52,894 nucleotides of DNA from Campylobacterota bacterium. Its GTDB lineage: Bacteria; Campylobacterota; Campylobacteria; Campylobacterales; Sulfurimonadaceae. The position numbers and the translations under genes were made by a program. The DNA lies in the NCBI GenBank assembly GCA_013607635.1, contig VCAY01000006.1:1-52894 (forward strand), read 5' to 3'. The notes beneath the pieces are model-generated. The model was not told the origin of the DNA and searched no databases. It worked only from the letters and a program-made list of their open reading frames with translations. Below are positions 1-52,894 of the stretch, piece by piece (positions within the stretch are counted from its first letter, which is position 1; each line of letters begins with the position of its first letter).

Positions 1-35
1 AAGAAATAGGGGTCAGGTGACAACTACAACTTTTA
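1..35. mobile_element. possible end of an IS200/RAYT-type element
   Basis: The window opens with AATAGGGGTCAGGTGACAAC. From memory, GGGGTCAGGT-type sequence is common beside Y1 (HUH) transposase genes of the IS200/RAYT kind in proteobacteria. No transposase is inside the window, so this would be the right edge of an element lying mostly to the left. The assignment rests on resemblance only. Confidence 0.2.
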
Positions 36-48
36 TCACAGGAGACAC

Positions 49-111
49 AATGCCTCGGAGGGATACCAACCCAAATTAATACAAATCCCGAGGTGGCATT
101 GATATTTTTTT
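49..111 (+). terminator. hairpin plus T-run, probable terminator of a gene left of the window
   Basis: AATGCC (49-54) pairs with GGCATT (95-100), and GGGAT (60-64) pairs with ATCCC (85-89), with a 5x5 internal loop between the two helices. A run of T follows at 104-110. This fits an imperfect intrinsic terminator read on the plus strand. It also separates the next small gene from anything upstream. Confidence 0.4.
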
Positions 112-115
112 ATTG

Positions 116-121
116 TATAAT
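116..121 (+). promoter_or_regulatory. -10 box of the small membrane-protein pair
   Basis: A perfect TATAAT stands 7 nt before the ATG at 129. Transcription would begin at or next to the start codon, so the message may be leaderless. It also argues against an upstream start at 93, which would lie inside the terminator hairpin. Confidence 0.4.
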
Positions 122-128
122 ACCAATT

Positions 129-323
129 ATGGCAAAGATAGACGAGATAAAAGAATGGTTGAATTTTTTAAATAGATTGTTTTCGATAGGATTAATTACA
201 CTCTTAGGTATTGTCGGCTGGTTATTTTTAAATTATAAAACAGCTGGATTTATTTTATTGATTATCTTGTTAATGCTCTCAAAGAAGATCATAATAAATA
301 TAAAAATGTTAAAGGAGTTATAG
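129..323 (+). CDS. small membrane protein, two predicted TM segments
   Basis: A 64-residue protein of unknown function. Residues 1-16 are polar and probably cytoplasmic. Two hydrophobic stretches follow (about 17-35 and 39-54, around LITLLGIVGWLFL and FILLIILLML), ending in a lysine-rich tail, so a two-pass membrane protein with both ends inside is likely. The reading frame extends back to 93, but that part lies in a terminator hairpin, and a TATAAT box ends 7 nt before the ATG at 129, so I choose the shorter start. No Shine-Dalgarno sequence is visible. A second tiny membrane ORF begins 1 nt after its stop, which suggests the two work together. I cannot name a family. Confidence 0.5.
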   Translation: MAKIDEIKEWLNFLNRLFSIGLITLLGIVGWLFLNYKTAGFILLIILLMLSKKIIINIKMLKEL

Positions 324-324
324 A

Positions 325-414
325 ATGATAGAATATGTAGTCGCAATCAGTTTTTTAGCTGCTATCGGTATGTTCGCATATATTTCTATAAAAGCGTTAA
401 ATATCTCTTTATAA
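325..414 (+). CDS. 29-residue single-pass membrane peptide
   Basis: A tiny ORF that is almost entirely one hydrophobic helix (YVVAISFLAAIGMFAYISI). It has a good ribosome binding site, AAAGGAG at 311-317, 7 nt before the ATG and inside the end of the preceding gene. One nucleotide separates the two genes, so translational coupling is likely. Peptides of this size and shape can be toxins of type I systems, accessory subunits of membrane complexes, or remnants. Nothing in the sequence decides between these. Confidence 0.4.
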   Translation: MIEYVVAISFLAAIGMFAYISIKALNISL

Positions 415-435
415 AAAAGAAAGGCGTACACTCTC

Positions 436-459
436 GTTCCTAATCTCCCGATTGGGAAC
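436..459. terminator. short hairpin between convergent genes
   Basis: GTTCCTAAT (436-444) pairs with ATTGGGAAC (451-459), with one T.G wobble and a 6-nt loop. It lies between the plus-strand micro-genes and the 3' end of the minus-strand J-domain gene. There is no good T-run on either side, so termination is only inferred from position. Confidence 0.3.
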
Positions 460-461
460 CT

Positions 462-1265
462 TTAGCTAACAATTCTAAGCGCTTCATAAGCCTCTTGGAG
501 TAGTTGAAATTTTTGTGTGTAGTGCTCCACCATGTGGGGTTCTTCATGAAACACTTTGTCGGGGTGGTACACTTTGGTGAGTTTTTTGTAGCTTTTTTTG
601 AGCGCATCTTGACTCGCTCCAACCGGACACTCTAAAATGGTGTAGAACCGCTTTTTCGACTCCAGCTCATCCTCTTTGACAAGATCACCAAAACTATAGT
701 TGGCAAAATCGCTGTAAAGTTTTGACATAAACTTGTTATCGTAAGTGTAGTGGATCTGATAGTGCAAGATATGGCGTTTGTTTAAAGCCCTCTCAAGCCT
801 CGCTTTTGCTTTATAGTCACTCACATCAATAACCAATGAAACATCGGTACCACGTTCAACATACACCTCAAGCTGTGATCGCAGATAGTTAACAACCCAC
901 GAATTTGGCTGCTCAAGCGAGATAAGCACCGTGTTTTTATCGTACGCGTAAAGATTGACAGAGAGTTTTTGCGGCTCCTCCATTTTGCCAAGTTGTATCT
1001 TGATGGGCTGATTGCCAAAGCGAAGCATCGAGCGTAAAAAGAACTCATGATGAAAATCGTGTACCTTGGCATGGTGTTCACTGAGTTGATGTAAAAAATC
1101 TTCTCGGATCTGCTGTAATGATTCGTTGCGAAACACAAGCACCGCTTTTGGTAAAAAGAGCATCCCTCTTGTATGATGGTTTAAAAACTCTTTCATCCAA
1201 TCGGCATTGAGTGTTTCAAAGTCTGTAGTGATAAGGATAAGGTTATTGCGTAAAACTATCTCCAT
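462..1265 (-). CDS. J-domain (DnaJ-like) co-chaperone
   Basis: A 267-residue protein with a C-terminal J-domain at about residues 205-266, including the essential HPD tripeptide (YHPDKVF, 234-236) and the helix IV-like end (LLQEAYEAL). J-domains recruit and stimulate DnaK. The N-terminal 200 residues contain no Gly/Phe-rich region, zinc finger or DnaJ C-terminal domain, so this is not DnaJ itself; they are unrecognised and presumably choose the client. No TM segment is visible, so it should be cytoplasmic. The start ATG has GGTAGGAAAT just upstream. It is divergent from purF. Epsilonproteobacteria carry a similar C-terminal J-domain protein, from memory. Confidence 0.8.
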   Translation of the reverse strand: MEIVLRNNLILITTDFETLNADWMKEFLNHHTRGMLFLPKAVLVFRNESLQQIREDFLHQLSEHHAKVHDFHHEFFLRSMLRFGNQPIKIQLGKMEEPQKLSVNLYAYDKNTVLISLEQPNSWVVNYLRSQLEVYVERGTDVSLVIDVSDYKAKARLERALNKRHILHYQIHYTYDNKFMSKLYSDFANYSFGDLVKEDELESKKRFYTILECPVGASQDALKKSYKKLTKVYHPDKVFHEEPHMVEHYTQKFQLLQEAYEALRIVS

Positions 1266-1351
1266 ATTTCCTACCTCACAGAGCTATCTTTGCAAGAGAT
1301 AAGCAACTTTAGTTCCATTGATTTTTAAAGATTAATTTTTAAAAGTTTGAG

Positions 1352-1357
1352 TATAAT
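1352..1357 (+). promoter_or_regulatory. -10 box of purF
   Basis: TATAAT at 1352-1357, followed by a 5' leader of about 20 nt. The box overlaps the upstream in-frame TTG at 1357, so that TTG cannot be the translation start; this fixes purF at the TTG at 1387. Confidence 0.65.
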
Positions 1358-1386
1358 TGCACCACTATTTTACAAGGACTCTCATC

Positions 1387-2742
1387 TTGCGTGAAAATAT
1401 AAATGAAAAATGTGCGGTTACAGGGATATTTGGTCATGAAGAGGCTTCAAAGCTAGCTTATTTCTCACTCCACTCTTTGCAACATCGTGGTCAAGAGGCT
1501 GCGGGGATATCTTCAGCTGATGGCAAAAAAGTACACACGATCAAAGATCGCGGTCTTGTGATGAAAGTGTTTAGTGAACAAAAACTTGAAACACTTCAAG
1601 GAAAAGCGGCCATAGGTCACACACGATACTCAACTGCCGGGGATGATTCGATCCTCGATGCACAGCCTGTATTTGCAAGATACGACCTTGGTGAGATGGC
1701 AATCGTACACAACGGTAACCTTACCAACGCCAAAGAGATTAGAGATCAGCTCATCGAAAAAGGTGCGATTTTTCAGACTTTTATGGATACCGAAAACCTT
1801 ATCCACCTCATCGCCAAAAGCACGCAAGATAAACTGCTTGATCGTATCATTGACGCGGTGCAAAAGATCGAGGGTGCATTTTCACTCATCTTTTTAAGTC
1901 GCACCAAGATGTTTGCCATGCGTGATCGTCACGGTTTTAGACCGCTGAGTCTTGGACGGCTCTCAAACGGCGGCTACATTGTAGCGAGTGAGACTTGTGC
2001 TTTTGATCTTGTGGGTGCTACTTTTATCCGTGATGTTGCACCGGGTGAGCTTTTAGTGTTTGAGGAAGGCAAAGCACCGCAAAGCATTCAAGTGTTTGAA
2101 CCGACTCCAAAACACTGTATCTTTGAGTATGTTTACTTCGCGCGTCCAGACTCAACCGTTTTTGGGCAGTCTGTGTATCAAACCAGAAAAAATATGGGGA
2201 GCGAGCTTGCCAAGATGGCACCGGTTGATGCCGATGTAGTGATCCCGGTTCCTGATGGCGGTGTTCCTTCAGCCATTGGTTATGCACAAGAGAGTGGGAT
2301 CCCTTACGAGATGGGGATTATGCGAAACCACTATATTGGGCGTACTTTTATCGAACCGACCCAAGAGATGCGTGACCTGAAAGTAAAAATGAAACTCTCC
2401 CCTATGCCGGAAGTGATTGCAGGTAAAAAAGTGATCGTGATCGATGACTCGATCGTTCGTGGAACCACCTCAAGACGCATCGTGCGTATGCTTAAAGAAG
2501 CGGGTGCGGCAGAGGTGCATATACGTATCTCTTCCCCACCGACAACTGACCCTTGTTTTTACGGGGTTGATACACCCGACAAAGAGAAACTCATCGCTGC
2601 CAATATGAGCATCGAGGAGATCTGCAAATATATCGAAGCCGATTCTCTTGCATATCTTGACGAAGCGGCACTGCTAAGAAGTGTCAACGCCCAAGAGGAC
2701 ACATACTGTACCGCTTGTTTTACAGGTAGATACATCGTCTAA
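1387..2742 (+). CDS. purF: amidophosphoribosyltransferase PurF
   Basis: Catalyses the first committed step of purine synthesis: PRPP plus glutamine gives phosphoribosylamine. The N-terminal class II glutamine amidotransferase domain starts at Cys9 (KCAVTGIFGHEEAS, then LQHRGQEAAGI and TGDTENLI-like features). The C-terminal phosphoribosyltransferase domain has the PRPP loop VIVIDDSIVRGTTSRR. The total is 451 residues. I place the start at TTG 1387: AAGGA stands 8 nt upstream, and the longer frame collides with the -10 box. This leaves an 8-residue propeptide (MRENINEK) before the nucleophile Cys9, as in PurF enzymes that are self-processed. The next gene overlaps by one base (TAATG), so they form an operon. 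Confidence 0.95.
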   Translation: MRENINEKCAVTGIFGHEEASKLAYFSLHSLQHRGQEAAGISSADGKKVHTIKDRGLVMKVFSEQKLETLQGKAAIGHTRYSTAGDDSILDAQPVFARYDLGEMAIVHNGNLTNAKEIRDQLIEKGAIFQTFMDTENLIHLIAKSTQDKLLDRIIDAVQKIEGAFSLIFLSRTKMFAMRDRHGFRPLSLGRLSNGGYIVASETCAFDLVGATFIRDVAPGELLVFEEGKAPQSIQVFEPTPKHCIFEYVYFARPDSTVFGQSVYQTRKNMGSELAKMAPVDADVVIPVPDGGVPSAIGYAQESGIPYEMGIMRNHYIGRTFIEPTQEMRDLKVKMKLSPMPEVIAGKKVIVIDDSIVRGTTSRRIVRMLKEAGAAEVHIRISSPPTTDPCFYGVDTPDKEKLIAANMSIEEICKYIEADSLAYLDEAALLRSVNAQEDTYCTACFTGRYIV

Positions 2743-3716
2743 TGTCTCAAACAGCTCCAAAGCAGATCTACACCTTTGGCAACTATCTCAAAGAGAAGTT
2801 TGGTTGCAAGGTGTATAAAGTTGGCATCAACATCTCCGGTTTTACATGTCCAAACATCGATGGAACGGTAGCTAAAGGGGGTTGCACCTTTTGTGAAAAC
2901 GACTCTTTTAGTGCCAGCACCAACCAGGTTCAAGAGCTCAAAGGGTTTCATCTTAACCTCACTTCCAAAGAGAACCCTTTTTTAGACAAACAACTCCTGC
3001 AACTCAAACAACAGTTTCAGGCAATCTCAAGCAGACAAAAAAAAGAGTATGGCGCGCAAAAGTTCATCGTCTATTTTCAATCTTTTACCAACACTTACGC
3101 CCCTTTTGAGACACTCAAAGCACTCTATGAAAAAGCGCTTAGTTTTGAAGATGTTGTGGGTCTTAGTATTGGAACACGCTCAGACAGCATCACCGAAGAG
3201 ACACTCGCATACCTTGCAGATCTTGCCAAAGAAAAAGAGATATGGATCGAGTTTGGGATCCAGTCTGTGTACGATCAAACCCTGCAAAAGATCAACCGCG
3301 GACACGACAGCGCCAACGTCAAAGAGTGGATTTTAAAAGCCAAAGATGCAGGACTTAATGTTTGCGGGCATCTTATCTTTGGTTTGCCGAATGAGACACA
3401 ACAGATGATGCTAGAGACTGCCAAACAGGCTTATGAGTGGGGGATCGACTCAGTGAAGTACCACCCTTTGTATGTGGTCAAGCGAACAGCGCTTGCCAAC
3501 GAATACACCCGCGGGGAGTTTAGCCCAATCAGCGAAAAGCTTTATCTTGACACCCTTGTAAAAGCACTCCAGATGAAACCGTCACCTATAACGGTACAAA
3601 GGGTCACAGCAGGAATAAACAATGCCTCACTCCTAGCACCCAAATGGTGCTACGATAAAAATCAGCAAGTCAAAAAGATCAACGCCGCGCTAAAACAGGT
3701 TGGACTCAAATACTAG
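2742..3716 (+). CDS. radical SAM protein, YhcC/TIGR01212-like
   Basis: A 324-residue radical SAM enzyme. The iron-sulfur cysteines are in the C-x11-C-x2-C spacing (CPNIDGTVAKGGCTFC, near residue 36) typical of the YhcC family rather than the usual C-x3-C-x2-C. An SPASM-type extension is not seen. The C-terminal stretch (KMKPSPITVQR-like, ITVQRVTAG) also matches that family. The reaction is not established for the family; an RNA- or protein-modifying role is commonly assumed. It starts on the stop codon of purF (TAATG) and is therefore co-translated with it. It converges on the minus-strand gene at 3713 with a 4-nt overlap around CTAG. Confidence 0.8.
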   Translation: MSQTAPKQIYTFGNYLKEKFGCKVYKVGINISGFTCPNIDGTVAKGGCTFCENDSFSASTNQVQELKGFHLNLTSKENPFLDKQLLQLKQQFQAISSRQKKEYGAQKFIVYFQSFTNTYAPFETLKALYEKALSFEDVVGLSIGTRSDSITEETLAYLADLAKEKEIWIEFGIQSVYDQTLQKINRGHDSANVKEWILKAKDAGLNVCGHLIFGLPNETQQMMLETAKQAYEWGIDSVKYHPLYVVKRTALANEYTRGEFSPISEKLYLDTLVKALQMKPSPITVQRVTAGINNASLLAPKWCYDKNQQVKKINAALKQVGLKY

Positions 3717-4261
3717 TGCGCCTCTAGCTTGATAAAATCTGCCGTATTGCTAAAATATGGCGGAAATCTAAAGAAGACTCGAAACTGTTTAGAGTATCCG
3801 GGTTTAAGGTTTTTAGCGATGATAAACCTCTTGACAATAGTTTGTGGCTTATCTTTATCGATCCGCATCCCCCCGTTTAAAAATTCAAAAAGACCGGTAG
3901 ATTTGTAAAAGTTACCCCCTTTGATATTTCCTGTAGCATGACCCTTATTCACAAGTTTTATCTCTAGTATGATCTTGCCGATCTTGAAATGACCGCTATT
4001 TTTTACAACACCGCTGTAAATGATCTTTTCAAGACCTAAAATTCGTTTGTTTTTTATTTTGACGATCTGCGCTTTTTTTGTATATTTGTCAACTATAAAG
4101 AGACTCAATACAGCCAAAAATAAACTCACAAGCGTCACACTAAAAAGCATAGAATACCTAAGCTTAGGTGATTTTTGCTTCAAAGAACTGTAGATACCAA
4201 AAAGAGAAACGAAACCAATGAGAAGAAAAGTTATAAAGTGCACATAATTAAGTTCTGTCAT
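3713..4261 (-). CDS. small membrane protein, possibly DUF2393-like (copy 2)
   Basis: 182 residues with two N-terminal TM segments (about 8-25 and 39-60), followed by a roughly 115-residue domain with short beta-strand-like stretches (IIYSGVVKNSGHFKIGKIIL; VKRFIIAKNLKPG) that would lie outside the cytoplasm. The upstream neighbour has the same plan, so they look like tandem paralogues. The layout and context recall the DUF2393 proteins of Epsilonproteobacteria, but I cannot confirm the family. Its start overlaps the upstream gene by 4 nt (ATGA). It is last in the ilvE-SPFH-hisIE transcription unit. Confidence 0.65.
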   Translation of the reverse strand: MTELNYVHFITFLLIGFVSLFGIYSSLKQKSPKLRYSMLFSVTLVSLFLAVLSLFIVDKYTKKAQIVKIKNKRILGLEKIIYSGVVKNSGHFKIGKIILEIKLVNKGHATGNIKGGNFYKSTGLFEFLNGGMRIDKDKPQTIVKRFIIAKNLKPGYSKQFRVFFRFPPYFSNTADFIKLEAH

Positions 4262-4764
4262 CTACAATCTGCTTTGAGTGAAATGTTGTAATCTCCGCTG
4301 TATCTAAAAGGTTCAATGATCAATTTGAACTCTCGCGTTTCATTGGCGTCGATACTCTCCTCAAATATCGACATTTTTTTAAACGGCTTTAACTTTAAGA
4401 TCATATTTTTGTATCTGTTTTGAGTGATTTTATAAACCGATGCTGTAATCTTACACCTTTGAAAGTGTCGTTTTGAAAGATTGCGCAGCTTTGCTTTGAG
4501 AACAACTGCTGCAACAAAGTGAAGTTTTTTCTGCTCAATAAGTTGCACTTCATTGGCAAAAAGGAACTCATGCATCTTGATATAGCCATAAGTTGGACCC
4601 AAAACAATCGTGGCAAATGCGAGAAGGATCAAAAAGATTGCCATCTTAATTTGGTTGCGAAAAAAGATCCCCAAAACAATAAAGAGTAAAAACAGAAGCA
4701 ACGAAACACCAAAAAGTAGATAATCGTACACCATCAAAGAATCGCTCAATCGCTGCAGCTTCAT
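4258..4764 (-). CDS. small membrane protein, possibly DUF2393-like (copy 1)
   Basis: 168 residues: two hydrophobic helices (about 15-33 and 38-60), then a soluble domain rich in beta structure (FVAAVVLKAKLRNLSKRHF; REFKLIIEPFRYSGDYNISL). The shared features with the gene downstream are two TM helices, a stretch of the form V-x-N-x-S/G-x-x-x-F, and a C-terminal strand pair beginning TREFKL or SKQFRV. This suggests duplication followed by divergence. It lies 8 nt after hisIE, so it belongs to that operon although a link to histidine synthesis is not evident. Confidence 0.65.
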   Translation of the reverse strand: MKLQRLSDSLMVYDYLLFGVSLLLFLLFIVLGIFFRNQIKMAIFLILLAFATIVLGPTYGYIKMHEFLFANEVQLIEQKKLHFVAAVVLKAKLRNLSKRHFQRCKITASVYKITQNRYKNMILKLKPFKKMSIFEESIDANETREFKLIIEPFRYSGDYNISLKADCR

Positions 4765-4772
4765 CTGCTATC

Positions 4773-5456
4773 CTACTTATCTGCTCTGGAGCTCTTCTCA
4801 GCTATGCCGCTCATACCAAAACGGCGGGCAAGCTCTTGCTTGATGCGATCTGGTGAGATATTTTTACTCGCTAGTGCTACTAACACGTGGTAAGTCAAAT
4901 CTGCCGCTTCATAGATCATTGCATCTGCATCATTATCCTTATGTGCAAAGCAGTACTCCCCCGCTTCCTCAACCACTTTTTTTAAGATGGTGTTCTCACC
5001 TTTACTTAGAAGTTTTGCCGTCCATGAGGTGCTAGGGTCTGCATTTTTTCGCTCTTGGATGGTGTGGTAAAGTGTGTCGATCACCCCATACGCTGCAGTG
5101 GTATCTACCTCAACATCACTTACACTTTTACCCGAAGTAAGCTCGGTAAAAAAGCAAGATCGCCTACCCGTGTGGCAGGCAACACCGCTTTGTTTGACTT
5201 TGATGAGCAGAGTATCGTTATCACAATCTAGCAAAAAACTTTCGATCTCTTGGGTGTGTCCGCTACTCTCACCCTTTTTCCACACTCTTTGTTTGGAGCG
5301 TGAGTAGTAGTATGCCTGTTTCGTTTTGAGTGAAAGCTCTAACGCCTCCTCGTTCATATACGCCATCATCAACACTTCATTGGTTGTGGCATCTTGCACA
5401 ACAACCGGCAAAAGCTCCTGTTTTTGCCAGTCAATTTTTGCAATAATCTCTTTCAT
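4773..5456 (-). CDS. hisI: bifunctional phosphoribosyl-AMP cyclohydrolase / phosphoribosyl-ATP pyrophosphatase HisIE
   Basis: Catalyses steps 2 and 3 of histidine synthesis. Residues 1-115 are the HisI cyclohydrolase domain, with YYYSRSKQRVWKKGESSGH and the metal-binding cysteines in VACHTGRRSCFF. Residues about 125-225 are the HisE pyrophosphohydrolase domain, with KKVVEEAGEYCFA and DLTYHVLVAL. The length of 227 residues is normal for a HisIE fusion. It sits 2 nt after the SPFH gene and 8 nt before the two small membrane proteins, in one minus-strand operon. No other his gene is in the window, so the pathway is dispersed in this genome. Confidence 0.95.
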   Translation of the reverse strand: MKEIIAKIDWQKQELLPVVVQDATTNEVLMMAYMNEEALELSLKTKQAYYYSRSKQRVWKKGESSGHTQEIESFLLDCDNDTLLIKVKQSGVACHTGRRSCFFTELTSGKSVSDVEVDTTAAYGVIDTLYHTIQERKNADPSTSWTAKLLSKGENTILKKVVEEAGEYCFAHKDNDADAMIYEAADLTYHVLVALASKNISPDRIKQELARRFGMSGIAEKSSRADK

Positions 5457-5458
5457 GG

Positions 5459-6553
5459 TTAGTTGGCACTCGATCGTTTTTTGGCATCTTTCATATCAAC
5501 CCAGATGTTTGGGGTTGAGCCACCCGGTGTTAGGAAGATTTTGGCATCTTTGTTGTTTTGCAGTGCCTCGTTGAACTTTCCTTGCACCTTAATCTGCTCT
5601 AACTGCAACAGTTTTGGAGTGAGCGATTTTGCAATCTCAAGGTTGGCTTTGGCTTTTGCTTTGGCTTCGATCGTGATAGCATCCGCCTTACCTTGCGCTT
5701 CGATACGCGCTTTATCCGCTATACCTTTTGCTTCTGCAGCTTTTTTCAGCGCCTCTTGCTTCGCACGTTGCACCTCTTGCTGTGTACGCTCAACCTCCTG
5801 TTTGGCAACCTGAACACGCTCGATTTGCTCTTTTACTTTTTGGGGTAGTACAATCTCACGAAGTTGCACCGATTGTAAAACAGTCGGAGAGTTTTTCAGC
5901 GATTCAACATTTTGACGTATCCCAACCTCGATCGCATCTGCGATGGTGTTTCTCTCGCGAGGAAGCAACTCTGCTTCATATTTACCAACCACATTACGCA
6001 CTACATCACGCACAACCGGGTTGATGATCTTATCTTCCCAGCTAAATCCCCAGTTTGAGATTGTTTGTGCGGCAAACTGTGAGTTAAGACGGTACTGCAC
6101 AGTTAGCTCAATATTCACAGGCAAACCACGCTTGTCTAAAACTGTAATAGCCGGTTTTGTCAAGATCCCTGAAGTGTTGCCATTTGCTTCGATCCTGCTT
6201 GCATAGTTGATAACACGCACCTTTGTATCGACAAGGTACACTTTTTGAATAATTGGGATGATAAAGTGAAGCCCCGGTAAAAGTGCCTGATCTTGATACT
6301 TACCGTTGGTACTTAAAATACCCCGTTGCCCCTCTTCGATGATCGTAAAAGGTTTAGCAAGCACCAACACCACAACAACTGCGATAATAAAGTAGATAAG
6401 CCCCGCTTTACCGCTACCCATGTTAAAGTTCATCTGTGGCATCTGCGGTCCTTTTGGACCTGTACCATTGCCACCACCTGAGTTTGAAGAGCGTTTATAT
6501 CCACCCCCCTCACTCTTTTTTTTGTTAAAATAGTCGTTCATATCTGAAGCCAT
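5459..6553 (-). CDS. SPFH/band 7 (HflK/prohibitin-like) membrane protein
   Basis: 364 residues. A Gly/Asn-rich cytoplasmic head (GGGYKRSSNSGGGNG) precedes one TM helix (about 48-68, LIYFIIAVVVVLVLA). Then come the SPFH domain and a long coiled coil of Glu/Ala/Lys repeats (about 245-330, EVERTQQEVQRAKQEALKK). Such proteins form ring-like membrane scaffolds and often tune FtsH-type proteolysis. No HflC partner is adjacent. I choose the ATG at 6553 (MASDMNDYF), which has AGGAAA at proper spacing; the frame also allows ATG at 6571. The head resembles HflK, but without a partner I keep the wider name. Confidence 0.85.
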   Translation of the reverse strand: MASDMNDYFNKKKSEGGGYKRSSNSGGGNGTGPKGPQMPQMNFNMGSGKAGLIYFIIAVVVVLVLAKPFTIIEEGQRGILSTNGKYQDQALLPGLHFIIPIIQKVYLVDTKVRVINYASRIEANGNTSGILTKPAITVLDKRGLPVNIELTVQYRLNSQFAAQTISNWGFSWEDKIINPVVRDVVRNVVGKYEAELLPRERNTIADAIEVGIRQNVESLKNSPTVLQSVQLREIVLPQKVKEQIERVQVAKQEVERTQQEVQRAKQEALKKAAEAKGIADKARIEAQGKADAITIEAKAKAKANLEIAKSLTPKLLQLEQIKVQGKFNEALQNNKDAKIFLTPGGSTPNIWVDMKDAKKRSSAN

Positions 6554-6586
6554 CTTGATATTTTCCTGCATTATTATCTCTCTTTC

Positions 6587-7507
6587 TTAGTCAATATATG
6601 TCAAATAGTGTGTATATTTTGGGTTGCGCCCAAAAACAATGTCAAAATAATCACTTTGGATCTTTGCAGTCAGCTCACCACGACTCCCTGTTCCAATCTC
6701 TCTGGCATCTACTTGTGCAATCGGTGTGATCTCTGCAGCAGTTCCTGTTAAAAATGCCTCATCAGCGACGTACACCTCTTCACGAGTAATACGGCGACGC
6801 GTGACTTTGATCCCCATATCTTCAGCCATCTCGATCACCGTTTTTTGGGTGATTGACGCGAGTGAATTGTCATTTGGCGGCGTGATAAGCTCACCATCTT
6901 TAACCATAAAGAAACATGCGCCACTCGCTTCAGCAACATACCCTTGATCATCAAGTAAAAGTGCTTCATCATATCCGCACTCTATCGCCTCATACTTTGC
7001 CATTTGGCTGTTTAGGTAGTTGGCTGTTGCTTTGGCTTTACCCATATTTGAAGTGTTTGCAGGTCTTGTCATCGAAGCGATTTTAAGTTTGATCCCTTTT
7101 CTCATCCCCTCTTCACCAAGGTAAGCGCCCCACTCCCAAGCTGCCATAACCGTCTCGACAGGAGCCTCTTTATGATACACCCCCATCACACCATAGCCCA
7201 AAAATGCAAAAGGTCTAATGTAAACATTATCTCCGCTAAACTCATTTTTTTTGATCAAATCGATCTGTGCCTGATTCATCTCCTCTACGCTGTAAGGGAT
7301 GTCGATAAGTGTCATCTTTGCTGATTCTTTGAGTCTTTTTGTATGATCATTTAGACGAAAGATCGCATACCCTCTGTCTGTTTTATAAGCTTTTGTCCCC
7401 TCAATAACACCGTTGCCGTAGTGTAATGTGTGTGATAGTACGTGTGTTTTCGCATCTTCCCATGCTACAAATGCACCATTCATCCAAATATATTTGGCTG
7501 CGTCCAT
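6587..7507 (-). CDS. ilvE: branched-chain amino acid aminotransferase IlvE
   Basis: Fold-type IV PLP aminotransferase that makes or degrades Leu, Ile and Val by exchanging with glutamate. Signatures are HTLHYGNGVIEGTKAY near the N-terminus, the PLP lysine in SNMGKAKATANYLNS, and EASGACFFMV. It is 306 residues long, as in E. coli IlvE. The ATG at 7507 (MDAAKYIWMNG) is preceded by GGAG at 7 nt; the longer frame begins with a TTG that is part of that Shine-Dalgarno region. It appears to head the operon leading to the SPFH gene and hisIE (33-nt gap). Confidence 0.93.
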   Translation of the reverse strand: MDAAKYIWMNGAFVAWEDAKTHVLSHTLHYGNGVIEGTKAYKTDRGYAIFRLNDHTKRLKESAKMTLIDIPYSVEEMNQAQIDLIKKNEFSGDNVYIRPFAFLGYGVMGVYHKEAPVETVMAAWEWGAYLGEEGMRKGIKLKIASMTRPANTSNMGKAKATANYLNSQMAKYEAIECGYDEALLLDDQGYVAEASGACFFMVKDGELITPPNDNSLASITQKTVIEMAEDMGIKVTRRRITREEVYVADEAFLTGTAAEITPIAQVDAREIGTGSRGELTAKIQSDYFDIVFGRNPKYTHYLTYID

Positions 7508-7573
7508 TAAAATCTCCAAATTAAAAAGTGGGATATTTTACCCTAAATGATATTTATGTTTGATTAAAGAGAG

Positions 7574-7596
7574 GAGCAAGGCAAAGAACCTCGCTC
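7574..7596 (-). terminator. terminator of the porin gene
   Basis: On the minus strand GAGCGAGG (7596-7589) pairs with CCTTGCTC (7581-7574), with one wobble and a 7-nt loop, followed by a pyrimidine-rich CTCTCTTTAATC. It lies 33 nt after the porin stop codon and upstream of ilvE, so the porin is probably monocistronic. Confidence 0.55.
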
Positions 7597-7629
7597 TTGT
7601 AAGGAGAATGAAATTTGTGTTTTAAGAGA

Positions 7630-8802
7630 TTAGAATTTTACTTCTGCTGTTACCATATACTGCGTACCGTTTTCTTTCTCTTTAGCACTGCCAGCCTCAT
7701 TATCGGTAACAATAACATTTGCTACCCACTCAACATTTTTGTTTTGATGCCAGGCTGCACCAACAATATAACCTCTGTCTGCAGGTTCTTTAGCACCCGA
7801 TACTTGTTCTTTTGTCCAAGAGTCGTAACGAGCAAGTAATTTATACTCTTTATCTGCACCCATACGGTACTCACCGTTTACAGAGTAACCAGAACCAGCT
7901 TGCCCAGATACATTATTAGCAATCTTTGAAGTATTATCAGAGTAAACATACTGTGCTGCTACCAAAAAGGATGGTTGGTTGTAAACAGTATGTAGTCCAC
8001 CAAAAATTAAATCTTGATTTTCCGTTTGTGTCCCAACTGTAACAGTTTTATGCCCTTTATTGTATTGACCAAAGAAAGAGGTATCCCAGTATGTTTTCTT
8101 TGTCTGTTTATCTTTACCGTTTACTCCAAGAATATGCGCAGTTGTTCTCCACTCAAAACTCATGCCGTTTCCATTACTAGCAGAATGATAACCTTCACCA
8201 TTGAAGATTCCGTAATCAGCATCGAAGTATTGTGTTTTCGTTTTAAACATTACACCAAAATCAGCAGAGTTTGATAAATCAGGTCCATGCTTTTTATCTT
8301 CAATAAGTACTTTAGAGATACTTCTGTAATACCAAGCATTATGCTCTTCATAATCATGCCAAGGACGATGCACAAGACCCATTTCAACACCCGTATGAGC
8401 AAAAATATCATTCAAATAAAGATATGCATATTTTGCACGAACTTTTTCATCACCGACAACATCTTTACTCACATCAAATGTTACACGATAGTAAGATTTC
8501 GGGTCATCCAAAAGGTATGCTTTTACTTGAAAATAAGCACGACGGATCTCAAAATCTTGCGTAGATGGTGTTGCAGCATCTGAATAATTTGTATATTTAT
8601 ACCCTAGAAAAGTCTGACCAGAAAATTTCAGTTTGTCTGCATGAGAAAAAACTGAAGTATCAGACTTTATCTCTGTACGCCCCTCACCCGCTTTTGTAAA
8701 GACCTTAGCGTTTTCATCTTGATAAAGAGTCACATCACCTGCATTTGCAACAACTGCACCGAGAGTTAAAACAGCCAAAGCTGATAAAACAATTCTTTTC
8801 AT
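7630..8802 (-). CDS. outer-membrane porin, phosphate-starvation regulated
   Basis: 390 residues. A clear signal peptide (residues 1-21, ending VVANA) precedes a mature protein rich in alternating, aromatic-containing beta strands. It ends in Phe (TAEVKF), the usual outer-membrane beta-barrel signal. The start ATG at 8802 has AAGGGA upstream. The strongest clue to function is its promoter, which has a Pho box and mirrors the pstS promoter on the other side of the intergenic region. I infer that it admits phosphate or polyphosphate, as PhoE and OprP/OprO do, possibly through an OprP-like fold. The sequence does not by itself prove that family. Confidence 0.75.
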   Translation of the reverse strand: MKRIVLSALAVLTLGAVVANAGDVTLYQDENAKVFTKAGEGRTEIKSDTSVFSHADKLKFSGQTFLGYKYTNYSDAATPSTQDFEIRRAYFQVKAYLLDDPKSYYRVTFDVSKDVVGDEKVRAKYAYLYLNDIFAHTGVEMGLVHRPWHDYEEHNAWYYRSISKVLIEDKKHGPDLSNSADFGVMFKTKTQYFDADYGIFNGEGYHSASNGNGMSFEWRTTAHILGVNGKDKQTKKTYWDTSFFGQYNKGHKTVTVGTQTENQDLIFGGLHTVYNQPSFLVAAQYVYSDNTSKIANNVSGQAGSGYSVNGEYRMGADKEYKLLARYDSWTKEQVSGAKEPADRGYIVGAAWHQNKNVEWVANVIVTDNEAGSAKEKENGTQYMVTAEVKF

Positions 8803-8832
8803 TTCATTATCCCTTTTTGTTTGTTGGGCGGA

Positions 8833-8866
8833 AGTATAAAACAACTTGGTTACAAAAAGATTACAA
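8833..8866 (-). promoter_or_regulatory. Pho box and -10 of the porin
   Basis: Read on the minus strand, TTGTAATC-N3-TTGTAAC (8866-8849) is two direct repeats 11 bp apart, as in a PhoB-type box. It is followed after exactly 10 nt by TATACT (8838-8833). In the other orientation the same site reads GTTAC-N6-ATTAC, close to the C. jejuni PhosR box as I recall it (GTTTC-N6-GTTTC). Confidence 0.75.
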
Positions 8867-8879
8867 TATCACCCCTTGG

Positions 8880-8913
8880 CTGTAATCGTTTTGTAATCTA
8901 ACTGTTTTATACT
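8880..8913 (+). promoter_or_regulatory. Pho box and -10 of pstS
   Basis: CTGTAATC-N3-TTGTAAT (8880-8897), a 10-nt gap, then TATACT (8908-8913). It is a near mirror image of the porin promoter in the same 144-bp divergent region. No -35 hexamer is evident; the box occupies that position, as in activator-dependent Pho promoters. Confidence 0.78.
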
Positions 8914-8946
8914 TCCACAACTTCAAAAATTATAAAGGTGGAACAA

Positions 8947-9951
8947 ATGAAAAAAGTGATCAAAATTGCTCTTGCAACTTCAGTTTTGGCTACTAGCTTA
9001 CTAGCTAACGATATTATTAAAGGTAGTGGGGCTTCTTTTCCATACAGTGTATATAATGCGTGGACAAAAGAGTACTTCAAAGCAACAGGCAACAAAGTTG
9101 ACTACATCTCCAAAGGTTCTTCCAAAGGGATCAAAGATGCTAAAGCAAGACAAGTAGATTTTGCAGGAACCGACAAGCCACTCTCCCCTAAAGTGTTAAA
9201 AAAACACTCTCTTTATCAGTTTCCCGGTGTTGTTGGTGCAATCACTATGGGTTATAACATCCCGGGTGTAGATGGTCTAAAACTCAGCCGCGCTGCTATT
9301 GTAGCGATCAGTGAAGGCAAAGTTGCGTTTTGGGATGATGCTATCATCGCTGCGGCGAACAAAGATCTTAAACTCCCTCATAAACCTGTTACTTTCGTTC
9401 ACAGAGCAGATGGTTCAGGAACAACATACAACTACACTTACTTTCTTAGCAAAGTTTCAAAAGAGTGGAGAAAACACTACGGTGCAAAAAAATCACTCAA
9501 CTGGCCAGGAAACCATCATATCGGCGGAAACAAAAACACAGGTGTAGCAAGCCTTATCAAACAAACACCTTACTCTGTCGGCTACATCGACTATGCTGAT
9601 GCAAAACACAACGATATCGTTATGGCAAGTGTTGAGAACAAAGAGGGTAACTACATCAAACCAGAACTCTCTGCTTTTCAAGCCGCAGCAGCAAAAGCCA
9701 ACTTGGATCCTAAAAAAGATTTTTATGCAGTGATTGCCGATCCAAAGGGAGCAAACTCTTACCCTATCGTTGCGGCAACATTCATTTTAGTACCTGCTGA
9801 GAAGCCTGAGATGAATAAAAAAGTCACAGCATTTTACGACTGGGCATACAAAAACGCTCAAGAGAGTGCTAAAAGCCTTGGATTTGTTCCACTCCCCGAT
9901 GCTTTAACAAGCAAGATCAGAAAATACTGGGATACCAAGGGTATCCACTAA
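8947..9951 (+). CDS. pstS: phosphate ABC transporter, periplasmic binding protein PstS
   Basis: Periplasmic high-affinity phosphate receptor that delivers Pi to PstCAB. It has 334 residues with a signal peptide at 1-20 (ALATSVLATSLLA, cleavage before ND). Ligand loops visible are IKGSGASFPYSVY, ISKGSSKGIKDA, DFAGTDKPLS and RADGSGTTYNYT. The start ATG at 8947 is preceded by AAAGGTGG; the frame could begin with GTG at 8938, but that codon is inside the ribosome binding site. It is controlled by the Pho box at 8880-8897. A second Pho promoter begins one base after its stop, so pstS can be expressed apart from the rest. Confidence 0.95.
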   Translation: MKKVIKIALATSVLATSLLANDIIKGSGASFPYSVYNAWTKEYFKATGNKVDYISKGSSKGIKDAKARQVDFAGTDKPLSPKVLKKHSLYQFPGVVGAITMGYNIPGVDGLKLSRAAIVAISEGKVAFWDDAIIAAANKDLKLPHKPVTFVHRADGSGTTYNYTYFLSKVSKEWRKHYGAKKSLNWPGNHHIGGNKNTGVASLIKQTPYSVGYIDYADAKHNDIVMASVENKEGNYIKPELSAFQAAAAKANLDPKKDFYAVIADPKGANSYPIVAATFILVPAEKPEMNKKVTAFYDWAYKNAQESAKSLGFVPLPDALTSKIRKYWDTKGIH

Positions 9952-9952
9952 G

Positions 9953-9986
9953 CTGTAATCTCTTTGTAATCTATTTTTACTATAAT
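9953..9986 (+). promoter_or_regulatory. internal Pho box and -10 of pstC
   Basis: CTGTAATC-N3-TTGTAAT (9953-9970), again followed after 10 nt by a perfect TATAAT (9981-9986). The box starts one nucleotide after the pstS stop codon. It gives the membrane and regulatory genes their own phosphate-controlled promoter with a leader of about 25 nt. Confidence 0.78.
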
Positions 9987-10016
9987 TTTACCACTTAATA
10001 TTTTGGGCTGTTGACA

Positions 10017-10958
10017 ATGGAAAAACTTTTTCAAAAGATCTCATTTATCAGTGCTTCTTTAGTACTTGTTTTACTGCTTGGTATATTTAGTGTGCTTTTT
10101 ATGCAAGCAAAACCGGCTATTGATGCGTTTGGTCTTGGATTTATCACCGACAAACGATGGAACCAGGAAATTCCGCTTGATAATGGCGCTGCACCACAGA
10201 CAATAACCCAAGAGGTTGATGCAGATGATGAGGAGATGATCCTTGATGAAGATGATGAGGAGGTGGAGACAACAACTGTTTATGGTGGTCTTGTGCCTAT
10301 CCTTGGGACAATCTTCTCTACCCTCATTGCCCTTACTTTTGCCCTGCCTATTGCGATGGGGATCGCCGTTTTTTTAGCGGAGATGGCTTCTAAAAATGTA
10401 GCAAAATATGTCGGTATCGCTATCGAGCTTCTAGCAGCGATCCCAAGTATCATTTTTGGGATGTGGGGGCTTTACTATTTTGCGCCGATCATTGCCGATA
10501 GTTTTGGAGGTTTTCAGGTCTCACTCCTTACTGCCGGACTTGTTCTTGGAGTTATGATCCTGCCGTTTATGGCAGCTATCACACGCGATAGTATGAACAC
10601 CACTCCAGATGTGCTTAAAGAATCAGCTTATGCACTGGGAGCTACAAAGTTTGAGGTGGTTAAAGATGTCATTTTTCCATACTCCAAAGTGGGCATCATC
10701 GGTTCAATCATCTTAGCACTTGGTCGCGCACTGGGTGAGACGATGGCGGTTGCGTTTCTTATCGGTGCGGTTTATTCGATCCCCCAAAAGATCACCGATC
10801 CCACCATCTCGATCCCTGTTGCTATGGCTGTGAATTTTGGAGAGGCGAGCGGGCTTGGGGAGAATGCGCTTTTTTACCTTGGGATGTTGCTGTTTATCTT
10901 AAGTTTTGGTTTTATAGCGTTTGCGAAGTTCTACTTTCTTCAAAGGTCAAAAATATGA
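10017..10958 (+). CDS. pstC: phosphate ABC transporter permease PstC
   Basis: One of the two membrane channel subunits of the Pst importer. It has 313 residues with an N-terminal TM helix (10-29), then five more helices and the EAA-type loop (ALGATKFEVVKDVIFPYSKVG). An odd feature is a strongly acidic stretch at residues 66-84, with 13 Asp/Glu out of 19, placed in the periplasmic loop between TM1 and TM2 where PstS docks. I choose ATG 10017; an in-frame TTG at 10011 is also possible. The 3' end overlaps pstA by 4 nt (ATGA). Confidence 0.93.
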   Translation: MEKLFQKISFISASLVLVLLLGIFSVLFMQAKPAIDAFGLGFITDKRWNQEIPLDNGAAPQTITQEVDADDEEMILDEDDEEVETTTVYGGLVPILGTIFSTLIALTFALPIAMGIAVFLAEMASKNVAKYVGIAIELLAAIPSIIFGMWGLYYFAPIIADSFGGFQVSLLTAGLVLGVMILPFMAAITRDSMNTTPDVLKESAYALGATKFEVVKDVIFPYSKVGIIGSIILALGRALGETMAVAFLIGAVYSIPQKITDPTISIPVAMAVNFGEASGLGENALFYLGMLLFILSFGFIAFAKFYFLQRSKI

Positions 10959-11758
10959 GACTCGTTGTCAATAAAATATTTTTACTCCTCTCGATCACCT
11001 CTGCGCTTATTGGTTTGGGGTTTTTAGGCTGGATACTTATCACGATCTTTATCAACGGTATCAGCTCGATCCATCTTGGACTTTTTCTTGACGATCTCGT
11101 TGACGGGGGTCTTAGAAACCTCATCATAGGGCAGCTCATCTTAGCGCTTCTTGCCGGAGTGATCGGTGTACCGCTTGGGATGGTCGCTGGGATCTACATC
11201 AGAGAGTATGGCAGAGGAAAGTACGCAACCTTCATCCGCGATCTTAGTGATATTATGATGTCCACCCCCTCAATCGTGATCGGTGCTTTTGTGTATGCTT
11301 TTGCTGTGGCACCTTACGGTGGAGCCAACGGTTTTGCGGGTGTGATCGCACTCTGTATTATGATGATCCCTATCATTGTCAACACAACCGACTCGATGCT
11401 CTCACTCGTTCCAAAAGAGCTTCGTGAAGCGGGGATAGCACTTGGTGCTTCAAAATATAGAGTTATTTTGGATATTGTTATAAAAGCGGCAAAAGTTGGG
11501 ATCATGACTGGAATCCTCCTTGCCTTTGCAAGGATAGCGGGTGAAACAGCACCACTGCTTTTTACATCAGAGACGAGCAACTATTTTAGTCTCGATCTTC
11601 GTGATAGTTTTCCATCATTAACGGTGAGTATCTACAACCTAGCCAACGAACCGCAACAATCAAGCCGCGATCTAGCATGGGCAGCTTCGTTTATCTTAAC
11701 AGTGCTTGTATTGCTTATCAACCTCACAGGTAGATTTATCACAAGAAACAAAAAATAA
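10955..11758 (+). CDS. pstA: phosphate ABC transporter permease PstA
   Basis: Second channel subunit of the Pst importer. It has 267 residues with six hydrophobic segments, the loop IYIREYGRGKYATFIRDL and the conserved cytoplasmic EAGIALGASKYRVILDIVI, which couples to PstB. It also carries the AGETAPLLFT stretch characteristic of PstA. It starts on the 4-nt overlap with pstC, so translation is coupled and equal amounts of the two permeases can be expected. pstB follows after 15 nt. Confidence 0.94.
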   Translation: MRLVVNKIFLLLSITSALIGLGFLGWILITIFINGISSIHLGLFLDDLVDGGLRNLIIGQLILALLAGVIGVPLGMVAGIYIREYGRGKYATFIRDLSDIMMSTPSIVIGAFVYAFAVAPYGGANGFAGVIALCIMMIPIIVNTTDSMLSLVPKELREAGIALGASKYRVILDIVIKAAKVGIMTGILLAFARIAGETAPLLFTSETSNYFSLDLRDSFPSLTVSIYNLANEPQQSSRDLAWAASFILTVLVLLINLTGRFITRNKK

Positions 11759-11773
11759 TTAAGGATCTATCTT

Positions 11774-12556
11774 ATGGATGTAATGAAAATCAAAAAATTC
11801 TCTTTTACCTACGCAGGAGTTGATCACCCATCACTCAAAAACATCACCCTGCCGATCGAGCAAAACAAGATCACAGCACTCATCGGCCCTAGTGGATGTG
11901 GTAAATCAACACTGCTTCGCTCACTCAATCGTATCCATGATCTTTATCCCGGCAACAAGTATGACGGCAAGATCGAACTGCTTGATCTTCAAACCGGCAA
12001 GTACAACAACATCTTAGAGATCAAAAAAGAGAACCAATTTATCAAACTACGCCAACAGGTGGGGATGATTTTTCAAAAACCAACTCCGTTTCCTATGAGT
12101 ATCTTTGAGAATGTGGCGTATGGTCTAAAAATTGCCGGCATTAAAAACAAAACAGAACTCCAAGACAGAGTTGAAGCGGCCATCAAAGGTGCGGCACTCT
12201 TTAAAGAGGTAAACGACAGACTCGATCGCTCCGCAATGGGGCTCTCTGGTGGACAGCAACAGCGTCTGTGTATTGCACGTGCCGTTGCAGTCAAACCTGA
12301 AGTGCTTTTGTTTGATGAGCCAACATCAGCGCTTGACCCTATCAGCACAGGTGCGATCGAGGAGTTGATCGTGGAGCTTAAAAAAGATGTAAGCATCGCT
12401 ATTGTGACACACAACATGCAGCAAGCCAGCCGTATCAGCGACTACACTGCATTTATGTACCTTGGGGATCTGGTTGAGTTTGACAAAACTGCAACAATCT
12501 TTTTAAACCCATCAGAGCAACAAACAGAAGATTATATCACCGGAAGATTCGGATAA
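11774..12556 (+). CDS. pstB: phosphate ABC transporter ATP-binding protein PstB
   Basis: ATPase that drives phosphate import. It has 260 residues with Walker [11 protein letters not shown]-loop [13 protein letters not shown] (the PTPFPMSI is typical of PstB), signature LSGGQQQR, Walker [14 protein letters not shown] and the H-loop IVTHNM. AAGGA precedes the ATG at proper spacing. It works as a dimer on the cytoplasmic face of PstCA. In PhoB/PhoR-type systems it also relays transporter state to PhoU, which is the next gene, 12 nt on. Confidence 0.95.
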
Positions 12557-12568
12557 AAAAGGAGCACT

Positions 12569-13234
12569 ATGTTAGCAACATTTAAAACAAGCCTGGAGGA
12601 TGTCAAGACAAAGATCACCAACATCGGTAACGACCTCATCAAAGCCAACGAAACGATCGCTGAAGCGATTACAGATTGTGATACGCAGAGATTCAACAAA
12701 GCGCGATCTTATGTAAAAAACATTAGCGCAAAAACCAATGAGATCGATAACGCCATCATTAAAATCTTGGCACTCTACACTCCTGAAGCAAGAGATCTCA
12801 GACAAGTTGTAGCTTATTTCAAGATCACCAACGAGCTTGCCCGTGCCTGTTCAAACACAAGAAGCTTCATTCGAGGTTTTAGTGATGTTTGCAGGGAGCT
12901 TGATGTGGAGATGATTCAAGAGTACGCTGTTGCTATGCAGCGCTCAACCATCAAAGCAGCTACAATAGCAGTGAGCATGATCAACTGTGAAGATGCAGAT
13001 GAGCTTCAAGAACACTACGAAGAGGTGCTCATTGAAGAGAACAAAACAGATGATCTCTACACCATGCTTGAGAAAAACCTCATCCAAAAAGCAGAAAGCT
13101 CCAGTGGTGAGTTTGAGAAATACCACAGAATGCTTCGTGCCCTTCGCAAAAGTGAAAAAGTAGCCGGTCGAGCGATCTCTATGGCAAACCTTCTGCTTTA
13201 TGCAAAAGTTGGTGGAGAGCTTCACGCTTCATAA
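12569..13234 (+). CDS. phoU: phosphate signalling regulator PhoU
   Basis: 221 residues, all helical, built as two PhoU-type three-helix repeats (about 5-100 and 110-210). The metal-binding acidic patches are around RDLRQVVAYFKITNELAR and ENKTDDLYTMLEKN. PhoU joins the Pst transporter to the sensor kinase and shuts down the Pho response when phosphate is plentiful. AGGAGC precedes the ATG. The sensor kinase gene starts 3 nt after its stop, in keeping with a direct functional pairing. Confidence 0.88.
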   Translation: MLATFKTSLEDVKTKITNIGNDLIKANETIAEAITDCDTQRFNKARSYVKNISAKTNEIDNAIIKILALYTPEARDLRQVVAYFKITNELARACSNTRSFIRGFSDVCRELDVEMIQEYAVAMQRSTIKAATIAVSMINCEDADELQEHYEEVLIEENKTDDLYTMLEKNLIQKAESSSGEFEKYHRMLRALRKSEKVAGRAISMANLLLYAKVGGELHAS

Positions 13235-13237
13235 GTT

Positions 13238-14623
13238 ATGAAAAAGTTGCTAAAGTTTCATGAGATCATCTTACGAAAGTTTTTAGCACTTTTTGCCACC
13301 CTTTTTATCATTGTAGGGGCTATTGTCTATTTTTGGGAATACGACTTTTACCTCGAATCCTCCAAAGACTCACTTATCCAAGATATTGAATTACTCTCTT
13401 ACTCTCTTGATGCTAGCAGTGATCTTGACAAACTCGCCAAGAAAGTTAAGCAAAACCTCGATCTTCGACTCACTATCATCGATGCTGATGGCAAAGTGAT
13501 CGCAGAATCACATAAAGACAAGACCAAAATGGAGAACCACCGCTACCGCAAAGAGATTATGATGAGTGACAAAGAGCCTTACGGTGTTGTTGTCAGAGAC
13601 TCCAAAACGGTTGGTAAAAAACTCCAATATGTTGCAAAAAAAATAACACTTCACGGCAAAACGATCTACATAAGACTTGCCCGTGAACTTCGGGGGATCA
13701 ACGAAGAGATCATCCAGCTTGCTATCAAAATATTTTCGGTACTGCTGCTCTTTTTTGCCGCAGTATTTTTTACAACCTATAAAATCAATGCTCAGGTTGA
13801 GCAAGAGGTGAGCAAGATTATCTCATTTCTTAAATCTCTAACAAAAAAACAAAAATCCACTTACATCTCCTCTGAGTTTTCTCAGGAGTTTGCACTTATC
13901 ACTTCACTGCTGACAAAGATTGCCCAGATCATTGCAAAAAAAGAGAAAAGGAAAAGCAAATATACCCAGCAACTCCAAAAACTTAATAAACAAAAAGATG
14001 ATATCATCTCCGCGATCTCGCACGAGTTTAAAAACCCGATCGCTGTGATTAACGGCTACACGCAAACCCTTCTTGACGATCCACAGATCAATCCAAATAT
14101 CCGTCAAAAATTTCTTGGCAAGATCCACTCGAACGGTATGAAACTCTCAAGTCTGATCGACACTCTACGCCTCTCACTCAAGCTTGATTCCAAACAACAA
14201 TCACTCTCACTTGAAGAGTGCAGCATCAACGAACTAGTTGATGAGTGTATTGAGGGCTTAAAACTCAACTATCCTCGCCGCGAGATCGTTATAGAGGGTG
14301 AAAATGTAGCGATCAAAGCCGACAAAACAATGCTTGGCATCGTCATTACCAACTTAATAGAAAATGCCTTAAAATATTCAGAGGATGAAGTGGTTGTAAG
14401 AATCACACAAAAACAGCTAGATGTGATCGACAGTGGGATTGGAATCGGTAAAAAAGAGCTTGAGAGGATCACCGACAAATTCTACCGTGTCAATAAAAAC
14501 ACGTGGAACAACTCACTCGGACTTGGTCTGTTTTTAGTTGAGAACATCCTCAAACTCCACAACTTCAAACTCAAGATTAAAAGTGAGCCCAATAAAGGTT
14601 CTACCTTTTCAATTATTTTTTAA
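13238..14623 (+). CDS. membrane sensor histidine kinase, PhoR/PhosS-like
   Basis: 461 residues: TM1 at about 14-34, a periplasmic domain of about 130 residues, TM2 at about 165-185, then HisKA with the phospho-acceptor His262 (SHEFKNP) and an HATPase domain (N-box NLIENALKYS, G1 DSGIGIG, G2 GLGLFLV). Its place directly after phoU, under Pho-box control, makes it the phosphate-responsive kinase by inference. A large periplasmic domain differs from E. coli PhoR but fits the C. jejuni PhosS type. No response-regulator gene follows; a toxin operon runs into it from the other strand with a 4-nt overlap. Confidence 0.85.
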   Translation: MKKLLKFHEIILRKFLALFATLFIIVGAIVYFWEYDFYLESSKDSLIQDIELLSYSLDASSDLDKLAKKVKQNLDLRLTIIDADGKVIAESHKDKTKMENHRYRKEIMMSDKEPYGVVVRDSKTVGKKLQYVAKKITLHGKTIYIRLARELRGINEEIIQLAIKIFSVLLLFFAAVFFTTYKINAQVEQEVSKIISFLKSLTKKQKSTYISSEFSQEFALITSLLTKIAQIIAKKEKRKSKYTQQLQKLNKQKDDIISAISHEFKNPIAVINGYTQTLLDDPQINPNIRQKFLGKIHSNGMKLSSLIDTLRLSLKLDSKQQSLSLEECSINELVDECIEGLKLNYPRREIVIEGENVAIKADKTMLGIVITNLIENALKYSEDEVVVRITQKQLDVIDSGIGIGKKELERITDKFYRVNKNTWNNSLGLGLFLVENILKLHNFKLKIKSEPNKGSTFSIIF

Positions 14624-15057
14624 TGGGATACGGATTCAATTATTTTTAATTTTAATGATTCACTAAACTCATCCTCTTGGATAATCGAATGTATAATTTC
14701 AAGCAGTAATGTATCTGTTATTTTTCCTTCTGCCAACCATACCACAATCTCTTCCATCTCTTGAACAAATCTATTGACACAATAACCATAGCCATTGAGT
14801 TGCAAAAAATAAGCACCTAACACCAAACTAGAGCGTTTATTACCATCAGTAAAGGGATGAAATTTATTCACAGCATAGACTAAGTGTTTTAATTTTTCTT
14901 CAAATGATGGGTAATAATCATTATTTTGGATATGTTCCAAAGTGCTATCAAGAAATCCTATTTCACGATACCCATGCAATCCCCCACTATTATCTATAAT
15001 CCAGTCGTGTACTTCAACGGCATGTTTAGTGTCAAAATAAAAGATTGAAGTCTCCAT
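14620..15057 (-). CDS. Doc-type Fic toxin (death-on-curing family)
   Basis: 145 residues with the Fic/Doc catalytic loop HPFTDGNKR at 67-75, preceded by a helix typical of Doc (LKHLVYAVNKF). The length is close to phage P1 Doc (126 residues). Doc proteins phosphorylate elongation factor Tu and stop translation; whether this one is a kinase or an AMP-transferase cannot be read from sequence. No Phd-type antitoxin is beside it. Instead it follows, after 5 nt, a 338-residue DNA-binding protein that is the likely neutralising or regulating partner. Its 3' end overlaps that of the phosphate sensor kinase. Confidence 0.82.
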   Translation of the reverse strand: METSIFYFDTKHAVEVHDWIIDNSGGLHGYREIGFLDSTLEHIQNNDYYPSFEEKLKHLVYAVNKFHPFTDGNKRSSLVLGAYFLQLNGYGYCVNRFVQEMEEIVVWLAEGKITDTLLLEIIHSIIQEDEFSESLKLKIIESVSH

Positions 15058-15062
15058 CTGTA

Positions 15063-16079
15063 CTATCTATCTTTCAATCTTTTTAAAACGGCAAGCGTTT
15101 CAGGATCGGAAAGTCTCTCTTGAAGAGATTTACTTGTCTCTCCTAAAAACTTGTCAAAATCATCTTGCGACACCGATTGAATATAACTCTCCAATTTATG
15201 GTGCAAGGCATCTCTAAAACATAAATCTCGACTTGCCATCTTGACTCTGGCATCATTGATATGTGGTACCAAATAAGGATTTTTTGAAGCTTCATCAATA
15301 AGCGCATCAAGCTCTTTTTGTGTGAGTTTTCTCCCAAGTTTTTCAAACTTCTGCTTCATCTCAACAGCCAATCCATGTTCAAAACTAGCTATAGCATTGA
15401 GTACCTCTGCATACATGGTCTCTCTTATTTTATCTTTTTGCTGTAGTGCTAAAATCTTTTTATATTCAGCGGCATTTTCTAAAAAAATCACTTCATAGAT
15501 GCGATTAGTATACTTCCCATATTTCCAGTTCTCAGCCCGAAGATAAAAATCAAGAGCGTCTGTAAACTCTTTTCTGTAATTATACTCTTTATAAGTCGAT
15601 GGTAAATAGGCTTCATCTCTTTGGTTAATATATTTTGTATGGCCTCCTGATTTTTGAGCCATCACATCAAGAACAATATCGAGTATCTTGTTTCGTATCT
15701 CTTTTGCCCTTTGACTCTCTGTGACCAACATGGCAATATTAAGTACTGTCCTAAAAGAGAATACCCCTAATGAAGGCACTTTAGAGATGTCGGCGACATT
15801 GATGTCGTCGAGTAAGATTTTTTTAAGTTCTCTAAGTTGCGGACCTTTTATAACTCTATATCCATGTTTAGACAACTCTTCACTGTGACTTTCTATGTAT
15901 CTGTCTATTGTCCTCTCATCAATATCCAAAATTTCAGCCACTTGCGCTTTGGTAAATATCATCTCGTCATGCCAATAGACCCCATTTAATGGAAGATTTG
16001 ATTCAATTTGTTCTAAAGCAAAACCATTATTAAGTATATTTTGTCTGCTAATAGTTGATGTTGTTAAATCTTTAGTCAT
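15063..16079 (-). CDS. RhuM-like DNA-binding protein, presumed partner of Doc
   Basis: 338 residues. The segment YWHDEMIFTKAQVAEILDID (34-53), then ERTIDRYI, looks like the helix-turn-helix of RhuM-family proteins. Residues 100-135 (VFSFRTVLNIAMLVTESQRA) also fit a RhuM/phage-antirepressor-like core. The C-terminal half is charged and helical with no recognised domain. RhuM and Fic/Doc domains occur fused in some bacteria, so adjacent separate genes support a joint function. This is much larger than normal antitoxins. AGGAG precedes the ATG, which overlaps the stop of a 21-codon ORF (TAATG). Confidence 0.65.
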   Translation of the reverse strand: MTKDLTTSTISRQNILNNGFALEQIESNLPLNGVYWHDEMIFTKAQVAEILDIDERTIDRYIESHSEELSKHGYRVIKGPQLRELKKILLDDINVADISKVPSLGVFSFRTVLNIAMLVTESQRAKEIRNKILDIVLDVMAQKSGGHTKYINQRDEAYLPSTYKEYNYRKEFTDALDFYLRAENWKYGKYTNRIYEVIFLENAAEYKKILALQQKDKIRETMYAEVLNAIASFEHGLAVEMKQKFEKLGRKLTQKELDALIDEASKNPYLVPHINDARVKMASRDLCFRDALHHKLESYIQSVSQDDFDKFLGETSKSLQERLSDPETLAVLKRLKDR

Positions 16080-16144
16080 TACTTATCTCCTTTTGGAAAA
16101 TCTAAGAACTGTTTTTGTCTAAGTTTGGGGCGAGCACTTTGCAT
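16079..16144 (-). CDS. 21-residue basic micro-ORF coupled to the RhuM-like gene
   Basis: A short ORF starting MQSARPKLRQKQF, with six Lys/Arg residues, and its own Shine-Dalgarno AAAGGAA 7 nt before the ATG. Its stop overlaps the start of the RhuM-like gene (TAATG), the classic arrangement for translational coupling. It may be a leader peptide that regulates the operon, a very small third component, or the truncated start of a lost gene. Confidence 0.4.
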   Translation of the reverse strand: MQSARPKLRQKQFLDFPKGDK

Positions 16145-16178
16145 TATTTGATTCCTTTAGAAGTTATATCTAAAATTA

Positions 16179-16218
16179 GGGCACCTCTGAGAACCACTTA
16201 GGGTTTTTAGAGGTGCCC
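16179..16218. repeat. 40-bp near-perfect palindrome
   Basis: GGGCACCTCT (16179-16188) is the exact reverse complement of AGAGGTGCCC (16209-16218). With G.T wobbles the pairing extends to 17 bp on each side, leaving a 6-nt loop. It stands just upstream of the -10-like sequence (TATAAC) of the toxin operon and about 115 bp from glnA. There is no T-run on either side, so it is not a simple terminator. A single-arm relative is at 20234. It may be an operator or a dispersed palindromic repeat. Confidence 0.6.
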
Positions 16219-16296
16219 ATTATAACAAATTGCAACATATTGAACAATTGAGTAAATTTTAATCAGCAAATCATACATCTGTACAAAAAAATAAGA

Positions 16297-16302
16297 TATA
16301 CT
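16297..16302 (+). promoter_or_regulatory. -10 box of glnA
   Basis: TATACT at 16297-16302, giving a leader of about 23 nt with CAGGAGA as ribosome binding site before the ATG at 16333. I saw no sigma-54 (GG-N10-GC) promoter in the 250-bp region upstream. Confidence 0.45.
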
Positions 16303-16332
16303 ACTTAAAGATTAAAATTCAGGAGAAAATTA

Positions 16333-17766
16333 ATGGGTAAATTCGTTAATAACATAGATGAATTCTTCGCTTTTTGTGAAGAGAATGATGTACAGTTTGT
16401 AGATCTAAGATTTACAGACATCAAAGGGGCATGGCACCACCTAACCTACAGAATGAGCGCAGTAAACGCTGAAAACCTTACAAACGGTTTTCCGTTTGAC
16501 GGTTCATCTATCGAAGCATGGCAGCCGATCAACAAGTCCGATATGATCTTAAAACCGGATGTTCCAACAGCATTTTTAGATCCATTTACTGCTGATCCGA
16601 CTATCATCGTATTTTGTGATGTTTTTGATATCTACAAAGGTGAGCTTTACGAAAAGTGTCCTCGCTCTATCGCGAAAAAAGCGCTTAAATATGCTGAAGA
16701 GGCTGGAATCGCCGATGCTGCATTCTTCGGTCCTGAAAATGAGTTCTTTATCTTTGACAATGTACAGTTCATCGACAACATCAATGAAGCCGGTTACAAA
16801 GTTGATACCGAAGAGGGTGAGTGGAACTCTAACACAACTTATGAAGATATGTACAACACTGCACACCGCCCTGGGACAAAAGGTGGTTACTTCCCTGTAG
16901 CTCCGACAGATTCTATGGTTGATCTTCGTGCTGAGATGATGCAAGTTTTAGAGCAAGTTGGTCTTGAAGTTGTTCTTGGTCACCACGAAGTTGCGCAAGG
17001 TCAAGGTGAGATCGGTATCGTATTTAGCGACATCATCGGTGCGGCTGATAATGTTCAAAAATACAAATATGTTGTAAAAATGGTAGCACACCTTAACGGT
17101 AAAACTGCTACATTTATGCCAAAACCACTTTACGGTGACAACGGTAACGGTATGCACACACACCAATCTCTATGGAAAGATGGCAAAAACCTTTTCTATG
17201 CAGAGGGTAACTATGGTAACCTAAGCAAAACTGCGCTTGACTATGTAAGTGGAATCTTCCACCATGCTGATGCTGTTGCAGCATTTACAAATGCTTCAAC
17301 AAACTCTTACAAGCGTCTTTTACCAGGTTTTGAAGCTCCAAGTATCCTTACTTACTCTTCTCAAAACCGTTCAGCTTCTTGTCGTATCCCTTACGGTGCC
17401 GGTGAGAAAGCGACTCGTATCGAGATGCGTTTCCCAGACTCAACTGCTTGTCCTTACCTTGCGTTTGCTGCTATGATGATGGCTGGACTTGACGGTATCA
17501 AAAATGGTGGTTATGATATGGTTGGACCAATGGATGAGGATCTTTTTGAACTTTCTCTTGATGAGATTCGCGAAAAAGGTATCCCTCAAATGCCACACAC
17601 ACTTAGAGAAGCAATTGAGGGTCTTTTAAAAGACAACGACTTCTTAAAACCTGTATTTAGTGATGAGTTTATCGATACCTACAAAGAGTACAAATTTGAA
17701 AGAGAGATCTACCCAGACGAAGGTCGCCCAACTGCTTACGAGTTTAAAACAACTTACCAGTGCTAA
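16333..17766 (+). CDS. glnA: glutamine synthetase, type I
   Basis: Assimilates ammonia: glutamate plus NH3 plus ATP gives glutamine. It has 477 residues with GSI signatures: DGSSIEAW, the metal-site FFGPENEFF, the ATP-site [14 protein letters not shown], and the [16 protein letters not shown] stretch. The adenylylation loop of enterobacterial GlnA has Tyr397 in NLYDLP; here the aligned residue is Phe405 (DEDLFELS). This enzyme therefore cannot be adenylylated there, as reported for Helicobacter pylori. It is monocistronic: its own -10 box lies upstream and a hairpin downstream. Confidence 0.97.
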
Positions 17767-17771
17767 TCTCT

Positions 17772-17789
17772 TCTCCCCCTTGCGGGAGA
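17772..17789 (+). terminator. hairpin after glnA
   Basis: TCTCCC (17772-17777) pairs with GGGAGA (17784-17789) across a 6-nt loop, 5 nt after the glnA stop codon. The sequence that follows is only moderately T-rich (GCTTAACTCTTCTT), so termination is likely but not certain. Confidence 0.45.
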
Positions 17790-17823
17790 GAGCTTAACTC
17801 TTCTTAAAAACTTCGAAATTCGC

Positions 17824-17829
17824 TATAAT
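17824..17829 (+). promoter_or_regulatory. -10 box of leuA
   Basis: TATAAT 8 nt before an in-frame ATG at 17837, which would make an almost leaderless start. The better-supported start is ATG 17903, leaving a leader of about 66 nt. Confidence 0.5.
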
Positions 17830-17837
17830 TCCGCCAA

Positions 17838-17874
17838 TGATAACAAACAGAAGTCTGATAAGAGTGTGTTATCA
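17838..17874 (+). promoter_or_regulatory. inverted repeat in the leuA leader
   Basis: TGATAACA (17838-17845) and its exact reverse complement TGTTATCA (17867-17874) flank 21 nt right after the transcription start. It could be a repressor operator or an RNA stem in the 5' leader. No run of leucine codons is present, so a classical leader-peptide attenuator is unlikely. Confidence 0.3.
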
Positions 17875-17902
17875 ACAATTTCAAGTTTTTAAAGGTCTTT
17901 TT

Positions 17903-19567
17903 ATGAAACATATTCCAAATGGCAAATACAAGCCGTATCCAAAGATAGACTTGCCAAATAGACAATGGCCAGACAATACCATCACAAAAGCACCGAGATG
18001 GTGTAGTGTTGATCTTCGCGATGGCAATCAAGCGCTTATCAACCCAATGGATATGGATAAAAAACTTGAACTCTACACACTCTTGCTCAAACTCGGATTT
18101 AAAGAGATCGAGGTGGGATTTCCATCTGCTTCCAAGATTGAATTTGATTTTTTAAGAAAACTTGTTGATGAAAATCTCATTCCCGATGATGTCACAATTC
18201 AAGTGCTTGTACAAGCAAGAGAGCACTTAATAGCCAAAACTTTTGAAGCACTTAGAGGTGTAAAAAAAGCGGTTGTACATCTTTATAACTCCACAAGTGT
18301 GGCACAAAGAAAGATCGTTTTTAACAAAGAGCAAGATGCAATCATCGAGTTAGCACTTCAAGGTGTTGATCTTGTCAAAAAATATGAAAAAGAGCATGAC
18401 GGAGAGATCACTTTAGAGTACTCACCGGAGAGTTTTACGGGAACTGAGCTTGAGTTTGCCGCTAAAATCTGTAATGCAGTAACTGCGAGATGGGGGATCT
18501 CAAAAGAGCGTCCGGTGATCATCAACCTGCCGGCAACGGTTGAGATGGCAACACCAAATGTTTATGCCGATCAGATCGAGTGGATGAGTAGACACTTAGA
18601 TAATCGCGAGCATATCGCTATCTCAACACACACCCACAACGATCGCGGTACATCGATCGCTGCCACGGAACTTGCCCTTTTAGCAGGGGCTGATAGAGTT
18701 GAGGGGACACTTTTGAGTAATGGTGAGCGCACAGGAAATGTAGATATCATCACACTTGCTCTTAATATGACAACGCAAGGGATCGACAGCGGACTTGACT
18801 TTTCTGATGTGAATGAGGTTGTAGCGGTCGTTGAGAAGGTAACAGAGCTTCCAACACACCCACGCCACCCTTATGTTGGAGAACTTGTCTATACCGCATT
18901 TTCAGGCTCGCACCAAGATGCAATCAACAAAGGTTTGGCGTACCAGCAAGCCAAAGAGGATCCTTTTTGGGAGGTTCCATACCTGCCGATCGATCCGGCA
19001 GATGTTGGAAGAACGTATGAGTCGATCATCCGTATCAACTCCCAGTCGGGTAAAGGTGGCGTTGCATACATCCTAGAGAAAAACTACGGCTACCAGCTTC
19101 CAAAGGCGATGCACCCTGAGATTGGTCGTGCGGTTCAAGCCCTTAGTGATGCTAAAGGGCGAGAGCTTACACCTGAGGAGATCTTGGATACTTTTACCAA
19201 AGAGTATTTTGAAGCACCACAGCATCTTCATTTTATAGACTTTATATCCAACACTAAAGGTGGGCAAGCAACATGTACTCTTACGTATGAATATAACAGC
19301 AAAAAGATCACTGCCGATGGTATCGGTAACGGTCCAATCGATGCTTGTAAAAATGCCCTCATGCAAAACTATGAGCATCAGTTTATGATCAAATCTTATG
19401 CAGAACATTCATGTGGTGATAAGAGTTCCGCCAAGGCGATAGCATACATAGAGATCACTACCAAAGATCTACTTTCCCGTTTTGGAGTTGGTGCGGACAA
19501 CGATATCACGGTAGCCTCGATCAAAGCACTCTTTTGTGCCCTTAATCGTACATTCTCTATGCTCTAA
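17903..19567 (+). CDS. leuA: 2-isopropylmalate synthase, long (LeuA2/yeast-like) type
   Basis: First step of leucine synthesis: acetyl-CoA plus 2-oxoisovalerate. 554 residues from ATG 17903, which has AAAGGT at 7 nt; the frame extends to 17837 but that part lies on the transcription start. The TIM-barrel catalytic part carries WCSVDLRDGNQAL and the metal-binding STHTHNDRGTS. A C-terminal regulatory domain (FISNTKGGQATCTLTYEY, GIGNGPIDAC) should bind leucine for feedback inhibition. The start region with IPNGKYKPY and RQWPD marks the longer LeuA type of yeast and actinobacteria. Its 3' end overlaps a toxin gene on the other strand by 11 bp. Confidence 0.94.
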   Translation: MKHIPNGKYKPYPKIDLPNRQWPDNTITKAPRWCSVDLRDGNQALINPMDMDKKLELYTLLLKLGFKEIEVGFPSASKIEFDFLRKLVDENLIPDDVTIQVLVQAREHLIAKTFEALRGVKKAVVHLYNSTSVAQRKIVFNKEQDAIIELALQGVDLVKKYEKEHDGEITLEYSPESFTGTELEFAAKICNAVTARWGISKERPVIINLPATVEMATPNVYADQIEWMSRHLDNREHIAISTHTHNDRGTSIAATELALLAGADRVEGTLLSNGERTGNVDIITLALNMTTQGIDSGLDFSDVNEVVAVVEKVTELPTHPRHPYVGELVYTAFSGSHQDAINKGLAYQQAKEDPFWEVPYLPIDPADVGRTYESIIRINSQSGKGGVAYILEKNYGYQLPKAMHPEIGRAVQALSDAKGRELTPEEILDTFTKEYFEAPQHLHFIDFISNTKGGQATCTLTYEYNSKKITADGIGNGPIDACKNALMQNYEHQFMIKSYAEHSCGDKSSAKAIAYIEITTKDLLSRFGVGADNDITVASIKALFCALNRTFSML

Positions 19568-19946
19568 ATACCTCCATATCAAGCTCTTTGACGATTTTAT
19601 AATGTTTATCATTGGCTGTAACTAACTTAATACCAAAAGTGGTTGCAGTCGATGCTATGAGTGAGTCAGCTAGCTGCATACTATGAGATAAAAAATACTC
19701 CTCCATATAAAATAAAGCTTTGGCTGAGACCTCTTGGGAAATAAAAATAGTTTTCACATCCCAATTTTTAAAACTTCTTTGGAGAAGTTTCAACTCCTTT
19801 TTGTCCCTCATCCCTTGAATCAACTCCATATAAGTGACACTTGAGATACAAAAACCGTTTAAACTGTGAATAAGATCATAAGCTTTTTCATTGCCCCGTA
19901 GATACCAAATCAAAACATCGGTATCTATTAAATGCTCATATACCAA
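19557..19946 (-). CDS. PIN-domain toxin (VapC-like)
   Basis: 129 residues with the PIN-domain acidic triad: Asp8 in LIDTDVLIWYL, Glu41 in TYMELIQGM, and Asp94 in LADSLIAST, plus the later TANDKHY. PIN toxins are Mg-dependent ribonucleases that cut tRNA or rRNA. It starts inside the antitoxin gene (11-nt overlap), which couples their synthesis. Its 3' end overlaps leuA by 11 bp in convergent orientation. Confidence 0.88.
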   Translation of the reverse strand: MVYEHLIDTDVLIWYLRGNEKAYDLIHSLNGFCISSVTYMELIQGMRDKKELKLLQRSFKNWDVKTIFISQEVSAKALFYMEEYFLSHSMQLADSLIASTATTFGIKLVTANDKHYKIVKELDMEVFRA

Positions 19947-20169
19947 AGCTTCTACCTCTTCTTAAGTCTCTAACATACCCATCCACATCTTCATCTCTGT
20001 CGCTCCATAAACCAAACAAAGTGTCATCTTCGATTTTTTTTGAGTCTCTAAATGGGATAAGCTTAGCTTTTGATTTACCTCTGTATGTGATAGTTATCTC
20101 CTCTTTTTTCTCCAAGAGATCAAAAAGCATAGAGATATTAAATCTTAAATCTTTTGCACTTGCTATCAT
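19936..20169 (-). CDS. Phd/YefM-type antitoxin
   Basis: 77 residues. The N-terminal half (ASAKDLRFNISMLFDLLEK, then ITITYRGKSKAKLIPF) matches the Phd/YefM fold, which binds operator DNA as a dimer. The acidic, flexible C-terminal part (DDTLFGLWSDRDEDVDGYV) should wrap and block the PIN toxin; LFGLWxDR is a frequent ending in such antitoxins. It is first in the operon, as usual, and expected to repress it through the palindrome at 20182-20206. Confidence 0.85.
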   Translation of the reverse strand: MIASAKDLRFNISMLFDLLEKKEEITITYRGKSKAKLIPFRDSKKIEDDTLFGLWSDRDEDVDGYVRDLRRGRSFGI

Positions 20170-20181
20170 AATCTTCCTTTA

Positions 20182-20206
20182 AAGTTTATACTTTAATTAT
20201 AAACTT
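20182..20206 (-). promoter_or_regulatory. operator palindrome and -10 of the PIN/Phd operon
   Basis: AAGTTTATA (20182-20190) and TATAAACTT (20198-20206) are perfect inverted repeats separated by 7 nt. On the minus strand one arm runs into TATAAT, so a bound repressor would cover the -10 box. It lies 13 bp before the antitoxin ATG, where autoregulatory operators of such modules usually are. Confidence 0.65.
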
Positions 20207-20233
20207 TTCAACTTGATTTTTGGCTTAACTAAA

Positions 20234-20248
20234 GGGTGCCTCTAAAAC
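20234..20248. repeat. single-arm relative of the 16179 palindrome
   Basis: GGGTGCCTCTAAAAC resembles the arm GGGCACCTCTAAAAACC read from the palindrome at 16179-16218, differing by two adjacent transitions and one missing A. The TAG stop of the penicillin-binding protein gene lies inside it. One arm only, so chance cannot be excluded. Confidence 0.3.
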
Positions 20249-22248
20249 AACAGCTCCTCATTAGCATCTGGATGCACTTCAGCCTTAGGCGGCTTTGAGA
20301 TATCACTGAAATACTCTTTTTTCCCATCTACTGTAACCTCAATAATCCCCTTAGGTACATCAAACTCCCTTTTAATTTGTGGATAAAGCTTAAGTACCTG
20401 CGTGTAATAGTGTGAAAAGGCCGGTCCTGCAATGCGCCCACCCGTCTCTTTATGATACATCGGGGTATTGTCATCGTTACCAAACCACACAACCGTCTCA
20501 ATCGTTGGTGAATATCCTGCAAACCATCCATCGACATTGTTGTTGGTTGTTCCTGTTTTACCTGCAAGTTCGATCCCGCGTGCATTGGCTCTTCTACCGG
20601 TTCCTCGCTTAACAACATCTCGTAAAATCGTTGTCATGATAAACGCCTGCGTTTTTGGGCTTACTTTAAAAGATTGATCCTCTTTTTTATAGATAGTATG
20701 ACCTTTTTGCTCAACAGATGTGATAAGATGGGTTTTGACTTGGGTACCGTAATTTGAAAATGATGTGTAGTACTCTGCAAGACGCACAGGTGAGATCGAC
20801 ATTGTTCCAAGCGCTATGGACATATCGTGAGGTAGATTGTTAAAGTTAAATTTTTTCAGCTCCGAAATCAACTGTTTGAGTCCTATCTCATTAACCAGAT
20901 TGATCGTTGCAAGATTTCTTGAGTGCACCAATGCTTCACGTAGTGGGATAAGCCCTTGATAATTATGCTCATAATTTTTTGGCTGCCACTTCATCTCCTT
21001 GCCATCTTTTTCATAGTCAAACGTTTTGGCAATATCTACAAGCTCACTAACACCGCTGTAACCAAGATTGATCGCAACCTGATAGATAAAAGGTTTAAAT
21101 GCTGAACCTGGCTGGCGTCTCCCTTGGGATGCACGGTTGTAAGAGGACTTTTTATAATCGATCGATCCTACCATCGCCAAGATATCACCATTAGTTGGAT
21201 CGATTGAGACAAGTGCACCGTTAAGCTTTGTGACATTAACATCAGCAGCGCGTAATAGATCGGGGTCAAGCTCCTTACCCTCTTGTATCATCTTTTGCTC
21301 TTTTTCTTTATATTTTTGCAATCTTTGCAAAAATTGATCATAAGCATAAGCAACCGATTCTCGCGCTGCATTTTGTAGTTTTAGATCGATCGAAGTGTCT
21401 ATCTCATAACCGCCTGTTTTAATATCTTTGATCCCCATATCTCTTAGGCGTCTGACAACCTCATCCACAATAAACGGTGCTTTGTTTTGTGTTAGTGTAT
21501 CATCATAAACGACAGGGCGTTGTGCTAATGCTTGTTCATACGTATCTTCATCGATCCAACCAAGTATATGCATCCGCTCAATCACTCTATTGGCACGCCC
21601 TAAAGATATCTCATAGTTTCTTGTCGGTGCATAGGTTGAGGGGGCTTTTGGCAAACCAACAAGTATCGCGATCTCTTTGAGGGTAAGATCATCAAATTTC
21701 TTGTGAAAATAACCATCAGCGGCAGTTTTAATCCCATAATACCCATGCCCGTAGTAGATCTCATTGAGATAGCGCTCTAAAATCTGCTCTTTTGTAAGTC
21801 GTTGTTCAAGCTTGATCGCATAGATCGCTTCTTTGATCTTACGGGAGAGTTTTTTCTCTCTACTAAGCAGTACATTTTTGACAAGTTGCTGTGTAATGGT
21901 ACTTGCCCCCTCTACCGCTTTTCCTGCTCTTATAACTTTGAGTGCCGCACGAAAGATCGCATCAACATTGATACCGGGGTGTTCAAAAAATGTGGTATCT
22001 TCGATCGCTACAAGCGCTTCGATCACACGTGGCGGGATCTCATCAAAAGAGGCATAGTAGCGGTGTTTTTTTTCAAATATATTTGCAATTTTCTCACCAT
22101 TTTTATCATAAATTCTTGTAGTGACAGAGGGTTTGTAGTCTATAAGTTTGGAGAGATCATAATCGTAACCAAAATAAAAGTACCCAAAAAGTGCAAAAGG
22201 GGACAAAACTCCAAGTAAAAAGAGTGTTACAAATATCTTTTTTATCAT
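20242..22248 (-). CDS. penicillin-binding protein 1A (bifunctional peptidoglycan synthase)
   Basis: 668 residues, class A PBP. A signal anchor (about 5-27) is followed by the GT51 glycosyltransferase domain (EDTTFFEHPGINVDAIFRA; GASTITQQLVKN; RKIKEAIYAIKLEQRLTK). The transpeptidase domain has SxxK as GSAFKPF, SxN as SRN, and KTG as KTGTTNNN. It polymerises and cross-links peptidoglycan on the outer face of the inner membrane. It overlaps the ABC ATPase gene by 4 nt. The order alaS-maf-pbpA is also found in C. jejuni (from memory), so this is the conserved housekeeping copy. Confidence 0.95.
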   Translation of the reverse strand: MIKKIFVTLFLLGVLSPFALFGYFYFGYDYDLSKLIDYKPSVTTRIYDKNGEKIANIFEKKHRYYASFDEIPPRVIEALVAIEDTTFFEHPGINVDAIFRAALKVIRAGKAVEGASTITQQLVKNVLLSREKKLSRKIKEAIYAIKLEQRLTKEQILERYLNEIYYGHGYYGIKTAADGYFHKKFDDLTLKEIAILVGLPKAPSTYAPTRNYEISLGRANRVIERMHILGWIDEDTYEQALAQRPVVYDDTLTQNKAPFIVDEVVRRLRDMGIKDIKTGGYEIDTSIDLKLQNAARESVAYAYDQFLQRLQKYKEKEQKMIQEGKELDPDLLRAADVNVTKLNGALVSIDPTNGDILAMVGSIDYKKSSYNRASQGRRQPGSAFKPFIYQVAINLGYSGVSELVDIAKTFDYEKDGKEMKWQPKNYEHNYQGLIPLREALVHSRNLATINLVNEIGLKQLISELKKFNFNNLPHDMSIALGTMSISPVRLAEYYTSFSNYGTQVKTHLITSVEQKGHTIYKKEDQSFKVSPKTQAFIMTTILRDVVKRGTGRRANARGIELAGKTGTTNNNVDGWFAGYSPTIETVVWFGNDDNTPMYHKETGGRIAGPAFSHYYTQVLKLYPQIKREFDVPKGIIEVTVDGKKEYFSDISKPPKAEVHPDANEELLF

Positions 22249-22934
22249 TCTCTAAAATTCCTGTTCGCAAAGTTTGCTTCGATCAATGTTTTTGTATATT
22301 GTTGTTTTGGATTGGCAATAACATCAACCATTTTACCACACGCAACCAAACAACCCTCTTGCAACACACAGATATCCTCACAAAGTTCCTGTGCTGAGGC
22401 GATATCGTGTGTCACAAACAACATCTTAAACCCCTCCTGTTTTTGCAGTTTTTTTAGCAGTTCAATGATCGCTTTTGTTGTTTGTGGATCGAGCGCGGTG
22501 GTTGGTTCATCAAGCAAAAGAAGCTTGGGTTTTTGTGCAATCGCCATCGCTATCACAATACGTTGCAACTGACCACCTGAGAGTTCCGGCGGAAACCTCT
22601 GTAAAAGTGCAAGATCAAGATCCAGTAAAGAGAAAAGTTGCTTTATCCTCTCTTGGGGTGCAAAAAACTGCTTGTTGATTTTTGTCAGCGGTGAGAGTGC
22701 CGTAAAAGGGTTTTGCACTACAAGTGAGACTGTTTTACCCGCTTGCAGTTTATACTCTGCATCATATACCAACTCACACTCCATCTGCTTTGGCAACATA
22801 TCAAGCAGCGCTTTAAGCGTCAAACTCTTCCCACTGCCACTTTGCCCAACAAGCGCCAAAGAGTTATGAATCTCAAAAGAGATATCAACAAGTGTCTGCT
22901 CACCTAACGTTATATGCAAGCGCTCTATCTTCAC
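22245..22934 (-). CDS. ABC transporter ATP-binding protein, peptide/nickel-type, stand-alone
   Basis: 229 residues with Walker A GQSGSGKS, Q-loop VVQNPFTALSP, signature LSGGQLQR, Walker B LLLLDEPTTALDP and H-loop FVTHD. The QNPFTALSP form is common in oligopeptide/nickel (OppD/NikD-like) ATPases. No permease, binding protein or second ATPase is adjacent, so the transport partner is unknown. I choose the GTG at 22934, which overlaps the upstream stop (GTGA) and follows GGGAG; the frame extends further to 22958. Confidence 0.75.
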   Translation of the reverse strand: MKIERLHITLGEQTLVDISFEIHNSLALVGQSGSGKSLTLKALLDMLPKQMECELVYDAEYKLQAGKTVSLVVQNPFTALSPLTKINKQFFAPQERIKQLFSLLDLDLALLQRFPPELSGGQLQRIVIAMAIAQKPKLLLLDEPTTALDPQTTKAIIELLKKLQKQEGFKMLFVTHDIASAQELCEDICVLQEGCLVACGKMVDVIANPKQQYTKTLIEANFANRNFRE

Positions 22935-24034
22935 ACCAGCTCCCTTACTCTTTGACACAGCACTTCAAAAGATTTACTACTTTCATGCAACCTTGCAATG
23001 ATGCGCAGTATCGCTCGCTTAACTGTAGGCTGACGGATCGCTCCTATCGCATAACCCTCTTTTAAAAGCTGCTCTTTGATCTGCAACACCCGCTTGTTAT
23101 CACCTATGGCAATAGGCACAATAAGCCCATCAACATCAAGACCAAACACCTCTTTAACAATCTTGTGTCTTGTTTGTATTGCATCTTTGAGATCCTCTTT
23201 GTTTGCCAAAATATACTTGAGAGCCTGATGTGCCAAAAGGGTATCGTAGAGTGAAAGCGAAGTGGCATAGATAAGAGGCTTGGCACGATTTAAAAGATAC
23301 TCTACTATGTGTGCAGAAGCCAAAATATACGCTCCAAAACTCCCATAAGCCTTGCCTAATGTTCCCATCTTGATGTGGTTTGGCTCTATTGCAACACCAT
23401 AAAGATCATACACACCCATAAGATCATCCCCGACAACACCACTGCTGTGTGCCTCATCAACAATCAAAATCGCATCATATCTCTTAGCAATCGTAAACAC
23501 CTCTTTATCACACAGATCACCATCCATCGAGTAGATCCCCTCTACTGCAATAATGTTACGCTTTGCATCAGATTTTTGCAACAAATTTTCCAGCTCTTGC
23601 ATATCGTTGTGCTTGAAAAAAGTCACATCTACGTGTTCTAAGTTTGTCGCAAGTACTCCTGAAGCGTGGTAAAGCTCATCCATAAAGAGTCTGTCACCTT
23701 TGCGCACAAGCGATTCTATGAGTGCAATGTTTGCATTAAACCCACTGCCAACCACCACACCCGCTTCAAAACCGTTTGCCTCACACAAAGCATCTTCAAA
23801 ATCTTTATGGATCTGGTGGTATCCATTAACGAGCAAGGATGCTTTCGAGGCATGCAACTCCTGTTGCGAAAGTATATTACATGTCACGCTATGAAGTTGT
23901 TTGTTATGTGCAAGTCCTAAGTAATCATTACTTGCAAAATCTTTACACGCGGCATCGCTTAGTTCACGCGAACGAAACCTTCCTGCACGTTTCAGTGCTT
24001 GCAGCTCTTTGTTGTAGTAATCCATCGGCATCAC
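22931..24034 (-). CDS. bioF: 8-amino-7-oxononanoate synthase BioF-like
   Basis: Alpha-oxoamine synthase of 367 residues. Signatures are FASNDYLGLAHN near the N-terminus, IVDEAHSSGVVG for cofactor binding, and the PLP lysine in GTLGKAYGSFGAY. It joins pimeloyl-thioester and alanine in biotin synthesis; KBL-type enzymes are close relatives, but length and motifs favour BioF. No other bio gene is in the window. The start is given as the GTG overlapping the maf stop (GTGA); ATG at 24031 or 24022 is possible. Confidence 0.82.
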   Translation of the reverse strand: MMPMDYYNKELQALKRAGRFRSRELSDAACKDFASNDYLGLAHNKQLHSVTCNILSQQELHASKASLLVNGYHQIHKDFEDALCEANGFEAGVVVGSGFNANIALIESLVRKGDRLFMDELYHASGVLATNLEHVDVTFFKHNDMQELENLLQKSDAKRNIIAVEGIYSMDGDLCDKEVFTIAKRYDAILIVDEAHSSGVVGDDLMGVYDLYGVAIEPNHIKMGTLGKAYGSFGAYILASAHIVEYLLNRAKPLIYATSLSLYDTLLAHQALKYILANKEDLKDAIQTRHKIVKEVFGLDVDGLIVPIAIGDNKRVLQIKEQLLKEGYAIGAIRQPTVKRAILRIIARLHESSKSFEVLCQRVRELV

Positions 24035-24588
24035 TTTAACTTAGAAAATCCACGAAGCACCTCCGTACACAACCCCATCGCCGTAGATTCAAAACCGCGT
24101 ACCTCTTTGATGTAAGGTTTACAAAAACCCTCCACCATACAAGCACCCGCTTTGCCTCGCCACGCACCACTTGCAAGATAGTTTTCTAAATCATCAAGAT
24201 CAAAACTCTCAAACAGATAATCGGTTTGTGATATATCGATAATTTTCTTTGTCGTGTCTTGATAGATCATACATGTAATGATACTCGTCATACTTCCACT
24301 TTGCGTCATTAAAATATTACGAGCATCATCGATACATTTTGCTTTGCGTAGGATTTTGTTTTGTGAGGTTACAACTGTGTCGGCTACTAAAAGTGGATAC
24401 TCTTCTATCCCGTAAGCTTTGAAGTTTACCTCATATTTGCCAAGTGTTGCCCGATAGACAAAATTTTTTGGGCTCATTGCGACAATACCCTCCTCATCAA
24501 ACTCCACACTCTCTTGGATAAAATCGATCCCAGCTTGTTTGAGCAGTAGTGCACGAGTTTGTGAGCTAGATGCAAGTCTAATAGGCAT
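24031..24588 (-). CDS. maf: Maf-type nucleotide pyrophosphatase
   Basis: 185 residues. Signatures are LASSSQTRALLLKQAG at the N-terminus, the catalytic-site LLVADTVVTS with the conserved Asp, and GRGKAGACMVEG-like WRGKAGACMVEGF near the end. Maf proteins hydrolyse modified or non-canonical nucleoside triphosphates (dTTP/UTP or m7GTP types). It overlaps the CopD-like gene by 11 nt and bioF by 4 nt, so it lies in one operon running from alaS. Confidence 0.9.
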   Translation of the reverse strand: MPIRLASSSQTRALLLKQAGIDFIQESVEFDEEGIVAMSPKNFVYRATLGKYEVNFKAYGIEEYPLLVADTVVTSQNKILRKAKCIDDARNILMTQSGSMTSIITCMIYQDTTKKIIDISQTDYLFESFDLDDLENYLASGAWRGKAGACMVEGFCKPYIKEVRGFESTAMGLCTEVLRGFSKLK

Positions 24589-25111
24589 TTCGCAAAGCCA
24601 CTCCTAAAAAGATAGCACCGATACCCAAGATGATATTCAGTGGTACCATATATTTGCCGATCAATCCAAGCGCTTTTTTTGCACCCTCCATATCGCCACT
24701 CTCTAGCAGTCTTTGTGCTTTGTTACGGCGTAAGATCATCGCAAAAAGGTTAACTGCCATCACCATCCATAAAACCTCTTTGAGATGGACAAGGTTATAG
24801 ATATACATCGCATAATCATCGATCACATTCCCGTTAGCATCCACAGCAGCTGCGCGAAAACCAAGACCCACCGCCATAATCACCGCAGTAATGATCAAAA
24901 TAATTACCAATGGTGACACAATGGCAAAAAGTCGTTTCAGTGCGTGTGCTGTGCGGGGTAATCTCTGCGCAGGCTCTAACTCCGCAAATGAGTGGTGCGC
25001 GGCAAAACGGATCGCTATCATCCCGCCAACCCACACAACGGCACTCATGACATGTAAAAAAACTATAAGTGTTCTATGCTCGGCAAAAAGTTGTATCATA
25101 AGATCTTTCAT
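24578..25111 (-). CDS. four-TM membrane protein, CopD/HemJ-like
   Basis: 177 residues with four hydrophobic helices (about 15-37, 60-84, 103-125, 152-172). TM1 holds HVMSAVVWVGG, and a second histidine starts TM3 (HLKEVLW). This H-x6-W-x-GG pattern is typical of CopD-like and HemJ-like haem or copper membrane proteins. I infer metal or haem binding by these histidines; the substrate is unknown. It lies between alaS (end to end, sharing base 25111) and maf (11-nt overlap). Confidence 0.65.
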   Translation of the reverse strand: MKDLMIQLFAEHRTLIVFLHVMSAVVWVGGMIAIRFAAHHSFAELEPAQRLPRTAHALKRLFAIVSPLVIILIITAVIMAVGLGFRAAAVDANGNVIDDYAMYIYNLVHLKEVLWMVMAVNLFAMILRRNKAQRLLESGDMEGAKKALGLIGKYMVPLNIILGIGAIFLGVALRNAY

Positions 25112-27663
25112 TATCCAAGAACCTCCGTTATATAAGCTTTTGCAGCCTCTTTTGCTTCAGGGAGTTTTGTCACATCCTTACCACCCGCTTGGGCAAAATC
25201 AGGTCTGCCTCCACCGCCGCCGCCAAGCACGGGAGCTACTTTTTTGATCCAATCACCCGCTTTGGCATCGCAACCTTTAACACCTGCGGCGATAAGCACC
25301 TTATCCCCTTTGACCTGAAAAAGCATCGCGGCAACTTGATCGTTTTGGTTTTTAAGCGCATCGATCTTCTCTTTGATATCACCGCTTGGCAACTCCTCGA
25401 TCACTACAGCCACACCGCCGATCTCATCAGCTTCGATCTCAACTTTGGCAGCTTCAAGCGCCTCTTTGACTTCAGTTTTAAGCGTATCGATCGTAGATTT
25501 CAAGCGATTAATCCCCGCAATCACATCGCTGTTTTTCACCTCCGCTTCAATCTGTTTTAAAAGGGTGCGCTGATCGCAGAAATGATCGTACGCCGCTTTG
25601 CCACACACCGCTTCGATCCTACGCACACCAGCACTGACACCACTCTCTTTGGTGATAATAAAGCTGCCTATGTTTGCAGTGTTGTCAACATGGATACCCC
25701 CACAAAACTCAATACTTGCCTTATCAAAACTCACAACCCTAACCTCATCGCCGTACTTCTCACCAAACTGGCTTTTTGCACCCGATTTTTTCGCTGCCTC
25801 AATTGGCAACACCTCTGTTTTTCTTGCAATTCCACGCGTTACAAGTGCATTCACTCGTTGCTCAATCTCGGCTATCTCTTCGTGAGTTAGCGCTTTTGGA
25901 TGGGAAAAGTCAAAACGGAGTCTTTTGGCTTCCACAAGTGAGCCCGCTTGGCTTATGTGATCGCCCAAAACATCATAAAGTACCGCATGAAGCAGGTGTG
26001 TTGCGGAGTGGTGTTTGGTGATCTCTGCTCTTGAGATAGCAACATGCGCATCCACTACCATACCAACTTGAAGATCTTTGCTTACCTCAATGTGTGAGAG
26101 ATTAAGCCCAAAAAACTTCTTGGTATCAAGCACTTTGGCAAACCCTTCTAGCTCACCGATATCACCACACTGCCCACCACTTTCAGCATAAAACGGTGTA
26201 ATGTCAAGGTAAACCCACCCTTGCTCACCCGCTTTGAGTGTTTGGACTCTTTTAAACTCGCTATCTAGCAGTGCTTTGACTTCACCTGAGTGCTTAGTAA
26301 ACTCATAGCCGACAAAAGTGTTCTCCCCAAGCTCCTCTAAAAGCTCTTTAAAATCACCATGCACCGCCTCATCGCCGCTGCCTTTCCACGCCGCTTTGGC
26401 TCGCTCTCTTTGTGCTTGCATCAAAGCATCAAACTTTGCAATATCGAGTGCGATCGATTGCTCACGAAGCATATCTTCAGTCAAATCAAGTGGGAAACCA
26501 AAAGTATCGTAGAGTTTAAACGCTACCTCGCCGCTAAAAGTATCTTTGGTGTTTGCGAGCTCTTTTTCAAACAGTTCGATCCCAGACTCGATCGTTTTGA
26601 AAAATCTCGCCTCTTCAAGCTCGATCTGCTCTTTAACAACCTCAGCTTTTTGCTCCAGATAACCATACTCACTTTTCATAATCGCCACCAGGGTATCGAC
26701 AAGTTTATACATAAACGGCTCTTTAAACCCAAGAAGATAGCCATGACGCACCGCACGACGCAGGATACGTCGCAGCACATAGCCACGCCCCTCGTTGGAG
26801 AAGTTCACACCCTGAGCGAGTAAAAACACCGCCGTTCTTATGTGATCGGCGATCACTCGATAGCTCGCTCCCGTCTCATACAGATACTCTTTGCCAATGA
26901 GCTCAACAACTTTGTTGATGATCGGCATAAAAAGGCTTGAGCCGTAGTTGGAGGTTGCCCCCTCCTTAAGTGCCACAACACGCTCTAACCCCATACCGGT
27001 ATCGATCGAAGGCTTGGCAAGGGGGATTCGCTCGCCACCTTTTTCTTTGACCTCATACTGCATAAAAACAAGGTTCCAGATCTCTAAGAAGCGATCACCC
27101 TCACCCCCCATATAATCCTCCGGGCCGTTAAACCTCTCGGCTCCCTGATCGTAAAAGATCTCACTACAAGGTCCACACGGTCCTGTATCTCCCATCGACC
27201 AAAAGTTGTCTTTATCACCCATACGCATAATGCGATCTTTGGCGATATATTTCGCCCAGATAGCCTCAGCCTCATCATCACTCTCATGCACCGTCACCCA
27301 AAGCTTCTGCTTTGGAAACTCCAAAACTTCGGTAATAAACTCCCAAGCGTAAGCGATCGCATCCTCTTTGAAATAATCCCCAAAACTAAAGTTACCAAGC
27401 ATCTCAAAAAAAGTGTGGTGGCGTGCTGTGTGACCCACATTTTCAAGGTCATTGTGCTTCCCACCTGCACGGATACATGTCTGGCACGAAGTTGCACGAG
27501 GGTTTGTGGGAATCGGAACCTCACCAGTAAAGATCGACTTAAAAGGCACCATCCCTGCATTATTAAACAACAGTGTTGCATCGTCTGGCACAAGGGCAGC
27601 GGAATCCACTCTTGTATGCCCTTTGGATTCAAAAAACTTCAGAAACTCTTCTCTAATATCCAT
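25111..27663 (-). CDS. alaS: alanyl-tRNA synthetase
   Basis: 850 residues, class II synthetase that charges tRNA-Ala. The N-terminal catalytic core carries [10 protein letters not shown], the class II motif 2 region and the GMGLERV motif 3. The editing domain carries the zinc site HSATHLLH and CGGIHVDNT. The C-terminal C-Ala domain ends in the glycine-rich [16 protein letters not shown]. All essential motifs are intact. It appears to begin the minus-strand operon through the CopD-like gene, maf, bioF, the ABC ATPase and PBP1A. Upstream of it is the border of the restriction-modification island. Confidence 0.97.
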
Positions 27664-27717
27664 TACTCGTTATCTCTTTTTATAAAATTACGCGATTATA
27701 TCCAAAAAGTGCTAAAT

Positions 27718-27850
27718 TTACCCATTTTTACAGTACAGTTCTTGACGCACTTTTAAGCTTTCATGATTCTCATCCCAAATAGGAATATTTGTATAAAACT
27801 GCTCCATCATCCGTGCAGCGATCCCGCTGCCGGTTGCAATCTGCTCTGAT
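27718..27850 (-). pseudogene. possible 3' fragment of an unrecognised gene
   Basis: The 314-bp gap between alaS and res contains no intact gene. On the minus strand a stretch ending at TAA 27718-27720 reads like real protein (EQIATGSGIAARMMEQF, then YTNIPIWDENHESLKVRQEL), but it has no convincing start and is open only back to a stop near 27937. On the plus strand, 27848-27994 encodes a lysine/glutamate-rich stretch (KTLQLEEAGFKSTKEHEAL) that also looks coding-like. I read the region as fragments left where the island joins. I do not recognise either fragment. Confidence 0.3.
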
Positions 27851-27977
27851 GAAAAAACACTGTGTATCTCAAAAACGCTCCAGCTTGAAGAAGCGGGTTT
27901 TAAATCTACAAAAGAGCATGAAGCACTTACCCAAAAAGCTCAAGAGGAAAGACACTCCTACCAAGAAGCACAAAACC

Positions 27978-30872
27978 CTAGTACAAAATCTCCCTAATGA
28001 TCTCTACCATTTTATCGCCCCTAAATTGTTTTTTAAACTCTATTTTCACTACATCGCTCAAATGTTCAAAAAGCTTCTGTGCGTGTTTTATTTTCTGTTT
28101 CTCATCATCAAATAGATCTCTTTTGCCCTTATCTTTTGTCTCTACAATGAGATGTAGCTTCTTTTTGCCATCCTTATTTTTTACGACATAAGCAAAATCT
28201 GGGCTATATGTTCCCCCACCTGCTACCGGTATCTTGATTGAGTTTTTAGGAATTTTTGTAAATACTATCACCTCTTTTATTTCACTTTGAATATTTTCTT
28301 TCTCCAAATCGCTATCATAATAAAGCGCATCGAGAAGATAACTATCTGCTACCTTGTCATCGGAGTATTTCACTCCCACATCACTGGCATTAATGCTCTC
28401 TAGGGGTTTACCATCTATATCTGTAAATTTTGTTGGGTGTATTTTGTTAGCCACATTTTTGTAGCCAATTGAAAAATCTGAAAAAGCATGATCTAGGAGA
28501 TACTTGTTAAAACCTGCTTTTATTATTCGTATTGTTTGTTGATTGAGATAGCAGTTAATATCAAGTTGCTCTTTTATAGACATAAATACACGGTGAAGTG
28601 TTTGTATGTTGAGGCTAAGTGTTTTGCTAAGTTCGATCAAAAATGTTTTATAACTCATAGTTGAGATAGGTAGTATCTCATCATCCACACTCTCTATCTC
28701 TTTGTAAAAGGCTACGCCCTCTTCAAAGATGATACTTCCTATTTTCGTTGTAACACCTTGGGGTTTGAAGTTTTTTGTATTATCTTCAAGATAACCTTGA
28801 AACAGTGTTTCAAACTTACTTTCATCTTCTATTTTGTACTCCAAGACAACCTTTTGGTTAATGCTCTCCCATAGCGATTTAAGTTCATCATATTTACCTG
28901 CTCTTAAACTCACTTTATCTCGTTTGCTTCCTGCATTTCTAATTTTGTTTTTACCAACACCTGCAAATGCATCAGGATACATAGTAGTTACAATCTCATA
29001 ACCACCCTCTTTAAAGTCATTATTTCTTTTGATAGCTCCTGCATCATCGAGTGTTTCAAGTAGTGTATCCTCATCGACACCATAAGCCTCTGTAATCTTT
29101 TTAATGAGTTCTTCTGTCAATTTATTTGGCACTATATCACTACTAAATGCTCCTGATTTTTCGTTAATCTCACTTATAAGCGTATCGACAAATCTTTTTT
29201 CAGTAAAATCTACAAAATAGTGAAGATCAAAACTCTCATCTTTGACCCTGCTCATATACTCATTAACTGGGAGTCTAAGTCCACGCCCAACCTCTTGGAG
29301 CTTGGAGGTGGTACTGCCGCTGCTTCTTAGCTTGCAAATTTGAAACACATTGGGGTTATCCCACCCCTCTCTCAGTGTCCATTTGGAGAAGATAAAGCGT
29401 CTTGGATTTTCCAAACTAAGCAGAGCCTCTTTATCATGCAAAATCTCTGCAATCTCTTTTTCTATCTTTTCATCTTTTTCGCTGTTGTCTTTTGAGAAGT
29501 ATCCGCCATGTATGAGGCTTATATCTTTTAATGATTTCTCCAAATATGCCTTATATCTCTCATCGCTTACACACTCTAGCTCTTTTTGTAAATAGGCTTT
29601 AGCCATGCGTTCAAATTTCTCTTTAAGGGATCCTGAGATGCCGTTCTCTTCACGATATCCCTCAATATCATCGATAAAAAAGAGCGTAAGCGGTTTAATA
29701 CGCACTTCGCGACTCATAAGATCTCTCTCTATCTCAAAATGGTTTGCAATAGCCTCTTGCATCATTTTATCCTGCAACGACTCAGCATAAGAGTATGGGT
29801 TAAGTCTGCTATCTTTTTTTAACTCCAGCCCATTACTTAAAACAACAACACTTTTGTTAAGTGACTCGATAAAGAGATCTCTCATCTCTGGATGTACGGT
29901 AGCCATACTCTCTTTTTTCCCTACTTTAAACTTTCTCTTTTTACCATTTTCATTGAGTTCAAAAGTGGCTTCGCTTCCATCAGTACTTTTAAGTGTTACG
30001 ATCGCATCTTTCTCCCCGTCAAACTCCTCTACATGAGCTACAACACCTTTTACAAGATTATCGTTAAAAGCATCTACCGCACTCAGTCGATAGATAAGAT
30101 GATGAAACTCATCGTTAAAAGTTGCACCAAAACGGAGAATAAACTGCGATCCAAACTTCTGTATATTTTCGTATGTTTTACCCTTAGGAGGGAATTTATG
30201 AGGCTCATCGATGATGGTAAAGGGGTGTGTTGAGGCAATGGCTCCAAATGGGGTGTTGTATCTGTCAAAGAGAGTTACATCAAACTTTTTACTCATCGTA
30301 TCGGAGTTAATCATCCCTGCATTGATAACAAGCACATGCACACTTTTTGATCCGCTACTGTCAGCCTCTACAAACTCTCTTAGAGCTTGAGGCATATAGG
30401 CTTTTTTGTTTTTCTTTGTTTTTTGGCTCTGCACTACATAGGTTTTGATATTGGTACCATACTCTTGTCGAAAGTGTTCTGCTGTAGCTTTTGCTTTGAG
30501 GAAATTTACCGTACCTGCCTTGATGGAGAGTGTAGGTACAACCACCACAAATTTATGGATGCCAAGTTGTTTGTGTAGCTCTAGCATCGCTTTGGTGTAG
30601 GTGTAGGTTTTCCCCGTACCTGTCTCCATCATAATATCAATCACCCTATCAAAACTATCACATCCATCATACTCAATATGGTTTTTGCTTTTGATTTCGG
30701 CAATGTTTTGACAAAATTTATAACTTGGACTATACTCAATAATCGGGTTAGAGACTTTTGCCATTGCTCTCTCATCAAGCTCCTTGGCAATAGCTTGATT
30801 AAACACCGTCATTATCGACTCAACCGCTGCTACCTGATGGGGTAGATTTCGCTCAAACTTAAATCCTGCCAT
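27978..30872 (-). CDS. res: type III restriction enzyme, Res subunit
   Basis: 964 residues. The SF2 helicase/translocase part has Walker A METGTGKT (82-89), the DEPH box (222-225), a SAT-like FGATF, and motif VI in LQEVGRGLRLPV. A C-terminal PD-(D/E)xK nuclease is visible as YSPDFAYVV followed by LHLIVETKDKG. Type III enzymes cut DNA after ATP-driven communication between two inversely oriented sites. It follows mod by a single base and must be co-expressed with it. All catalytic motifs look intact, so restriction should be active. Confidence 0.93.
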   Translation of the reverse strand: MAGFKFERNLPHQVAAVESIMTVFNQAIAKELDERAMAKVSNPIIEYSPSYKFCQNIAEIKSKNHIEYDGCDSFDRVIDIMMETGTGKTYTYTKAMLELHKQLGIHKFVVVVPTLSIKAGTVNFLKAKATAEHFRQEYGTNIKTYVVQSQKTKKNKKAYMPQALREFVEADSSGSKSVHVLVINAGMINSDTMSKKFDVTLFDRYNTPFGAIASTHPFTIIDEPHKFPPKGKTYENIQKFGSQFILRFGATFNDEFHHLIYRLSAVDAFNDNLVKGVVAHVEEFDGEKDAIVTLKSTDGSEATFELNENGKKRKFKVGKKESMATVHPEMRDLFIESLNKSVVVLSNGLELKKDSRLNPYSYAESLQDKMMQEAIANHFEIERDLMSREVRIKPLTLFFIDDIEGYREENGISGSLKEKFERMAKAYLQKELECVSDERYKAYLEKSLKDISLIHGGYFSKDNSEKDEKIEKEIAEILHDKEALLSLENPRRFIFSKWTLREGWDNPNVFQICKLRSSGSTTSKLQEVGRGLRLPVNEYMSRVKDESFDLHYFVDFTEKRFVDTLISEINEKSGAFSSDIVPNKLTEELIKKITEAYGVDEDTLLETLDDAGAIKRNNDFKEGGYEIVTTMYPDAFAGVGKNKIRNAGSKRDKVSLRAGKYDELKSLWESINQKVVLEYKIEDESKFETLFQGYLEDNTKNFKPQGVTTKIGSIIFEEGVAFYKEIESVDDEILPISTMSYKTFLIELSKTLSLNIQTLHRVFMSIKEQLDINCYLNQQTIRIIKAGFNKYLLDHAFSDFSIGYKNVANKIHPTKFTDIDGKPLESINASDVGVKYSDDKVADSYLLDALYYDSDLEKENIQSEIKEVIVFTKIPKNSIKIPVAGGGTYSPDFAYVVKNKDGKKKLHLIVETKDKGKRDLFDDEKQKIKHAQKLFEHLSDVVKIEFKKQFRGDKMVEIIREILY

Positions 30873-30873
30873 C

Positions 30874-32829
30874 TTAATATCTCACTATGAGGTCTAACTC
30901 TATAGATTTTTTATTGGCGTAAGAGCTTAATGCTTCTTCGAGCTCTCGTTGGTGTTTGCTTGCAAAGTTATATCCAAACATCACCACACGGCTAGGCTCA
31001 AAAGTTTTATCGCTATCTAACTTTTCTATAAGCTTTTTGAGTGCTTCTGTGCTAAATCCTGAATGCACAAAATAGAGTGTTTCATTACCAAGACAAGCTT
31101 CATAACCAGCCAAATCAATCTTGCTTAGTTCATGGCTAAGTTCCATACCATCATGAACTTTCCAAGTGGTTAAAAGCACTTCAAGCTCTTCATCACTAAG
31201 CTTACTTCCATCAAAAAGCGTTGTCTCCTCTTGAAGCTCTTCAATATCGTCTAGGTATCCATCCCATACAGGAATTGTCTCATAGATTTTAAAACCGAGA
31301 TCTCCTTTATAGTCTGGATTCTCTGTAGCGATTTTGACTGCTGCTTTTTCGATGCGGGCTTTTGTAATGTCAAAGATGGTTTTATATCCAGCTTTATAGG
31401 CTTCCGATTTCTCATCTGTCTCTTCTGGGATTTGTACGGTGATAAACTCTCTATTACCCCCATCCTCTGCATTGAGTTGCATCACTGCATGGGCTGTTGT
31501 GCCTGAGCCTGCGAAGAAGTCTAGAATGATATTTTTATCCTTCTCTTGTGTACCAATCACAATAAAATCCTTAATCAATTCTATTGGCTTAGGATTTGAA
31601 AATAGTCTCTCATTAAATAAATCTTTTATGCTTTTTATACCATTTCCACTACTGTATTGTGGTTTATAAAATATTGATTTTGGCTTTTTAGATGGCATTT
31701 CGCCAATCGAAGGTCTTTGTTTTTTATAAATCCCTATACTTCCATTTCTTGATACAATAATCTCTGTTGATTCTCTTCTGATTTTATCTTTACTCCACCT
31801 CCATGACATCTCTTTATTATTTGTAATAGGGTATAGAGTAACTAAATTGCCTGTATAGCTCTTGGGAGGTTGATTATTTTCTGCAACATAAACAGTATCA
31901 TTGTCATCGATAAAGACTGGAAAAAAGAGATTTGGTCTCTTTTCTCGTGGAGCATTTCCACCTGTCGCTTTCAAATTTGCCCCATGCTTGTAGTAACCTT
32001 TTTCATCTTCTTTCCACTCTTCTAATTCATCATCAGCAATTTTAAATTCACCTAATCTAGTATTCTCTTTATTTTTGACATAAACAATTGTATATTCATG
32101 TGTACCGGAAAAACCATATTCGTCATTATTTCCTTTTAAATTCATAATTGTAGGCAATGCTGCTACAAAATTCTCCTCTCCAAAAATCTCATCACAAAGT
32201 AACTTCAACTGTGCCTGTTCGTTATCATCAATAGAGATAAAAATCACCCCATCATCTTTGAGCAGATGTCTTGCCACATAAAGCCGTGGGTACATAAAAG
32301 TAAGCCATGCAGAGTGGGAGTTGGCACTGCTTTGAGTAAACTCAAGTATTCTTTTAGCCTCATCAATCTCAATACCCGCTAAACGACTAAGCTCTTCAGG
32401 TCGAAACTTTCTATCATCGCTATAAACAAACCCATCCGATCCTGTGTTATATGGCGGATCGATATAGATCATCTTGATAGACTCTGCATAAGCGTTTGAG
32501 AGGTGCTTGAGTACTTCGAGATTATCACCTTTTATGAGGAGATTTTGACTCTCTTTGTTTTGTTCTTTGGTATTGTGCTCTTTAACTTCTTTGAGGAGCA
32601 TGCGAGGATTTTCATTGGCAAGGAATCTTGCATAGCTTTTTCCAAGCCAGTTAAGAGAGTAGCTCTCCTTTGAGAGTTCAACTCCACTCTCCCCCACAAT
32701 CTCCTCCATCTTATGGATGATAAAATTTCCATCTTTATCAAAACATTGTGGAAAGTTTTTTTTAAGAAGTTCTATTTGTTGAGAGTTAGCAGTAATATCT
32801 GTATTATCATTGAGTATCTCTTTTTGCAT
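30874..32829 (-). CDS. mod: type III DNA methyltransferase, Mod subunit
   Basis: 651 residues. Catalytic motif IV, DPPYNTG (124-130), comes before the SAM-binding motif I, FFAGSGTT (about 437-444), giving the beta-class order of N6-adenine methyltransferases. The region between them, roughly residues 220-430, is the target-recognition domain and looks AT-richer than its surroundings. Mod methylates one strand of an asymmetric site and gives Res its specificity. I place the start at ATG 32829 (AAAGGT at 7 nt): the longer frame begins inside the TATAAT box. No simple-sequence repeat for phase variation is visible. Confidence 0.93.
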   Translation of the reverse strand: MQKEILNDNTDITANSQQIELLKKNFPQCFDKDGNFIIHKMEEIVGESGVELSKESYSLNWLGKSYARFLANENPRMLLKEVKEHNTKEQNKESQNLLIKGDNLEVLKHLSNAYAESIKMIYIDPPYNTGSDGFVYSDDRKFRPEELSRLAGIEIDEAKRILEFTQSSANSHSAWLTFMYPRLYVARHLLKDDGVIFISIDDNEQAQLKLLCDEIFGEENFVAALPTIMNLKGNNDEYGFSGTHEYTIVYVKNKENTRLGEFKIADDELEEWKEDEKGYYKHGANLKATGGNAPREKRPNLFFPVFIDDNDTVYVAENNQPPKSYTGNLVTLYPITNNKEMSWRWSKDKIRRESTEIIVSRNGSIGIYKKQRPSIGEMPSKKPKSIFYKPQYSSGNGIKSIKDLFNERLFSNPKPIELIKDFIVIGTQEKDKNIILDFFAGSGTTAHAVMQLNAEDGGNREFITVQIPEETDEKSEAYKAGYKTIFDITKARIEKAAVKIATENPDYKGDLGFKIYETIPVWDGYLDDIEELQEETTLFDGSKLSDEELEVLLTTWKVHDGMELSHELSKIDLAGYEACLGNETLYFVHSGFSTEALKKLIEKLDSDKTFEPSRVVMFGYNFASKHQRELEEALSSYANKKSIELDLIVRY

Positions 32830-32857
32830 GTTTTTTACCTTTGTTAAAAGAAAATCC

Positions 32858-32863
32858 ATTATA
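32858..32863 (-). promoter_or_regulatory. -10 box of the mod-res operon
   Basis: TATAAT on the minus strand at 32863-32858, overlapping the upstream ATG at 32859 that a long-frame annotation would use. It implies a leader of about 22 nt and an operon separate from the fic gene upstream. Confidence 0.5.
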
Positions 32864-32914
32864 CTAAAAATTCTCTTTCTTAAAGATAAGCAATAAACAG
32901 TCTCGATCGTCCCA

Positions 32915-33892
32915 TCAATTTTTTTGTATCTCTATGATCTTCCAATAACCTTTACGATTACTGCCTATGCGTTCAATTTTCTTTTGCTCTTTGAGTTTTT
33001 CAAGATCTCGTTTGATGGTCTTGTCACTGACCAATAAAATCTCAGAGAGCTTACGCACACTCATATCTGGCGTTTTGGCAAGATGTTCAAGTATAGACTC
33101 AAGTCTATCTTTGGGGACATTATCGGGGTCATTTTTGGGGACATTTTGTATAGTTTGTAGAATCATCTCCAACATAAACTCGACAAATGGGGTGCTTTCA
33201 CCGTCACTTCCTGCTACTTCAAGGGCATGGTAGTAGGCATCTTGATGATCCCTGATGATACTCTCGGTAGGCATTGAAGCAAAAATCGGTTTCCATCGAT
33301 GTAGGATAACACTCTGCCAGAGTCTGCCTATCCTGCCGTTACCATCACTAAAAGGATGAATAAATTCAAACTCATAATGAAACACACAACTTTTAATCAG
33401 AAGATGCTCATCGCTCTTTGCCAACCAGTTAAAAAGCTGTTGCATAAGCTCAGGCACACGCTCAAATGGTGGTGCTACATGACTGACCCCCTCGCTACTA
33501 CCTACACCGACATTTACATTTCTAAAACTTCCTGCACTCTTTAAGATACCCTTCATCATCAGCTCATGGGCTTTTAAAAGATCGTCCAGTTTATCATAAC
33601 GATAGCTCTCCATTTGTGAATATGCAGCAATAGCACCTTCCACCTCTGCTACTTCCAGCATCGTGCCCAGTACTCTTTTACCATCTAGTATTGCGGTAAT
33701 CTTCTCTTCACCCAGAAAATTCCCTTCTATCTCAAGCGTACCGGCAAGTGTCTTAATACGATTTTTCTTTCTTAAAATGGGCGGAATAGCTTCTTTGGTA
33801 TTGTGTTCTAAGTTTGTTAATGCTTCACTTATCTGAGTACTTAAATGAAGCATCTTGGAAGTAAGAGTATAGAGAGGTTTATAGCCTGACAT
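32915..33892 (-). CDS. Fic-family protein with C-terminal winged helix
   Basis: 325 residues. The N-terminal part holds the inhibitory helix motif TLEIEGN (52-58), of the (S/T)xxxE(G/N) form, so this is a class II, self-inhibited Fic protein. The active-site loop is HPFSDGNGR (179-187). The last about 65 residues (SVRKLSEILLVSDKTIKRDL) form a DeoR-like winged helix that should bind DNA. Fic proteins AMPylate target proteins; the target is unknown. I start at ATG 33892; the frame extends to 33916. It starts 4 nt after a 25-codon ORF and lies 52 bp before the mod promoter. Confidence 0.88.
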   Translation of the reverse strand: MSGYKPLYTLTSKMLHLSTQISEALTNLEHNTKEAIPPILRKKNRIKTLAGTLEIEGNFLGEEKITAILDGKRVLGTMLEVAEVEGAIAAYSQMESYRYDKLDDLLKAHELMMKGILKSAGSFRNVNVGVGSSEGVSHVAPPFERVPELMQQLFNWLAKSDEHLLIKSCVFHYEFEFIHPFSDGNGRIGRLWQSVILHRWKPIFASMPTESIIRDHQDAYYHALEVAGSDGESTPFVEFMLEMILQTIQNVPKNDPDNVPKDRLESILEHLAKTPDMSVRKLSEILLVSDKTIKRDLEKLKEQKKIERIGSNRKGYWKIIEIQKN

Positions 33893-33896
33893 AACT

Positions 33897-33974
33897 CTAT
33901 GCTGCCTCTCTTCCAATAGAGATATTTGGGTCTAAAACTTCTTTTATTTGTTGAAGTATCTCAGTGCTATTCAT
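33897..33974 (-). CDS. 25-residue micro-ORF coupled to fic
   Basis: The ORF begins MNSTEILQQIKEVLDPNISI and ends GREAA. A very strong ribosome binding site (GGGGGAG) stands 8 nt before the ATG, stronger than that of fic itself, whose ATG follows its stop after 4 nt. This could be the 5' end of a chromosomal gene cut short when the fic-RM island arrived, a coupled leader peptide, or a small partner protein. It resembles no known Fic antitoxin; the inhibitory motif is already in Fic. Confidence 0.4.
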   Translation of the reverse strand: MNSTEILQQIKEVLDPNISIGREAA

Positions 33975-34003
33975 AATGCAATCTCCCCCCTTATGACTTA
34001 ACC

Positions 34004-35419
34004 TTAACAGATCACAACAGACTTGATCTCCGTCATCTCTTCGATGGCAAATTTTGGACCCTCACGCCCTACACCGCTGAGTTTGACACCCCCATAAGGC
34101 TGGATATCAAAACGAAGTGTCGGCATATCGTTAATCACCACTCCACCCGCTTCTAGCTCATCTATGGCACGTTTTGTGATGTTTAAGTCGTTGGTAAAGA
34201 CGGAAAACTGCAATCCGTACGGCGAATTGTTCATACGTAGCAGGGCATCATCAAAACCATCTACACGGACAAGTGAGACAATAGGAGCAAAAACCTCTTC
34301 ACACACAATCGCCATATCATCGCGCACCTCACACATCACACACGGATAAAAAACTCTCCCCTCACGTCGAGGCGGCAGCATCGCAACAGCGCCCTCCTCT
34401 ATGGCAGATTCTACCCAGCCCATCGCTCGATCACACGCATCATCATCGATCAGTGGTCCCATAAAAGTATCATCATCGTACGGTGAGCCAACTTTGAGTT
34501 TTTTTGTCTCTTGGGTCATCAATGATGCAAACTCCTCATACACCGCATCATCAACATAGATGCGTTGCAGGGAGATACACACCTGCCCGGAGTTAACAAA
34601 CGCACCAAGAGCACAACGCTTAGCAGCAAGCTGCAAGTCCGCCGTTTTTTCGATAAATGTCGCTGCATTGCCACCAAGTTCAAGGGAAACTTTTTTGATC
34701 CCCGCACTTTTGGTGATGATGTTACCAACAGGAACACTTCCGGTAAAACTGATAACACGCGGGATATCTGAACTCACAAGCGCACTTCCAACCTCAACAT
34801 CCCCATAAACCACACTCAAAGCATCTTTGATCGCATACTCACTCTCGATAAACATCTTGGCAAACTTATACGCCGTCAGCGGTGCTTCAGGAGTCGGTTT
34901 GAGCACCACGGCGTTACCTGCTACAAGTGCTGCTCCTAACTTGTGCGCTATAAGATTGAGTGGAAAATTAAACGGGGTGATCGCCGCTACTACACCGACA
35001 GGCTCGCGCCTAAAAAAGCTCATCGTTTTTTTCCCGCTTGCCATCGCGTCGGTGTTGATCGTCTCGCCGTGCATCGTGCGCATCGTCTCAGCAGCAAGGG
35101 TGATCGTCTCGATACAGCGATCCACCTCCACCCTTGCAAATGTTATAGGTTTACCCACCTCATCGGTGATGGTTCGCGCCATATCCTCTTTTTGCTCTTT
35201 GAGTTTACTTGCAACATCCAAAAGCCAACTGCATCGCTGCGAAAGTGTAGTGTTTTTCGCTGCTTTTGCCGCTTGTTGTGCAATCTTCAGTGCTTTGTTG
35301 GTATCCTCTGCATCACACACAGGTGCCGTTGAGACCACTTTGGCATTGTATGGTGAGAGTCTTTGTATTTTTTGCTCTTTTGTAGCCTCGGTTGATCCAA
35401 AAAATATTTTTGCTTCCAT
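34004..35419 (-). CDS. NAD(P)-dependent aldehyde dehydrogenase
   Basis: 471 residues of the ALDH superfamily. It has the cofactor loop AAITPFNFPLNLIAHK and VVLKPTPEAPLTA, the general-base Glu in SLELGGN, and the catalytic Cys in NSGQVCISLQRIYV. The C-terminal part (FDIQPYGGVKLSGVGREG) is typical of the lactaldehyde/glyceraldehyde-3-phosphate/glycolaldehyde-like branch. The natural substrate cannot be told from sequence. yraN is 25 nt upstream of its start, so it may be read through from yraN and the genes before it. Downstream is the fic/RM island. Confidence 0.87.
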   Translation of the reverse strand: MEAKIFFGSTEATKEQKIQRLSPYNAKVVSTAPVCDAEDTNKALKIAQQAAKAAKNTTLSQRCSWLLDVASKLKEQKEDMARTITDEVGKPITFARVEVDRCIETITLAAETMRTMHGETINTDAMASGKKTMSFFRREPVGVVAAITPFNFPLNLIAHKLGAALVAGNAVVLKPTPEAPLTAYKFAKMFIESEYAIKDALSVVYGDVEVGSALVSSDIPRVISFTGSVPVGNIITKSAGIKKVSLELGGNAATFIEKTADLQLAAKRCALGAFVNSGQVCISLQRIYVDDAVYEEFASLMTQETKKLKVGSPYDDDTFMGPLIDDDACDRAMGWVESAIEEGAVAMLPPRREGRVFYPCVMCEVRDDMAIVCEEVFAPIVSLVRVDGFDDALLRMNNSPYGLQFSVFTNDLNITKRAIDELEAGGVVINDMPTLRFDIQPYGGVKLSGVGREGPKFAIEEMTEIKSVVIC

Positions 35420-35444
35420 CTAGTTTTCCTTACATCTCTAATTC

Positions 35445-35774
35445 TTAAAGGGTGATATTTTCAATCAAGAAAGTCTCACTCAAGGTGACAACCACTGCAT
35501 CGAAAGTAAAATCAACATCAAGGTTGTTTTTTTTCATATAAAGGTGAGCTGTTTTAATGATCTTAGAGAGTTTTTGGGGTGTGATATTCTCTATCGCTTT
35601 TTCGTAATCCCCACCACTTTTCACCTCAACAAAGTGATACACCCCATCTTTAGTGGCGATGATATCTATCTCACCCACTTTGGCATAAAAGTTTCGCTCT
35701 ACTACTGCAAAGCCATTGTTTTGCAGATATGCACACGCTTTATCTTCAGCGATATTCCCTTTTTTTCTACTCAT
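35445..35774 (-). CDS. yraN: YraN family (UPF0102) nuclease-fold protein
   Basis: 109 residues with the YraN signatures KGNIAEDKACAYLQNNGF, the PD-(D/E)xK-like core GEIDIIATKDG-x4-FVEVKS, and a C-terminal FTFDAVVV strand. The fold is that of Holliday-junction resolvases, but the biological role is not established. It begins where the molybdoenzyme gene ends, with no space between them. In C. jejuni, as I recall, yraN stands next to hom; here the molybdoenzyme gene is between them. Confidence 0.9.
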   Translation of the reverse strand: MSRKKGNIAEDKACAYLQNNGFAVVERNFYAKVGEIDIIATKDGVYHFVEVKSGGDYEKAIENITPQKLSKIIKTAHLYMKKNNLDVDFTFDAVVVTLSETFLIENITL

Positions 35775-37844
35775 TTATGCTGGGATCACATCCACTTTGA
35801 TCGACTTAAATGCCGCCGTTAAAATCAACTCATCCCTTGCATCGCCAAAGAGAGCGTTCACTTTTGATCGTTTATGGTGAAATGTTACAAAAAGGGTCTT
35901 TGACTTGATCTTGTCGGTGATCTTAACAGTGAGCGGGGTCGTTTGCCCATATTCACTTTTTAAGATCACCTTCTCGCTTGTAAACTCATGCGCATCTGCT
36001 TCGCTCACCAGCAAGATATCCTCATCATATCGTTCACTAAGTCTTCTGGACTCTTTGGTTTGTGCGGCGTTGTTGTAGTGCGCAAGTGTCCTCCCGGTTG
36101 TAAGGTAGTAGCCGGTGAGTTTATTCTCAACAATCTCTTGCACCATACCACGCTGCTCATACTGTTTGTACTTGAAATATCCATACCCATCAGGTGTTCT
36201 AAAATCAAGCTGATGCAAGATCGGAGTATCTTCGGTGTGCACAGGCCACTGAAGCCCACGCTTGCGATATTTTTCAAGTCTGTGATAATCTGCCCCGCTA
36301 AAGCGTCGATACGCCACGCGTTGCACCTCTTGCCAAACATCTTGGCTGGAGTTGTAAGAGGCATCGCCACCCATTTTATTATCTAACATCTGCAGCACTT
36401 CCCAATCATCCGGCAAGTCTGAAGCAACAAGTGGCTGTGAGAGGTGGAGTCGTCGCATCGCATTGACATACACACCCATTTTCTCATAAGCTGATTTCAC
36501 ACCCACAACAATATCGCCACGACTTGCCACATCGTTCATCATCACCTCTTGCACAAACAATAGCTCCAGCTCATTAAAAGCTTTGTCGATCTTGTTGAGA
36601 TTTGGGTGAATATGGGTGATATCCTCCCCCATATTCAGCACCGCTTTAAGCCTACCCTCTAGCATCTCATCGATGAGCTGCGGTGTCATGAGTCCAACCT
36701 CTTTTGGCTCTTGGTAGTCTGGATCGTAATATGGCAACATCCCCATATCACAAGTTCCCTGCACATTGTTCTGCCCACGAAGCGGCATGAGTCCTGCTCC
36801 ACTTTTACCTACATTACCCGTCATAAGGGCTAAGTGGGTGATCGCCATAACAGCGTATGAGCCATCAAGATGCTCCGTAATCCCAAGCCCCCAAAAGATC
36901 ATCGATTTTTTAAGTGCATACTCACGAGCGATCTTGCGAATCATCTTCGCCATATACTCATACCCTTCAATCTGCTCAAAATATTCAGGCTTTGCGAATG
37001 GATCGTTTAAGATTTTCTCTTTAAACTCTAAAAATCCCTTTGTTCGATCGGCGATAAAACTCTCATCGTAAAGCTCCTCTTCGATGATCACAAATGCCAG
37101 CATATTAAGCACCATTAAATTTGTCTCATGCGGGATGATCGCTTTGTATTTGGCAAAACGGTGCAGTTTGATCTCGCGCACATCAAAAACTGCCAAATTA
37201 TCTTTTTCACGCGCTACATCCAAGATACGGTTAGCAATAATTGGGTGCGCTTCAGTTGTGTTTGAGCCAATAACAATCATAAAATCAACATTATAAATAT
37301 CATTATAAGGATTTGTCGCCGCACCCTCGCCAATCGTTGCACGCATCCCTTTGAGTGAAGGGGAGTGGCAAACCCTCGCACAGTTATCGACATGGGGAGA
37401 GTTGAGTGTGTGTCGGGTAAATTTTTGAAACAGATAAGAGGACTCACAAGAAGTTCTCGCCCCGCCAATGCTTGCTACCGATTTTCTACCGTATCGCTCT
37501 TGAATCTCTTTAAGTTTCATCGCACACGCAGTCGTTGCTGCATCCAGATCACACTCATACCATGTAGCATCAAAATCAACAAGCGAAGCAGCCACAGCCT
37601 CTTTGATAGCGGGGTTTTTCTCTAAAAAGCTTTTTTTGATCCGTGGTGTTCTAAGACGGTTGGCAGATTCTAAAAAATCGTACCCGTATTTACCTTTAAT
37701 ACAAAGCTTACCCTGACTCACCACACCATCAGGGTGTGCAAAAATCTTCACAACCTTGTTTGCCTCTGTATCAACATTTGCCGCGATATCGCACCCTACA
37801 CCGCAGTATGTGCATACGCTGTCTATTGTTTGTGTGTTTTCCAT
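35775..37844 (-). CDS. molybdopterin oxidoreductase, cytoplasmic formate dehydrogenase-like catalytic subunit
   Basis: 689 residues. The [4Fe-4S] cysteines are C-x2-C-x3-C-x29-C (Cys11, 14, 18, 48). The Mo/W ligand region is NCARVCHSPS, so cysteine holds the place that selenocysteine has in FdhF-type enzymes. MPLRGQNNVQG and a C-terminal molybdopterin-binding domain (GYYLTTGRTLAHYNN) complete the FdhA-like pattern. There is no Tat signal, so it should be cytoplasmic. No beta or gamma subunit, fdhD or cytochrome is adjacent. I start at ATG 37844, after AGGGTGG; the frame reaches 37871. Formate is the likely substrate, but other substrates are possible. Confidence 0.85.
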   Translation of the reverse strand: MENTQTIDSVCTYCGVGCDIAANVDTEANKVVKIFAHPDGVVSQGKLCIKGKYGYDFLESANRLRTPRIKKSFLEKNPAIKEAVAASLVDFDATWYECDLDAATTACAMKLKEIQERYGRKSVASIGGARTSCESSYLFQKFTRHTLNSPHVDNCARVCHSPSLKGMRATIGEGAATNPYNDIYNVDFMIVIGSNTTEAHPIIANRILDVAREKDNLAVFDVREIKLHRFAKYKAIIPHETNLMVLNMLAFVIIEEELYDESFIADRTKGFLEFKEKILNDPFAKPEYFEQIEGYEYMAKMIRKIAREYALKKSMIFWGLGITEHLDGSYAVMAITHLALMTGNVGKSGAGLMPLRGQNNVQGTCDMGMLPYYDPDYQEPKEVGLMTPQLIDEMLEGRLKAVLNMGEDITHIHPNLNKIDKAFNELELLFVQEVMMNDVASRGDIVVGVKSAYEKMGVYVNAMRRLHLSQPLVASDLPDDWEVLQMLDNKMGGDASYNSSQDVWQEVQRVAYRRFSGADYHRLEKYRKRGLQWPVHTEDTPILHQLDFRTPDGYGYFKYKQYEQRGMVQEIVENKLTGYYLTTGRTLAHYNNAAQTKESRRLSERYDEDILLVSEADAHEFTSEKVILKSEYGQTTPLTVKITDKIKSKTLFVTFHHKRSKVNALFGDARDELILTAAFKSIKVDVIPA

Positions 37845-37874
37845 CTTAACCACCCTATTTTTGCCCATCAATGA

Positions 37875-37947
37875 GATTTTTTAACAATGTTTTATGAGGC
37901 TCAGACCGAGGGGAGGATTTGTCCTCATAAAATATTGTTGAAAAATC
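37875..37947. repeat. 73-bp long-stem hairpin before the molybdoenzyme gene
   Basis: A 25-nt arm at 37875-37899 pairs with 37923-37947 over its whole length, two positions being G.T wobbles, around a 23-nt loop. The loop holds further short self-complementary pieces (CTC...GAG; GAGGA-TTTG-TCCTC) that compete with the last base pairs. On the minus strand it lies in the likely 5' leader, 31 nt before the ATG. No T-run is close. It may be an RNA regulatory structure or a mobile palindromic element. Confidence 0.65.
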
Positions 37948-38044
37948 GGCTTTAATTGCGGGAAAGATAGTTTACAATCCTTTGACTTAAAGCTGATGGA
38001 AGCAGGCTGATAATCTTAATAATTAAATAAAACTTAAGATGTGT

Positions 38045-39307
38045 TTACACGATCCTGATCATCACAGGTTTTTCATTCACAAACTCTAGCGATTCAAGAT
38101 CACGCATCATCTGTTGGATATCCTTCTCCAGCGCAATGTGCGTTGCGATGAGTAGATTTGCCGATGTTGCATTGGCGGGGCGCTGCAAGACTGTCTCGAT
38201 TGAGATGCTGTTATCTTCAAAAAGTTTTGTTACACGCGCCAAAACACCCGCTTTATCATTGACATTGATGCGTAGATAGTATTTGGAGTTGATATCCTCT
38301 AGCGCTTTGAGTGAAAGTGCCTCACCCTCCATCGGACGGTTAAAACCTAACATCGCACTTGATCGCTGACCCCTTACAATATCGATGATATTGGCAACAA
38401 CTGCTGAGGCTGTCGCGTCACCACCGGCACCCGCACCATAGTAAAGCGTTTCACCCACTTTGTCACCCACAACACTAATACCGTTCATCACACCATCGAT
38501 CTTGGCGATCATCGCATCTTGATTGATGAGTGCCGCGTGCACTCGAAGCTCCACCTCGTTGCCATCTTTTTTCGCAATCCCTAAAAGTTTGATCGCATAG
38601 CCAAACTCTTTAGCAAAAGCGATATCCTCTTGGGTAACATTTTCGATCCCCTCGATAAGGATATCTTCCGGTTTTGCATCGATCCCATACGCAATACTTG
38701 CAAGGATGAGCAGTTTGTGCGCAGCATCAAAACCACCCACATCAAAAGTTGGATCAGCCTCGGCGTAACCAAGCTCTTGGGACTCTTTTAAAATCGCATC
38801 GTACGCCACACCCTCCTGGCTCATCTTTGTCATCATATAGTTACACGTACCGTTCATAATCCCCATGATTGACTCAATATGGTTAGCAGAAAGCCCATCA
38901 CGAAGCGCATTGATGATAGGGATCCCCCCTGCCACACTTGCCTCAAACTCAAACGGGATATCTTTAGCCAATTCTTGAAGTTCGTACCTGTGATATGCAA
39001 GCAAGGCTTTATTGGCTGTCACAACCGCTTTACCTGATTGGAGTGCGCGCTTTACCACCTCAAAAGGCTCTTCTACACCACCCATAAGCTCCACAACGAT
39101 ATCGATCTCTTCATCATTGAGCAGATCGTCCACATTGTCGGTGATGATAATATCAAGCCCTCTGTCTTTAGTGAGGTTTTTTACCACTCCACTTTTGACA
39201 ACAATCTCGCGACCGGCTCTTGCGCGGATAACATCTGCGTTATCTTTTAAGATGTTGGCAACACTTGTTCCTACCGTTCCAACACCTATAATTCCAACTT
39301 TTACCAT
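38045..39307 (-). CDS. hom: homoserine dehydrogenase
   Basis: Reduces aspartate semialdehyde to homoserine in threonine and methionine synthesis. It has 420 residues with the N-terminal Rossmann motif GIIGVGTVGTSVAN, catalytic-domain signatures ASVAGGIPIINALRDGL and EADPTFDVGGFDAAHKL, and a C-terminal ACT domain (YYLRINVNDKAGVLARVTKLF) for amino-acid feedback. It overlaps the upstream aminotransferase by one base (TAATG). About 200 bp, including the 73-bp hairpin, separate it from the next gene downstream. Confidence 0.96.
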   Translation of the reverse strand: MVKVGIIGVGTVGTSVANILKDNADVIRARAGREIVVKSGVVKNLTKDRGLDIIITDNVDDLLNDEEIDIVVELMGGVEEPFEVVKRALQSGKAVVTANKALLAYHRYELQELAKDIPFEFEASVAGGIPIINALRDGLSANHIESIMGIMNGTCNYMMTKMSQEGVAYDAILKESQELGYAEADPTFDVGGFDAAHKLLILASIAYGIDAKPEDILIEGIENVTQEDIAFAKEFGYAIKLLGIAKKDGNEVELRVHAALINQDAMIAKIDGVMNGISVVGDKVGETLYYGAGAGGDATASAVVANIIDIVRGQRSSAMLGFNRPMEGEALSLKALEDINSKYYLRINVNDKAGVLARVTKLFEDNSISIETVLQRPANATSANLLIATHIALEKDIQQMMRDLESLEFVNEKPVMIRIV

Positions 39308-40539
39308 TATTTTTTACCCTCTTGTTTGCATCCCTCAAACTGCTTTAAAAACTCTTTGATGTTTCTTGAGGCTTGGCGGATACGGTTGTCGTTTTCAATG
39401 AGCGCTATACGCACATACCCCTCACCATACTCCCCAAAACCGATCCCCGGAGCTACGGCAACACCCGCTTCTTTAAGAAGTCTTTTTGAAAACTCCAAAC
39501 TTCCAAGGTGTGCGGCACACTCAGGAATTTTTGCCCAACTAAACATCGTCGCTTCGTTTTTCTCAATATGCCATCCCGCACGCCCAAACGCTTCTATGAG
39601 CACCTCTTGGCGGTGGTTATACTTCTCTGTGATATCTCTTACACACTGCTGATCACCGTTAAGCGCTACTGTTGCGGCAACTTGGATCGGTGTAAACATC
39701 CCATAATCAAGCCACGATTTGATCTTTTGGAGTGCTCCAATGAGCTTTTTGTTTCCTACAAAAAAGCCAACACGCCACCCTGCCATGTTGTAGCTTTTTG
39801 AGAGAGTAAAGGACTCAACCGCTACATCTTTAGCACCTTTGACCTGCATAATGGAGGGTGTTTTATACCCATCAAAAGTGATATCTCCATACGCAATATC
39901 GGAGATGATGTAAAATCTTTTCTCTTTTGCCATCGCTACGAGGCGCTCGTAAAACTGAGGTGTAACGGTTGCAGTTGATGGGTTGTGTGGAAAGTTTACA
40001 AGCACATATTTTGGTTTTGGTGAAGACTCTTTAAAAACCTTCTCCAAGTTATCAAAAAATCTATCTTCATACAAGCGGTAATGCTCATCAAAATCGACCC
40101 CAAACTTGATCACATTCCCACCTGCCAAGATAAAAGCATACTCATGGATAGGGTAGGTTGGATCAGGAACAACAGCTACATCACCCGGATTGATAATTGC
40201 ATAGGTCAGGTGCGCATACCCCTCTTTACTCCCCATCGTTGCGACACACTCACTCTCAGGATCAAGCTTACAATCGTAGCGTCGCTCGTACCAGTCTGCG
40301 ATCGCTTTGAGCAGTTTTGGGATCCCTTTAGATGTTGAATAGCCGTGTGTTTTTGTTTTTTGGGCAGACTCAACGAGTTTGGCGCGGATATGCTCAGGGG
40401 TATCGCCGTCAGGGTTTCCCATAGAAAAATCTATAACATCTTTACCCGCACGGCGCTCCGCCATCTTGATCTCGTTCACCTCAGCAAAAACATACTTGGG
40501 TAATCTCTCAACTCTGTTAAATGTAAACTCGTCAAACAT
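39307..40539 (-). CDS. class I PLP aminotransferase (LL-DAP/AlaC-like)
   Basis: 410 residues. It has DFSMGNPDGDTP and GYSTSKGIPKLLKAIADWY at the N-terminus, NFPHNPSTA, and the PLP lysine in FTLSKSYNMAGWRVGFF. The pattern fits the aspartate-aminotransferase-like group that includes LL-diaminopimelate and alanine (AlaC) aminotransferases. Coupling to hom by a one-base overlap suggests work in the aspartate family pathway or alanine synthesis. The exact amino donor and acceptor cannot be read. Its upstream region carries a palindrome at 40554-40576. Confidence 0.85.
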   Translation of the reverse strand: MFDEFTFNRVERLPKYVFAEVNEIKMAERRAGKDVIDFSMGNPDGDTPEHIRAKLVESAQKTKTHGYSTSKGIPKLLKAIADWYERRYDCKLDPESECVATMGSKEGYAHLTYAIINPGDVAVVPDPTYPIHEYAFILAGGNVIKFGVDFDEHYRLYEDRFFDNLEKVFKESSPKPKYVLVNFPHNPSTATVTPQFYERLVAMAKEKRFYIISDIAYGDITFDGYKTPSIMQVKGAKDVAVESFTLSKSYNMAGWRVGFFVGNKKLIGALQKIKSWLDYGMFTPIQVAATVALNGDQQCVRDITEKYNHRQEVLIEAFGRAGWHIEKNEATMFSWAKIPECAAHLGSLEFSKRLLKEAGVAVAPGIGFGEYGEGYVRIALIENDNRIRQASRNIKEFLKQFEGCKQEGKK

Positions 40540-40553
40540 CGAATGTTCCTAAT

Positions 40554-40576
40554 CTAAAATAATAGTGCTATTTTAG
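40554..40576 (-). promoter_or_regulatory. palindrome in the aminotransferase-hom promoter
   Basis: CTAAAATA (40554-40561) and TATTTTAG (40569-40576) are perfect inverted repeats with a 7-nt spacer, 15 bp before the start codon. On the minus strand one arm includes a TAAAAT that could serve as a -10 box. It is a possible operator. Confidence 0.3.
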
Positions 40577-40593
40577 CAAAAATTTTTATAAGC

Positions 40594-40608
40594 GAGCTTA
40601 CGCAGCTC
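40594..40608 (-). terminator. weak hairpin after the gene at 40611
   Basis: GAGCT and AGCTC form a 5-bp stem with a 5-nt loop directly after the stop of the upstream gene. TTATAAAAATTTTTG follows on the minus strand. Possible partial terminator. Confidence 0.3.
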
Positions 40609-40610
40609 AA

Positions 40611-41468
40611 TTACCTCGAACCTTTGGGCAAAAGTATGAGTTGATCTTTGAGGTTTTTTAGTGTATACATATCAGATATTTTGATATAGTACGCTCCTTT
40701 TGGGATCTCTATATCCATCTTTTTTGTGATGAAATCTTTTTTTATCACCTTAAGAAGATGCATTGAAGTATCAAAAAAAGCGATATAAGGATACCACCTG
40801 TTTCTACTTTTACTCTCAAAGTGTAACTCTCGGATCGAGGAAACATCAAGCCATTGCTCATAAAGCAAACGTTTTAACACAACCTGATAATTCGCCTGCA
40901 GTTTGGCGACATGGAGCCTTGCATGTGAAATATCGACTAGATAAGACCACTCCTGTGCACTCTTTCTTTGAATATCAACAATACTACACCCCCTTTTGGC
41001 AAGTTCTTGTTGCAAAAGAAGAGGGTCGGTCGCATACTCCGAAGTGAGGTTAATACTCCACACAAACTCTGAAGCATCTCTTTTTGAGGCTGTTGTAACA
41101 TATTTGTAGTACCCCATAGAAGCTAACGTGTCGCTCATCAATTTCACAAAGAAAATGGGTGAGCCATTTGTCTTAAAATCAAGCTTGACAACCCGTGGTC
41201 TCTCAAAAAACAGATCAAGCAAACCATTCTCTTTTAAAGTTTCAATCACCTTGACAGCATCAACCCTCTCGTTTGTATAGTATGCACTTTTAGGATCAAA
41301 TACCGCTTCAATAAACGCTTTATTAGCTTCATAAGACTTAGCAGAGAGAAAACTTTGTATTTTTAGCTCCAAAGGGTCTGTCGTAAGATTAGATTCTTCG
41401 TTAAAAATAGTCTCTTGAGCTTGTATAACACCAAAAAACAGGGTAATAAGCAAAAGTATTCTTACCAT
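40611..41468 (-). CDS. periplasmic protein of unknown function
   Basis: 285 residues with a signal peptide (1-17, LLLITLFFGVIQAQ). The mature part has no motif I recognise. The C-terminal stretch (MDIEIPKGAYYIKISDMYTLKN) looks beta-rich. It overlaps the upstream RodZ-like-topology gene by 7 nt, so the two are likely partners in the envelope. In C. jejuni a pair of unknown exported/membrane genes sits at the same place between the aminotransferase and rlmB, as I recall, so the pair is conserved across the phylum. Confidence 0.72.
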   Translation of the reverse strand: MVRILLLITLFFGVIQAQETIFNEESNLTTDPLELKIQSFLSAKSYEANKAFIEAVFDPKSAYYTNERVDAVKVIETLKENGLLDLFFERPRVVKLDFKTNGSPIFFVKLMSDTLASMGYYKYVTTASKRDASEFVWSINLTSEYATDPLLLQQELAKRGCSIVDIQRKSAQEWSYLVDISHARLHVAKLQANYQVVLKRLLYEQWLDVSSIRELHFESKSRNRWYPYIAFFDTSMHLLKVIKKDFITKKMDIEIPKGAYYIKISDMYTLKNLKDQLILLPKGSR

Positions 41469-42235
41469 GCACGTCCTCTATTGAGGCGTTTAAACTCTTT
41501 GAAGTCTATCTGCTTTAGTTTACCCTCTTTGTACAAAAATTTTAGCCCCTCTGGTTTTGTGAAGTGTTTTGTTTCACCATCAATTTCAAAATCGACATAA
41601 CCATGCGCTAAAATAATCAGCCAGTCGATATTTGGATCAAGCTCAAGTGTACCGGTGAAAGTTTTTTGTTTTTTCTTATTTGTAGCAAGTTCAATATAGC
41701 CGATCCACAGTTTTTTATCTGTTTTTATCTGCAAAGATTTTTCAATCTTTTTAGAAAGATTTTGATCACTTTGCAACTCGACAGTCACCTTAGAGATGTT
41801 TTGCTCCTCTTTTACAGGTTCACTAGCTACAATCTCGCTGTTTAGCTCTTGTGAAACTTCGTTTTCATGATCTAAAACAGCCTGCTGTGTATCGGAATCG
41901 ATAAAATAAACAACAAAAACAATCACAAACAAAACCACAAAAAGCAGCAGGTAGATCAATCTGTTTTTATTTTTTTTATCTGTTTGGAGAAAAATACTCT
42001 TCTCATCCTCACGTTGCATGTTGTCGTCAAAGTAAGCTATCCCTTGGAGTTTTACCTCTTGAAGATCGAGTTGATATTCACGCTCTAAAATCGAGATAAA
42101 TCCCATAAACTGCACTTTGTTTAAGTCATCAAAACTCTCGTGCAAAATCGCCTGTATATGCACTGTAGGAATATGTGTCTGCTCATAAATCTTTTGAGCA
42201 CCTATCTCTCTTAAACTCTGCAAAGCTTCACTCAT
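41462..42235 (-). CDS. single-pass membrane protein, RodZ-like layout
   Basis: 257 residues: a helical cytoplasmic part (1-95), one TM helix (about 96-116, YLLLFVVLFVIVFVVYF), an acidic linker, and a periplasmic C-terminal domain with beta strands (LWIGYIELATNKKKQKTF; DWLIILAHGYVDFEIDG). The N-terminal 60 residues could be a degenerate helix-turn-helix, giving the layout of RodZ, but the similarity is only in plan. It overlaps rlmB by 8 nt and the periplasmic-protein gene by 7 nt. Function unknown; a role in the envelope is inferred. Confidence 0.72.
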   Translation of the reverse strand: MSEALQSLREIGAQKIYEQTHIPTVHIQAILHESFDDLNKVQFMGFISILEREYQLDLQEVKLQGIAYFDDNMQREDEKSIFLQTDKKNKNRLIYLLLFVVLFVIVFVVYFIDSDTQQAVLDHENEVSQELNSEIVASEPVKEEQNISKVTVELQSDQNLSKKIEKSLQIKTDKKLWIGYIELATNKKKQKTFTGTLELDPNIDWLIILAHGYVDFEIDGETKHFTKPEGLKFLYKEGKLKQIDFKEFKRLNRGRAW

Positions 42236-42911
42236 ACCGCATCCTATCGATCAAAATGGCACCCGCCACACTCACATTTAAAGAATCAAACTCGTGCGCC
42301 ATCGCAATACTGACAATATTGTCAAGCTTTGATGCCACACGCGAACTCAAACCTTCCCCTTCACTTCCAAGTACCAACACACGCTTTTTTTCCGGTTTTA
42401 TTTGACAGATATCAACACCACCCATATCAGCTCCATAACTGCTAAAACCAGACATTTTCAGATCATTGAGCACATTGTGGATATTGCGCTCAATCGCAAA
42501 GGGCATATCGATCAGTGCTCCCGTACTGGTTCGCAGTATCGGTTCAAGTGGCAAATTTTTCACTCCAGATGCCACGATCGCATCAACACCAAGTGCGTAA
42601 GCTGTCCTAATGATCGAACCTATGTTGCCGATGTCGGTTAGTCCCGCTAAAACAACAACAAACTCTTTGTCTAAAAATGTTTTAAAATCGTGTAATTTAT
42701 AATCATCAATCTCAGCCAAAAAACCTTGATGATTGGCATTTTTACTCATCTTTACAGCCGCTTCGTTAGGGATGCGCTTAATCTCAAACCCTAACTTCAT
42801 AAGGCGTGAATACTCTTTTTTATCCAACTCTTTGGCAAGATAAAGTTTTTTTATCTTCTGCGGGTGGTGCTGTATCATATAATAAACAGGTTGTTTGGCA
42901 TAAATTAACAT
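42228..42911 (-). CDS. rlmB: TrmH/SpoU-family rRNA 2'-O-methyltransferase (RlmB-like)
   Basis: 227 residues of SPOUT type. The three motifs are TDIGNIGSIIRTAYALG (motif 1, with the catalytic Arg), VLGSEGEGLS (motif 2) and SLNVSVAGAIL (motif 3), which form the knot that binds SAM. A substrate-binding L30e-like N-terminal domain precedes it. RlmB methylates G2251 of 23S rRNA in E. coli; the target here is inferred. It is one of two such enzymes in the window (see 52090). Confidence 0.88.
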   Translation of the reverse strand: MLIYAKQPVYYMIQHHPQKIKKLYLAKELDKKEYSRLMKLGFEIKRIPNEAAVKMSKNANHQGFLAEIDDYKLHDFKTFLDKEFVVVLAGLTDIGNIGSIIRTAYALGVDAIVASGVKNLPLEPILRTSTGALIDMPFAIERNIHNVLNDLKMSGFSSYGADMGGVDICQIKPEKKRVLVLGSEGEGLSSRVASKLDNIVSIAMAHEFDSLNVSVAGAILIDRMRYE

Positions 42912-42951
42912 AAAGATATTTTAGCGAAAATTTTTTAATTAGTGTTAGTTT

Positions 42952-43767
42952 TTAAGGATTTAACAGTCTCTTGTAGCACTCTTTTGTTTTTTCACCTGTG
43001 ATTTTACCGATAAGTTTCGCCTGAGTTTTTTTAGGGATATCAAGCGAGAGGATATCTTCTTGAGTGATGGCAGAGCTGTTTTGTTTGGGTGCGGCTTTAA
43101 TCACCACCACCCACTCCCCTTTAAAATTGCCACCAAGTTTGGCTAAAATCCCTTTGGCTGTGCCTCGAAAATAGGACTGAAATTTTTTACTCAGCTCCTT
43201 TGCCAAAAAGATCTCACGTGAGCTATCAGTTTTGTCGATCTCTTTGAGCAGTTTTTCAAGTCGGTGGGGAGACTCGTACAAAATCGTTGTATAACCGCTA
43301 TAGAGCGCCTCTTGAAGTCCAGCTTCACGCGAAGAGCCTTTGTGATCCAAAAACCCTAAAAACAACATCTTGGTAGTGATAAATCCACTTGCGACAAAGG
43401 CAGTTAACAGCGCATTGGCACCCGGTAAGATATCATACTCCAGATCATGTTCGATGCAGTAGTTAACCAACAACTCTCCCGGATCACTAATACCAGGCAT
43501 ACCCGCATCACTCACATAGACAACATTTTGCTCAAAAAAAGATGGCTCTAGTTTTGCAACAAAAGATTGTTCGTTGTGTGAGTGCAAAGATAGAAACTCT
43601 TGAGATTTGCTACATCTAACATCGTAGCGCTCTTGTAAAATATGGAGAAGTTTTTTTGTTACGCGAGTATCTTCACAAAGAAGAATATCGGCCTCGCTTA
43701 AAGCCTGCATGGCTCTAAGCGAGATATCGCCTATGTTTCCAATCGGAGTTGGAACGAGGGTTAGCAA
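42952..43767 (-). CDS. rsmI: 16S rRNA (cytidine-1402) 2'-O-methyltransferase RsmI
   Basis: 271 residues from a TTG at 43767. The tetrapyrrole-methylase fold is clear: LVPTPIGNIGDISLRA, CEDTRVTKKLL, VVYVSDAGMPGISDPG, and LPGANALLTAFVASGF. The methyl group goes to C1402 in the decoding centre. The frame extends upstream through rpmE to 43884, but that part is a shadow of rpmE; TTG 43767 puts the family start (LTLVPTPIGN) 13 nt after the rpmE stop. rlmB follows downstream after 40 nt. Confidence 0.92.
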   Translation of the reverse strand: MLTLVPTPIGNIGDISLRAMQALSEADILLCEDTRVTKKLLHILQERYDVRCSKSQEFLSLHSHNEQSFVAKLEPSFFEQNVVYVSDAGMPGISDPGELLVNYCIEHDLEYDILPGANALLTAFVASGFITTKMLFLGFLDHKGSSREAGLQEALYSGYTTILYESPHRLEKLLKEIDKTDSSREIFLAKELSKKFQSYFRGTAKGILAKLGGNFKGEWVVVIKAAPKQNSSAITQEDILSLDIPKKTQAKLIGKITGEKTKECYKRLLNP

Positions 43768-43780
43768 GAGTAAATCTTGA

Positions 43781-43981
43781 TTATTTTTTGTTGTATCTAG
43801 CGTTAAATTTCTCGATACGACCAGCTGTATCCACCATTCTCTGCTCACCTGTGAAGAACGGGTGACACTCGTTACAGATGTCAATTCTCATCTCTGGCTT
43901 TTCACTTTTAGTCACAAAACTGTTACCACATGCACATGTCACTGTACAATCAACTAATACCGGGTGTAGATCTTTTTTCAT
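43781..43981 (-). CDS. rpmE: 50S ribosomal protein L31, zinc-binding form
   Basis: 66 residues, the usual length. The zinc site is intact (CACGNSF and [11 protein letters not shown]), so this is the C+ form and not the zinc-independent paralogue. It has its own promoter and a structured leader, and is followed by rsmI in the same direction. Confidence 0.96.
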
Positions 43982-44031
43982 TATATTTGCCTTTTACCTC
44001 GCGTCAAAGTACGCAAAGTGATATATTTTTT

Positions 44032-44053
44032 AATTCCGTATGGGGGCGGAATT
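44032..44053 (-). promoter_or_regulatory. 5'-leader hairpin of rpmE
   Basis: AATTCCG and CGGAATT form a perfect 7-bp stem (44053-44047 with 44038-44032) with an 8-nt loop, at the very beginning of the predicted rpmE transcript. A second small stem, GCGT/ACGC at 44001-44014, lies nearer the start codon. L31 synthesis is controlled through its mRNA leader in E. coli, so this may be the L31 binding site. Confidence 0.4.
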
Positions 44054-44064
44054 TTGGAGATGGG

Positions 44065-44070
44065 ATTATA
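44065..44070 (-). promoter_or_regulatory. -10 box of rpmE
   Basis: TATAAT on the minus strand (44070-44065). The predicted start near 44058 gives a leader of about 77 nt, long for this tightly packed genome, with a hairpin at its 5' end. Confidence 0.5.
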
Positions 44071-44087
44071 CCAAAATAATTCAAATA

Positions 44088-44759
44088 TTACAACAACACT
44101 TTTGCAGCAACTGCCAAAGCGGCACTTTCGCTTCTTAGCACCATCGGGGTGTTGAGTCTAAAAACATCGAGTGAGCTAAGCAGTTCTTTCTCTTTTGGGC
44201 TAAATCCCCCTTCACAGCCAATAAGTACCGTAGTGATCTCATCATAGTTCTTCAAAGTTTTTTCACAAAAATCAAAAACTTTTGTATCTGGATTTTGTGT
44301 TATAAATGCTTCGAGCGTGTTGCATGTAACGATATCCATAAAATCGGTTCTGCCACACTGCTGGTTGGATGCTTCGAGTATCCGCCCAAAGCGTTTAAAA
44401 TCGGGCTTAAAATTTTTCTGACTTCTCTGGCAGTAGATAAAAGTGATCTTTGCAACGCCCATCTCATTAAGAGCTGGCAACACCTTCTCAACCGACTTAT
44501 TATCGATCATACACCAACCAATATGCAGTTTTTTCTTCGGTTGCACCACACTTAAGCGTGAATTTTCAAGCATAAAAACAGCTTTTCGAGACTCTATGCG
44601 CTCCAATGTGTAGCGATGCGCAACATCCATCTTTTCACTACTGCGAAATATAACAATATCTCCAACACTATGGCGTCGCACTTTGATGAGATATTTAAAA
44701 TCTTCACCCTTTATCTCTATGCGCTCCCTACCGGCATCGTTGCAAAGAAAATAGATCAC
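44088..44759 (-). CDS. rsmE: 16S rRNA (uracil-1498-N3)-methyltransferase RsmE
   Basis: 223 residues, SPOUT superfamily. The late motifs LIGCEGGFSPKEKELL and LRSESAALAVAAKVLL are characteristic of RsmE, with an N-terminal PUA-like RNA-binding domain (YLIKVRRHSVGDIVIF). It methylates U1498 near the decoding centre. It overlaps queD by 4 nt and is the last gene of the RDD-moaA-queE-queD-rsmE operon. Confidence 0.92.
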   Translation of the reverse strand: MIYFLCNDAGRERIEIKGEDFKYLIKVRRHSVGDIVIFRSSEKMDVAHRYTLERIESRKAVFMLENSRLSVVQPKKKLHIGWCMIDNKSVEKVLPALNEMGVAKITFIYCQRSQKNFKPDFKRFGRILEASNQQCGRTDFMDIVTCNTLEAFITQNPDTKVFDFCEKTLKNYDEITTVLIGCEGGFSPKEKELLSSLDVFRLNTPMVLRSESAALAVAAKVLL

Positions 44760-45337
44760 ACTGCCTCTGGATTCATAAACTTGTCACCCCGTTGCATCTT
44801 CTCAATAAGGGTAATATCACTAAAACCTTCAATAATCTCCTGAGAAAATCTGATGTTTTGAATCTGTATAATTCCCATGTTTTCATTGTAGGCATCATCG
44901 TTGAAACACTGTGCATAGCCGGTATCTGTTTCATGCACAATCACACTGTGAAGCTGCACATTTTTTTCTCCGTTACATGTTTGTGTAAGGGAAAAAAGTT
45001 TGTCAATCATCACAAAAATCACACGGGAAAACTGCTCCGCTGAAGGTGACACAGGAAGCTCAACCCAGCGAGAGGAGTGTTTTTTCATATCGGCAATGTA
45101 GTGTGCGTCATCCCCATTCCACAAAGCAATCGCATGATCAAACGATTCCACAAGATCTTTGATGTTTTGTTTCATCAACCCAAAATCATACACCATCTGC
45201 CCATTGTCCAAAAAATCGGACTCAAACAAAAGCTCCACTTTATAAGAGTGCCCATGGATCGAACTGCGACACTTCACGCTTGAGCATCCACGAACGATGT
45301 GTGCGTTTTCAAATTTGAATAGTTTGCGTATTATCAT
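44756..45337 (-). CDS. queD: 6-carboxytetrahydropterin synthase QueD
   Basis: Second step of queuosine (preQ0) synthesis: dihydroneopterin triphosphate to 6-carboxytetrahydropterin. 193 residues, longer than the roughly 120-140 of most QueD proteins. The zinc and active-site elements are FENAHIVRG with C-SSVKC, SSIHGHSYKVEL, and the later VIVHETDTGYAQCF. The extra length is near the middle and the C-terminus. It lies directly after queE (10-nt gap), confirming the pathway. Confidence 0.9.
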   Translation of the reverse strand: MIIRKLFKFENAHIVRGCSSVKCRSSIHGHSYKVELLFESDFLDNGQMVYDFGLMKQNIKDLVESFDHAIALWNGDDAHYIADMKKHSSRWVELPVSPSAEQFSRVIFVMIDKLFSLTQTCNGEKNVQLHSVIVHETDTGYAQCFNDDAYNENMGIIQIQNIRFSQEIIEGFSDITLIEKMQRGDKFMNPEAV

Positions 45338-45347
45338 CTATCTACCT

Positions 45348-46106
45348 TTACACACCTTTATTTTCGTTCCATATCCGAATATGCAACCGATCACTAAAAT
45401 TATACCCTTTGTTTTTACAGTACGCAATCAGCGCAAGGGTATTTTTCTCAACTTCTGCCTTATTACCCCCAAGAGGCATACAATAAACATCTAAAAAAGG
45501 GGCATGACTTATAATCTCTTCGATCTGCTCATCGAGTGCGATGTCGATTGAGTCCTCATCGATGGAGAACTTAAAAAAAGCATCTTTTGCGTTCATGGCA
45601 ATAGAGCTAATCACATCTTTTTTTACCCTTTTACTCAATGGCTCATGAGAGTTTTCCAGCTTAACTGAGAGTGCAAAAATACACTCTTTGTAAACCTGAT
45701 GGCGTTCAAAATCAACTGCCAAAGAGGCATTGGTCTCAAAAGTGATGCGATGATCTTTTGCTCTTAAAGCCTCTAAAAACTCTACAAATATCTGCTCATT
45801 AGCATAGATAAGCGGCTCACCACCTGTTAAAACCACATCAACATTTGAGGGCAAATCGTACTGCTCTAAAACAGCAAGAAGCTCTTCTGCACTCTTTATA
45901 GCTACCCAAGTGTGCGCAAAATGCTCTTTGTTAACGGCATAGACAGTATCACACCCAACCACTTCAACCCCATCAGGTGCAATCTCTTTACAACCAAAAC
46001 CAACACAGCGCATATTGCACCCACCAAAGCGAAAAAAAATGCTCGGCGTGCCTACATAACGCCCCTCACCCTGAATAGAGTAAAAATGTTCAACGAGATA
46101 AATCAT
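45348..46106 (-). CDS. queE: 7-carboxy-7-deazaguanine synthase QueE, variant cluster motif
   Basis: Radical SAM enzyme that contracts the pterin ring in queuosine synthesis. 252 residues; [19 protein letters not shown] at the start and LTGGEPLIY are QueE signatures. The cluster cysteines read C-x3-C-x4-C ([10 protein letters not shown]) instead of the usual C-x3-C-x2-C. Another Cys (VVGC) lies shortly after, in an insertion before TVYAV. It overlaps moaA by 4 nt (ATGA). Confidence 0.9.
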
Positions 46107-47068
46107 CCGCCCGTCTCATAAAAAGCGCGCTGTGAACTCTCACCATCTTCACCACCCCAGCGGTTTTTCTCCGGCTTGTTTTTCACAACCTCTTTGAGCA
46201 CCTGCGCGGCACCTTTGATGTCGCCGCGCTTGATAAACTCTGCAATACCCATCGCCTCGTCAAAATAAAGACACGGGATCAAATGCCCCTCTGCAGTAAG
46301 ACGGATACGATTACACTGCTTACAAAAATCATCCCCATACGGCTCGATAATTCCAAATTTGTATCCATCCTCTAGTGTATAATAGTGTGATGGGGAGTGC
46401 CCGTCAAACCCATCATCACTAAAACTGTATTTTTGTGCGATGGTATTAAGAAGCTCATCCGATTTAAGCCCTTTGATAGAAGCGTCTGCATGGGAGTTTT
46501 CCATATACTCGATAAACCTGATCGTCATCCCTCTATCTTTGCAGTACTCTAGTAGATCAAGAATTTCACCATCATTGACACCTTTCATAGGCACCATATT
46601 GACTTTGACTTTAAGCCCCACCTTAAGCGCCTCATCAACACCGGCAAGTACATTGTTTAAAACATCTTTTTGTGCGATTTTTTGTGCAACCTCAGGTTTG
46701 AGTGAGTCGATACTAACATTTAAACGCTTCAGCCCTGCATCTTTGAGCTTTTGTGCTGCACCTTTGAGTAAAAAAGCGTTGGTGGTCATCGCTAGATCGA
46801 TATCTGGCTTATAATCATAGATCATTTTGATAAACTTGTCCAAATCCTCACGAAGCAAAGGTTCACCACCTGTGATACGGATCTTTTTTACACCCTCATC
46901 GATCGCTACACGCAAAAACTCAAAAAGCTCCTCAAATGTCAGCAAGTTCTCTTTTGGTACCCACGAAAACGGCTTTTCGGGCATACAGTAACTGCATCTG
47001 AAATTACATCTCTCTGTTACCGAAACACGAATATAATCAACAACTCTTTCATAACTGTCTATTAGCAT
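46103..47068 (-). CDS. moaA: GTP 3',8-cyclase MoaA
   Basis: First step of molybdenum cofactor synthesis. 321 residues with the N-terminal cluster C-x3-C-x2-C (CNFRCSYC), [10 protein letters not shown], the C-terminal cluster C-x2-C-x13-C ([18 protein letters not shown]), and the essential C-terminal Gly-Gly (ETGG). The start at ATG 47068 overlaps the RDD gene by one base (TAATG) with AGAGGA upstream; the longer frame to 47101 would lie inside that gene. Its product is needed by the molybdoenzyme at 35775. Confidence 0.96.
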
Positions 47069-47535
47069 TAATCCTCTTTTTGTATCTGAATAGTACCACA
47101 CACGATATCATGCAGCGCTTTTTTGTCTTTTCTGTAAAATGGCAGCAATAGCCCCAAAAGGGTTGTTGTTGTGATCAAAAACATCACAAACCTACAAAAT
47201 GCTCTCAGAAGGGGTATGTGCTCGTGCGTTTTATCGTCAACCACCTCGATCGTGTACGCTTTTTTTCCGGGAGTCTGCCCAAACTTTGCGATTACCAAAG
47301 AGTAGATCACTCCATAAAGTACAACCGCTACCAAAGGAGCTGCCTGAGAAGACTGAAACTCCTCTTTAGAACCCATCACACCATACGCTATCACATAAAG
47401 TATGGGGGTATAGATCATAAACATATCGACAATAAACGCCTTAATCCTATCTGGATAGGTGGCATAAACAATATTTTGGTGATTTTCTTTGTTAGTATGC
47501 AGTTTTTTCTGCTTTTTTAGCTCACGAAATCTCAT
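47068..47535 (-). CDS. RDD-family membrane protein
   Basis: 155 residues with the RDD pattern: [16 protein letters not shown] at the start of TM1, then two more helices, [16 protein letters not shown], and the late [11 protein letters not shown] proteins are small inner-membrane proteins; some act as Na+/H+ antiporters, most have no known role. It is the first gene of the moaA-queE-queD-rsmE operon, with nothing to tie it to cofactor synthesis. Confidence 0.87.
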
Positions 47536-47579
47536 AAGGCATTATAGCAAAATGAAACTTGTAAAACAGGAAGGGTAAT

Positions 47580-47622
47580 CTTGCCCCAAAAGGGGCAAGT
47601 GAAGTGTGCTTGTTCACTTTGC
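47580..47622 (-). terminator. two adjoining hairpins after petC
   Basis: CTTGCCCC-AAAA-GGGGCAAG (47580-47599) is a perfect 8-bp stem with a tetraloop. GCAAGTGAA (47595-47603) pairs with TTCACTTTGC (47613-47622) with one bulge. The two share 47595-47599, so they exclude each other. The structure follows the petC stop by 7 nt and separates petABC from the RDD operon. No T-run is evident. Confidence 0.5.
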
Positions 47623-47629
47623 GGACTAT

Positions 47630-48571
47630 CTAATGCAACTCTCTCCATAGAGCTTTTTTCCAAAGAAGAGCAAAGATAGCAAAGATGACGATATAGATCA
47701 TCACATTCTTACCAACCTCTTCTCTCTCATGACGTTTTGCATCACCTGAGTCTTCAAGATACTCGATCACTTTCTCCATCGCCTCTTCATCCACACCAAC
47801 TCTCGGCATCGCTGTACCTTTGAGGTAATTTTGTGGGTTTTCTACAAATGTTTTAATGTAGTGCTCACCACGTGAACGGATGTAGATACTAAGATCCGGT
47901 GGCAATTTACCCAAATATTTTGTTAAAGCATCTTGGTAATCTAACACCTGTGTTTTAAATGCAAGCGCATCTTGCTCTTTTTTAAATTTCGACTGTTCAC
48001 CAATCTGCGTCCATCTGGCATAGTGGTTAGCATGACACCTACCACAAGCAAGTTCATACGCTTGTTTTGAAGTCAGCTCCTCCTTTTTAACTGCGATTGA
48101 CTGCAAATAAGCCACCATATCTGCCACTTCTTGATCGATATCACCACCAGCGCCATAAAACTGTGGCATTGGGTGCATCTGCCCTTTGTTGGCATCAAAT
48201 TTATGCTCAATCATCAAAGCGTGTGCAGGGTTTTTGATAAGTGCCGCTAAGAATTTCGCATCATAGACTGCACCGGCATTGGAAAGATCAGGTGGGTTAA
48301 CACCATGACTTTGCGCCGCTGTTACAGGATCCATCGGTGCTGGATTACCTGCTGCTGTTATAGCATGACATCTCGTACAGGCTCCGGCTCCAAAAACAAG
48401 CTCTTTACCACGTGCCACATCACCTTTTTTCGTTAACTCTGGAAGATCTTTGTAAGCAAAACCTTCACTCTCTACATGTTTATGCATTTGCGAATGTGCA
48501 AAAGGCTCAACAAGATAGTACGTTACAAGAGTAAAGAAGATGACTACTGCTAATATTTTTAATTCTCTCAT
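47630..48571 (-). CDS. petC: cytochrome bc1 complex, di-haem cytochrome c1 (PetC)
   Basis: 313 residues with two c-type haem sites, CTRCH and CGRCH, anchored by an N-terminal helix (about 8-24) and a C-terminal helix (IVIFAIFALLWKKA). Two fused cytochrome c domains replace the single-haem c1 of mitochondria, as is typical of Campylobacterota. MPQFYG and MPRVG supply candidate methionine ligands. It carries electrons from the Rieske protein to periplasmic cytochromes. AGGAG fits ATG 48571 better than ATG 48574. Confidence 0.93.
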   Translation of the reverse strand: MRELKILAVVIFFTLVTYYLVEPFAHSQMHKHVESEGFAYKDLPELTKKGDVARGKELVFGAGACTRCHAITAAGNPAPMDPVTAAQSHGVNPPDLSNAGAVYDAKFLAALIKNPAHALMIEHKFDANKGQMHPMPQFYGAGGDIDQEVADMVAYLQSIAVKKEELTSKQAYELACGRCHANHYARWTQIGEQSKFKKEQDALAFKTQVLDYQDALTKYLGKLPPDLSIYIRSRGEHYIKTFVENPQNYLKGTAMPRVGVDEEAMEKVIEYLEDSGDAKRHEREEVGKNVMIYIVIFAIFALLWKKALWRELH

Positions 48572-48580
48572 CATTTACTC

Positions 48581-49795
48581 CTATAACTCTTTCTCTTTTT
48601 TTGTAATGAACGGCAAAATCACCCAAAGCGCAATAAACGTCACTGCCGCTACTAAACCGATCGTACTAAAAATACCCTCAGGCGGGAGTTTACCCATACC
48701 CGTTAGCACTATCATATCGATCAGCATCGCCCAGAACCAAAACTTAAAAGCCCCACGTTTATGTGCCGGTTTAGCGTTTGGACTTCTATCCAAAAACGGC
48801 AGTGCAAAGAAGATCACCTGTGCAAATGCAAACGCCACAAGACCTGGGTCAGTTGGGAACGGTCTAAGAATTTCATAAGACCACAAGAAATACCACTCAG
48901 GATAGATGTGTGTTGGCGTCTTAAGACCATCTGCATAGTCAAAGTTGACAGGATCCATCGCAAAATCGTAGTGGAAAAAAACAAGATAGAAGAAGAAGAT
49001 CAGATAGATCCCCACAACCATCATATCTTTTGACATAAAATCGTTCGCAAATGCGATAACTTTTGAACCTCTTTTATCACCCGCTTTGTATTTTGCGGCT
49101 TCTGCTTCAAAATCGATCTCTTCACCCTCTTGGTTGTTAACATGAGGTATGCGAAGTGTTGCGAAGTGAAGCCCAATCAAACCAAGGATCGCCAATGGTA
49201 AAAGTAAAACATGCAGCATAAAGAAGCGGTTCAAAAATGCTTGTCCAGGAACATAATCCCCACGAATCCACTCAACCAAACCATCTGCATGTAAGCTACC
49301 ACCAGAGAAAAGGTTTGTAATAACCATACCAGCCCAGTAACTCATCTGCCCCCATGGAAGCATATACCCAGAGAACGCCTCAGCTGAAAAAGTCACAAAA
49401 AGTAGCATCCCTGAGATCCAGATCATCTCACGACCCTTTTTGTAAGAACCGTAATAGATCCCCGTAAACATGTGGATGTAGATAATCAGAAAAACTACCG
49501 ATGCAGCTACACCGTGGATATGTCTCCAAAGCCATCCAAACTCAACCTCGGTCATAATTGTGTAGTTTACACTGTCAAATGCAGTTGCAACATTTGGTTG
49601 ATAATACATCAATAAAAAGATCCCCGAAACAAGGAGTAATCCAAATGTTACCACAAGGATCATCCCCATCGCCCATAAGAAGTTGATATCTTTAGGGATC
49701 CAATACTCTTTTGCTATTACACGACGTACTGTATCAATCGCTAGGCGTTGATTGAGCCAGTCGTGAAGACTTGTTGCTTTTGTAAAATGTGCCAT
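48581..49795 (-). CDS. petB: cytochrome bc1 complex, cytochrome b (PetB)
   Basis: 404 residues with eight or so TM helices. Histidine ligands for the two b haems are on helices 2 and 4 (HIHGVAASVVFLIIYIHMF; FMLHVLLLPLAILGLIGLHF). The quinol-oxidation motif PEWYF (HIYPEWYFLWSY) is intact. The b6-like and subunit-IV-like parts are in one chain. It is the membrane core of the quinol:cytochrome c oxidoreductase, between petA and petC. Confidence 0.96.
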   Translation of the reverse strand: MAHFTKATSLHDWLNQRLAIDTVRRVIAKEYWIPKDINFLWAMGMILVVTFGLLLVSGIFLLMYYQPNVATAFDSVNYTIMTEVEFGWLWRHIHGVAASVVFLIIYIHMFTGIYYGSYKKGREMIWISGMLLFVTFSAEAFSGYMLPWGQMSYWAGMVITNLFSGGSLHADGLVEWIRGDYVPGQAFLNRFFMLHVLLLPLAILGLIGLHFATLRIPHVNNQEGEEIDFEAEAAKYKAGDKRGSKVIAFANDFMSKDMMVVGIYLIFFFYLVFFHYDFAMDPVNFDYADGLKTPTHIYPEWYFLWSYEILRPFPTDPGLVAFAFAQVIFFALPFLDRSPNAKPAHKRGAFKFWFWAMLIDMIVLTGMGKLPPEGIFSTIGLVAAVTFIALWVILPFITKKEKEL

Positions 49796-49809
49796 AATCT
49801 CCCCTTAAC

Positions 49810-50343
49810 TTACAGCGTAATGCCGCTTTCTTTCATTTTTTTATACTCCGGTCCCTCTTCACCAAGTACCAACTTAGTTCCTTCTATTTTAAAAGAGGGG
49901 ATATCCAGACCACGTGGCGGTGGAGCTTTTGTCACATTGGCTGTTACATCATACTGCCCACCGTGACATGCACATAAAAATCCCATCTCATCAGGATAAT
50001 ATCCTGGAATACAACCAAGGTGTGTACACAAACCAATACACACCATATAGTAAGCATCACCTACTTTAATCAGCCTGTCCATATCACCATCTCTTTGCTT
50101 AGCTTTTTCAAGCATCGCAGCATTTTGCCTCAACACAAAAATAGGTTTTCCTCTCCACTTTTCAATTACAAGCTCATTCTCATTGTATACCGACATATCA
50201 AGTGTCGTAAATCCAGCTGCTTTCACACTTGGAAGCGAATCCCAACTCTTTTTCATTGCATAAAGCGATGCCACAGCACCAACACCTGCAACAGCACCAA
50301 ATGCTTTTCCCATAAAACCTCTACGGCTACTATTTTTTATCAT
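49810..50343 (-). CDS. petA: cytochrome bc1 complex, Rieske iron-sulfur protein (PetA)
   Basis: 177 residues with a twin-arginine signal/anchor (SSRRGFMGKAFGAVAG). The [2Fe-2S] ligands are in CTHLGC and CACHGG. In high-potential Rieske proteins the second box is CPCHGS; here Gly replaces the Ser whose hydroxyl raises the redox potential. This is expected for a complex that oxidises menaquinol. The start is ATG 50343 after AAAGGTG; the in-frame GTG at 50349 is part of that site. It is first in petABC. Confidence 0.95.
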   Translation of the reverse strand: MIKNSSRRGFMGKAFGAVAGVGAVASLYAMKKSWDSLPSVKAAGFTTLDMSVYNENELVIEKWRGKPIFVLRQNAAMLEKAKQRDGDMDRLIKVGDAYYMVCIGLCTHLGCIPGYYPDEMGFLCACHGGQYDVTANVTKAPPPRGLDIPSFKIEGTKLVLGEEGPEYKKMKESGITL

Positions 50344-50375
50344 TTGCACACCTTTGTGAAATTTTCAAGGTTTAG

Positions 50376-50381
50376 ATTATA
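50376..50381 (-). promoter_or_regulatory. -10 box of petABC
   Basis: TATAAT on the minus strand (50381-50376), about 33 nt before the petA ATG, in a strongly AT-rich spacer. Confidence 0.5.
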
Positions 50382-50410
50382 ATATAAAAAAGTTTTAATT
50401 AATTATAAAT

Positions 50411-51196
50411 TTAAGCTTTTTTTATGAAAAAAGAAGCTTTTTGACAATTTGGGGCAATTTTAGCATATTTTATTTCATTTATGTGATGAAGTGTCGAATT
50501 TAGCACATTTTTATCATAATTTTTTACTATCGGTACACCCATTTGCTGAAATTTTTGTGCAAAGTGGTGAATACAATCTTCCCTTTGGATATAGATCGGC
50601 TTGCCTCCACTTGCTAAAGACTCTAAAACAGCTTGAGGGGAGGCTGTGATCAAAACCTCACTTCGCATAATCATCTCATCATACTCTTCAAACTCAAAAT
50701 AATCGGTAAATCTCTCTTTGAGCATATCTTCATAATCTAAAAAGTAGTAGTATCCAAGTTGCAAATGCGGGTTTAGATCCTCAATAAAATCAAGATGTTT
50801 TTCAAGATCTTTTTCATAATCGTCATCACCAAAAAAATAGCTTAGTTTTACTGTTTTTTCGCATGGCTCAAAATATTTATCCGCTACAACTACCTCATCT
50901 GCTCTTATTAGATGTAACGATGAAAAATAGTTTCGCATATCTTCAAGCATAACAGGATTAACCTCATCGCTATCTAAGATAAGCTTATCCCCTTTTTGGG
51001 CAATGTTGGCAATATTTCGTACCACATCGATCCCAACTGCTTTATCTATCCCAAAATTACGCGCCTCTTGAGCGATGCGAAAATCGCTACACAAAAGGGT
51101 GATATCCACATCAATACACTCAAGTATAGCAGCTGCCCTGCGAAACCTGTCTAAACCTATGCGATGCCCCGTGTGTGCATAATAGTATGTTTTCAT
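50411..51196 (-). CDS. conserved-looking protein of unknown function, GT-B-like C-terminal half
   Basis: 261 residues, cytoplasmic, no signal or TM. It opens with MKTYYYAHTGHRIGLDR, where a GHxxGxDR loop could bind a nucleotide-sugar-like ligand, followed by alternating strands and helices (VDITLLCSDFRIAQEA). The stretch ITASPQAVLESLASGGKPIYI resembles the C-terminal donor site of GT-B glycosyltransferases (MurG/PseG-like). I therefore suspect a GT-B-fold sugar enzyme, without naming it. GGAGG precedes ATG 51196. Its stop overlaps a hairpin-forming AAGCTT repeat. It is upstream of petABC, which has its own promoter. Confidence 0.62.
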   Translation of the reverse strand: MKTYYYAHTGHRIGLDRFRRAAAILECIDVDITLLCSDFRIAQEARNFGIDKAVGIDVVRNIANIAQKGDKLILDSDEVNPVMLEDMRNYFSSLHLIRADEVVVADKYFEPCEKTVKLSYFFGDDDYEKDLEKHLDFIEDLNPHLQLGYYYFLDYEDMLKERFTDYFEFEEYDEMIMRSEVLITASPQAVLESLASGGKPIYIQREDCIHHFAQKFQQMGVPIVKNYDKNVLNSTLHHINEIKYAKIAPNCQKASFFIKKA

Positions 51197-51249
51197 ATCA
51201 CCTCCCTCCATCATTTCTCCTCGTACTCTTTGCTTTATTTTTAGGTGTC

Positions 51250-51255
51250 ATTATA
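51250..51255 (-). promoter_or_regulatory. -10 box of the gene at 50411
   Basis: TATAAT on the minus strand (51255-51250), leaving a leader of about 45 nt before the ATG at 51196. Confidence 0.4.
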
Positions 51256-51309
51256 CAATTTTTTCTTGAAAAGCGAGACAGATCAGAGAGAAGAGGAGGG
51301 TTTGCAAAA

Positions 51310-52053
51310 CTACTCTGTAATATTGTAAATTATCTCAGTATGTGCCTTTTTTTTGATAATCTCTTTAATTGAAAGATTTTCAATCTCCATCTTCATAAAC
51401 TCCTCGATCGCGCCGATGTTATTTTGTGCCATAGTTCGCAATACCATCCCCCTGTATGCTTTTGCCCAGTGGCTGACAACCTTACCGTTTTTTAAAAATT
51501 TAAGTGTCACATACTCTGAGGTTGGCTTGTAAAACTTCGTGTAAAAACCCGCTCGAAGGTCTAAAAACACTTCATCTGCAAGCATATCGTCTAACTGTTG
51601 TGAAAAATGTTTTTTGTAAAACTCTTCTGCGGCAAAAGAGCCTATCTTCTCACCCTGTTTGAGTTTATATTCTGGGATCCCAAAATCACCTGCGCGGATA
51701 GGTCCAAAAAGGTTAGAGAAGATGATCACATTTTGATCGATGTAGTTTTTAGCACCACTGCCAAGCTTCCCATACCCCAAATAATCAAACGCCACCCCAT
51801 CATAACGCTCAATAGCCTTCATAAGTGGCTGCGAAAAAAGATCGGTTTTGTATTTGGCAAACTTTTGTGCCTCTTTTACTCCAAAGAGTTTGCTTAGTTG
51901 TTCATCCGATGCTGTGTCGATGCAGTTTTGGTACCTGTTTAAAACCTCCTCTCTATATGCAAAAAGTTCAGGAAACAAAAAACTCTCCTTAGTGATCTGC
52001 CCCATCACTCCACCACTTTTTTTGGTCTCTGCCGGTGAGAATAGTATCTTCAT
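51310..52053 (-). CDS. yaaA: peroxide-stress protein YaaA (DUF328)
   Basis: 247 residues. It has the YaaA/DUF328 signatures ILFSPAETK at the start, VAFDYLGYGKL, IIFSNLFGPIRAGD, IPEYKLKQGEKIG, and VSHWAKAYRG. E. coli YaaA limits free iron and DNA damage under hydrogen peroxide. Of three consecutive ATG codons, the one at 52053 has AAGGG at the best distance. It is divergent from the TrmH-family gene. Confidence 0.9.
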   Translation of the reverse strand: MKILFSPAETKKSGGVMGQITKESFLFPELFAYREEVLNRYQNCIDTASDEQLSKLFGVKEAQKFAKYKTDLFSQPLMKAIERYDGVAFDYLGYGKLGSGAKNYIDQNVIIFSNLFGPIRAGDFGIPEYKLKQGEKIGSFAAEEFYKKHFSQQLDDMLADEVFLDLRAGFYTKFYKPTSEYVTLKFLKNGKVVSHWAKAYRGMVLRTMAQNNIGAIEEFMKMEIENLSIKEIIKKKAHTEIIYNITE

Positions 52054-52077
52054 CATCATCCCTTAATAGTTTCGGTG

Positions 52078-52083
52078 TATAAT
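52078..52083 (+). promoter_or_regulatory. -10 box of the TrmH-family gene
   Basis: TATAAT separated by just 6 nt from the ATG at 52090. It overlaps the GTG at 52075 that would lengthen the frame, and implies a leaderless message. Confidence 0.45.
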
Positions 52084-52089
52084 TTTACC

Positions 52090-52842
52090 ATGAAACAAGA
52101 CAGCAAAGAGTACCAGGCAAAAAAAGCGTTTTTTGATAAACTGATCACCCTTTATGGGCGTAATGTAGTTGTGGAGATTTTACAAGACACTACAGTAGCG
52201 GTTCATAAACTCCATCTTGCCAACTCCAACAAACCTGACGGTAGTATCAAAAAGATTCTCAAACTTGCCAATGAGCGAGGCATTGAGATCATGAAGCATG
52301 ACAAAAACACCCTTAGTCGCATCAGTAAAAACGGCAAACAGGATCAAGGGGTGGCGATCGACATCGTTGCTAAAAGCTACCAAGATGCTAAAGAGATCAA
52401 AAAACTCTTAAACTTTCGCCTCATCGCCCTTGATGGGATCCACAACCCACAAAATCTTGGGATGATCATCCGCAGTTGCGCTGCAGGCAATGTTGATGGG
52501 ATCATCTTGCCAAAGAAAAATTCCGCCAAGATATCCCCGCTTGTCATGAAAGCAAGTGCCGGTACACTTTTTAAGATCCCTATCTATTTTTGTGATCACT
52601 TAGTCGATGCTTTACAAGATATCGAGGCTGATATCTACGCACTCAGTCTTGAAGCCAAACACTCCATTTATGATCTTAAAGAAGGCAATCGATCTGTTTT
52701 TGTACTTGGCAATGAGAGTGATGGGGTAAGCCAAGAGGTAGCCAAACTGTGCAACGACGCGCTCATCATCCCGATGAACAGAGGGGTAGAGTCACTCAAT
52801 GTTGCCGCAACTGCTTCGCTTATAGCGTTTATGCAATCTTAA
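52090..52842 (+). CDS. TrmH/SpoU-family RNA 2'-O-methyltransferase
   Basis: 250 residues. An N-terminal RNA-binding domain (LYGRNVVVEILQDTTVAVHK) precedes the SPOUT knot with motif 1 NPQNLGMIIRSCAAGN, motif 2 FVLGNESDGVS and motif 3 ESLNVAATASLIAF. It is a second member of the family, different from the one at 42228; the nucleotide it modifies is not known. The ATG at 52090 has no Shine-Dalgarno and follows a -10 box by 6 nt. Its stop overlaps that of a partial toxin gene on the other strand. Confidence 0.87.
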   Translation: MKQDSKEYQAKKAFFDKLITLYGRNVVVEILQDTTVAVHKLHLANSNKPDGSIKKILKLANERGIEIMKHDKNTLSRISKNGKQDQGVAIDIVAKSYQDAKEIKKLLNFRLIALDGIHNPQNLGMIIRSCAAGNVDGIILPKKNSAKISPLVMKASAGTLFKIPIYFCDHLVDALQDIEADIYALSLEAKHSIYDLKEGNRSVFVLGNESDGVSQEVAKLCNDALIIPMNRGVESLNVAATASLIAFMQS

Positions 52843-52894
52843 TCTTCAACCCAGTTTTCAAGTTGCAGCCCTGCTACTCGCTGAAACTCTTTTG
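52839..52894 (-). CDS. C-terminal end of a probable PIN-domain (VapC) toxin, partial
   Basis: The last 17 codons of a minus-strand gene that continues beyond the window, reading KEFQRVAGLQLENWVED. VapC-type PIN toxins commonly end in a stretch of the form N-x-(K/R)-(D/E)F-x-R-(V/I)-x-G-(L)-x-(V/L)-x-W, which this fits well. It overlaps the TrmH stop codon by 2 nt in convergent orientation. If correct, it is the third toxin-type gene in the window besides the Doc and PIN modules. Confidence 0.5.
   Translation of the reverse strand, partial: KEFQRVAGLQLENWVED

Follow-up and report, generated by a model that had tools for sequence, protein, structure and literature searches.

Putative PhoB-type promoters with a TGTAAY core at the porin, pstS, and pstC genes of Sulfurimonas and phased spacing of divergent Pho boxes

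The PhoB boxes of Escherichia coli (pstS, phoA, and phoE) are built of direct half-sites repeated with an 11-bp period, keep one strand orientation to the promoter, and lie directly upstream of the -10 element, serving pst, phoU, porin, and phoB genes. Direct repeats of 11 bp constitute the published structure of the Pho box, the consensus of which differs from species to species (review, PMC4415409), and strict spacing from box to promoter was reported for E. coli PhoB (PMC10294691). The Sulfurimonas sites described here have all these traits in common with E. coli and differ from it in the core (TGTAAY versus TGTCAT), in a second box placed before pstC, in the location of the putative PhoB gene apart from the kinase, and in the porin, which belongs to a family other than PhoE. 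In Bacillus subtilis, PhoP boxes are TTAACA-type repeats, likewise periodic over 11 bp and used by a phosphate regulator, but their strand orientation is another one. For Campylobacter jejuni, belonging to the same order as Sulfurimonas, Wosten et al. are said to have described in 2006 a phosphate-responsive OmpR-family system, PhosS/PhosR, controlling pst. Searches of the literature library used here returned nothing for the PhosR consensus and no description of the Sulfurimonas Pho regulon.

The window, i.e., the whole stretch of DNA analyzed here, encompasses 52,894 nucleotides of contig C66, in which a branched-chain aminotransferase gene is followed by the porin (minus strand) and then by pstS-pstC-pstA-pstB-phoU-histidine kinase (plus strand). 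The features under consideration are the following.

7630..8802, minus strand: gene of a 390-aa outer-membrane porin from an unclassified family, running divergently to pstS; AlphaFold model, Foldseek
8865 to 8833, minus strand: porin Pho-box promoter, box through -10, TGTAATCTTTTTGTAACCAAGTTGTTTTATACT; direct reading
8833..8838, minus strand: porin -10 hexamer TATACT, 10 nt from the box; direct reading
8849..8865, minus strand: porin Pho box TGTAATCTTTTTGTAAC, two half-sites, period 11; direct reading, genome scan, relatives
8866..8880, no strand: 15-bp spacer separating the back-to-back Pho boxes; relatives repeat the length but not the sequence
8881-8913, plus strand: pstS Pho-box promoter, box through -10, TGTAATCGTTTTGTAATCTAACTGTTTTATACT; direct reading
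8881..8897, plus strand: pstS Pho box TGTAATCGTTTTGTAAT; direct reading, genome scan, conservation in relatives
8908..8913, plus strand: pstS -10 hexamer TATACT; direct reading, 10-nt spacing in 77/80 relatives
8947..9951, plus strand: pstS, phosphate-binding protein, PBP_like_2 (domain match 2.9e-33)
9954-9986, plus strand: pstC Pho-box promoter, box through -10, TGTAATCTCTTTGTAATCTATTTTTACTATAAT; direct reading
9954..9970, plus strand: pstC Pho box TGTAATCTCTTTGTAAT; direct reading, genome scan, kept in Sulfurimonas relatives
9981..9986, plus strand: pstC -10 hexamer TATAAT; direct reading
10017..12556, plus strand: pstC, pstA, and pstB, phosphate ABC transporter (two BPD_transp_1, ABC_tran; order conserved)
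12569..13234, plus strand: phoU (PhoU match 4.7e-11)
13238..14623, plus strand: PhoR-like sensor histidine kinase, last gene of the pst operon (sCache_like, HisKA, and HATPase)

Direct reading gives one and the same pattern, TGTAAY-N5-TGTAAY-N10-TATA(C/A)T, at porin, pstS, and pstC, with the repeat period of 11 bp and exactly 10 nt from box to -10 in 3/3 promoters, so that the common geometry proposed in the first-pass annotation agrees with every site. The mirror-image pair, which it had placed in a 144-bp divergent region, is borne out by the coordinates (8803-8946 between the ATG of porin and the ATG of pstS) and by a 36-nt inverted repeat, 86% complementary with arms 15 nt apart, formed by both promoters. 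The third site, opening with CTGTAATC, indeed begins one base past the pstS stop codon (TAA at 9949-9951), and the leading C of this motif, shared by pstS and pstC, is absent at porin, where the site reads ATTGTAATC. All three sites thus have the direct half-sites with 11-bp period characteristic of Pho boxes; as in PhoB-type promoters, the box occupies the place of the -35 element with -10 at fixed spacing (3/3 here and 77/80 relatives), and the sites are confined to phosphate-acquisition genes instead of being scattered over the genome. The E. coli core CTGTCAT is replaced here by TGTAAY, which does not exclude PhoB-type membership because the consensus varies between species (PMC4415409). 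We therefore regard the Sulfurimonas sites as promoters of a known kind, PhoB-type, with a clade-specific core. Within the last codons of pstS (9930-9946), just 5′ of the pstC box, there is a perfect 7-bp hairpin GGATACC-AAG-GGTATCC; the search for a terminator between the pstS 3′ end and the box revealed only this coding-sequence hairpin, ordinary in comparison with shuffled sequences (z -0.75).

The genome, a metagenome-assembled one (MAG) of 1.405 Mb and 92% completeness, contains three exact matches to the 18-bp operator TGTAAYCNNNTTGTAAYC, all of them at porin, pstS, and pstC, given a chance expectation from base composition of 0.024 for the operator and 0.002 for the operator together with -10. 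The random scatter of the motif, named beforehand as an outcome speaking against its operator function, was thus not observed. Allowing up to three mismatches over operator and -10 added five weak sites (0 in the reversed control), and none of the sites with 2-3 mismatches over the whole genome was convincing as a further regulon member. The motif had initially been taken for the operator of this organism; it actually extends to the genus and most of the family. Operator and -10 with no more than one mismatch are found in 110/151 family genomes, the reversed control being almost always zero. As an unbiased test set, regions upstream of pstS from 110 family genomes were used, with the box scored over 12 positions: it is present with up to one mismatch in 80/110 and with up to two in 108/110, and in a control stretch 620-800 bp upstream in 1/108. 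Among the 80 regions of the stricter group, the distance to -10 is 10 nt in 77 and 11 nt in 3, and the start codon of pstS in the family set is located 59-90 bp, mostly 63-69 bp, past the box start. In most Sulfurimonas relatives with pstC as the very next gene after pstS, the pstC box is kept as well, its distance to pstC being usually 60-65 bp and that to the pstS stop variable. The PstS protein of the window is 71-84% identical to that of Sulfurimonas and Helicobacteraceae MAGs, which places the host in Sulfurimonas or near to this genus.

Order-wide comparison detected TGTAAY boxes in families f1, f7, f9, f10, f18, and f20; the regions upstream of pstS contain TGTTAY in f16 and TGTWTC-N5-TGTTTC-N10-TAAATT in f11, where a response-regulator gene is divergent from pstS; in all of them, the boxes are on the same strand and have the same geometry. 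Family f11 (genus g41) is presumed by us to be Campylobacter or Campylobacteraceae on the basis of the PhosR repeat. Under this assumption, the same-strand pstS box of f11 speaks against the idea that the site resembles the C. jejuni PhosR box when read backwards, bridging the two descriptions. What the comparison suggests instead is a series from E. coli through Sulfurimonas to f11, with common orientation and spacing (11-bp period and 10 nt to -10 in f11 as well) and a core that differs, TGTWTCC in the Campylobacter-like f11 versus TGTAAYC in Sulfurimonas. A separate group is formed by loci with a shorter PstS of 275-294 aa (L312-L323 of f14, L343 of f11 genus g50, and L346 and L361 of f15), preceded by TTTACA direct repeats with an 11-bp step in the opposite orientation, typically (f14 and g50) with half-sites at 0, 11, and 33, and then 9 nt to -10. 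These sites retain the TTACA core within another architecture, and the inverted TTTACA repeats of f14 and f15 are closer to the B. subtilis PhoP boxes than the Sulfurimonas sites are. A flip of the operator in the Helicobacter-like f14 was considered and dropped: another regulator or another origin of the transporter is as likely, because its PstS is of another, shorter type.

Boxed genes in relatives include pstS, pstC, phoU, a homologue of the putative regulator described below (contig C15), the PHO4 phosphate transporter, and porins of three kinds, namely, the unclassified family of the window, Porin_O_P, and Porin_5. In family f9, a calcineurin-like phosphoesterase gene has its box cluster in common with a second gene, divergent from it. 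A 570-aa protein with acyltransferase and acetyltransferase domains, presumably a bifunctional ornithine-lipid-synthase-like enzyme judging by the domain layout, is also boxed in relatives, which suggests phosphate-saving membrane lipids there; no gene of this kind was found in the pst region of the window. Taken together, the boxed genes, as far as their sequences tell, are the content expected of a phosphate-starvation regulon. The ornithine-lipid-synthase-like genes (L089 9477-11254, L099 908-2682, and L101 16989-18761, to which the domain scan refers, and a putative 584-aa copy, L102 4369-6182) come immediately after the pst operon. In L157 and L158 (f9, ~1506-1540), overlapping divergent Pho boxes with half-sites 11 bp apart throughout lie between the calcineurin-like phosphoesterase and a glycosyltransferase-like gene, a pair expected for phospholipid replacement, and in L107 (8045-8083), where a porin gene is inserted ahead of pstC, four tandem half-sites with 11-bp steps are found between this gene and pstS. 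In the window itself, two minus-strand genes (14620-16079), one coding for a 145-aa Fic/DOC-domain protein and the other for a 338-aa product that weakly matches a helix-turn-helix domain, are located between the kinase and glutamine synthetase; missing at this place in pst loci of relatives, the pair looks like an inserted module, possibly of toxin-antitoxin or defence nature.

Six proteins with the PF00486 domain are encoded in the genome, and the best candidate for the regulator of the boxes is the OmpR-family response regulator from contig C15 (19880-20554), possessing the receiver and winged-helix OmpR/PhoB effector domains of a PhoB orthologue. Its identity to E. coli PhoB (reference sequence confirmed against PDB chains) is 33%, about the same as for other compared regulators of this genome. 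Since overall identity does not separate the regulators, its assignment as PhoB rests on gene neighbourhood: in ~40 genomes belonging to other genera, the C15 orthologue is encoded no farther than ~2 kb from pstS, i.e., in pst/phoU surroundings, which the gene does not have in this genome. The recognition helix (TVNVAINR; TVDVHIRR in E. coli PhoB and TINTAILR in the regulator of f11) keeps T194, R201, T217, and R219 of E. coli PhoB and carries the D196 to N replacement alongside the core change from TGTCA to TGTAA. No Pho box was found upstream of the C15 gene in this genome. Boxed response-regulator genes near pst occur in L091 (6539-7942, a tandem pair 64% and 50% identical to C15), L089 (19-758), L103 (4821-5569), and L104 (4775-5516), the last three being paralogues with ~50% identity, and suggest autoregulation and duplication of PhoB in relatives. 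The boxes are probably served by the C15 regulator, with the histidine kinase encoded last in the pst operon (13238-14623) as the probable sensor; a homologue of this kinase, 60-68% identical, occupies the same position after phoU in relatives.

The operator, its geometry, its conservation, and the phosphate theme of the regulon emerge from sequence comparison; from these we infer binding of PhoB, activation at low phosphate, pairing of the kinase with C15, and a role of the porin in phosphate entry. As a full explanation, the porin, pstS, and pstC sites are very probably promoters that PhoB activates when phosphate is limiting. A pair of PhoB protomers, arranged head to tail, would occupy the TGTAAY half-sites 11 bp apart and, bound 10 nt upstream of -10, would stand in for the -35 element and bring in sigma70 RNA polymerase. 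From the two divergent promoters, the outer-membrane porin and PstS would be turned on together, and the third promoter, right behind pstS, would add transcription of pstCAB-phoU-kinase.

Recognition of the boxes by another OmpR-family regulator, so that a stress or porin operator merely covers pst, might be supposed from the number of such proteins in the genome and their similar identity to E. coli PhoB, and a further regulator could be missing because the MAG is 92% complete. Yet the genes under box control in relatives are those of phosphate acquisition, the C15 orthologue is the only one found adjoining pstS across genera, and C15 homologues are themselves boxed in relatives, making this supposition very improbable. 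The functional assignment of the porin is a more delicate question. Homologues of the porin have a box of their own at loci away from pst as well, and its membership in the Pho regulon, proposed in the first-pass annotation together with a role in phosphate uptake, appears well supported; it may or may not carry phosphate, its family having only a general 16-strand porin fold. The AlphaFold model, for which six sequences were used, shows 16 beta strands at a mean pLDDT of 65 (low confidence), because of which selectivity is not readable from it, and its best Foldseek matches are porins of OmpT/OmpC/OprP class with TMq up to 0.61, this value being that of OprP (2o4v), in the low-confidence model and with 16 strands common to general porins too. 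Pseudomonas OprP/OprO (PF07396) is a phosphate-regulated outer-membrane porin with a 16-strand barrel, a layout that the low-confidence model suggests for the window porin too; the window porin, however, gave no Pfam match, none to PF07396 (Porin_O_P) up to E 10, and no match in a PDB sequence search. In some relatives, a true PF07396 porin, as OprP/OprO, occupies the same slot, and boxed Porin_O_P and Porin_5 genes are found beside pst; therefore, several porin types fill it. Absence of the Porin_O_P match, structural matches falling on general porins as much as on OprP, and these boxed neighbors in relatives give not quite an even chance to the view that the protein is Pho-regulated without being a phosphate channel, i.e., a pore of general use or one for organic phosphate/polyphosphate, with a role comparable to that of E. 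coli PhoE.

The regularity that is new here is the phased spacing of divergent Pho boxes, for which a literature search revealed nothing. Measured between the two facing half-sites, the gap in exact back-to-back boxes of 228 family genomes is mostly 15 bp, followed by 25 bp. In the unbiased pstS set, an opposite box is located within 120 bp at 40 loci; the gap does not exceed 70 bp at 38 of them, of which 31 fall into 13-16 or 24-26 bp and two more have 5 bp. Centres of half-sites are consequently 11-20-11 or 11-30-11 bp apart, near whole turns given the 11-bp repeat, and recurrence of 15/25-bp gaps across gene pairs with unconserved spacers argues that all four half-sites would lie on one face of the helix. 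A phased bidirectional promoter, where two PhoB dimers or their two RNA polymerases would interact and selection would preserve the phase through changes of gene partner and spacer sequence, is a possible reading, to which we grant slightly less than an even chance. Functionless inheritance of the spacing from one ancestral bidirectional promoter is its main alternative, quite possible though below even, since most cases come from one family and per-genome counts are not independent. It has to be reconciled, however, with recurrence of the spacing at different pairs, such as porin/pstS, pstC/pstS, phoU/pstS (divergent partner in g2, g4, g6, g10, and g14), pstS/Porin_O_P, and, with pstC, porin, Porin_O_P, and Porin_5 all serving as partners of pstS in Sulfurimonas, also away from pstS at porin/97-aa gene and porin/Porin_5 pairs (14-15 bp). 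It recurs as well in genera g1, g4, g6, g10, and g14, family f10 adds two genomes with 15 bp, spacers are 34% identical versus 28% after shuffling, and the two modes differ in length by one helical turn. With one value per genus-partner class, 7/13 fall within 7 of 71 possible gaps (p ~1e-4, an optimistic estimate because the windows 13-16 and 24-26 were picked after the data had been seen).

In terms of the phased promoter, contact between the PhoB dimers, or between the upstream portions of the two polymerases, would account for the spacing kept at these loci. On a wider scale, TGTCAT in E. coli, TGTAAY in Sulfurimonas, and TGTWTCC in the Campylobacter-like family appear as variants of one geometry, and the recognition helix of the regulator changes correspondingly, offering a testable case of operator-regulator co-evolution, and an unclassified porin family becomes tied to phosphate stress. 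A phosphate-starvation operator is thereby given for the genus Sulfurimonas and the greater part of its family, from which Pho regulons may be read in genomes, those of uncultured members included.
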